The notes beneath the pieces were generated by a model. That model was not told where the DNA came from. It saw only the letters and a program-made list of their open reading frames with translations, and searched no databases. 35,482 bases of DNA from Balneolaceae bacterium. GTDB taxonomy: Bacteria > Bacteroidota > Rhodothermia > Balneolales > Balneolaceae. The position numbers and the translations under genes are program-made. This document shows positions 1 to 35,482 of this stretch, piece after piece (the first letter of the stretch is position 1; every line of letters begins with the position of its first letter). The DNA is taken from positions 1 to 35,482 of the forward strand of contig REDA01000036.1 in the NCBI GenBank assembly GCA_007693745.1, given 5' to 3'.

Positions 1-19
1 CTAAACCCTAAACTAATCC

Positions 20-1453
20 CTAATAATACGACCCCAGCAGCTCTATCAGGCCTGTGAAGGGCAGTACGGGTTCTACGCCGTAGTAGATTGTGAGGGCTGC
101 CAGTATGAGAAGGGCTCCCCTGAAGAAGAGTGAGGAGGGATTCATCGACACCTCTTTGTGAGCTTCCCTGAAGTAGAGATAAACCATCACCCGCAGATAG
201 TAGTAAACACTTGCTGCACTGGCCAGCACAGCAATAATCACCAGCGGTATGAGACCGGCCTGTACCGCAGCCGCAAATACATAGTATTTTCCGATGAAAC
301 CAACCATCGGCGGAATACCTGCCAGGGAAAAGAGAAACACGGAAAGCATCACTCCCATCACCGGCATCTTAAACCCAAGCCCTGCGTAACTGTCGATCTG
401 CGTAAAATCAAGCCCGTGATTTCGCTCATAGTATGCAATGACACCAAACGCTCCTACATTCATAAGGGTGTAGGCGAAAAGATAATAGAGCACACCTGTG
501 TACCCGGCAGCTGTTCCCGCAGCCAGTCCCACCAGCAGATACCCTGCATGAGCAATACTGGAATAGGCCAGCATCCGCTTCACATTATCCTGCGCCAGGG
601 CAATCAGGTTCCCGACAACCATCGTCAGAACCGCTACAACCTGCAGCATATTCGTCCAGGTACCTGTATCTGTATCCGGAAGCATTCGCGTCAGGACCAG
701 AATAAACGCCACAAATGTTGCCGACTTGGCTGATGTAGCCATAAACGCCGTAAGTGTGGTGGGTGTACCCTGATACACATCCGGAGTCCACATATGAAAC
801 GGCACCGCCGCAATTTTGAAGAAAATCCCCACCAGTAACAGCGCCGTGCCTGCAAGGAAAAGCGGGGTCATCTCAGCTGCCGCAGCTACAGCCTGAAGGT
901 TTGTGACACCTGTTGCACCATAGATCAGGGCAATTCCATAAAGCAGGAATCCTGTGGAAAAAGCCCCGAGCAGAAAATATTTCAACGCTGCCTCAGCTCC
1001 CGTTTTCTCCGTTTTCATCAGTCCTGCAAGCACATAAAGGGCGATGGACATCGTTTCAAGACTTACAAACAGGGAGATCAGATCGTTGGATACTGCCAGT
1101 CCCAGCATTCCTGTAGTTGCAAAAAGCACCATCGCATATACTTCACCGTTATGCAGGTCTGTGCCCTCAAAATAATCCTTTGAAATGACGGTACAGAAGA
1201 GTGCACCCAGCAGCACCACAAACATACCAAATGCACCGGTTCCGCCGGTAACGATCATCCCGGTGAACGCAGTGCCGGTCTCGCCGAAAAGTCCCTGCAA
1301 TGAGATTAAAAATGCAATCAGCAGAGAGGCAACAGTTACCCCGTAGATGGAGGTCATACTCCTTTTGAAAGCATCCATCATCAATACCGTGAGTCCCGCC
1401 ACGGCAACCACTATGCCGGGTAAGAAAGCCAGGATGTCTGCTACATAATCCAT
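20..1453 (-). CDS. nuoN: NADH-quinone oxidoreductase subunit N (NuoN)
   Basis: This is one of the three antiporter-like proton-pumping subunits of respiratory complex I, an integral inner-membrane protein of 477 aa, which is normal for NuoN. The sequence is hydrophobic throughout. It shows the key residues of the family: Glu133 in the TM5 motif SLETMSIALYVL, Lys213 in FKIAAVPFHMW followed by the TPDVYQGTPT loop, a TM8 lysine in ATSAKSATF, and a TM12 lysine in GFIGKYYVF. The start is ATG without an obvious Shine-Dalgarno. It is the last gene of the minus-strand run nuoL, nuoM, carbinolamine dehydratase, nuoN, and is separated from the dehydratase by 56 bp. The stop lies only 19 bp from the window edge, so no terminator can be judged. 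Assignment to NuoN rather than an Mrp subunit rests on these motifs and on position after nuoM. Confidence 0.97.
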   Translation of the reverse strand: MDYVADILAFLPGIVVAVAGLTVLMMDAFKRSMTSIYGVTVASLLIAFLISLQGLFGETGTAFTGMIVTGGTGAFGMFVVLLGALFCTVISKDYFEGTDLHNGEVYAMVLFATTGMLGLAVSNDLISLFVSLETMSIALYVLAGLMKTEKTGAEAALKYFLLGAFSTGFLLYGIALIYGATGVTNLQAVAAAAEMTPLFLAGTALLLVGIFFKIAAVPFHMWTPDVYQGTPTTLTAFMATSAKSATFVAFILVLTRMLPDTDTGTWTNMLQVVAVLTMVVGNLIALAQDNVKRMLAYSSIAHAGYLLVGLAAGTAAGYTGVLYYLFAYTLMNVGAFGVIAYYERNHGLDFTQIDSYAGLGFKMPVMGVMLSVFLFSLAGIPPMVGFIGKYYVFAAAVQAGLIPLVIIAVLASAASVYYYLRVMVYLYFREAHKEVSMNPSSLFFRGALLILAALTIYYGVEPVLPFTGLIELLGSYY

Positions 1454-1509
1454 TGTTTGTACGTAAGAATTAATATTGAGTGTTTCAGGGCCTCACACTG
1501 ATTCCAGTT

Positions 1510-1788
1510 TCAGGAAACAAGTTTATCTATGGCCTGTGCCAGTTTTATATCTTTTTCAGTTACTTTACCACCCGCATCGTGGGTGCTGAGCACAATTTCA
1601 ACACGATTATATACATTAAACCACTCAGGATGATGCCCCTGAGCCTCTGCTTCAAACCCTGCCCTAACCATAAAAGCCATCGCCTCTTTAAAATCACCAA
1701 AGGTGAGAGTACGCGTAAGGGCATCTTCTTCAAATTCCCATCCGTCCAGCGTTTCCAGCGCACGTTCAATCTCAGATTTATTTAACAT
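1510..1788 (-). CDS. 4a-hydroxytetrahydrobiopterin dehydratase (pterin-4a-carbinolamine dehydratase)
   Basis: A 92-aa cytoplasmic protein of the PCD/DCoH family, which dehydrates 4a-carbinolamine pterin during recycling of the cofactor of aromatic amino acid hydroxylases. In bacteria some members are proposed to act in molybdopterin-related or tetrahydrofolate-related pathways instead. The signature is complete: the catalytic histidine pair in [15 protein letters not shown], followed by the LSTHDAGG segment with the third active-site histidine, and length typical of the single-domain family. It sits between nuoM (94 bp upstream) and nuoN (56 bp downstream) in the same orientation, so it is probably co-transcribed with complex I genes. 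No phenylalanine hydroxylase gene is in the window, so the physiological substrate cannot be told from context. The start is ATG at 1788. The usual symbol for the hydroxylase-linked form is phhB, not assigned here because the partner is missing. Confidence 0.95.
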
Positions 1789-1882
1789 CTTTGAAGCAAT
1801 TAATTGATTTTCTTTTTCTGATTTTATTTGTCTTGCTCAGTGGCACCCTGTTTCAGCAACGCATTTACTTCTTCGCTATCAG

Positions 1883-3502
1883 CTATTTTCGTCCACCGAC
1901 ATCCGCAGTTAACAACTGCCGTGCTTCAACACCATAAAGCCTGGCCGTCCAGTCCGGTATTTCCGACAGATCAGTCTGCAGCATCACTGCCTCGCTCTTC
2001 TCTTCACTCATCTCAATAAAACTTTCCACCCACTCTTCGGAGTATTTCGTAAAATCGACAGGACGAATTCCGATCCAGATCATAAAGATGACGAGCGGTA
2101 CCAGCAGGCTGATTTCCCGGGCATCCAGATCGATCAGTTTCTCATTTTCCTTATTTGTGATCGGACCAAACATCACTCTCTGATACATCCAGAGCATATA
2201 GACCGCTGCAAGAATCACTCCTGTGGCTGCCAGGACAGCATACACTTTATTGGCGTAAAGTGTTGAGATAAAGGCTCCGTTCAGTATCAGAAATTCACCG
2301 ACAAATCCGTTCAGCCCGGGAAGGCCGATCGACGCGAGCGTAGCAATCATAAACATCACGGCAAATACAGGCATCACTTTGGCAACACCGCCAAAATCGG
2401 AAATCTGCCGGGTGTGAGCCCTGTCATAGATCATCCCTACAATGAGGAAGAGCGCGCCGGTTGATAGTCCGTGATTGATCATCTGTATGATCGCCCCCTG
2501 TACCGCTACCGTGTTCAGTGCAAAGATACCGAGCACCACAAACCCGAGGTGACTTACAGAGGAGTAGGCAACCAGTTTTTTTACATCTTTTTGTACCATC
2601 GCCACAAGGGCTCCGTAGATGATACCGATCACCGCAAGTGTGGCCATCCAGGGAGCGAACTCCATAAATGCGTTCGGAAATACCGGGAGACAGACTCTGA
2701 CCAGTCCGTAGGTTCCCAGTTTCAGCATGATGGCTGCCAGGACCACTGAACCGGCAGTGGGGGCCTCGGTGTGAGCATAGGGAAGCCAGGTATGAAACGG
2801 AAATAGTGGCACCTTAATACAGAATGCAAGTGCAAATGCCAGAAAGAGCCAGGTCTGTTCCGCCAGACCAATGAGATAATCCGGTCCGGAGATGTAGCGC
2901 CAGTCGGCCGTAAAGCTGATGTCTCCACCCATCGCCGCACCGGCATGGAAGCCGAGATACATCAGGGCTACCAGCATGATCAGCGACCCGACCAGCGTAT
3001 AGATGAAGAATTTGATGGTGGCCCGGATTTTGTCACTTCCGCCCCAGATTCCGATCAGGAAGTACATGGGGATCAGGGATAACTCAAAGAAAACGTAGAA
3101 AACAACCAGGTCGAGGGAGGCAAACACACCCAGCGAGGCCATCTGAAGAATCAGCAGCATGGAGTAGTAGCCGATCAGGCTCTTTTTTACAGAATTCCAT
3201 GAGGAGAGAATCACAATCGGCCCGAATAGCGTGGTGAGCATAAAGAGCAGCAGGCTGAGACCGTCGAGACCCACCAGGTATTTGATATCCATTCCCGCCA
3301 GGATCGGTGATCCTTCCGTTACGTACTGCGGAACGGCTGATCCTGCTACATCAAAACCGAAGAGCAGGGGTAGTGAAAGCATAAACGTGATCGAGGTGAC
3401 GATAAGACTGATCCATTTTACAGCCGTGTCACTCCGGAAAAAGAGAAAAAGCAGTATCCCGACAAGCGGAAAGTAGATAGTCAGATTTAACAAAAGCTCC
3501 AT
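1883..3502 (-). CDS. nuoM: NADH-quinone oxidoreductase subunit M (NuoM)
   Basis: Antiporter-like proton-translocating subunit of the complex I membrane arm, 539 aa. It has about 14 predicted membrane helices. Diagnostic residues are Glu140 in VFFELSLIPMYFLIG, Lys230 in FCIKVPLFPFHTWLPYAH, and a glutamate rather than lysine in TM12 (GFVGEFLIL), the feature that separates NuoM from NuoL and NuoN. After the last helix (WIGIRPVDF) there is a hydrophilic tail of roughly 55 residues rich in Glu, longer than in many NuoM proteins. It follows nuoL by 27 bp on the minus strand, so the two are surely co-transcribed. The start codon is ATG with no Shine-Dalgarno visible. Confidence 0.97.
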   Translation of the reverse strand: MELLLNLTIYFPLVGILLFLFFRSDTAVKWISLIVTSITFMLSLPLLFGFDVAGSAVPQYVTEGSPILAGMDIKYLVGLDGLSLLLFMLTTLFGPIVILSSWNSVKKSLIGYYSMLLILQMASLGVFASLDLVVFYVFFELSLIPMYFLIGIWGGSDKIRATIKFFIYTLVGSLIMLVALMYLGFHAGAAMGGDISFTADWRYISGPDYLIGLAEQTWLFLAFALAFCIKVPLFPFHTWLPYAHTEAPTAGSVVLAAIMLKLGTYGLVRVCLPVFPNAFMEFAPWMATLAVIGIIYGALVAMVQKDVKKLVAYSSVSHLGFVVLGIFALNTVAVQGAIIQMINHGLSTGALFLIVGMIYDRAHTRQISDFGGVAKVMPVFAVMFMIATLASIGLPGLNGFVGEFLILNGAFISTLYANKVYAVLAATGVILAAVYMLWMYQRVMFGPITNKENEKLIDLDAREISLLVPLVIFMIWIGIRPVDFTKYSEEWVESFIEMSEEKSEAVMLQTDLSEIPDWTARLYGVEARQLLTADVGGRK

Positions 3503-3529
3503 AGAATCAGATCAATGCGTGTTTCGTCG

Positions 3530-5548
3530 TTAAAATAGTATCATGGAGAGCACCAGAATGACTCCCAGTATAAGAAAGAGTGCATAGTTGCTGGTCACTC
3601 CGGTCTGGATGTAGCGCAGCAGACTACCCGTCAGACGAACGGTTCCTGCCACCGCGTTGACAAATCCGTCAATCACCTTCAGATCGAACACCGCCAGTAC
3701 TTTATCAGAGAAGCGGATGGTGGGCTGTACCACAGCACCTTCATAGAGTTCATCCAGATTGTATTTCTCTTTCCACACCTGATACAAAGCTCCGGTTTTC
3801 TCTTCTATGATTGCATCCGATTCCTTCTGCTGCCCCTGCCCGTACATCCGCCAGGCCACATAGACACCTGCCGCGGCAATGGTCGTGGCCAGAATCATGA
3901 GTGCCCATTCTGCAGGGATGGAGAGCGTTAACGGGATGTCGGCCGCAATGGGACTCAGCCAGGCTCCCAGCCAGTTTAATGCGCCTTCGCCGCCGAACGT
4001 TTTGGAGATAAAGTTCGGAATCCCCATAAACCCGCCAATCGCAGCCAGTGTGGCCAGTACCCAGAGCGGAAGGGTCATGGTAACGGGACTCTCATGCAGC
4101 AGCTTTTCTGAATCTTCTGCGCCTTTTACCAGTTTCGGCAGACGAAACTCCCCGTGGAATGTGGTGAATGTGAGGCGGAACATGTAGAAGGCGGTCAGGA
4201 ATGCCGTGATCGTCGCAACTCCCCAGAGCAGGAAGTAGAGAGGGCCTGCAAATTCCGAGAAGCCCATATTAAAGGTGTGCATCAGTATTTCATCCTTGGA
4301 AAAGAAACCGGCCAGTGGCGGGATCCCCGCAATGGCAATGGTTGAGATGAAAAATGTCTTGTAGGTAGAGGGCATCCACTTCCTGAGTCCGCCCATATTG
4401 CGGATATCCTGCGGATCAAAATGGATGGAGTGATCTTTTTCATGCAGCTTGTGTTCCACATGATGCATCGCGTGAATTACGGAACCGGAACCGAGGAAGA
4501 GACACGCTTTGAAAAAGGCGTGCGTTACCACATGAAAAAGGGCTGCCGTGTAGGCGCCGGCGCCAAGTGCAAGAAACATGAAACCAAGTTGTGAGACAGT
4601 GGAGTAGGCCAGCACTCCTTTGATGTCGTTCTGTGTAAGGGCTACGGTAGCGGCCACAATCGCGGTGAGGGCACCAATCAGCGCTACGATCATCATCACC
4701 TCCGGGGTGAGCACATACATGGGCGACATCCTCGTAATAAGATAGATCCCGGATGTCACCATCGTGGCAGCGTGGATGAGGGCGGATACGGATGTAGGTC
4801 CCGCCATGGCGTCGGGCAGCCATACAAAGAGCGGAATCTGCACTGATTTACCGGTGGCTCCGATGAACATCAGCAGTGTAATCCAGAAAATTCCGTTACT
4901 GCTGAACGCATCCAGGTTGGCAAGAATCACATCGAACTGAAGGCTCCCTACTGCCTCAAACACCATGAAAATTGCCACCAGAAATGCGAAATCCCCAACC
5001 CGGTTGTAAATAAATGCCTTTTTCGCCGCATCCGATTTCAGCATGTCGCGGTACCAGAAACCGATCAGCAGATAGGAACAGAGCCCTACCCCCTCCCATC
5101 CCAAAAAGAGCAGCAGCAGGTTGTCTGCCAGAATCAGATTCAGCATCGCAAAAATGAAGAGATTGAGGTAGGCAAAAAATTTCCAGTACCCCTCATCATC
5201 GTACATATAGCCTACTGAGTAGAGATGGATAAAGGCCCCCACACCGGTTACGACCAGCGCCATAATCAGCGAAAGCTGATCTATCTGATAGGCGATATCC
5301 ACACTGAAGCTTCCCGCTTCAATCCATGTGAAAAGTTTTACATTTAGCGCTCCACCTTCCGGATTGAAGCCGATAAAGAAGTAGAGGACAATAAAAAACG
5401 GGATGAAGACAGCCGTATTGGCAATCAGCCCGATCACCGATTTCTGATTCCTGTAGGCTTTCGAGAAAAGACCGGTTAATCCATTAATCAAAAAACCGAG
5501 TAGCGGTAATCCAATGATCAGGCTTACGAGCGCTAAAGGTGATTCCAT
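3530..5548 (-). CDS. nuoL: NADH-quinone oxidoreductase subunit L (NuoL)
   Basis: Largest antiporter-like subunit of complex I at 672 aa, at the distal end of the membrane arm. Visible residues are Glu152 in FLGWEGVGLCSYLLIGFWY, Lys234 in GKSVQIPLFVWLPDAM, the AGPTSVSALIHAATMVTSG loop and helix, histidines in the H-rich helix (FHVVTHAFFKACLFL), and a TM12 lysine in AGFFSKDEIL. The C-terminal part (from about residue 560) contains a charged stretch with LYQVWKEKYNLDELYE and then a final hydrophobic helix, matching the lateral helix plus anchoring TM16 of NuoL. It is the first nuo gene of this block. The third MrpD-like gene lies 210 bp upstream in the same orientation, so nuoL could have its own promoter or be reached by read-through from the antiporter genes. 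Confidence 0.97.
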   Translation of the reverse strand: MESPLALVSLIIGLPLLGFLINGLTGLFSKAYRNQKSVIGLIANTAVFIPFFIVLYFFIGFNPEGGALNVKLFTWIEAGSFSVDIAYQIDQLSLIMALVVTGVGAFIHLYSVGYMYDDEGYWKFFAYLNLFIFAMLNLILADNLLLLFLGWEGVGLCSYLLIGFWYRDMLKSDAAKKAFIYNRVGDFAFLVAIFMVFEAVGSLQFDVILANLDAFSSNGIFWITLLMFIGATGKSVQIPLFVWLPDAMAGPTSVSALIHAATMVTSGIYLITRMSPMYVLTPEVMMIVALIGALTAIVAATVALTQNDIKGVLAYSTVSQLGFMFLALGAGAYTAALFHVVTHAFFKACLFLGSGSVIHAMHHVEHKLHEKDHSIHFDPQDIRNMGGLRKWMPSTYKTFFISTIAIAGIPPLAGFFSKDEILMHTFNMGFSEFAGPLYFLLWGVATITAFLTAFYMFRLTFTTFHGEFRLPKLVKGAEDSEKLLHESPVTMTLPLWVLATLAAIGGFMGIPNFISKTFGGEGALNWLGAWLSPIAADIPLTLSIPAEWALMILATTIAAAGVYVAWRMYGQGQQKESDAIIEEKTGALYQVWKEKYNLDELYEGAVVQPTIRFSDKVLAVFDLKVIDGFVNAVAGTVRLTGSLLRYIQTGVTSNYALFLILGVILVLSMILF

Positions 5549-5758
5549 TCAAACAGGTTAATTAGTTTGCGCTTTAGTTGACTGAAGCCACTTCAGCCTT
5601 CACTTTACAAGCCAAAAAGATAAGAAATATTGGATGAAGAAAAATTGGTTTTTTGCGATATCTGAGAAGTAATTTGCGCTGCAGGGAATTTTTAATTTGC
5701 TACAGCCATACTGCTTATCAACAGTCCGGTACCGCAAGACCCCGCGACCTTCTGTCTG

Positions 5759-7477
5759 TCAGATCAGGAAAAACCACAGCAGCATTACAAGTATTGTGAG
5801 GAGTATAAAGCTCATTCCCACTTCCATAGCCTGACTGTAACTGGTGGCCTGATTTTTTTTATCTGTAAACGGATTGAGCCACAGCATGGGATTTTCAAAA
5901 GCTTTGGCGAGGCGACCGGTAGTTGCCAGAATCATCTCTTCGGTCCTGTCGTAAAAGCGGTCTACTTTCACAACGAACAGTGAGCGTACCGAGGGAGCCG
6001 CTTTCCTGAAAAACCAGTCGATATCGAGTACTGTAACCAGCTCTGGAGCCAGCTTCTTTTTCAGCAGCCAGAATACGACAAAGGTCATCAGAAGTATCTG
6101 CGTTACCTCTACAAAATGGTAGAGGTAGAAGGGATTGTAACTCTCTTCAAACGGCATCAATCCGAGCAGTGCCTGAGGCCATACTCCGAAAAAGAGGCAG
6201 GCCGCTGCCGTTATCCCCATGGCGATATACATGTTCGCAGGCACCGGTTTTACTTCTCCTTCATAATCCTGTTTGTTAAACCAGGTAAAGTAAGGGAGCT
6301 TAAGGCCCACACTGAGCCAGGTACCGACAGAGGCCAGAAGCAGCACGAGCATTGCCGTCTCATTTCCGGCATAGCCGGCAGCCGAGATCGTGAGTCCCTT
6401 ACTCACAAAACCGTTGAAGAGGGGAATTCCGGAAATGGAAAAAGCACCTACCATATAGAGCAGCAGTACCCAGCGCAATTTCTTGTGCAGTCCGCCAAGA
6501 TGGCTCATCTTGCTGCTGCCAACGGAGTAGAGAATTGCACCTGCTGCCATAAACATCAGCGTTTTGTAGAGGATGTTGTTAAACGCATGAGCCGTGGATC
6601 CGTTCAGTGCCATCTCCGTTCCGATGCCGATGGCGACGATCATATAGCCGACCTGACTGACAATGTGGTAGGAGAGGATCTCACGGATATCTTTGCAGAT
6701 TACCGCATAAAACACACCATAAAGTGTCATCACAGCACCAAACCAGATGAGAATTTCCCATCCCGGAAACATACGGATCAGTACATAGACCGCTGTTTTG
6801 GTTGTGAATGCACTCATAAAAATGGAGCCTGTGATAGTAGCCTTGGGGTAGGCGTCTGCCAGCCAGGTATGGAACGGGACCGCTGCCGCATTCACCCCAA
6901 CTCCCAGAAGCATCAGTACGTTGGCGGGTGTGTAGGCCTGTGTAAGTGTAACGACAGCCAGCGATCCGGTATCGGCCAGATGCCACAAAATACCGGCGAA
7001 AAGAAGTCCGCCTCCGAGAATGTGATAGAGCAGGTATCGCATCCCGGCAGCGTCGGTCTGCGGAGTTCGCCGGGCCCAGATCAGCCAGGTTGAGGTCACT
7101 GCCATCACTTCCCAGAAGATCACCAGCGTGAGCAGATCTCCCGCAAATGTTACACCCAGCGCACCGCCGGCATAAGCAAGTGCGTTTACCTGCTGACCCA
7201 GATCTTTTAAGTGATAGGCATAGATACCTGCACCCAGTGCAATGAATGAAAAAATGAGTCCGAACACTCTGCTCAGGCTGTCTGTCTGCATCAGAATCAG
7301 TTCATAGTCGAGAAATGCGGTAGTCACCTGATATCCGTCGGGCCGCATCCAGATGATTACAAAAGCGAGTAGCGGAAAGAGCAGAAAGAGCGGAGAGCGC
7401 AGTTTTTGCGGGATCAGCGTCAGCAGCAGCGCGCCGGCAATAAAGAGTATTCCGGGTATGGTCAGTATCTCAATCAT
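5759..7477 (-). CDS. Third MrpD/NuoL-like antiporter subunit, with Asn replacing the TM7 lysine
   Basis: A 572-aa polytopic membrane protein of the proton-conducting transporter family (PF00361). The TM5 glutamate is present (Glu123 in VIFWEVMAVTSTWL), as are the TM8 lysine (Lys227 in SAFTTKTAVYVL) and TM12 lysine (Lys360 in FNGFVSKGLT). The TM7 position that is lysine in the two neighbouring paralogues (GVKA) is asparagine here: Asn196 in GVGVNAAAVPFHTWL. The C-terminus has a hydrophilic amphipathic stretch (about 490-550, including RFYDRTEEMILATTGRLAKA) and a final hydrophobic helix, reminiscent of the lateral helix and anchor of NuoL or MrpA. Its ATG overlaps the stop of the preceding small gene by 8 bp (ATGATTGA), so translation is probably coupled. 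It is the last antiporter gene before nuoL. It may stand in for the N-terminal NuoL-like half of MrpA, but this is inference. Confidence 0.9.
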   Translation of the reverse strand: MIEILTIPGILFIAGALLLTLIPQKLRSPLFLLFPLLAFVIIWMRPDGYQVTTAFLDYELILMQTDSLSRVFGLIFSFIALGAGIYAYHLKDLGQQVNALAYAGGALGVTFAGDLLTLVIFWEVMAVTSTWLIWARRTPQTDAAGMRYLLYHILGGGLLFAGILWHLADTGSLAVVTLTQAYTPANVLMLLGVGVNAAAVPFHTWLADAYPKATITGSIFMSAFTTKTAVYVLIRMFPGWEILIWFGAVMTLYGVFYAVICKDIREILSYHIVSQVGYMIVAIGIGTEMALNGSTAHAFNNILYKTLMFMAAGAILYSVGSSKMSHLGGLHKKLRWVLLLYMVGAFSISGIPLFNGFVSKGLTISAAGYAGNETAMLVLLLASVGTWLSVGLKLPYFTWFNKQDYEGEVKPVPANMYIAMGITAAACLFFGVWPQALLGLMPFEESYNPFYLYHFVEVTQILLMTFVVFWLLKKKLAPELVTVLDIDWFFRKAAPSVRSLFVVKVDRFYDRTEEMILATTGRLAKAFENPMLWLNPFTDKKNQATSYSQAMEVGMSFILLTILVMLLWFFLI

Positions 7478-7682
7478 AATAGCTCACATCCCGGTTTAGA
7501 AGGTTTTTGGCTATCCATTTGGCGGTGTAGATCATTACCGCACACCCCACCAGTCCCCAAAGTGCATAAAATGCAGGGATGGCATTCCACCAGTGACTGT
7601 CGTAGTCACCCAGAAAAGCAAATTCGAGTACAAGAGTTACCAACAGGATAACTGCTGTTACTGTCCAGATCCATTTATTCAT
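7470..7682 (-). CDS. Small two-helix membrane protein of the antiporter operon
   Basis: A 70-aa protein with two hydrophobic helices, approximately residues 4-22 and 37-57, joined by an aromatic loop containing HWWNAIPAFYALWG. It ends in a short charged tail (NRDVSYYD). The start chosen is the ATG at 7682 because a strong Shine-Dalgarno, GGAGG at 7692-7688, sits 5 nt before it. The in-frame TTG at 7694 lies before this ribosome site and is rejected. The gene fits between two MrpD-like genes (21 bp after one, overlapping the next by 8 bp), which argues strongly that it is a real and stoichiometric component. From memory, similar small proteins with an HWW...PxFYA loop accompany split-type MrpD clusters in proteobacteria, but I cannot verify this. 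No function is assigned. Confidence 0.85.
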   Translation of the reverse strand: MNKWIWTVTAVILLVTLVLEFAFLGDYDSHWWNAIPAFYALWGLVGCAVMIYTAKWIAKNLLNRDVSYYD

Positions 7683-7687
7683 GATAT

Positions 7688-7692
7688 CCTCC
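7688..7692 (-). promoter_or_regulatory. Shine-Dalgarno GGAGG deciding the start of the small antiporter-operon protein
   Basis: On the minus strand the sequence reads GGAGG, five spacer bases, then ATG at 7682-7680. It is one of the few textbook ribosome sites in this window and shows that the upstream TTG is not the start. Confidence 0.8.
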
Positions 7693-7703
7693 AACTGGCC
7701 TGT

Positions 7704-9191
7704 TCATGGTACCTGATTTATAAAGAGGCTGCTGCTGATATCCACAGCCAGATCGTAGAAATTAAAAAAGAGGTTTGGAAAGAGGCCGAAAAGTATCGAC
7801 AGAGCCGCTGTAATCACAATCGGAACGACCATCAGCGGCGAGGCTTCCCCATATTTTTCGAGTCCTTCTCCTTTTTTGAAATAGGCCCGATAGATGATCG
7901 GGAAGAGATACCCCACGTTGAGCAGTCCGCTGACCACAAGTATGATCACCGGAAGAATCATATCTCCTTCCAGTGCGCCGAGAGCCAGGTTCCATTTACT
8001 GAAAAAACCGTTGATCGGCGGAATGCCTGCCAGCCCCATCGACCCAATTACAAACGCCCCCATGGTCCAGGGCATCACCCTGGCGATCCCGTCGAGCTGA
8101 CTGATTTCTGTTCGGTGCAGATTTACATAGATAGCGCCGGCGCAGAAAAAGAGGGTGATCTTCATTGTGGCATGAGCGGCAATATGCATGATGCCGCCGG
8201 TAATACCGATCGGTGTGATGAGAGCCACACCCAGCACAATGTAAGAGAGGTGGCCCACTGTGGAGTAGGCGAGCCTTCGCTTCAGGTTATCCTGGTTAAA
8301 GGCGATCAGCGAGGCGAGGATAATGGTGGCTCCTGCCAGTACAATGAGGATGTCGTTCAGCCCGTAGCTGCCCATCACATCGGTTCCAAACACATATCCC
8401 ACAACCCGCAGAACGGCAAAAACTCCCGATTTCACCACCGCAACTGCGTGAAGCAGGGCGCTGACGGGTGTCGGTGCGGCCATAGCCGCCGGCAGCCAGC
8501 CGTGAATCGGCATGATCCCCGCTTTTACCCCAACAGCTGCCAGAAACAGAATAAAAATGATTAACATTTCCGTATCTGGAATTTCAACCCCGCTGAAGAG
8601 TCCGCCGGGGGTAAAATCGAGTGTTCCTGTATAGTGATAAACCAGAGCAGATGCAGAAACCAGCAGGAGCCCCGCCGTGAGTGTAAAGGCCAGATATTTT
8701 CGTCCTGCGTTAATCGCCTCCTCTTTTTCGTTGTGGATCACCAGCGGGTAGGTTGCCACTGTCAGCATTTCGTAGAAGAGGATAAAGGTAATCAGGTTGG
8801 CGGAAAACGCGATGCCGATCGTAGCGGAGAGGCAGACAGCAAAGCTGGCAAAATAGCGGGTCTGTTTATGTTCTCCTGCCCCGCGGACATAGCCGATGGA
8901 GTAGAATGAGGTAAAGATCCAGAGGCCGGACGCAATGACAGCAAAAAAGACTCCGAGCGGATCTGCTTTCAGAGCCAGCGGGAGCCCCGGCGCCAGATCC
9001 ACCAGATGGAGTTCCACTGAATTGCCCTGTATCGCTCCCGGGAGCAGGGTAAGAACCAGGCCAAATTTGATCAGTGCGGCAAGGATCGTCCAGAATTCCC
9101 GAAGGTTTGGCTTGCGGTCGCTGAGCATGATAGGCAGCACTGCTGCGAGTGATACCAGGATTGCCAGTAATGGAACAAATTCAAGATTCAT
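7704..9191 (-). CDS. Second MrpD-like cation/proton antiporter subunit
   Basis: A 495-aa polytopic protein of the MrpD/NuoN-like family. The conserved channel residues are all present: Glu141 in ILFYEMLTVATYPLV, Lys223 in GVKAGIMPIHGWLPAAM, Lys254 in AVAVVKSGVFAVL, and a TM12 lysine in GFFSKWNLALGAL. The loop AAPTPVSALLHAVAV resembles the NuoL/NuoM type more than the TYTSSSSAAL loop of the first MrpD paralogue, so the two genes are not recent duplicates. The start is ATG at 9191, 130 bp downstream of the first mrpD gene (the only sizeable gap inside the antiporter run). A role as an additional ion channel of the same complex is inferred from co-location and direction. Confidence 0.92.
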   Translation of the reverse strand: MNLEFVPLLAILVSLAAVLPIMLSDRKPNLREFWTILAALIKFGLVLTLLPGAIQGNSVELHLVDLAPGLPLALKADPLGVFFAVIASGLWIFTSFYSIGYVRGAGEHKQTRYFASFAVCLSATIGIAFSANLITFILFYEMLTVATYPLVIHNEKEEAINAGRKYLAFTLTAGLLLVSASALVYHYTGTLDFTPGGLFSGVEIPDTEMLIIFILFLAAVGVKAGIMPIHGWLPAAMAAPTPVSALLHAVAVVKSGVFAVLRVVGYVFGTDVMGSYGLNDILIVLAGATIILASLIAFNQDNLKRRLAYSTVGHLSYIVLGVALITPIGITGGIMHIAAHATMKITLFFCAGAIYVNLHRTEISQLDGIARVMPWTMGAFVIGSMGLAGIPPINGFFSKWNLALGALEGDMILPVIILVVSGLLNVGYLFPIIYRAYFKKGEGLEKYGEASPLMVVPIVITAALSILFGLFPNLFFNFYDLAVDISSSLFINQVP

Positions 9192-9321
9192 AACCCGGGT
9201 TGATTCAGATTGCGGAGACCCTCAACAGGTTTCCATGCTATTTTATCTATCGCGACAGCGGCTGTTACCGTGGTTGTTCTGTAAAATGGTCTGCACTGCC
9301 TCATATCATATTCTTTTCAGA

Positions 9322-10803
9322 TTAAAAAGGTGCAATTCCAAGTAGTATTCCGACGATCACTGCATTCGCAAATCCGATAACGATCAGTGAGCCGGAGAGA
9401 ATCAGCGTGGGTATCATCATACTCGCCGGTGCCTCATTGCGGTCGCCATCCGACACGCTCTTCTGTCCTTTTGCCGGGTTCATCATATACACTTTCTCCA
9501 GGATTCTGAAGAAATAGACTGCATTTAGCAGAGAACTGATCAGAATCACAGCGAGGAAGATCCAGTTGCTGTTGTCGATGGTTCCGAGCACGAGATACCA
9601 CTTACTGAAGAAACCGGCAAGGGGTGGAAGTCCAATCATTGAGATGGCTGCCACGGTGAAGGCTGCCATGGTCCAGGGATATTTTTTTCTGTAGCTGTCG
9701 TCGAAACGGCTGATGTCGGAGTGGCCCTCCCGGAGGCGCAGCTGCCCGCTGATCATAAAGAGTGCTGCTTTCATCACCGCATGGTTGAGTACATGGAGCA
9801 GTGCCCCGGCAAAGCCCCAGGGGTTGGCAAGACTTAACCCCATGATGATGTAGCCGATCTGGGAAACCGAGCTGTAGGCAAGCATCCGCTTCAGTTCATT
9901 CTGTGCGATCGCCATTACCGAGCCGTAGAGGATACCGATAGCGGCGAGAATACCCACGAAGAGTGTGACCGGCGCCATTGCATCGGTCAGCTCAATTCCA
10001 AAGAGCCAGAGCATGATTCTGAACAGGATATACGCGGCCACCTTGGTTCCGATGGGCGCGATAAGTGCTGCCGAACTGGAAGAGGTGTAGGTGTAGGAGT
10101 CGGGAAGCCAGCCGTGCATGGGAAAGAGAGCGGCTTTTACACCAATCCCGACGATCATCAAAATCAATGCGGCGAAAACGGCATTGCTCTCATAGAGCAT
10201 GGGCAGCATTGCGCTCATGTCGATAATATTGAGCGTACCTGTTACCGTGTACAGATAGCCTACTCCGAGCAGATAGAGTGTACCCCCTGCGGTTCCGATG
10301 ATCAGATAGCGGAACGCTGCATAGGGTGCCTGGCGGTCACCGATCGCAATCAGGGCATAACCTGACAGTGAGGCGATCTCGAGAAATACGTAGAGGTTGA
10401 AGAGGTCTCCCGTCAGCACCATACCGTTAAATCCAAGGAGCATCAGAATACCGAGTGCATAATAGGGCATCTCTTTTCCGGGGAATTCCTGCTTTGCGGT
10501 ATGATGAGAATGGATAAAGACGAAAAAGGCTACCGTATTGATCACCATGATGAAAAATCCGGAGAGTCCGTCGTACACAAACTCAATACCAACAGGCGGT
10601 TCCCATCCTCCGAAGTAGTAGCGCAGGGCGCCGTCACTCAGGTACTGGATAAACCCGATGATCGAAAAAGCGGCGGCCAGACCGGACCCCAGTACGGCCA
10701 GCGGCTGGGACAGTTCACTCCTCCAGATGCCGAATGCGGGTATCAGTACCGAAAAAAGGACAAAAATGAGGGCAATCGTTGCCGGCAGATGCGACTCAAT
10801 CAT
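9322..10803 (-). CDS. mrpD: Monovalent cation/proton antiporter subunit D (MrpD/MbhH-like)
   Basis: First of three MrpD-like genes in transcription order and the one in the position of mbhH/mrpD, directly after mrpC. It has 493 aa and about 14 helices. Key residues are Glu142 in LYVFLEIASLSGYAL, Lys223 in GVKAALFPMHGWLPDSY, Lys254 in IGTKVAAYIL and the TM12 lysine in LAGFFSKWYLVLG. Its ATGATTGA start overlaps the mrpC stop by 8 bp, so the two are translationally coupled. In Mrp complexes this subunit forms one of the proton channels that drive sodium export. Confidence 0.94.
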   Translation of the reverse strand: MIESHLPATIALIFVLFSVLIPAFGIWRSELSQPLAVLGSGLAAAFSIIGFIQYLSDGALRYYFGGWEPPVGIEFVYDGLSGFFIMVINTVAFFVFIHSHHTAKQEFPGKEMPYYALGILMLLGFNGMVLTGDLFNLYVFLEIASLSGYALIAIGDRQAPYAAFRYLIIGTAGGTLYLLGVGYLYTVTGTLNIIDMSAMLPMLYESNAVFAALILMIVGIGVKAALFPMHGWLPDSYTYTSSSSAALIAPIGTKVAAYILFRIMLWLFGIELTDAMAPVTLFVGILAAIGILYGSVMAIAQNELKRMLAYSSVSQIGYIIMGLSLANPWGFAGALLHVLNHAVMKAALFMISGQLRLREGHSDISRFDDSYRKKYPWTMAAFTVAAISMIGLPPLAGFFSKWYLVLGTIDNSNWIFLAVILISSLLNAVYFFRILEKVYMMNPAKGQKSVSDGDRNEAPASMMIPTLILSGSLIVIGFANAVIVGILLGIAPF

Positions 10804-11173
10804 CGAATTGTTCTATCAGTTCCTGTTCATCGAGGGTGTTGTAGCGGTTGTAGATCGCAATCAGCAGCGTAAATGCCACACCCAGCGTCGCCACACCCAC
10901 CACAATGGCTGTGAGCATCAGTGTATGAGGCAGCGGATTGAGATAGTTGGCCGCTATTTCAACCGGGAAGTTAGCCTGGTCTCGTACCGGTACGGTCACA
11001 TCTCCGCTTTTGGAAGCGACGGACACAAAAAAGAGAACCACTGAGATCTGCAGGATAGCCAGACCGATTGTCTTTTTAATCAGGTTCTTCTTGAAGAGGA
11101 TTCCGTACAGGCCTATACAGAGCAGTATAATGGTAAACCAGTATGCGTAGTGCCCCATAAAAAAATCAGCCAT
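10796..11173 (-). CDS. mrpC: Antiporter subunit C (MrpC/NuoK-like)
   Basis: A 125-aa, three-helix homologue of NuoK. It contains the family stretch KKTIGLAILQISVVLFF, a central loop with VTVPVRDQAN, and NPLPHTLMLTAIVVGVATLG, which is characteristic of MrpC. I place the start at ATG 11173 because AGGTGA (11184-11179) lies 5 nt upstream. An in-frame GTG at 11182 would fall inside that ribosome site. The start lies inside the last codons of mrpB and the end overlaps mrpD by 8 bp. In the complex it links the MrpD-type channels to the smaller subunits. Confidence 0.93.
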   Translation of the reverse strand: MADFFMGHYAYWFTIILLCIGLYGILFKKNLIKKTIGLAILQISVVLFFVSVASKSGDVTVPVRDQANFPVEIAANYLNPLPHTLMLTAIVVGVATLGVAFTLLIAIYNRYNTLDEQELIEQFDD

Positions 11174-11606
11174 AATCTTCACCTCTTACCATGTTATCAT
11201 AAATCATTACCAGGATAGCCATTACAGCCAGTCCGATTCCTACTTCAATAATCAGGATACCGGTGTAACGCAGCCATGCGGGCTCCATCCCGGGGATAGG
11301 CAGCAGTTCGTAATCCAGAAAGTATCCACCGGCGGCTACTGCCGCCAGTCCGGTAGCAAAATAGATGGCAACACCGATCACAGCGAGTGGTGTAGTGGCA
11401 AACTCCCGGATCTGCAGTTCTGCAAGCCGGCTTCCCCCGGCTACGCGTATCAGCAACAGCGAAGCGGCCAAAAGTGCGCCTCCCTGGAATCCTCCACCGG
11501 GGCTGTAATGGCCGTGAAAGATTACATACCAGCCAAAAACCATGATATAGGGACTCAGCAGACGTGCACCCAGAAGAACGATCGGACTCTGAAACGGATC
11601 TTTCAT
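11166..11606 (-). CDS. mrpB: Antiporter subunit B (MrpB/MbhF-like)
   Basis: A 146-aa membrane protein with four predicted helices. The MrpB signature is clear: LGARLLSPYIMVFGWYV followed by FHGHYSPGGGFQGGALLAA. Its ATG overlaps the stop of the MbhE-like gene by 4 bp (ATGA), and its own end contains the Shine-Dalgarno and start of mrpC. Such nesting implies coupled translation of the set. Confidence 0.94.
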   Translation of the reverse strand: MKDPFQSPIVLLGARLLSPYIMVFGWYVIFHGHYSPGGGFQGGALLAASLLLIRVAGGSRLAELQIREFATTPLAVIGVAIYFATGLAAVAAGGYFLDYELLPIPGMEPAWLRYTGILIIEVGIGLAVMAILVMIYDNMVRGEDYG

Positions 11607-11911
11607 GGCGTCATCCTCCTTCTCCCTTTCCTCAGTATGAGCAGTGTGATGAGTCCGGCGGTATAGATCACTACCTGTTCCCCGAATGTATCAATACTCC
11701 GGTAGTCGCCCAGCACCACGGTCACCATATTGGGTGTACGCGCATCCCTGTAGGCATTCTGAATAAAATAGGTGCCCTTCACCACTGTGCCCGTGATACT
11801 CTCTTCGGCATGCATCAGATTCTCCTGATCTCCGCGATTGGGCAGATCGGATGCCGCAAAAATCATGATGCCTGCAAAAAAGAGTAATATGAGTATCTTA
11901 AGTGCTTTCAA
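11603..11911 (-). CDS. MbhE-like subunit (detached C-terminal part of MrpA)
   Basis: A 102-aa protein with a helix at each end. The C-terminal segment MVTVVLGDYRSIDTFGE matches the conserved VxVILVDFRGFDTxGE region found near the C-terminus of MrpA and in the separate MbhE subunit of archaeal membrane-bound hydrogenases. The start is TTG at 11911, overlapping the stop of the preceding gene (TTGA). No closer ATG gives a complete first helix. Position between the MbhD-like gene and mrpB is the same as in mbh operons. Confidence 0.85.
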   Translation of the reverse strand: MKALKILILLFFAGIMIFAASDLPNRGDQENLMHAEESITGTVVKGTYFIQNAYRDARTPNMVTVVLGDYRSIDTFGEQVVIYTAGLITLLILRKGRRRMTP

Positions 11912-12174
11912 TCTTTTGATTTTCTTGAGGTTTGATATACAACAACAACAAACAGGATACCGGTAACACCGGCTCCGATCACAGCTTCCGTAAATCCGAC
12001 ATCAATGGCGCCCATTGCTATGAAGAGCAGCGCCATCAAAAAGCTGAAGACGGTCATCATCACTACGGCGACCAGCAGATCACGAACCTCGAGAGCCACA
12101 ATCGCCGAAAGTGCAAGAAAAAGGTAGATAACAAGTTCCAGCTGCCAGATTACCAGTTCCACTGCAAATATCAT
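11908..12174 (-). CDS. MbhD-like subunit, DUF4040 (detached part of MrpA)
   Basis: An 88-aa, three-helix protein. The core VRDLLVAVVMMTVFSFLM and FIAMGAIDVGFTEAVIGAG match the DUF4040/MbhD region that in canonical seven-gene Mrp operons is fused within MrpA. The ATG at 12174 overlaps the mrpG stop by 4 bp and is preceded by a strong AAGGAGGA (12188-12181) embedded in the end of mrpG. It pairs with the following MbhE-like gene to replace the MrpA C-terminus. Confidence 0.9.
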   Translation of the reverse strand: MIFAVELVIWQLELVIYLFLALSAIVALEVRDLLVAVVMMTVFSFLMALLFIAMGAIDVGFTEAVIGAGVTGILFVVVVYQTSRKSKD

Positions 12175-12506
12175 TTATGCTCCTCCTTCTTTTTGAGCTG
12201 ATCGTCACTAAAAAAAGGATTCAGCCCCTTTTTCAGTGCAGCCCGTGCCAGTGCATGTGTGCCCACGGGGTTGGAGAGAGCGATGAAGAGAATGATGAGA
12301 ATCAGCTTAAGGCTGCTCTGAGTCGCTCCTTCATAGACCACAAGTCCAAGCATCACAAAAATAATGCCCAGGGTATCACTTTTACTGACTGCATGGGTTC
12401 TGGAATAGAAATCGGGAAGGCGGATGATACCTACACTCCCTACAAACATGAAGATGATGCCCAGAGCGATAAGCAGTATGCTGATAATATTGATAAATTC
12501 CGTCAT
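12171..12506 (-). CDS. mrpG: Antiporter subunit G (MrpG/MbhC-like)
   Basis: A 111-aa protein with three helices and the MrpG signature FVGSVGIIRLPDFYSRTHAV followed by KSDTLGIIFVMLGL. It ends in a lysine- and glutamate-rich tail whose codons carry the Shine-Dalgarno of the next gene. The start ATG overlaps the mrpF stop by 4 bp. MrpG is a small structural subunit of the antiporter. Confidence 0.95.
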   Translation of the reverse strand: MTEFINIISILLIALGIIFMFVGSVGIIRLPDFYSRTHAVSKSDTLGIIFVMLGLVVYEGATQSSLKLILIILFIALSNPVGTHALARAALKKGLNPFFSDDQLKKKEEHK

Positions 12507-12775
12507 TCTTCCCGAAGTTTGGGTGATGATACAAATTTTGCGATCATCAGTGAGCCGATGAAACCAAGGATAGCATAGGCCAGCGTGATATCGATGAACA
12601 TATCAATCCTGCCAAAGAGAAAACCGATCAGGCAGATCAGAACAATCGTTTTTGTGGCGATAGCATTGGTGGCAAGCAGGCGATCGTAGAGAGTGGGGCC
12701 TTTCAACACCCTGAACAGGGGCACAGCAATAATGAGGGTGAGAATCACCGCACTGTAGAGAAAAAACTGTTCCAT
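12503..12775 (-). CDS. mrpF: Antiporter subunit F (MrpF/MbhB-like)
   Basis: A 90-aa, three-helix protein with the family core VLKGPTLYDRLLATNAIATK and the following FGRIDMFIDITLAYAILGFIG. MrpF contains a conserved Asp/Arg cluster essential for antiport in characterised Mrp systems. Its ATG overlaps the mrpE stop by a single base and its end overlaps mrpG by 4 bp. Confidence 0.95.
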   Translation of the reverse strand: MEQFFLYSAVILTLIIAVPLFRVLKGPTLYDRLLATNAIATKTIVLICLIGFLFGRIDMFIDITLAYAILGFIGSLMIAKFVSSPKLREE

Positions 12776-13341
12776 TACACTTCTGCCTGTTTTTGAGTCA
12801 GGTTGATAATTTTCAGATCATGAATTACCTGTCTCTCCTCTGCTTCGAACAGACTGAGTACTTTTCGGGGCATGTTGTCTGATGTAATCCCCTCATGAGA
12901 TTTGTCATCCAGGGCGTGGACGGTGAAACGGTCATCTTCCAGATCTACTGTGAGCGTACCCGGTGTGAGTGTGATTGAGGTACCCAGTATAACGCGCGCA
13001 TGCGAACTGGGCAGATCGGCACGAAATGTAATCAGAGTCGTGTGTATCGGCATGGATGGCTTTATTATGAGCCCTACTACATGGAAACCTGCAACGATAA
13101 TCTGACCCAGCAGCCAAAATGGATAGAGTATGACCGAACCAAACCGAAATCTTGAAAGATCGGCAAGATCATCCTCATGAAAGAGATGTTGCTTCAGCTT
13201 ATGATTTACAAACATCACACCACTTACAGTGACAATTCCCATTGTGATGTGGATGAAATCCAGGTATCCACTCATGATGATCCAGAAACCCATCAGCGAT
13301 ATAAACGAAAGAGCAAGTGTAAATACAGGGAGCTTTTTCAT
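12775..13341 (-). CDS. mrpE: Antiporter subunit E (MrpE/MbhA-like)
   Basis: First gene of the antiporter operon, 188 aa. Two N-terminal helices (about 6-50) are followed by the conserved cytoplasmic domain with LGTSITLTPGTLTVDLEDD, the best motif of MrpE. The C-terminal 25 residues are hydrophilic. The operon promoter should lie in the 204 bp between this gene and gnd. A candidate -35/-10 pair is listed separately. Gene order from here (E, F, G, MbhD, MbhE, B, C, D) equals that of archaeal mbhA to mbhH. Confidence 0.94.
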   Translation of the reverse strand: MKKLPVFTLALSFISLMGFWIIMSGYLDFIHITMGIVTVSGVMFVNHKLKQHLFHEDDLADLSRFRFGSVILYPFWLLGQIIVAGFHVVGLIIKPSMPIHTTLITFRADLPSSHARVILGTSITLTPGTLTVDLEDDRFTVHALDDKSHEGITSDNMPRKVLSLFEAEERQVIHDLKIINLTQKQAEV

Positions 13342-13379
13342 GATTGGAGCAGGTTCTTAGCAAAATTTAATCAGCAGGA

Positions 13380-13409
13380 ATGATAGAGAATTTTGGATAT
13401 TACTTTCAA
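13380..13409 (-). promoter_or_regulatory. Candidate promoter of the mrp operon
   Basis: On the minus strand TTGAAA (13409-13404) and TATCAT (13385-13380) are separated by 18 bp and lie 39 bp before the mrpE start. This fits a vegetative sigma-factor promoter, but promoter consensus in this phylum is uncertain and such matches occur by chance in AT-rich spacers. Confidence 0.3.
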
Positions 13410-13545
13410 GAAATTTCGGAACAATCGGCTTTCGAAGCGGAACAGAGAGTGATGGCGGACTGAAGAAACGGCACTGATTTTACATTTTGAAGAGAGTAAA
13501 CCCGTGATTCTCTATGATCAGATCAACATATTGTGCAGGTATGCT

Positions 13546-14997
13546 TTACTCCCATTCTGTTGTAAAACTTTTCCCTTTCAGGCGATCGATTCTCTGGTAG
13601 GTGTGCGCTCCGAAATAGTCGCGCTGTGCCTGAATCAGATTTGCCGGGAGCCGAAATGAGCGTACTGAATCGAACTGGGCAAGTGCTGAGGTGATGGCCG
13701 GTGCCGGTATTCCGTGGGTTACTGCCATTGAGGCTGTTTTTCTCCAGCCGTTCAGCAGTTTTTTGAATGATGATTTGAAATAAGGGCTTAGCATCAGATG
13801 TTCCAGCGTGATGTCATGGCGAAAAGCCAGTTCGATCTCCCTCAGTAATTCCGACCGTATGATGCAGCCGCCCTGCCAGATCCTTGCGACTTCGGCGGGA
13901 TCCACACCCCAGCCAAACTGTTTCGAAGCCTTCGTGATCAGATAGAAACCCTCTGCAGTGGCCGTCAACCGTGCTGCATAGAGCGCCTGTGCCAGATTGA
14001 GCAGACTCTTCTCATTCTCTTTCTCACTGCCGGGGGCAGGGTAGGGAGCCTGAAAAGCAGAGGATGAAACCCGTCTTATTTCAGTGAGCCCTGAGGTGAA
14101 ACGTGCATGTACAGACTCTGTTATCACCGGCAGAGGAATCCCCAGTTCGAGTGCCGTTGCTGATACCCACCGTCCTGTTCCCTTCTGATCGGCTGCGTCG
14201 AGGATGCGGTCGATCAGGTAGAAACCGTCCGGTTCCTTTTTCTGCAGAATCTTAACGGTAATCTCCATCAGATAGCCCGAGAGCTCGGTATCGTTCCAGT
14301 CGGAAAAAACAGATGCGATCTGCTCTGCATTCATCCCCAGCCCGCGCATCATCAGGTCGTACGTTTCTGCGATCATCTGCATATCTGCATACTCGATGCC
14401 GTTGTGTACCATTTTTACAAAATGGCCGGCACCTCCGCTTCCTGTCCAGACACAGCAGGGTGAGTCATCATAGGCACGGGCGGCAACCGGCATCAGCAGT
14501 GGTTCGATTTCTGCCCAGGCTTCAACACGCCCACCGGGCATCAGTGATGGCCCGCTTCGGGCTCCCTCCTTTCCTCCTGAGATCCCCATCCCTACGAAAA
14601 GCACCTCTTTTTCTGCCAGTTCTTCTATCCTGCGTACGGTATCCCTGTAATGAGAATTCCCGCCGTCGATCAAGATATCACCCGGTTCCAGCCAGGGTAT
14701 CAGCTCACCGATAACTTCATCAACAGCCTCACCGGCTTTGACCATCATCAGGATTTTACGGGGTCTTTCAAGAGATGAGACCAGTGACTCCGGAGAGCTG
14801 CATCCCCTGAACTTCTTTCCAAGACCCTCAAAGGCCAGAAATTCATCGGTTAAATACTGTTCACCAGGCACTTTTCGGTTGTAAAGAGAAACAGTATTGC
14901 CCTTCTCTTCAAAGTTGAGAGCCAGGTTTTTTCCCATCACACCGAGCCCGTAAACTCCTATATCTGATTTCTTTTTCTTGTCTGGTATGTTACTCAT
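13546..14997 (-). CDS. gnd: 6-phosphogluconate dehydrogenase (decarboxylating)
   Basis: Cytosolic enzyme of the oxidative pentose phosphate pathway, converting 6-phosphogluconate and NADP+ to ribulose 5-phosphate, CO2 and NADPH. It has 483 aa, the length of the classic homodimeric form. The N-terminal Rossmann fold has GLGVMG (17-22) and YNR (39-41), typical of NADP specificity. The substrate loops DGGNSHYRDT and SGGKEGARSGPSLMPGG are present, as are catalytic Lys195 and Glu202 in HFVKMVHNGIEYADMQ. The C-terminal domain shows DAADQKGTGRW. It lies 222 bp downstream of gluconokinase in the same direction, so the pair makes a gluconate-to-pentose route. Confidence 0.97.
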   Translation of the reverse strand: MSNIPDKKKKSDIGVYGLGVMGKNLALNFEEKGNTVSLYNRKVPGEQYLTDEFLAFEGLGKKFRGCSSPESLVSSLERPRKILMMVKAGEAVDEVIGELIPWLEPGDILIDGGNSHYRDTVRRIEELAEKEVLFVGMGISGGKEGARSGPSLMPGGRVEAWAEIEPLLMPVAARAYDDSPCCVWTGSGGAGHFVKMVHNGIEYADMQMIAETYDLMMRGLGMNAEQIASVFSDWNDTELSGYLMEITVKILQKKEPDGFYLIDRILDAADQKGTGRWVSATALELGIPLPVITESVHARFTSGLTEIRRVSSSAFQAPYPAPGSEKENEKSLLNLAQALYAARLTATAEGFYLITKASKQFGWGVDPAEVARIWQGGCIIRSELLREIELAFRHDITLEHLMLSPYFKSSFKKLLNGWRKTASMAVTHGIPAPAITSALAQFDSVRSFRLPANLIQAQRDYFGAHTYQRIDRLKGKSFTTEWE

Positions 14998-15219
14998 AAA
15001 ACTGAGACTTAAAAGGCGGTATTAATGATGGTTCAGGATTTGTCTCACACCGTGATCTGTCACCCTCTGCATCGCATGGATATCTGAAACAGGTGATAAA
15101 GCCTGCCGGTTCAATGCTGTATGGATTGTAAAAGAAAGGTATGAATTTCGAAGCGGGATCGGAAGATGGTTCGGTAAGATTGCAGCCGGATCTGTTCTGC
15201 AGAGCCGGCCCGGGATTCT

Positions 15220-15726
15220 TTACCGTAAAAGAGTTGCCACGATCTTCTCTGTAATCTCCTGAGGCTGTCCCAAAATTTCTGCCGTAATTGCATCATCCGG
15301 CTCTTCCAGGAGATCAAATTGAGAGCCGAGCAGTGTGGAAGGCATGTAGTGACCCTTTCTCTTGCGCAGGCGTTCTTCAATCACCGCCTGATCTCCCTTC
15401 AGGTAGATCAGATGTGTAGCCTCGGGATCCAGCCCGGAAAAGAGGAGAGTACGGTAGCTCTGCGTGAGAGCCGAACAGGCCAGTACACACCCTCCCTCTT
15501 TCTCCATCTGCTTCAGATGTTCCGAGAGTTGAAGCAGCCAGGGTTGACGGTCGGCATCGGTAAGAGGCTGACCTGATTTCATCTTTTGCTGATTTGCGGC
15601 TGAATGAAAATCGTCGGCATCATAAAATGGCAGTGACAACCGATCAGCCAGCAGTCTGCCGATGGTTGTCTTTCCGCTGCCCGAAACACCCATCACGAGC
15701 AGATTTATTGGTTTTTCGTTTATCAC
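15220..15726 (-). CDS. gntK: Gluconokinase (thermosensitive-type, GntK/IdnK family)
   Basis: A 168-aa P-loop kinase that phosphorylates D-gluconate to 6-phosphogluconate, the substrate of the gnd product encoded next door. The Walker A motif is GVSGSGKT (13-20), followed by the diagnostic YDADDFHSAANQQKM and GQPLTDADRQPWL segments and CSALTQSYRTLLF. GHYMPSTLLGSQFDLLEEP near the C-terminus is also typical. The start is GTG at 15726. A tiny ATG-led frame just upstream runs into its TTGTGA junction and may or may not matter. Together with gnd it makes up a gluconate shunt. No gluconate permease is present in the window. Confidence 0.95.
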   Translation of the reverse strand: MINEKPINLLVMGVSGSGKTTIGRLLADRLSLPFYDADDFHSAANQQKMKSGQPLTDADRQPWLLQLSEHLKQMEKEGGCVLACSALTQSYRTLLFSGLDPEATHLIYLKGDQAVIEERLRKRKGHYMPSTLLGSQFDLLEEPDDAITAEILGQPQEITEKIVATLLR

Positions 15727-15794
15727 AATGTCATGGTCGCTTATTTTACTGTAAAACAGACTTGCTGCGATATCTGCCGGTTTTAATCTAAACC

Positions 15795-17465
15795 CTATCT
15801 CATCAGCTTTTTGTACTGTATCCGGGTCGGCTGGTCGTCGCTGATGCCCAGCCTCTGGCGGCGGTTCTCCTCATACTCCTGATAGTTGCCCTCAAACCAG
15901 TAGACCTGGCTGTTGCCTTCAAAGGCGAGAATATGGGTGGCTGTCCGGTCCAGAAACCAGCGGTCGTGAGAGATCACCACTACGCACCCGGCAAACTCCA
16001 GCATCGCTTCCTCGAGCGCCCGGAGGGTATTCACATCCAGATCATTGGTCGGTTCATCCAGCAGCAGTACGTTGGCACCCTCTTTCAGCATTTTTGCCAA
16101 ATGTACGCGGTTGCGTTCCCCGCCGGACAGCTCCGTCACCTTCTTCTGCTGGTCACTGCCGCTGAAGTTAAATCGCGCCACATAAGCACGGGAGTTGACC
16201 TCCCTGTTCCCAAGACGAATCAATTCCTGTCCGCCGGAGATCTCCTCCCAGATGGTCTTCGCAGGATCCAGCGGCCGGTCCTGATCCACATAGCCGAGCT
16301 TTACGGTCTCCCCGACAGAAAAAGAGCCTTTATCGGGCTGCTCGGAGCCGGCAATCATCCTGAAGAGCGTGGTTTTTCCGGCGCCATTCGGACCGATCAC
16401 CCCGACAATACCGCCCGGCGGCAGGCTGAAATTCATCTCCTCCACCAGCAGCCGGTCGCCATACCCCTTCGAAACCTTCTCAGCAGTAATTACATTGTCA
16501 CCCAGTCGGGGTCCGGCAGGAATAAAGATCTCCATCTCCCCTTTCTCCTTCTGATACTCTTCAGAAAGCATCTCCTGATAGGCATTGATCCTCGCCTTGC
16601 TCTTTGCGCGTCGTCCCTTCGGGTTCTGGCGAATCCATTCCAGCTCCTGCTGCAGTGTTTTCTGGCGCTTCGACTCCTGCCGCTCTTCCTGTTTGAGGCG
16701 ATCACTCTTCTGTTCCAGCCAGGAAGAGTAATTCCCTTTAAACGGGATTCCCTCCCCCCTGTCGAGTTCAAGGATCCACCCCGCTACATTATCAAGGAAA
16801 TAGCGATCATGTGTTACAGCAATCACAGTGCCTTCATAGCGGTCGAGATGCTGCTCGAGCCATGCCACCGATTCCGCATCCAGGTGGTTGGTAGGTTCGT
16901 CCAGCAGCAACACATCGGGTTTCTTCAGCAGCAGCCGGCAAAGTGCCACCCTGCGCCTTTCACCTCCCGAAAGAACAGAGACCGGGGTATCGGATGGCGG
17001 ACAACGAAGCGCGTCCATCGCCTGCTCCAGTTTAGAGTCGATATCCCAGGCTCCGATCCGGTCGATCTCCTCCTGCAGGCGGGCCTGCTTTGCAATCAGC
17101 GCATCAAAATCGGCATCCGGATCACTGAACCCCTCGTTTACCTTTTCGTACTGAGCAATCAGATCCATGGTTTCCTGCACCCCTTCGCGAACCACTTCAA
17201 TCACCGTCTTCTCTTCATGAAGAAGCGGCTCCTGAGATAAATAGCCAAAGGTGATTCCTTTTTGACGGGAGATATTCCCAATATAGTCATCTTCCTCGCC
17301 TGCAATGATCCGCAGCAGGGTGCTTTTCCCGGCTCCGTTCAGGCCAAGAACCCCGATTTTTGCTCCGTAAAAAAAGGAGAGGTAGATATCCTTCAGTACA
17401 GTTTTGTTGGGTTTGTAAATCTTACTGACCCCAACCATGGAAAAAATGATTTTCTGATCGCTCAA
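15795..17465 (-). CDS. ettA: Energy-dependent translational throttle protein EttA (ABC-F ATPase)
   Basis: A 556-aa soluble ABC-F protein that binds the ribosomal E site and gates the first peptide bond according to ATP/ADP level. It has two ABC domains without membrane segments: Walker A GLNGAGKST (41-49) with signature LSGGERRRVAL, and Walker A GPNGAGKTT (about 360) with LSGGERNRVHL and LLLDEPTNDLD. The linker region between them holds the Arg/Lys-rich stretch typical of the P-site tRNA interaction motif. The protein begins MSDQKIIFSMVGVSKIY, nearly the E. coli EttA beginning, so the TTG at 17465 is accepted as start. Length equals the family norm. The gene is 68 bp upstream of gntK, and the large repeat region lies upstream of it. 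Confidence 0.97.
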   Translation of the reverse strand: MSDQKIIFSMVGVSKIYKPNKTVLKDIYLSFFYGAKIGVLGLNGAGKSTLLRIIAGEEDDYIGNISRQKGITFGYLSQEPLLHEEKTVIEVVREGVQETMDLIAQYEKVNEGFSDPDADFDALIAKQARLQEEIDRIGAWDIDSKLEQAMDALRCPPSDTPVSVLSGGERRRVALCRLLLKKPDVLLLDEPTNHLDAESVAWLEQHLDRYEGTVIAVTHDRYFLDNVAGWILELDRGEGIPFKGNYSSWLEQKSDRLKQEERQESKRQKTLQQELEWIRQNPKGRRAKSKARINAYQEMLSEEYQKEKGEMEIFIPAGPRLGDNVITAEKVSKGYGDRLLVEEMNFSLPPGGIVGVIGPNGAGKTTLFRMIAGSEQPDKGSFSVGETVKLGYVDQDRPLDPAKTIWEEISGGQELIRLGNREVNSRAYVARFNFSGSDQQKKVTELSGGERNRVHLAKMLKEGANVLLLDEPTNDLDVNTLRALEEAMLEFAGCVVVISHDRWFLDRTATHILAFEGNSQVYWFEGNYQEYEENRRQRLGISDDQPTRIQYKKLMR

Positions 17466-17563
17466 AGCACTGTTTATTTGGTTTAAAAGAGAGACTAAGA
17501 TACGAAATTGAATGGAAATTTCAGTATAAGACAGCGCGCAGCGACGAATGTAGTCGAGACATC

Positions 17564-17594
17564 TTCATGCCCTTATGGGGCAACATCAACATCC
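17564..17594 (-). repeat. TGATG-TGCCCC hairpin repeat (inverted copy)
   Basis: On the minus strand this reads GATGTTGATGTTGCCCC followed by a short loop and GGGCATG. It matches the copies at 18131 and 18181, and it flanks structured repeat copy 1 on the outside. Confidence 0.6.
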
Positions 17595-17620
17595 CATGCC
17601 GAATTTGCATTTCATTCTCT

Positions 17621-17809
17621 GTTCTTTTTGTCTTGAAACAAAAAGAACCAAAAAGTTCAAGGCGGTGAATAGTATGTCGGGCCGTTCCGGGAGCTGCCGC
17701 TGCACCCATTTAAGGTCCGTAGCAGGCATCCCTGTCACTACGGACGAGCCGGTAGAAATGGCTGCGGACGCGGCTGCTCCCTTCACTAAAAACACCCGTC
17801 AGACTATTC
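17621..17809 (+). repeat. Structured palindromic repeat unit, copy 1
   Basis: The unit begins with a perfect 11-bp hairpin, GTTCTTTTTGT / ACAAAAAGAAC (17621-17631 and 17638-17648, six-base loop). After 18 bp comes a nested long palindrome: GAATAGTATGTCGGG (17667-17681) against CCCGTCAGACTATTC (17795-17809); GGGAGCTGCCGC (17689-17700) against GCGGCTGCTCCC (17770-17781); CCATTT (17706-17711) against AAATGG (17756-17761); and apical TCCGTAG (17716-17722) against CTACGGA (17738-17744) enclosing CAGG/CCTG. Copy 2 is on the opposite strand at 18356-18543. The 143-bp palindrome aligns without gaps to that copy at about 87% identity by eye. Confidence 0.9.
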
Positions 17810-18130
17810 AAGGCCGGAAGGGATGCTATTTCTACTGGCATCCCCCCTGAATACTCAACACACGTTCCCAAGGGTTTGAGGTAGGCTTGGGTTTCTTGTT
17901 CTTCGTTTGCGGTTTTTAACTACAACGTTTGTATCAAATGTTGTGTTCAACTCTCACGCAGGTATCAAATTATTCTGGACAATATGAACTACAATCATAT
18001 TCAGACCCACACCCCGGCCTTGAATGGTTGGGGGTGTATCAATCATGCCCTTCTTGGCATAGGGATACGAAATAAAAATTTTCAGGATGTTGCACTTTCA
18101 GCGCAAGGGAAATGATAGATCCATCCGGTT

Positions 18131-18157
18131 CCTATTGATGCTGCCCCTTCAGGGCAG
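18131..18157 (+). repeat. CCTATTGATG-TGCCCC hairpin repeat, copy a
   Basis: CCTATTGATG is followed by a hairpin CTGCCC / GGGCAG (18141-18146 and 18152-18157). The next copy starts exactly 50 bp downstream. Confidence 0.65.
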
Positions 18158-18180
18158 AGTGTGTTGGGTACCAATTTAAT

Positions 18181-18206
18181 CCTATTGATGTTGCCCCGTT
18201 GGGGCA
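18181..18206 (+). repeat. CCTATTGATG-TGCCCC hairpin repeat, copy b
   Basis: CCTATTGATG is followed by TGCCCC (18192-18197), a three-base loop and GGGGCA (18201-18206). The 10-bp leader is identical to that of the copy at 18131. Confidence 0.65.
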
Positions 18207-18313
18207 TGGAACCCTCAGGAGATGTCTGAAGTGATACACTTCGCTTCGTGATATAGAAGAGGAACACTACACTTCATGGTATAAAGGAGGTGCTCTCTAC
18301 ATGACCGGCACCA

Positions 18314-18343
18314 CTTAACCTCAACCTCAGTCTTAGCCTCAGT
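18314..18343 (+). repeat. Imperfect CTYARY hexamer array
   Basis: Five consecutive hexamers fit CTYARY (CTTAAC, CTCAAC, CTCAGT, CTTAGC, CTCAGT). A related array starting with the same CTTAACCTCAAC is at 21651-21680, also between genes. Confidence 0.6.
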
Positions 18344-18355
18344 AATCCCGCCCTT

Positions 18356-18543
18356 GAATAGTCTGGCGGGTGGTTTGAGTGGAGGGAGTAGCCGCGTCCG
18401 CAGCCATTTCTACCGGCTCTTCAGCGGTGCTGAGGCTGCCCGCTATGGACCTTAAATGGGTGCAGCGGCTGCTCCCGGAACGACCCGCCATACTATTCAC
18501 AGGCTTGATTTTTTGGTTACTTTTGCATCAAGGCAAAAGTAAC
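18356..18543 (-). repeat. Structured palindromic repeat unit, copy 2 (inverted)
   Basis: Mirror copy of the unit at 17621-17809. On the plus strand the palindrome comes first: GAATAGTCTGGCGGGT (18356-18371) against ACCCGCCATACTATTC (18483-18498), 15 of 16 paired; GGGAGTAGCCGC (18384-18395) against GCGGCTGCTCCC (18465-18476); CCATTT (18404-18409) against AAATGG (18454-18459); apical AGCGG (18423-18427) against CCGCT (18440-18444). The end hairpin follows: GTTACTTTTGC (18516-18526) and GCAAAAGTAAC (18533-18543), perfect over 11 bp. Relative to copy 1 the three base differences in one arm of this hairpin are all matched by changes in the other arm. Confidence 0.9.
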
Positions 18544-18601
18544 AAAGAGAACACAGATCTGGACGTTATTGATGTTTCCCCATGATCGCAGTGCTCTAAA
18601 G

Positions 18602-19372
18602 TCACCCCCCCTCTCCCATTCTTTGAAACAGCTCGTTAGTCTGCCGGTGAAGCAGTTCCGATAATCGTTTCCGGTCGGTATGTTCTACCGGATCACTGTG
18701 AAATGCGATCTCACACTCGATTCGCCTGTTCCGCGACATCAGAATTACGTGCTGCAGAAACGTGTGTCTTGCTCCAAAAAAGCAGACCGAATCCCTGGCC
18801 GGCGGATCTGCAGGTGCCGTTTGATAGCGGATACAGGCTGTAAAGACAGGGATCGATTCCGATGCAGCCGCTTCCAGTAAGGGTGATTTGAAAGGAAGCA
18901 CACTCTCCCCTCCCGATGAGGTTCCCTCAGGAAAGAGTACCACTCCCTGCCGGCTGTTGATCGCACCCTTAAGCTGACTGTTCACCCGCAGCACATCCGC
19001 TTTTCGACTCCTGTCGATAAAAAGAACTCCCATTTTACTGACCATATAACCGAGAAGCGGCCAGTTTCGCACCTCTTTTTTCGCGACAAAGGTACAATCA
19101 AGATGAAGATAGAGAGGCACAATATCCAGATAACTGAGATGATTGCAAACCAACATAAATGGAGGTGAGGGGGGTATTCCAGAGCTTTTTACATGGATAT
19201 TCAAAATACATGATGCGCCGTGCGCCCAGATCCGCATAAACCGGACCTGAAGCCGTTCGGGGGGACGACCCAGCAAACGGTTCAGAAAATCCAGAAAGAG
19301 GAAAATCAGGCTGCCAGTTAAGGAGAAAATAATAAAAATGAAGAGTTTAGTATATCCCGCAGCCCTTCTCAT
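18602..19372 (-). CDS. 1-acylglycerol-3-phosphate-type acyltransferase (PlsC/OlsA-like)
   Basis: A 256-aa membrane-associated acyltransferase of the LPLAT superfamily. It has an N-terminal hydrophobic segment (about 10-32), the catalytic HX4D motif as NHLSYLD (His78, Asp83), and the second block FPEGTSSGG (147-155). It starts 3 bp after the OlsB-like gene on the same strand, so the two are co-transcribed and very probably act in sequence. In OlsB/OlsA or GlsB/GlsA pairs the first enzyme N-acylates an amino acid with a 3-hydroxy fatty acid and the second O-acylates the product. The alternative is ordinary phosphatidic acid synthesis, but the pairing makes aminolipid synthesis more likely. Which amino acid (ornithine, glycine or serine) cannot be read from the sequence. 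Confidence 0.88.
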   Translation of the reverse strand: MRRAAGYTKLFIFIIFSLTGSLIFLFLDFLNRLLGRPPERLQVRFMRIWAHGASCILNIHVKSSGIPPSPPFMLVCNHLSYLDIVPLYLHLDCTFVAKKEVRNWPLLGYMVSKMGVLFIDRSRKADVLRVNSQLKGAINSRQGVVLFPEGTSSGGESVLPFKSPLLEAAASESIPVFTACIRYQTAPADPPARDSVCFFGARHTFLQHVILMSRNRRIECEIAFHSDPVEHTDRKRLSELLHRQTNELFQRMGEGG

Positions 19373-19375
19373 TCG

Positions 19376-20131
19376 TCAACCGAAAAACATTCTGCGTGTA
19401 CGCTCCGTAATGTTTTCAACATCAAAAAGAATAAAAAAATAGGCGATTTTCATAGAATCAACATAGGCAGGTTCACTGCAAATCCTCGTACCAACATCAA
19501 GATAATTTTGGAGCAGCGGTGGGATGTCCATATCCCCGGATACCATGGTTCCGTTTGTCGTATTTAATTTATACTCGTCTCTGACTTCAACATTAAAAGT
19601 CGGATCCATGTATTTATTCAAGCGCAGATAGTGCCAGGTATGAAGGGCTTTTTCAATACCGGAATCCTCAAGAGCCGAATACCCGAATAAATACCGAAGA
19701 TTATAATGATTGAGATATCCGGCAAGTCCTTTCCAAAGAAGATATAAAACCCTGCCGTTTCTGTGGGTGGGATCGATACAAACTCTCCCGACTTCAAATG
19801 ACTTTCTTAGCAAATCGTCAGGCAGCACGTCCAGAACAAAGCGTCTGGAAGATGCAAAACCGTTGCCCTCCATCGCCTGTTCATATCGCTGAAGCCTGTA
19901 GGTTCCGATGATACTTCCGGTCTCTTTTTCGATGACCAACAGATGGTGAGACTGATCATCATACTCATCCCGGTCTTTCTTTCCCTTAAATGAGAATTGC
20001 CGGTTCAATTCCTCTCCAAATACACGGTATCGCAGAGAAAGCGCCTCTTCAACCTGAGATTCATCGGATGCTATCTGAATCCGGTATTTGTGATTTTCAA
20101 TGCCCTTCAGAATGGGTTTTTCAGCCAGCAA
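19376..20131 (-). CDS. OlsB/GlsB-like amino acid N-acyltransferase (GNAT superfamily)
   Basis: A 251-aa soluble acyltransferase resembling OlsB/GlsB, which use 3-hydroxyacyl-ACP to N-acylate an amino acid and make a lyso-aminolipid. Features seen are the LRYRVFGEEL motif near residue 30, YDDQSHHLLVIEKETGSIIGTYRL (part of the acyltransferase core), FEVGRVCIDPTHRNGRVLYLLWKGL as cofactor-binding region, and YLFGYSALED after it. Length is within the usual range for this family. The first in-frame start is TTG at 20131 with only a weak GGA before it, and no early internal ATG exists. It is the first gene of a two-gene unit with the PlsC-like gene. No terminator or clear promoter was identified in the 293 bp upstream, shared with the divergent MFS gene. 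Confidence 0.85.
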   Translation of the reverse strand: MLAEKPILKGIENHKYRIQIASDESQVEEALSLRYRVFGEELNRQFSFKGKKDRDEYDDQSHHLLVIEKETGSIIGTYRLQRYEQAMEGNGFASSRRFVLDVLPDDLLRKSFEVGRVCIDPTHRNGRVLYLLWKGLAGYLNHYNLRYLFGYSALEDSGIEKALHTWHYLRLNKYMDPTFNVEVRDEYKLNTTNGTMVSGDMDIPPLLQNYLDVGTRICSEPAYVDSMKIAYFFILFDVENITERTRRMFFG

Positions 20132-20424
20132 AATTCCGTGTCTAATTATTTTTCCCCATTGTTCGGGGCTCTTTTACCGCATTGGAGCAATATTTTAGTT
20201 ATAAATGATTTTACATGCAATTCACAATGATAAATTTAATGAAAAGATAATGGAGGCTTTGAATATTTTCCATCACAGGATTCCTGTTTCGGATTGCCTC
20301 ACGATCCGGCTCTTTTTTGTAATTCTTACACTTTTCCAAACTGAACATCACTGTTTTAACCGGATGGTTTTCTATCTTCATTAGTGAGACTGTTTTCACT
20401 ATCTTTTCTGTCAAAAGATTTTAG

Positions 20425-21639
20425 GTGGAAACGGAAAACAGAAGCCGAAGCCTGCTACGGGACAAAAATCTCTATGTGATTTTCGGGATCACCCTCACTT
20501 CGATCATGGGGGTATCGAGTATAGCTCCTGCACTACCCTCTATATCCCGCACACTTGAGGTATCTGCAGATCAGATCGGACTGCTGATCACTTTTTTTAC
20601 CATTCCCGGAATTATGTTCACCCCCCTGCTTGGGATTCTGGCCGACCGATATGGCCGAAAACGAATTCTCATTCCCTCTCTCTTTCTCTTTGGTATAGCC
20701 GGTACTGCCTGCGGCTTTTCCAGCAGTTTTGAACAGCTGCTCTTCTATCGGTTTCTGCAGGGGCTCGGAAGTGCTTCTCTTGGAGTCCTCAACCTGACCA
20801 TGCTTGGAGATCTTTACAATGAGAGGGAACGTGTCACCGCTCTCGGTTACAACGGCGGGATACTGAGTGTCGGCACAGCTCTCTATCCAGCCATTGGAGG
20901 AACTTTGGCCATTCTGGGATGGAATTATCCTTTCTTTCTCACCCTGTTTGCCATTCCTGTGGGCCTTTTTGCAGCTTTTGCACTGGATACGGCTTCTGTC
21001 TCCAACTCGCTGGAGCTCAACCGCTATTTTAAACAGATTGGCAGTGCTTTAAAATCGAGATTTGTTGCCGGTCTGTTTGCCTCCATGTTTCTCACTTTTT
21101 TTATACTCTATGGCGGATATATCACATTCTTCACCATTTTGCTGGATGAGAAGTTCGGACTGAGTGCCTTCGGAATCGGTATATTACTGTCGGGCTCGTC
21201 CGTTATCACAGCAATCGCCTCATCCACTCTGGGCAGGCTTACATTACGCTTTCATGAAAAATATCTGATTCTTACAGCAGCGATTCTCTATACACTTTTC
21301 TTTCTGTCTCTGCCTATGATTCGCACCGTTTGGGGATTTCTGATCCCAATTGCTTTTTTTGGATTTGCTCAGGGCATAAACATCCCCAGTGTCCTCAATT
21401 TGATTACCGGATATGCAGCCAAGGAGTACAGGGCCGCATTTCTTTCGGTGAATTGGATGATCATGCGCATGGGCCAGGCTCTGGGGCCTTGGGTTCTGGG
21501 GTTCCTCTATCTCTGGTTTGGTGTGAATGGCACTTTTTACGGGGCGGCATTTATGGCATTTTTATTTATTTGTGTGGTATTATTGCTGATATTCCCGGGC
21601 GACCGCAGATTTTTGACAGGGGTAAAAATTAAGGAGTGA
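20425..21639 (+). CDS. MFS transporter (drug:proton antiporter-like)
   Basis: A 404-aa polytopic protein of the major facilitator superfamily with about 12 helices. Loop 2-3 carries the MFS signature as GILADRYGRKRILI. TM1 contains MGVSSIAPALPSISRTL, as in the DHA1 exporters, and TM4 has RFLQGLGSASLG. The start is GTG at 20425, giving a 20-residue cytoplasmic leader, and there is no good Shine-Dalgarno. It is a single-gene unit, divergent from the OlsB-like gene and convergent with the phosphodiesterase gene (43 bp between stops). The substrate is unknown. A small-molecule exporter is the best guess from family membership. Confidence 0.9.
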   Translation: METENRSRSLLRDKNLYVIFGITLTSIMGVSSIAPALPSISRTLEVSADQIGLLITFFTIPGIMFTPLLGILADRYGRKRILIPSLFLFGIAGTACGFSSSFEQLLFYRFLQGLGSASLGVLNLTMLGDLYNERERVTALGYNGGILSVGTALYPAIGGTLAILGWNYPFFLTLFAIPVGLFAAFALDTASVSNSLELNRYFKQIGSALKSRFVAGLFASMFLTFFILYGGYITFFTILLDEKFGLSAFGIGILLSGSSVITAIASSTLGRLTLRFHEKYLILTAAILYTLFFLSLPMIRTVWGFLIPIAFFGFAQGINIPSVLNLITGYAAKEYRAAFLSVNWMIMRMGQALGPWVLGFLYLWFGVNGTFYGAAFMAFLFICVVLLLIFPGDRRFLTGVKIKE

Positions 21640-21650
21640 TTCGAAGCGCC

Positions 21651-21680
21651 CTTAACCTCAACCTTACATCAGCCTCAGTC
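21651..21680 (+). repeat. CTTAACCTCAAC-type short array
   Basis: The 30 bp between the convergent MFS and phosphodiesterase genes begin CTTAACCTCAAC and contain CAGCCTCAGTC, related to the hexamer array at 18314-18343. Confidence 0.45.
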
Positions 21681-21682
21681 CT

Positions 21683-23335
21683 TTAAAAATCGAAGCGAAA
21701 GCCAAGGGAGGTGAAATTCACTGCCTGAACTGCCAAATATGGAGTGATTTCATAATTGACCCTGAACTCGAATGGCCGGTGTGTTGCGTAGGAGTTCTGG
21801 ATTACAAGTCTGCGGATATGCAGATCGTACTCAATCAGAAGATAGGGTCTGGAAACCGAATCCTTGAAACTCATTCCCCCGCCAACCCAGACTCTGTTTA
21901 AATAAGAGCGGAAAAGATCTCCTTTCCCCCATACATCTGCTCTGCCGGACTCCCTCAGATTGGCGAAATCGGCATGATAGAATGTGGCCCCGTATCTCAT
22001 CCGGTAGGTTGGAGATAGCGAAAATTCCAGAACCGGCTGCATGGTTCTGAAATCCATTCTGGAGCCCGCTGTGTGCCTCTCCCTTGGAGGATTCCGGTTG
22101 AAACCGATATCGTTTATATCCTGGAAAAGGTTTGGTAGATGGTAACTGTTACGATTCGCCAGATGGGAAACCTGAGCTCCCCGGATCAACAGTGGAACCC
22201 TCAGCTCCTCACGGGTAAAACCTCCGTGATTTCCGAAAACTGCGTAGTCTGTTTGCTGATATTTACCATGCCCGAAAAGAGTAATAATATCTCCGGAAAC
22301 TTCATTTTTCAGGTGTTCAAAAAGAAGTACCGGTGCCAGAGGAAAATCTGAATCATAGGTAAGCTCAAGCCACTCCTCTTCCGTTAAATACTCCCCCTCA
22401 TATCCCAGATCTCCATATCCCAGTATATCTTCATGATCATAAGTGTACTGGATCATTTCGCTGAGAGAGTCCTGCCGGAACGTCAACCGGCTGCTGCTGT
22501 GAATACCTTTCACCTCAAAGGGGCCCGTCTCATAGAAGGTGAAATCAATTCTTGTACTGTCAACCAGTTTCTGGGCCACTTCCTCTATCCGGGAATAGTC
22601 ATAAATAAAAAGAGTTGGAAAAGAGTAGATTCTCAGCTCATCTCCAAGCAGTTCCTTTACCTCCTCATCGATCTCCACCCCCTCGTTAAATACCATGCCA
22701 TGATCTGAATAGATGATCACATTCACATCCGGATCCAGTCTTCTGGCAAGTTTTCCAAATTGTGTATCGAAGAATCTCAGCTGATCAATGTATCCCTTTT
22801 CACCCGCAAAATGGCCCTGGGTGTCAATGTTGTACCAATAAAATTCAACCACAGGATAATCTTTCAGATAATCTGCAATGTTCACAAGGGCCGGAGCGGC
22901 CAGCCAGTGAAATGAAGGGATACCGTAAACGATGTTTGTCCGCGATATCCGTGAGGTTGAAAAAACCATCCTTAGAAAAGTATTGGAAGTTCTGACGATC
23001 ACCTGATCTGTCGCGTCTAAAAGCCATTCCCAACCGGGAACATCGAGTTCCCTCACCGATTTACCCAGGCGAATGCTGCTGACGATTGTTGGGGTTTTGC
23101 TCGGAAAATAGGTTACGGTATTGTCAACCCTTCCCTCATCCCCAAAAAAAGTACCGATGTTCGGAAGGTTTCCTGCCTGCAGCTCCTGGAGGAAAAAATC
23201 GGTTGAAACAGCATCGAGGTGTATTAAAACCAGTTTCATCTCATCCCTGTTTTCCGCACAAGCCCTTGTGAAAAGAGGAAGTATGACCTGCATCCAGATC
23301 AAAAGAAGCAAAACTGTCTTTATAATCACCTTCAT
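21683..23335 (-). CDS. Secreted type I phosphodiesterase/alkaline phosphatase-superfamily protein with C-terminal beta-rich domain
   Basis: A 550-aa protein with a signal peptide (hydrophobic 6-24, ACA at 26-28). The enzyme domain has the metal-site order of PF01663: Asp in LIHLDAVSTD, nucleophile Thr in SKTPTIVSS, Asp and His in YNIDTQGHFAG, SDHGM, and FGNHGG. These support a two-metal phosphodiesterase or phosphatase acting outside the cytoplasm. From about residue 425 the sequence changes to alternating aromatic/polar strands (LEFSLSPTYRMRYGATFYH, RPYLLIEYDLHIRRLVI) and ends GFRFDF, like outer-membrane beta-strand segments. I therefore infer an extra C-terminal beta-rich domain of about 125 residues. 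Substrate is unknown. It lies 154 bp downstream of nuoK on the same strand. Confidence 0.85.
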   Translation of the reverse strand: MKVIIKTVLLLLIWMQVILPLFTRACAENRDEMKLVLIHLDAVSTDFFLQELQAGNLPNIGTFFGDEGRVDNTVTYFPSKTPTIVSSIRLGKSVRELDVPGWEWLLDATDQVIVRTSNTFLRMVFSTSRISRTNIVYGIPSFHWLAAPALVNIADYLKDYPVVEFYWYNIDTQGHFAGEKGYIDQLRFFDTQFGKLARRLDPDVNVIIYSDHGMVFNEGVEIDEEVKELLGDELRIYSFPTLFIYDYSRIEEVAQKLVDSTRIDFTFYETGPFEVKGIHSSSRLTFRQDSLSEMIQYTYDHEDILGYGDLGYEGEYLTEEEWLELTYDSDFPLAPVLLFEHLKNEVSGDIITLFGHGKYQQTDYAVFGNHGGFTREELRVPLLIRGAQVSHLANRNSYHLPNLFQDINDIGFNRNPPRERHTAGSRMDFRTMQPVLEFSLSPTYRMRYGATFYHADFANLRESGRADVWGKGDLFRSYLNRVWVGGGMSFKDSVSRPYLLIEYDLHIRRLVIQNSYATHRPFEFRVNYEITPYLAVQAVNFTSLGFRFDF

Positions 23336-23489
23336 TTAGAATGATACAAAATAGTGATTCCAAAAAATATGGAGTATCACCTGATCAAAAAGGATAATCC
23401 AGACTCCTTCAGGGTATGAAATGGTTATTTATAAACCGATCATCCGGGGGATAGCACATATGATCCTGTGAATTGAAGAGAATGGAATA

Positions 23490-23792
23490 TTACCATCTCA
23501 ACAGATTCACCTTTGTAATATCTACCGAAAGATTGTTTCTGAAGATTGCGAGTATAATTGCGAGTCCGATAACTGCTTCCGCAGCAGCAACGGCCAGTGA
23601 GAAGAATACGAGAATTTGCCCGCTTACATTCCCGTGAAAAGCGCTAAACGAAACCAGAGAGATATTTACCGCGTTCAACATCAGCTCCACGCACATAAAA
23701 AGCACGATGGCGTTTCTGCGAATCAACACTCCAATAAGTCCTATTGTAAAAAGAACGGCACTCAGTGCCAGATACCAGTCAATATCAATCAT
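23490..23792 (-). CDS. nuoK: NADH-quinone oxidoreductase subunit K (NuoK)
   Basis: A 100-aa, three-helix membrane subunit of complex I. The two conserved membrane glutamates fall at the positions known from E. coli: Glu36 in [11 protein letters not shown] and Glu72 in [12 protein letters not shown]. Its ATGATTGA start overlaps nuoJ by 8 bp. It is separated by 18 kb from nuoL, which normally follows it directly. Confidence 0.97.
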
Positions 23793-24309
23793 CTGTTTTC
23801 CCGCTGTTCTTGGGTTTATACTGAGCGATCATAATTGCACCCACTACGGCCGCTGTAAGGAGGATGGCAGTCATTTCAAAGACGAAAAGAAAATCTGTGT
23901 AAAGTACATCACCGAGTGCTTCAACGGTTCCGACAAAGATCATCTGATCTGAAATCTCCGGAAGAAGATCGGTGACACCCCCGATACTGTAGAGAATCTG
24001 CCCAAAGACGATCACTCCCAGAAGAAAAGCCACAATATACTTAACACGAAGCCGGTCGAAAAAGGTCTCTTCATCCTGCAGGTTCAGCAGCATGATCACA
24101 AAGAGGAACAGTACCATAATCGCACCGGCATAAACCAAAATCTGTATGAGTGCAATAAACTGCGCCTGCAATAGCAGATAAATACCGGATATTGTGATCA
24201 GGTTGAGCACGAGCAGAAGTGCACTGTTCACCGTATTTTTACTGAGTATCATCCCCAGTGCAGAAGCGATAGCCAACACACTCAGAAGAACAAATGCATA
24301 AATTTCCAT
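23785..24309 (-). CDS. nuoJ: NADH-quinone oxidoreductase subunit J (NuoJ)
   Basis: A 174-aa membrane subunit of complex I with five helices. The TM3 region [22 protein letters not shown] contains the conserved tyrosine and the segment that forms the pi-bulge in known structures. It is the first gene of a two-gene nuoJK unit. Upstream is the 405-bp divergent spacer toward moxR, so nuoA-I are not adjacent and must lie elsewhere in the genome. Confidence 0.96.
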
Positions 24310-24714
24310 TTCAGATAGTTAAATTAGTGAGGTAAGGTACCCAAATTTAAAAATGGCTTCAAGCGTTTTTAGCTTCCTTTTTTTGAGAAAAGCCGTGGCC
24401 GGCAAAGCGCGCTTGAAGGTCTTTCTTTCCTACGGGAACAAGGTAAGGTGAAATTGCATTATTTTGGATATTTTTATTGTTCTTTTATCGTTTACCAAAC
24501 AAAATGATACATAACTACAGGGTCTGTTTGAAACCGGGAACTTTGCACAAAATCCAGGTGAAGGTAAATTTAAACCCGCAGCGTAACGGTAAACCGTCAG
24601 AATTTTAAATTTGCGACAACCTCGATTTTGGGTTAAAGATAAGTTTTAACAGCACCCTGCAAATTCGACCCCACAATTAATCTCTATTAAAACCAGAAAC
24701 TTCTCAGGCAGAAT
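24310..24714. other. Divergent non-coding spacer between nuoJ and moxR
   Basis: No gene is visible in these 405 bp. It should hold promoters for nuoJK (minus) and moxR (plus). Seen in it are an inverted repeat CTTCAAGCG / CGCTTGAAG (24357-24365 and 24410-24418) in the presumptive nuoJ leader, an ACGGT-AAACCGT mini-palindrome at 24586-24597, and around it an AT-rich imperfect inverted repeat (24563-24574 against 24603-24614). None gives a confident promoter call. Confidence 0.6.
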
Positions 24715-25713
24715 ATGAATAAACCTATTGATATGCAGGCACTTGGTGCAAAAATTGAAGAAGCAGGCACCTTTATTGACGAACTTTACAGTGAACTTGA
24801 CAAAGTAATTGTGGGGCAGAAGTATATGATCGACAGGCTGCTTATTGGCCTTCTGGCTGACGGCCATGTACTTCTTGAAGGCGTTCCTGGGCTTGCCAAA
24901 ACGCTCACCGTTTCCTCCCTTGCCAAGGCGATCAGCACAAAGTTTCAGAGGATTCAGTTCACTCCGGATCTTCTTCCGGCCGACCTGATCGGTACTCTCA
25001 TCTACAATCAGAAGAACATGGAGTTCAGCGTAAAAAAGGGGCCGATTTTTGCAAATATAGTTCTCGCGGATGAGATCAACCGCTCACCGGCCAAGGTACA
25101 GAGTGCGTTGCTTGAGGCGATGCAGGAGCGACAGGTGACGATCGGGGAAGAAACGTTCTATCTCGACACGCCTTTTCTTGTGCTTGCCACTCAGAATCCG
25201 GTTGAACAGGAAGGCACCTATTCGCTTCCGGAAGCACAGGTGGACCGTTTTATGCTCAAGCTGAAAATCGGTTACCCATCCAGAAGTGAAGAGCTTGAAA
25301 TTATGAGAAAAATGGCAAAAACCGGAAAGAAAGAAGAGGTGAAGCCGGTTGTGGATGCCTCAACCATTTTGAAAGCCCGGTCGGTAATCAATGAGATCTA
25401 CACGGATGAAAAAGTTGAACGGTATATTGTGGATCTGATTTTTGCGACCCGCGAACCGGAACAGTATCAGCTCAGTGATTTGTCGGGTCTGATCTCTTTC
25501 GGGGCTTCCCCAAGGGCATCCATCAACCTGAACCTTGCTGCCAGAGCCCACGCTTTCATGCAGCACAGAGCCTATGTGACTCCCGAAGACGTGCGTTTTA
25601 TCGCAGAAGATGTACTGCGGCACAGAATTATCCCGACCTTTGAAGCGGAAGCAGAAGACATCACTCCTGAAGAGATGATCGGCCGAATTTTGTCGACCGT
25701 ACCTGTTCCCTGA
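24715..25713 (+). CDS. MoxR-family AAA+ ATPase
   Basis: A 332-aa cytoplasmic AAA+ protein. Walker A is GVPGLAKT (56-63), Walker B is IVLADEIN (115-122), followed by RSPAKVQSALLEAMQERQVT, sensor 1 in LATQNPVEQEGTYSLPEAQVDRF, and a C-terminal lid with ASPRASINL. MoxR proteins act as chaperones that help assemble or activate partner complexes, usually with a DUF58/VWA protein encoded next door. Here no such partner follows: rpsA converges from the other side. The start is ATG with AGGCAG upstream. Confidence 0.92.
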   Translation: MNKPIDMQALGAKIEEAGTFIDELYSELDKVIVGQKYMIDRLLIGLLADGHVLLEGVPGLAKTLTVSSLAKAISTKFQRIQFTPDLLPADLIGTLIYNQKNMEFSVKKGPIFANIVLADEINRSPAKVQSALLEAMQERQVTIGEETFYLDTPFLVLATQNPVEQEGTYSLPEAQVDRFMLKLKIGYPSRSEELEIMRKMAKTGKKEEVKPVVDASTILKARSVINEIYTDEKVERYIVDLIFATREPEQYQLSDLSGLISFGASPRASINLNLAARAHAFMQHRAYVTPEDVRFIAEDVLRHRIIPTFEAEAEDITPEEMIGRILSTVPVP

Positions 25714-25742
25714 TTCCATCAGGATTGAAGTACCGGCCCGAT

Positions 25743-25768
25743 CCTGTTGATGCTGCCTTTCAGAGCAG
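25743..25768 (+). repeat. Degenerate CCTATTGATG-TGCCCC-type hairpin repeat
   Basis: The 26 bp start CCTGTTGATGCTGCC and end AGCAG, closely like the copy at 18131-18157, but with a decayed stem. It lies just after moxR, which shows that this short repeat is dispersed. Confidence 0.5.
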
Positions 25769-25821
25769 TTCAAAAGTAATAGAAGAGTTTCTGATTTCTC
25801 ATATTTCCGCCACCAAAACAC

Positions 25822-25855
25822 AAAAAAAAAGGCCTTCGGGTTACGAAGGCCTTTT
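25822..25855 (-). terminator. Rho-independent terminator of the cmk-rpsA unit
   Basis: A perfect 12-bp stem, AAAAGGCCTTCG (25827-25838) and CGAAGGCCTTTT (25844-25855), encloses a five-base loop. Read on the minus strand it is followed by a run of nine T (25830-25822), partly in the stem. It lies 23 bp beyond the rpsA stop. The plus-strand side has only TTTT, so it could also slow transcription from moxR but less well. Confidence 0.92.
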
Positions 25856-25878
25856 GAAAAGAGATCACGTGAGAACGA

Positions 25879-27819
25879 TTACTTTTTACTGCTTTCTTTC
25901 TCAATCGCTGCAAGTTTTTCTGCAAGTCCGGAAACCTCTCCCAAAGTAGGCGTGCCGGTTTCGATGGTCTCTGAAACCTTGGGCGCTGCTTTCTTGCTCT
26001 TCTTCGCTTTTATGACATCTTCATCCTGTTGAGAGATTTCGATGGTTTTACTCTGTTCATCGAACTCAACAACCATTCCCTGAACCTTGTCGCCCTCTTT
26101 GAAAGCTCCTTTGAGGTCTTCTACAGGTTCGGCAAGCTTGTTGGCCGGAAGAAATGCATCCACTCCCAGATCCAGTTTTACAAACATTCCCTTGTCGGTT
26201 ACTTTGGAAACTTCACCCTCGACGGATGAACCCGGCCCGTACTTCTCTGCGTAGGCTTCCCAGGGATTGTTCTCAATCTGCTTGTGTCCGAGAGTAATTC
26301 TGCGGTTGTCAAAATCGATTGCAAGAATCACAATATCGATTTCCTGCCCCTTGTCAACAACTTCATTCGGATGCTCCACTTTCTCTGTCCAGCTCAGGTC
26401 TGATACGTGAATCAGGCCGTCAATTCCCGGCTCAAGTTCCACAAATACACCGAAGTTGGTCAGATTCCTGACAGCTCCCTTGTGCGTAGAACCGATCGGG
26501 TAGCGGTCCATCAGATCCACCCAGGGATCTTTTTCAAGCTGTTTCACACCCAGAGAGATTTTTTTCTCATCTTCATTGATGTTCAGAACCACGCATTCAA
26601 TAATGTCATCTTTCTGAACCAGCTGTGACGGATGCTTGATGTGCTGCGTCCAGCTCATCTCACTGATATGGATCAGCCCTTCCACACCTTTTTCAAGCTC
26701 GATAAAAGCTCCGTAGTCGGCGATGGACACTACACGCCCCTGAACTCGCATCTCTTCAGGATACTTGACGTAGATCTCATCCCACGGATGCGGCTGAAGC
26801 TGCTTGAGGCCGAGAGAGACCCTCTTGGATTTCTCATCGAAGTCGATCACAGCCACATTCATTTTCTGATCCAGCTTCACAATCTCTTCCGGATGCTCCA
26901 CGCGTCCCCATGAAAGGTCTGTGATGTGAAGTAATCCGTCCACACCACCAAGATCGATAAATACACCAAAGTCTGTGATATTTTTAACAATCCCTTCGAG
27001 AACCTGTCCGGCTTCAATGGTTTCCAGAATTTCCTGCCGCTGATCTTCCAGATCCGATTCAATAAGGGCTCTGTGCGATACGACAACATTCTCGGCCTGC
27101 ATGTTCAGTTTTACTACCTGAAACTCCATCGTTTTGCCTACATAGGCATCGAAGTCGCGCACCGGACGAACATCGATCTGTGAACCCGGAAGGAATGCAT
27201 CGATTCCAAACACATCGACAACCATACCTCCTTTGATACGCCGCTGAATATACCCTTCAATCACTTCACCGGTTTCATGCGCCTTCTCGAGGTTATCCCA
27301 GGCTTGCAGAATATCCGCTTTTCTGCGGGAAAGAATCAGCTGGCCTTCACGGTCTTCCACCCTGTCGAGAAACACCTCAACCTCATCACCCGGCTGAAGG
27401 TTTTTGAGAACCTTGGAAGAGAATTCGTTCACAGGAACAATTCCCTCTGATTTGAATCCGATATCTACAATCACATATTTTTCATCGACAGACACCACAA
27501 TACCGGTGACAATCTCTTTCTCTTCGATTCTGCTGAGCGTATTTTCATACATTCCTGCCAGCTGATGGAATTCATCATCCGTATAATCGTCGGAAGCAGC
27601 CTGCAGCTGTGCAAATGTATAGACAGTTCCCTCTACTTCTCCGGTAAATGAGGGGATTTCTGCTTCAGTTTTTTCTTCTTTTGGTATATCCGTTTCAGCT
27701 GTTTCTTCTGCTGCTGTGTTGGCATCTGCCTGCTCCGCAGCAGTTTCCTCCAATTTTGTGTTCTCTGTGATCTCAGTCTCAGATTTCAGTTCGGATTCCT
27801 TGTTTTGTTCTTCAGTCAT
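25879..27819 (-). CDS. rpsA: 30S ribosomal protein S1
   Basis: A 646-aa RNA-binding protein of the small subunit that recruits mRNA. The first about 85 residues are highly acidic (Glu/Thr/Ala rich), an extension typical of Bacteroidota-like S1. S1 repeats follow, recognisable from their EGIVKNITDFGVFIDLGGVDGL-type cores: GIVVSVDEKYVIVDIGFKSEG, GMVVDVFGIDAFLPGS, then DFGVFIDLGGVDGLLHITDLSW, DYGAFIELEKGVEGLIHISEMSW, NFGVFVELEPGIDGLIHVSDLSW and DKGMFVKLDLGVDAFLP. This makes six. The C-terminal tail is lysine-rich then acidic. It follows cmk by 57 bp, the usual cmk-rpsA arrangement, and ends before a strong terminator. Confidence 0.96.
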   Translation of the reverse strand: MTEEQNKESELKSETEITENTKLEETAAEQADANTAAEETAETDIPKEEKTEAEIPSFTGEVEGTVYTFAQLQAASDDYTDDEFHQLAGMYENTLSRIEEKEIVTGIVVSVDEKYVIVDIGFKSEGIVPVNEFSSKVLKNLQPGDEVEVFLDRVEDREGQLILSRRKADILQAWDNLEKAHETGEVIEGYIQRRIKGGMVVDVFGIDAFLPGSQIDVRPVRDFDAYVGKTMEFQVVKLNMQAENVVVSHRALIESDLEDQRQEILETIEAGQVLEGIVKNITDFGVFIDLGGVDGLLHITDLSWGRVEHPEEIVKLDQKMNVAVIDFDEKSKRVSLGLKQLQPHPWDEIYVKYPEEMRVQGRVVSIADYGAFIELEKGVEGLIHISEMSWTQHIKHPSQLVQKDDIIECVVLNINEDEKKISLGVKQLEKDPWVDLMDRYPIGSTHKGAVRNLTNFGVFVELEPGIDGLIHVSDLSWTEKVEHPNEVVDKGQEIDIVILAIDFDNRRITLGHKQIENNPWEAYAEKYGPGSSVEGEVSKVTDKGMFVKLDLGVDAFLPANKLAEPVEDLKGAFKEGDKVQGMVVEFDEQSKTIEISQQDEDVIKAKKSKKAAPKVSETIETGTPTLGEVSGLAEKLAAIEKESSKK

Positions 27820-27876
27820 TTAAGTTACCTGTTCAAACACCAGCCTCCGGCTTTCGGAAGATGGGATTAGTTTAAG

Positions 27877-28566
27877 TTATGATTTCAAGTGTTTTGTAAT
27901 AGCAGTCTTTGAAAAACTGTTCTTTTGTATAATTTCTGACATTTCATTGATCTGTTCGTCAAAGCTTTTTCCGGTTGTGTCGATTACAAGAGCATCCTCC
28001 GGCTGTTTCAGCGGATCCGCAGCTCTGTTGCGATCCATTTCATCACGGCTCGCAAGATTGTCACGAACTTCATCCAGCGTTACATTCTGACCCTTCTCCC
28101 GCATCTCCTTATATCTGCGTCCCGCGCGCTCATCCAGTGAAGCGTCCATGTAAAACTTCAAATCAGCATCCGGGAAAACTGCCGATCCGAGATCCCTCCC
28201 GTCAGCAATATAGACTCCGGTTTTAACCAGATCCCTCATATAACGGTTGATAAATTCACGGACTTCGGGTACTGCAGCAACTCTGCTCACGTGCTGTGCA
28301 ATTTCGCCTGATCTGATCTTCTCTGTAACCTCGCCGCCATTGATAAAAATCCGGAAATTCTCTGCATCGGCTTCCGTTCGGATATCAATGTCTGTCAGCA
28401 ATTCAATGAACTCCTCTCTGCCGGGCCTTCCCTTTTCAAGCCACCTGAGTGTAACCGCCCTGTAAAGAGCTCCGGAATCCAGAAAACGGATGCCGTGCCT
28501 TCGGGCTAACTCTTTTGCGGTAGAACTTTTTCCGGACCCGGCCGGACCATCAATTACTATGATCAT
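27877..28566 (-). CDS. cmk: Cytidylate kinase
   Basis: A 229-aa nucleoside monophosphate kinase converting CMP and dCMP to the diphosphates. The P-loop is DGPAGSGKSS (6-15), followed by RFLDSGALYRAVTLRW, the CMP-binding insert with ISGEIAQHVSRVAAVPEVRE-like residues near 90-110 (here RSGEIAQHVSRVAA), and DGRDLGSAVFPDADLKFYMDA. The NRAADPLKQPEDALVIDTT segment near the C-terminus is also diagnostic. It is the first gene of the cmk-rpsA unit and is divergent from rpsT, sharing a 124-bp spacer. Confidence 0.96.
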   Translation of the reverse strand: MIIVIDGPAGSGKSSTAKELARRHGIRFLDSGALYRAVTLRWLEKGRPGREEFIELLTDIDIRTEADAENFRIFINGGEVTEKIRSGEIAQHVSRVAAVPEVREFINRYMRDLVKTGVYIADGRDLGSAVFPDADLKFYMDASLDERAGRRYKEMREKGQNVTLDEVRDNLASRDEMDRNRAADPLKQPEDALVIDTTGKSFDEQINEMSEIIQKNSFSKTAITKHLKS

Positions 28567-28617
28567 AATGAGAGAACAGCTAAAATAAAATTTTATCCAC
28601 TTACATACAATCCAATC

Positions 28618-28650
28618 TTGTAAGTCAATATTATATACCGTAATTTTTGG
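28618..28650 (+). promoter_or_regulatory. Candidate rpsT promoter (Bacteroidota-like)
   Basis: TTG at 28618-28620 and TAATTTTTG starting at 28641 are about 20 bp apart, resembling the TTTG/TAnnTTTG arrangement of Bacteroidota but with one extra T. An alternative is TATATA at 28633-28638. The rpsT start follows at 28691. Confidence 0.25.
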
Positions 28651-28690
28651 ATCTATCTGAATATGTCTTCAACAAGAAAAATAAAAAGTA

Positions 28691-28942
28691 ATGCCGCAGC
28701 ACAAATCAGCCATTAAAAGGGTTCGACAGAACAAAAAACGCAGAGATCGCAATCGTATTAACCGGTCTCGGATGAGAACAGCCACGAAAAAAGTTTTTTC
28801 TGAAACAGAGAAGGCGAATGCAGAACTTCTGCTTAAGGATGCCGTGAGCCTGATTGATAAACTTTCTGCAAAAGGCATTATCCACAAGAATACAGCAGGA
28901 AGGAAAAAATCCCAGCTCACAACGTACGTGAACAACCTGTAA
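28691..28942 (+). CDS. rpsT: 30S ribosomal protein S20
   Basis: An 83-aa, strongly basic 16S rRNA-binding protein. The N-terminal MPQHKSAIKRVRQNKKRRDRN is the S20 signature, followed by RSRMRTATKKV and, at the C-terminus, KGIIHKNTAGRKKSQLT. Length equals the family norm. The start is ATG in an A-rich context (AATAAAAAGT) without a true Shine-Dalgarno. gpmI begins 12 bp later, so the two are likely co-transcribed. Confidence 0.96.
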   Translation: MPQHKSAIKRVRQNKKRRDRNRINRSRMRTATKKVFSETEKANAELLLKDAVSLIDKLSAKGIIHKNTAGRKKSQLTTYVNNL

Positions 28943-28954
28943 ATTCCTGCCGCT

Positions 28955-30460
28955 TTGTCTAAAGCCCTACTCGTTATTTTAGATGGTTACGGTATCGCCG
29001 ATAACCCCGAAGTAAGCGCCATTGATCAGGCGAATACCCCCTTTTTTGACTCCCTGATCGAGAAATATCCGCATTCCCGGCTCTCAGCCAGCGGTGAGGA
29101 TGTCGGGTTGCCTGACGGACAGTTCGGCAATTCTGAGGTGGGCCACCTCAACATCGGTGCGGGCAGAATCGTCTGGCAGGAGCTTTCAAGAATCAACAAA
29201 TCGATCAGGGAAAGAGACTTTTTTACAAATCCGGTTCTCCTTGAAGCGTTTGATCTGGCTAAAAAGAGAGGCAGAATCCACTTTATGGGGCTCTTCTCGG
29301 ACGGTGGCGTGCACAGCCACAACAACCACCTTTTTGCCCTGATGGAATTTGCACGTGAAACCGGCGTTGAGAACGCCTATGTCCACGCATTTACTGACGG
29401 GCGTGACACTTCTCCACACGGCGGAAAAGCCTACCTCAGGGAGTTTGAAGAGAAAGCAGGTGAAATTGGAAAAGGGACTCTTGCATCGGTGATTGGCCGG
29501 TATTATGCAATGGATCGGGATAACCGTTGGGAGCGAACAGAACTTGCACACAGGCTTCTGACCCTGGGTGAGGGTGATCTGAGTGATGATGCAGCTGCCT
29601 CCTTTTCGAAGAGCTACGAAGAGGGAATTACAGACGAATTTATAAAGCCGATCTGCATCAGGACTGAAAAAGACAGCCGGATCCGCAAGGGAGACGTTGT
29701 TATTTTCTATAATATACGCGGCGACAGGGCACGGCAAATCACCAAAGCTCTTTTTTCAGTCGGTGACCTGCCCTTTGAAACCCCGGATCTTGATCTGCAC
29801 TATGTGACTTTTACTGCATATGACGAGACATTCGACTCATTCGTAAACGTTGCATTTCCTCCTCAAAGGCTCAGGAATACACTGGGTGAATATGTAAGCT
29901 CTCTCGGGTTGCGTCAACTTCGTATCGCAGAAACGGAAAAATATCCTCATGTCACCTACTTTTTCAATGGGGGTGAAGAGACACCGAATAAGCTGGAAGA
30001 CAGAATCATGGTGCCCAGCCCGAAAGTACCCACTTACGATATGCAACCGGAAATGAGCGCTTCCGAAGTAGGAAAAATCGTTACAGACAACCTTTTGCAA
30101 GGCTATGATCTGATGATACTCAATTTTGCCAACCCCGACATGGTAGGACACACCGGGGTGATGGAGGCGGCTGTACGCGCGGTTGAAACCGTAGATCACC
30201 AGCTGAAAATGGTGACCGAAACAGCTGTTCAGAATGGATATGAAGTTCTGATCATCGCCGACCACGGAAATGCTGACTGTATGCTGCAGGAGGACGGAAG
30301 CCCGCATACAGCTCACACCACAGCTCCCGTCCCCGTTGTGCTTGTCAGCAACCGGGAAGCAAGGCTAACTCCGGGTATCCTTGCCGATGTTGCCCCGACA
30401 CTTCTGAAAATGATGGATCTGAAGCAGCCTGATGAGATGACCGGCCGCCCCCTTTTCTGA
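28955..30460 (+). CDS. gpmI: 2,3-bisphosphoglycerate-independent phosphoglycerate mutase
   Basis: A 501-aa metalloenzyme of glycolysis that interconverts 3- and 2-phosphoglycerate with two Mn2+ ions. Catalytic features seen are LLVILDGYG (metal Asp10), the nucleophile Ser60 in GNSEVGHLNIGAGR, FTDGRDTSPHGG, GRYYAMDRDNRWER, NFANPDMVGHTG and IADHGNAD with the second metal site near the C-terminus, and AHTTAPVPVVLV. The start is TTG at 28955, giving MSKALLVILDGYG, the expected N-terminus. There is no ATG that preserves Asp10. The gene lies directly after rpsT. Confidence 0.96.
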   Translation: MSKALLVILDGYGIADNPEVSAIDQANTPFFDSLIEKYPHSRLSASGEDVGLPDGQFGNSEVGHLNIGAGRIVWQELSRINKSIRERDFFTNPVLLEAFDLAKKRGRIHFMGLFSDGGVHSHNNHLFALMEFARETGVENAYVHAFTDGRDTSPHGGKAYLREFEEKAGEIGKGTLASVIGRYYAMDRDNRWERTELAHRLLTLGEGDLSDDAAASFSKSYEEGITDEFIKPICIRTEKDSRIRKGDVVIFYNIRGDRARQITKALFSVGDLPFETPDLDLHYVTFTAYDETFDSFVNVAFPPQRLRNTLGEYVSSLGLRQLRIAETEKYPHVTYFFNGGEETPNKLEDRIMVPSPKVPTYDMQPEMSASEVGKIVTDNLLQGYDLMILNFANPDMVGHTGVMEAAVRAVETVDHQLKMVTETAVQNGYEVLIIADHGNADCMLQEDGSPHTAHTTAPVPVVLVSNREARLTPGILADVAPTLLKMMDLKQPDEMTGRPLF

Positions 30461-30611
30461 TACAAATCATTCAGATTTCTTCTATCTTACAGGAATGTGT
30501 GAATATTCTTGCATTTACATTCACACCATACTACTTTCGTGATTGAATGAACTAAAAAAAAGGTTCAGGCGTTACGATAAAAAATTAAATAGAATTGATT
30601 CTGGTTTGGGT

Positions 30612-33179
30612 ATGGAGGGTAATTTTTCAAGCAAAGTACGAGACGTTATTCAGTTTAGTCGTGAAGAAGCGCTGCGCCTTGGTCATGATTACATAGGCAC
30701 CGAGCATTTAATACTGGGTATCGTCCGGCTCGGAGACGGTGTGGCCATACGAATTCTTAAAAATCTGAACTGTGATCTCTTCAAACTGAAGAAAACAATT
30801 GAAGACACAGTAAGGGGTACCGGAGGAACCGTTACCGTTGGAAATATTCCCCTTACCAAACAGGCGGAAAAAGTTCTCAGGATTACCTACCTGGAAGCAA
30901 AACTTTATAAAAGCGATACAATTGGTACTGAACACCTGCTTCTCTCTCTGCTGCGTGACGAAGAGAATATTGCAGCGCAGATACTTCAGCAGTTTAACAT
31001 TACCTATGACGCGGTTCGGGAAGAACTGGATATGATTATTTCCGGCAATACCCGGGATATTGACAGAAATGAACCCAGAACCGTCTCATCAGCAGCAGCT
31101 CCAAAGAATCCGCAAACACCTGGAAGTTCAAGAGAAAAGAAAATGGAAAAATCTAAAACTCCTGTCCTTGATAATTTTGGAAGAGATCTGACCCAGCTCG
31201 CAGAGGATGGCAAGCTGGATCCGATTATCGGTCGTGATAAGGAAATTGAGCGCGTAGCTCAGGTACTGAGCAGACGGAAAAAGAATAATCCGGTTCTGAT
31301 CGGAGAGCCCGGCGTGGGTAAAACCGCGATCGCAGAGGGTCTCGCTACAAGAATTATGGAGCGTAAGGTATCCAGGGTGCTCTATGACAAACGCGTGATT
31401 GCCTTGGATCTGGCGGCGCTGGTTGCCGGTACAAAATACAGAGGACAGTTTGAAGAGCGGATGAAGGCGGTTATGGGTGAGCTGGAGAAAACAGATAATG
31501 TGATTCTGTTTATTGATGAGCTGCACACGATTGTGGGTGCCGGCGGCGCCAGTGGCTCCCTGGACGCATCAAATATGCTGAAACCGGCTCTTGCACGCGG
31601 AGAAATTCAGGCAATCGGTGCAACTACTCTCAATGAATACCGGCAGTATATCGAAAAGGATGGAGCGCTTGAAAGAAGATTCCAGAAGATCATGGTGGAG
31701 CCTACATCCATCGATGAAACCCTGGAAATCCTAAACCAGATCAAAGGAAAATATGAGAAGCATCACAGTGTCCGATACACCCCGGAAGCGATTGATGCAT
31801 GCGTGAAACTGACCGAAAGATACGTTACGGATCACTTTCTCCCGGATAAGGCCATTGATGCGCTCGATGAAGTGGGAGCAAGAGTCCATCTCGCAAATAT
31901 TACCGTACCCGATCATATCATCCATCTCGAAGAGGAGATTGAAAAAACAGGTATCGAAAAGAATACGATGGTGAAAAAGCAGCGTTTTGAGGAAGCTGCA
32001 CGTCTTCGTGACACAGAAAAGCGCCTGATGGATGAATTGGAACAGGCTCAGAAGAAGTGGGAACTCGAATCAGAGCATATCGTTTTTGATGTTGAAGAGG
32101 AAGATGTCGCATCTGTTGTGGCCATGATGAGCGGAGTGCCCGTGAATAAGATTAGTCAGAAGGAAGGTGCCAAGCTTCTGAAAATGCAGGAAGAGCTTAA
32201 GGAGAAAATTGTAGGTCAGGATGAAGCGATCATCAAACTGACCAAGGCCATTCAGCGAACCCGTGCCGGGCTGAAGGATCCATCCAGGCCGATCGGTTCT
32301 TTTATTTTTCTTGGCCCTACAGGGGTAGGAAAAACAGAGATGGCCAAGGTTCTCGCACGGTATCTCTTCGATAAGGATGAAGCACTGATCCGGATCGACA
32401 TGAGTGAATACATGGAAAAATTCAGTGTCTCCCGGCTTGTCGGCGCTCCCCCGGGATATGTGGGCTACGAGGAAGGCGGAATACTTACCGAAAAAGTACG
32501 ACGCAAGCCCTACAGTGTTGTACTGCTCGATGAAATCGAAAAAGCGCACCCGGATGTCTTTAACATCCTGCTTCAGGTGCTGGATGATGGCATATTAACC
32601 GACAGCCTCGGGCGGAAAGTTGATTTCCGTAATACGATTATCATCATGACATCAAATATCGGGGCACGTGATATCCGGAATATGGGCAAGGGAATCGGAT
32701 TCTCCTCGGATGAATCGGATTTTGACTACGCCAAAATGAAGTCAACCATTCAGGACGCCCTGAAAAAAGTGTTTAATCCGGAATTTCTAAACCGGATTGA
32801 CGATGTGCTTACCTTCAAGCCTCTCGAGAAGAAGGACATCTATCAAATTATTGATATTCTTTCAGATGAGCTTTTTAACAGAATACGGAATCTTGGGTAT
32901 GAACTGGAAATGTCGAAGGGAGCGAAAGAGTTTATCTCTGATAAAGGCTTCGATCCCAAGTTTGGCGCACGTCCGCTGAAAAGAGCCATCCAGAAGTATA
33001 TTGAAGATCCCCTGGCAGAGGAACTTCTCGGTGTGGAACATGCTGAGGGCTCTCTGATCCGTATTAAGATGAACAAATCGCGCGACGGACTCGACTTCAT
33101 GTGGCAGGATCCGGAATCGAAATCCGAAAATGCATCGGACTCTCCCTCCGAATCGGAGGAAAAAGAGGCCGAGGCATGA
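30612..33179 (+). CDS. clpC: ATP-dependent Clp protease ATP-binding subunit ClpC
   Basis: An 855-aa Hsp100 unfoldase that feeds ClpP. Order of domains: Clp N-domain repeats (about 5-145), a linker, AAA-1 with GEPGVGKT (about 231-238) and [10 protein letters not shown], a UVR-containing middle domain with [18 protein letters not shown], and AAA-2 with GPTGVGKT (about 568) and [23 protein letters not shown] carries the IGF-type loop that contacts ClpP. The middle domain marks it as ClpC rather than ClpA or ClpB. I start at ATG 30612 because [14 protein letters not shown] is the usual beginning in Bacteroidota-like ClpC. An in-frame TTG at 30543 would add 23 basic residues unlike the family. The stop is directly next to that of the convergent gene. 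Confidence 0.95.
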
Positions 33180-34283
33180 TCAGAAGGTGATCACTGCTTC
33201 CAGTTTTTTATTTAGTCCGGACACGACAAATGTACTCTCTGCGGTGCGCTTGATGGAAATATCAGGAGCACTCAGCAGAGAGAGGCTCTGACGGATATCT
33301 TCTCTACGGATCTGTCGTTGTCCCAGATGAACCGCGGTGAGAACCGGAGCAGCAATGGATCTGCCTCTCACGGTTCCTCCAAGTGCAACGATCAGCTCAT
33401 CCTCAGGTGAATAGATCGCTTTGATAAGTGTGGTTCGTGAAGAAGCACTCCCGAGCAACTCTCCGGTTACGGTTTGATACACCTGTACCCTTCCCGAAGT
33501 GTAGAGAGTCAGATAGCGGCCATCCCCGGTGAGCGAAGCTCCGGTCAGTGCATCCTCACTCACCCTGGTGTAGAGTTCATTTCCAAAGCGGTCAAAAAGA
33601 TGAACCCTGTCCCCGCTCCCTCCGGTTGTGATTACTGTTATAAAACTGCCGTTCTCTGAAACCTCCGCAATTTTGATCTCTTCATCTACACTCTCAAAAA
33701 AGAAATGCAGGTTCTGGTCATCACCTGCGATGGCCGCTCTCGATCCCGTACCGTCAGGTTTCAAAATGACAGGGTTATAGAGCACCACACTTGTCCCGGC
33801 CTTGTCGGAAGCCAGCCTGGATTCTCTCTCTCCCTGTGCACTGCCCGAACTGTTTGAAACTGAATAGAGCAGAGAGCCATCTGCACTGAAAAAACTGAAA
33901 TTCGCAACATTGTCTCTCACAACGGTCCGACCGTCATCAAAAGAGTAAATTTCCAGCGTTTGATCATCCGGACGAAAAAACTCGAGCGGGTTAAAAGCAA
34001 TTTCTCTTGCATTGCTGTCGGCGGTTCTCAGCCCAAAACCATCCCTGCTGTCAATGAAAGCGATAAAATAGCCGGAAGGTGAAACCGCCCAGCCAAGAGG
34101 TTGCATCAAGCTGAGTTCACCAAACCGAACCTGCCTCCCATCAAGCGTAAGGATTGTCCCATTTACCGGAAAGGTCTGCTGATTATGAGATTCATGTTCA
34201 GAGTGCACATGAACCGCTATTTGCCGTGCATGGACTGTCTGACAGGACAGTAACAGCGTGAGTAAGAACAGAATCACTTTCAT
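33180..34283 (-). CDS. Putative secreted lipoprotein with beta-propeller-like repeats, function unknown
   Basis: A 367-aa protein with an N-terminal export signal (hydrophobic 3-13) ending in LLSC, which could be a lipobox with Cys14. After a His-rich stretch (HVHSEHESHNQQ) the chain shows repeated beta units such as GWAVSPSGYFIAFIDSRDGFGLR, FSFFSADGSLLYSVSNSSG, GASLTGDGRYLTLYTSGRVQVYQ and AIYSPEDELIVALGG, as in WD40-like propellers. No catalytic motif was recognised. Its stop codon abuts the clpC stop with no base between, and it is divergent from the glycosyltransferase gene (75 bp). Confidence 0.75.
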   Translation of the reverse strand: MKVILFLLTLLLSCQTVHARQIAVHVHSEHESHNQQTFPVNGTILTLDGRQVRFGELSLMQPLGWAVSPSGYFIAFIDSRDGFGLRTADSNAREIAFNPLEFFRPDDQTLEIYSFDDGRTVVRDNVANFSFFSADGSLLYSVSNSSGSAQGERESRLASDKAGTSVVLYNPVILKPDGTGSRAAIAGDDQNLHFFFESVDEEIKIAEVSENGSFITVITTGGSGDRVHLFDRFGNELYTRVSEDALTGASLTGDGRYLTLYTSGRVQVYQTVTGELLGSASSRTTLIKAIYSPEDELIVALGGTVRGRSIAAPVLTAVHLGQRQIRREDIRQSLSLLSAPDISIKRTAESTFVVSGLNKKLEAVITF

Positions 34284-34358
34284 AAAGAGTATAAATTAGT
34301 TTTATATTCGGTTGCTGGTATATCGTAAAGAACGAGAATTTTTTCATGAATTGCACAG

Positions 34359-35327
34359 ATGCTCTTTTCAGTAATCATCCCGGTTTACAATCGTCCAGAT
34401 GAGCTCAGGGAGCTTCTCGAAAGTCTGACACTGCAGAGTTACAGGAATTTCGAAGTACTTGTGATTGATGACGGATCAGAGTTAAAGTCTGACCGGATTG
34501 CTGCAGACTTTTCCGGGAGTTTGCAGTTGCGCTATTTCTTTAAAGAAAACAGCGGTCAGGGTTACAGCCGGAACATGGGTTTTGATTTGGCCAGTGGTGA
34601 CTATTTTGTAGTATTTGATTCGGATTGCCTGGTTCCACCAGAATACTTTAGTGTCGTGAAAAAGTTCCTTGAGGAGAGAACGGCAGACTTCTGGGGAGGG
34701 CCGGACAGGGCACACAGCTCCTTTTCATCCGTTCAAAAAGCGATTAGTTTCAGTATGACCTCATTTCTGACCACCGGAGGCATACGGGGCAGTGAAGGAG
34801 GAACTGCGGGTGAGTACCATCCAAGAAGTTTCAATATGGGTATCAGCCGGGAGGTCTATCAAAAAACCGGGGGCTACCGGATTACCCGTATGGGAGAAGA
34901 TATCGAATTCAGCATTCGGATCCTGAAGAGCGGTTTCAGGGCAGCTTACATCAAAGATGCCTACGTATATCACAAAAGACGGACATCCCTCACAGAGTTT
35001 TTCCGGCAGATCCATTTTTTTGGGAGAGCCCGCGTGAATATCTACAGATACTGGCCGGATCAGCTCAAGCCGATCCATTTTCTGCCACTTTTTTATCTGA
35101 TCATCCCGCTCTTTTCTCTGCTGCTGCTTCCCCTGACTGCAGTTCCACTTAAATCCGTGCTTTTTCTTTACGGCATCTATAATTTTGCCATCCTGCTGGA
35201 GGCACTCCGTTTACAAAAAAATCCGGTGATTTCTCTGCTTTCACTGCTCGCTGTGAACATACAGCATTCTGCTTACGGGACAGGTCTATTACGCGAGTTT
35301 TGGAAAGAGATACAAAATGATGTTTGA
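34359..35327 (+). CDS. Glycosyltransferase family 2 protein
   Basis: A 322-aa GT-A fold enzyme. It begins FSVIIPVYNRPDELRELLESL, followed by the nucleotide-sugar site VLVIDDGS and the metal-binding FDSDCLVP, and MGEDIEFSIRIL as the ED acceptor motif. The C-terminal third (about 240-300) contains two to three hydrophobic helices, so the protein is probably membrane-bound on the cytoplasmic face. Its donor and acceptor cannot be told. It is a single gene here, divergent from the lipoprotein gene and upstream of tRNA-Pro. Confidence 0.9.
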   Translation: MLFSVIIPVYNRPDELRELLESLTLQSYRNFEVLVIDDGSELKSDRIAADFSGSLQLRYFFKENSGQGYSRNMGFDLASGDYFVVFDSDCLVPPEYFSVVKKFLEERTADFWGGPDRAHSSFSSVQKAISFSMTSFLTTGGIRGSEGGTAGEYHPRSFNMGISREVYQKTGGYRITRMGEDIEFSIRILKSGFRAAYIKDAYVYHKRRTSLTEFFRQIHFFGRARVNIYRYWPDQLKPIHFLPLFYLIIPLFSLLLLPLTAVPLKSVLFLYGIYNFAILLEALRLQKNPVISLLSLLAVNIQHSAYGTGLLREFWKEIQNDV

Positions 35328-35377
35328 TCGATCTTTTTCAATTGCATTCAGCTTACAAAAGCGGTATTTTTTTATTC

Positions 35378-35405
35378 TTTGAAATTTTCACAGAATAGTA
35401 CTTTG
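35378..35405 (+). promoter_or_regulatory. Candidate tRNA-Pro promoter
   Basis: TTTG (35378-35381) and TACTTTG (35399-35405) are 17 bp apart, similar to the Bacteroidota TTTG/TAnnTTTG pattern but one base short. The tRNA begins 14 bp downstream, a suitable distance. Confidence 0.3.
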
Positions 35406-35418
35406 ACAATTTTTAATT

Positions 35419-35482
35419 CGGGGAGTGGCGCAGCCCGGTAGCGCATTCGCTTTGGGAGCGAAGGGTCGCAGGTTCAAATCCT
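35419..35482 (+). tRNA. tRNA-Pro (anticodon UGG), 3' end cut by window edge
   Basis: The acceptor strand CGGGGAG (35419-35425) is followed by a D-arm with GCGC pairs around AGCCCGGTA, and an anticodon stem TTCGC/GCGAA enclosing the loop TTTGGGA, which gives anticodon TGG. The T-arm begins GCAGG then TTCAAAT, and the window ends after CCT. The 3' acceptor strand is missing. The rest should read as the complement of CGGGGAG if the gene is intact. Confidence 0.93.

Follow-up and report, generated by a model that had tools for sequence, protein, structure and literature searches.

Probable MITE-like mobile repeats of Bacteroidota with a conserved folded core

Two facing units in the window (the whole 35,482-nt stretch of Balneolaceae DNA analysed here) are probably copies of a non-autonomous, MITE-like mobile DNA family of Bacteroidota, the core of which is a conserved folded-DNA structure consisting of an end hairpin, a pairing between the hairpin loop and a downstream linker, and an imperfect hairpin of ~150 nt. 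The two inverted units of the original prediction were confirmed at their claimed place, at 17621–17815 on the plus strand and 18350–18543 on the minus strand; the location was borne out, while the palindromes extend a few bases beyond the ends first given, to 17815 and 18350. The pair and its surroundings comprise the following features.

17566–17589, plus strand: outer flanking module GCCCTTATGGGGCAACATCAA, from a repeat search; the same flank occurs at other copies, such as L010
17621–17648, plus strand: end hairpin of unit 1, a perfect 11-bp stem with the loop CTTGAA at 17632–17637; helix 1 of the covariance model
17649–17661, plus strand: A-rich linker of unit 1, ending in TTCAAG at 17656–17661, complementary to the hairpin loop just upstream; a possible pseudoknot
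17661–17815, plus strand: long imperfect palindrome of unit 1, closed by GGC...GCC, with conserved asymmetric internal loops, as folded
17816–18349, no strand: centre between the units (about 516 bp), pieces of which recur beside other units of the genome
18079–18206, plus strand: three CCTATTGATG-TGCCCC..GGGGCA modules within the centre
18350–18504, minus strand: long imperfect palindrome of unit 2, as folded
18504–18515, minus strand: A-rich linker of unit 2, in which ATCAAG is complementary to the loop CTTGAT
18516–18543, minus strand: end hairpin of unit 2, an 11-bp stem with the loop CTTGAT
18564–18590, beyond unit 2: related module GATGTTTCCCCA, from a repeat search

Both 11-bp end hairpins have perfect stems, with arms GTTCTTTTTGT..ACAAAAAGAAC in unit 1 (17621–17631/17638–17648) and GTTACTTTTGC..GCAAAAGTAAC in unit 2 (minus strand, 18543–18533/18526–18516), and all three differences between the copies are balanced in the partner arm. 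The 143-bp palindromes are identical at 124 positions without gaps, exactly the number counted by eye in the original prediction; the longer arm found in a repeat search of the window spans 177 nt at 85% identity. The folding energy as single-stranded DNA is −49.1 kcal/mol (z −7.4) for unit 1 and −50.4 kcal/mol (z −6.9) for unit 2, and 0 of 200 dinucleotide shuffles folded as well. Since the units fold far better than the shuffles and the counts match exactly, the observation is real and not a product of chance. The only ORF overlapping unit 1 (17575–17850) had no Pfam match.

To follow the units beyond the window, a covariance model was built from ten units of relatives, with none from the window's genome (G000). 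The model found both window units, at 17619–17815 with 76.6 bits and at 18350–18545 on the minus strand with 92.8 bits, among 19 matches in G000. It was positive in 25 of the 28 genomes belonging to the genus, where copy numbers reach 61 in G005 and 44 in G019, in 71 of 128 genomes of the order and in 92 of 394 genomes of an even sample of the phylum, other classes included. In sister species, blastn detected little except the end hairpin, yet the architecture was identical. A search of the GTDB genomes with an exact pattern, in which 29 bases of the hairpin and linker were fixed, gave at least 114 matching stretches; the 80 matches listed were all from Bacteroidota, and their taxa included Flavobacteriaceae, Mucilaginibacter, Parabacteroides, Dysgonomonas, Chryseobacterium, Pontibacter and Balneolaceae. 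The viral contigs and plasmids searched gave no match to the units. Two loci, L218 (G187) and L219 (G420), hold runs of units in the same orientation at 270–460 bp spacing with (ATT)n/(ACT)n tracts, and the run at L219 borders a gene that, judged by its start, resembles one for a sugar-nucleotide (mannose-1-phosphate) guanylyltransferase.

The many dispersed copies anticipated by the original prediction were found in the window's own genome, where DNA comparison gave 26 matching places against the two noted earlier. Aligned, these copies swap stem modules as matched sets, GGGAGC(A/T)GCCGC with GCGGCTGCTCCC or GTTCAGGTGGAACGC with GCGTTCCACCTGAAC. The layout of plus unit, centre and minus unit was seen three times, in C7 (the window), at C13:7550–8612 and at C75:36127–36840, where the second unit is reduced to its hairpin end. 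Other copies are cut by contig ends and are laid out alike, with the hairpin outward and the centre inward. The inverted pair is thereby a recurring arrangement within this genome rather than the family's unit. Searching the centre against G000 gave 19 matches, most of them adjoining known units, and modules like its TGCCCC..GGGGCA fill a 415-bp element (L186) of the relative G005, within inverted-repeat ends of the G005 type.

Several smaller observations were made at these loci. The Rfam Acido-Lenti-1 RNA model scored 37.1 bits (threshold 37) against a GCCCC..GGGGC module at L186:208–251, which resembles the window-centre modules at 18130–18206; Acido-Lenti-1 may be a mobile palindrome in its own right. 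At L007 (G000 C21), the left hairpin half and its flank are tandemly repeated several times ahead of an intact unit, a pattern that slippage at the hairpin might produce. An extra module of ~70 nt (GAAGGAAAAACACAAGTGCCTTYAGGCGCGCAGTC...) lies between linker and stem in L008, L009, L018 and L019 of G000, and the L218 array has comparable insertions. In the window, 18602–20131 holds an acyltransferase adjoining an Acetyltransf_5/FeeM-like N-acyltransferase, which looks like an ornithine-lipid (OlsA/OlsB-type) pair, and a tRNA gene at 35419–35482 is interrupted by the contig end.

We then assessed whether pairing is conserved over sequence, as the original prediction held. MAFFT on whole units misaligned the 3ʹ arm and gave almost no consensus fold; each 5ʹ arm was therefore aligned against the reverse complement of its 3ʹ arm, and the units were then aligned with the model. 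Across 85 distinct sequences, 85.0% of cells were paired, compared to 63.1% after shuffling, and helix 1, the end hairpin, reached 94.6%. Changes on both sides were observed for 56 of 60 pairs, and the covariation score was 0.490, compared to 0.138 for shuffled sequences and 0.06–0.10 for slid partners. Because the 85-sequence alignment was fitted to the model, an all-against-all test was added to which each of 35 genomes contributed a single sequence (17,901 column pairs, in an alignment also made with the model), and 32 of the top 50 covarying column pairs were pairs of the structure. An arm alignment made without the model gave the same pairing by eye. These counts uphold the earlier claim.

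The loop-linker contact covaries as well. Column pair 20–50, which joins the last loop base to the linker, ranked 25th of the 17,901 though absent from the model; it is T-A in 72 sequences, A-T in 7 and C-G in 5, the sole exception being one gap. The rest of the contact is nearly invariant and is broken in four divergent sequences; the pseudoknot is likely to be real. Mismatches in the internal loops are also kept, in 84 of 84 sequences for the outer loop and 82 of 84 for the inner, and an asymmetric loop of 1 against 5 or 6 nt is kept in most sequences. Together, these features suggest that the spread or persistence of the repeats has to do with the folded shape as such.

A structured non-coding RNA, most likely one made from the opposite strand and rendered mobile by riding in transposon ends, would also offer extensive covariation, preserved internal loops and a pairing of loop and linker that resembles a pseudoknot. 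We regard this as the most serious alternative, though an unlikely one. An RNA fold should tolerate G.U and avoid A.C. On the strand as read, G.T was found in 97 and A.C in 115 of 4,548 cells of helices 1–8; paired columns show no enrichment of G.T relative to A.C, so selection on an RNA of this strand, one of the possibilities raised originally, is unsupported. Wobble pairs make up about 2% on each strand when all helices are taken together, compared to 11 G.T and no A.C in 195 pairs of nine tRNAs from the same loci, where the tRNA finder itself disfavours A.C. The complementary strand fares better: in the best-aligned helices (1, 3 and 8), A.C outnumbers G.T by 54 to 10, and across the phylum stem pair 7 of the hairpin is A.C, which reads as G.U on the complement, in 73 of 275 hairpins. 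This mild excess of A.C could reflect a wobble-tolerant complementary strand, and with stem pair 7 it therefore leaves some room for RNA of that strand, or for the same single strand acting as DNA. Against an RNA stand the lack of any family matching the units when Rfam 15 was compared with the window and 15 other loci, and the lack of a consistent orientation to neighbouring genes (left flank, 22 minus and 13 plus; right flank, 16 and 16). Rfam RNAs associated with mobile elements, such as HEARO/omega RNA, are likewise structured, repeated and carried by transposons; the units differ in that Rfam does not match them, wobble pairs are not in excess on the strand as read and no nuclease gene was seen adjoining those examined. 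Given how rare wobble is on either strand, and that the genes alongside show no consistent direction, we read the structure, with moderate confidence, as acting at the DNA level.

A further alternative is a neutral dispersed repeat under no selection on shape, in which template switching at replication keeps the palindromes by correcting one arm against the other; this would yield double changes without wobble intermediates. The close pair L057 and L139 fits such a process, being identical at 300 of 300 positions in the 5ʹ flank and at 163 of 192 in the core, as if the core had been replaced in one step; the contrast suggests replacement by another copy. Arm correction should nevertheless remove mismatches, whereas the internal-loop mismatches and the asymmetric loop are kept; therefore the shape of the core is probably under selection. 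The loop-linker pairing, moreover, covaries though it lies outside the palindrome. We consider this alternative improbable as a full account, though template switching from arm to arm, rather than selection, could account for some of the palindromy.

That the units are a non-autonomous mobile element, as proposed at the outset, is borne out in relatives, where elements of ~338 bp, bounded by terminal inverted repeats of 13 bp and target duplications of 8–10 bp, enclose the ~195-nt core. The complete elements of G005 have the ends GAGGACTTACCCC.../...GGGGTAACTTCTC, 332–340 bp apart, and the core starts 41–42 nt inside GAGGACTTACCCC and stops about 100 nt before GGGGTAACTTCTC. Direct repeats flanking them include GATTCTTCG, TGCCGTGTG and AATTAGACT. 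In a 9-bp frame, the true flanks match at no fewer than 8 of 9 bases in 12 of 26 elements, compared to 0 of 650 for swapped flanks, and most of the other elements among the 26 carry duplications of 8 or 10 bp. One copy is inserted inside another (L131), and a second, related end type (CTGACATTACCCAT) with duplications of ~10 bp occurs in G012, G014 and G019. Complete elements of the G005 type are textbook non-autonomous transposons. The same ends in G005 also enclose other palindromic interiors of 235–729 bp, cores in reverse orientation and a core-deleted copy of 211 bp, which makes the core a modular cargo carried by a system of transposon ends. Such inverted-repeat ends were not recognised next to the units of the window, nor at most copies beyond the genus, and so transposition there is inferred from the relatives.

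The family resembles bacterial MITEs such as pneumococcal BOX/RUP (PMC3049150) and enterobacterial RU-1/RU-2 (PMC2759123) in being short, intergenic, multicopy and non-coding and, within the window's genus, in having terminal inverted repeats together with target duplications. It differs in its ~195-nt covarying core fold found phylum-wide, in having at least two end types and in having no known parent IS. Of the features that define MITEs, the absence of transposase coding capacity and a high copy number (26 places in G000, 61 model matches in G005) hold for the family, and the terminal inverted repeats and target-site duplications were found in relatives only.

No transposase lies in or adjoining the units, in line with the original prediction. 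A parent was sought in G005 among IS256-type genes, DDE_Tnp_1 genes and paired ends, in an assembly that may lack it. An IS256-type transposase fits duplications of 8–9 bp; such genes are present in 5 of the 28 genomes, with none in G005 or G000. No DDE_Tnp_1 gene of G005 is flanked by these ends, and the sole candidate (L353) is a truncated IS beside a truncated copy. Among the roughly 100 sites listed out of 126 in G005, there was no inverted-repeat pair spanning more than 1 kb that could mark a parent with the same ends.

A single-strand HUH transposase (RAYT, TnpA-REP) mobilising REP-like palindromes is a distinctly doubtful source of the units. REP/BIME/REPIN systems with RAYT (GTAG/CGTC families, PMC3733652; TnpA-REP superfamily, PMC6006769) share with the units a patchy distribution of many extragenic palindromes in facing pairs and clusters, and Y1 transposase (RAYT) genes were found in 25 of 28 genomes of the genus. 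However, G000 has none, and the four RAYT loci checked in relatives are not flanked by units. This mechanism is also not expected to give the terminal inverted repeats or target duplications found in relatives. The units, with a branched fold, are several times longer than REPs (~195 nt, compared to 20–65 nt), and instead of the GTAG/CGTC tag the window hairpins have the feet CTCT/GTTC and CTTT/GTTA.

Integron attC sites are recognised by fold more than by sequence, as an imperfect single-strand hairpin. The units share this character, with a conserved fold and free sequence, and the same-orientation runs in two genomes recall a cassette array; that they are attC-like recombination sites used as folded single strands is nonetheless very improbable, since the gaps in those runs mostly lack ORFs and hold (ATT)n tracts and partial copies of the unit, no linked integrase or cassette ORFs were noticed, copies outside the runs are single, dispersed and in both orientations, and elements of the window's genus carry target duplications.

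For the preferred reading, a MITE-like mobile DNA with a folded core, we envisage that a transposase acting in trans would cut at the inverted repeats and make the target duplications. The core may become accessible when it forms a cruciform or a hairpin in a single strand, as could happen behind the replication fork, and may then be bound by the transposition machinery or a host factor, such that the shape would be selected while the letters drift. In the window's genome, the ends may have been lost or replaced, and recombination or conversion between copies would allow the units to persist and spread in facing pairs that share a centre.

As the original prediction supposed, no named family fits: besides the lack of an Rfam match, the literature searched, exact letters included, gives no description, and the repeat family is apparently undescribed. 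Most likely, it belongs to the kind that includes MITEs and REP/BIME repeats, but stands apart in its length, its structure and its phylum-wide spread; within the scope of the search it has no name. More tentatively, it may be a phylum-wide Bacteroidota element that propagates via a conserved folded nucleic acid (single-strand DNA or complementary-strand RNA) with a pseudoknot-like contact, recognised by a putative trans-acting enzyme, with cores swappable between transposon ends. If true, this would be a shape-recognised mobility system without known counterpart.

Bacteroidota are a dominant phylum of guts and seas, and one covariance model recognises a common class of their intergenic DNA, in about a quarter of sampled genomes. 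Two matters that are commonly confounded come apart here: covariation proves a fold, but the missing G.U excess means that the fold need not be RNA, which is a warning for covariation-based RNA discovery. The family also opens to testing how palindromes keep their shape across deep evolutionary time, and which enzyme is responsible for moving them.
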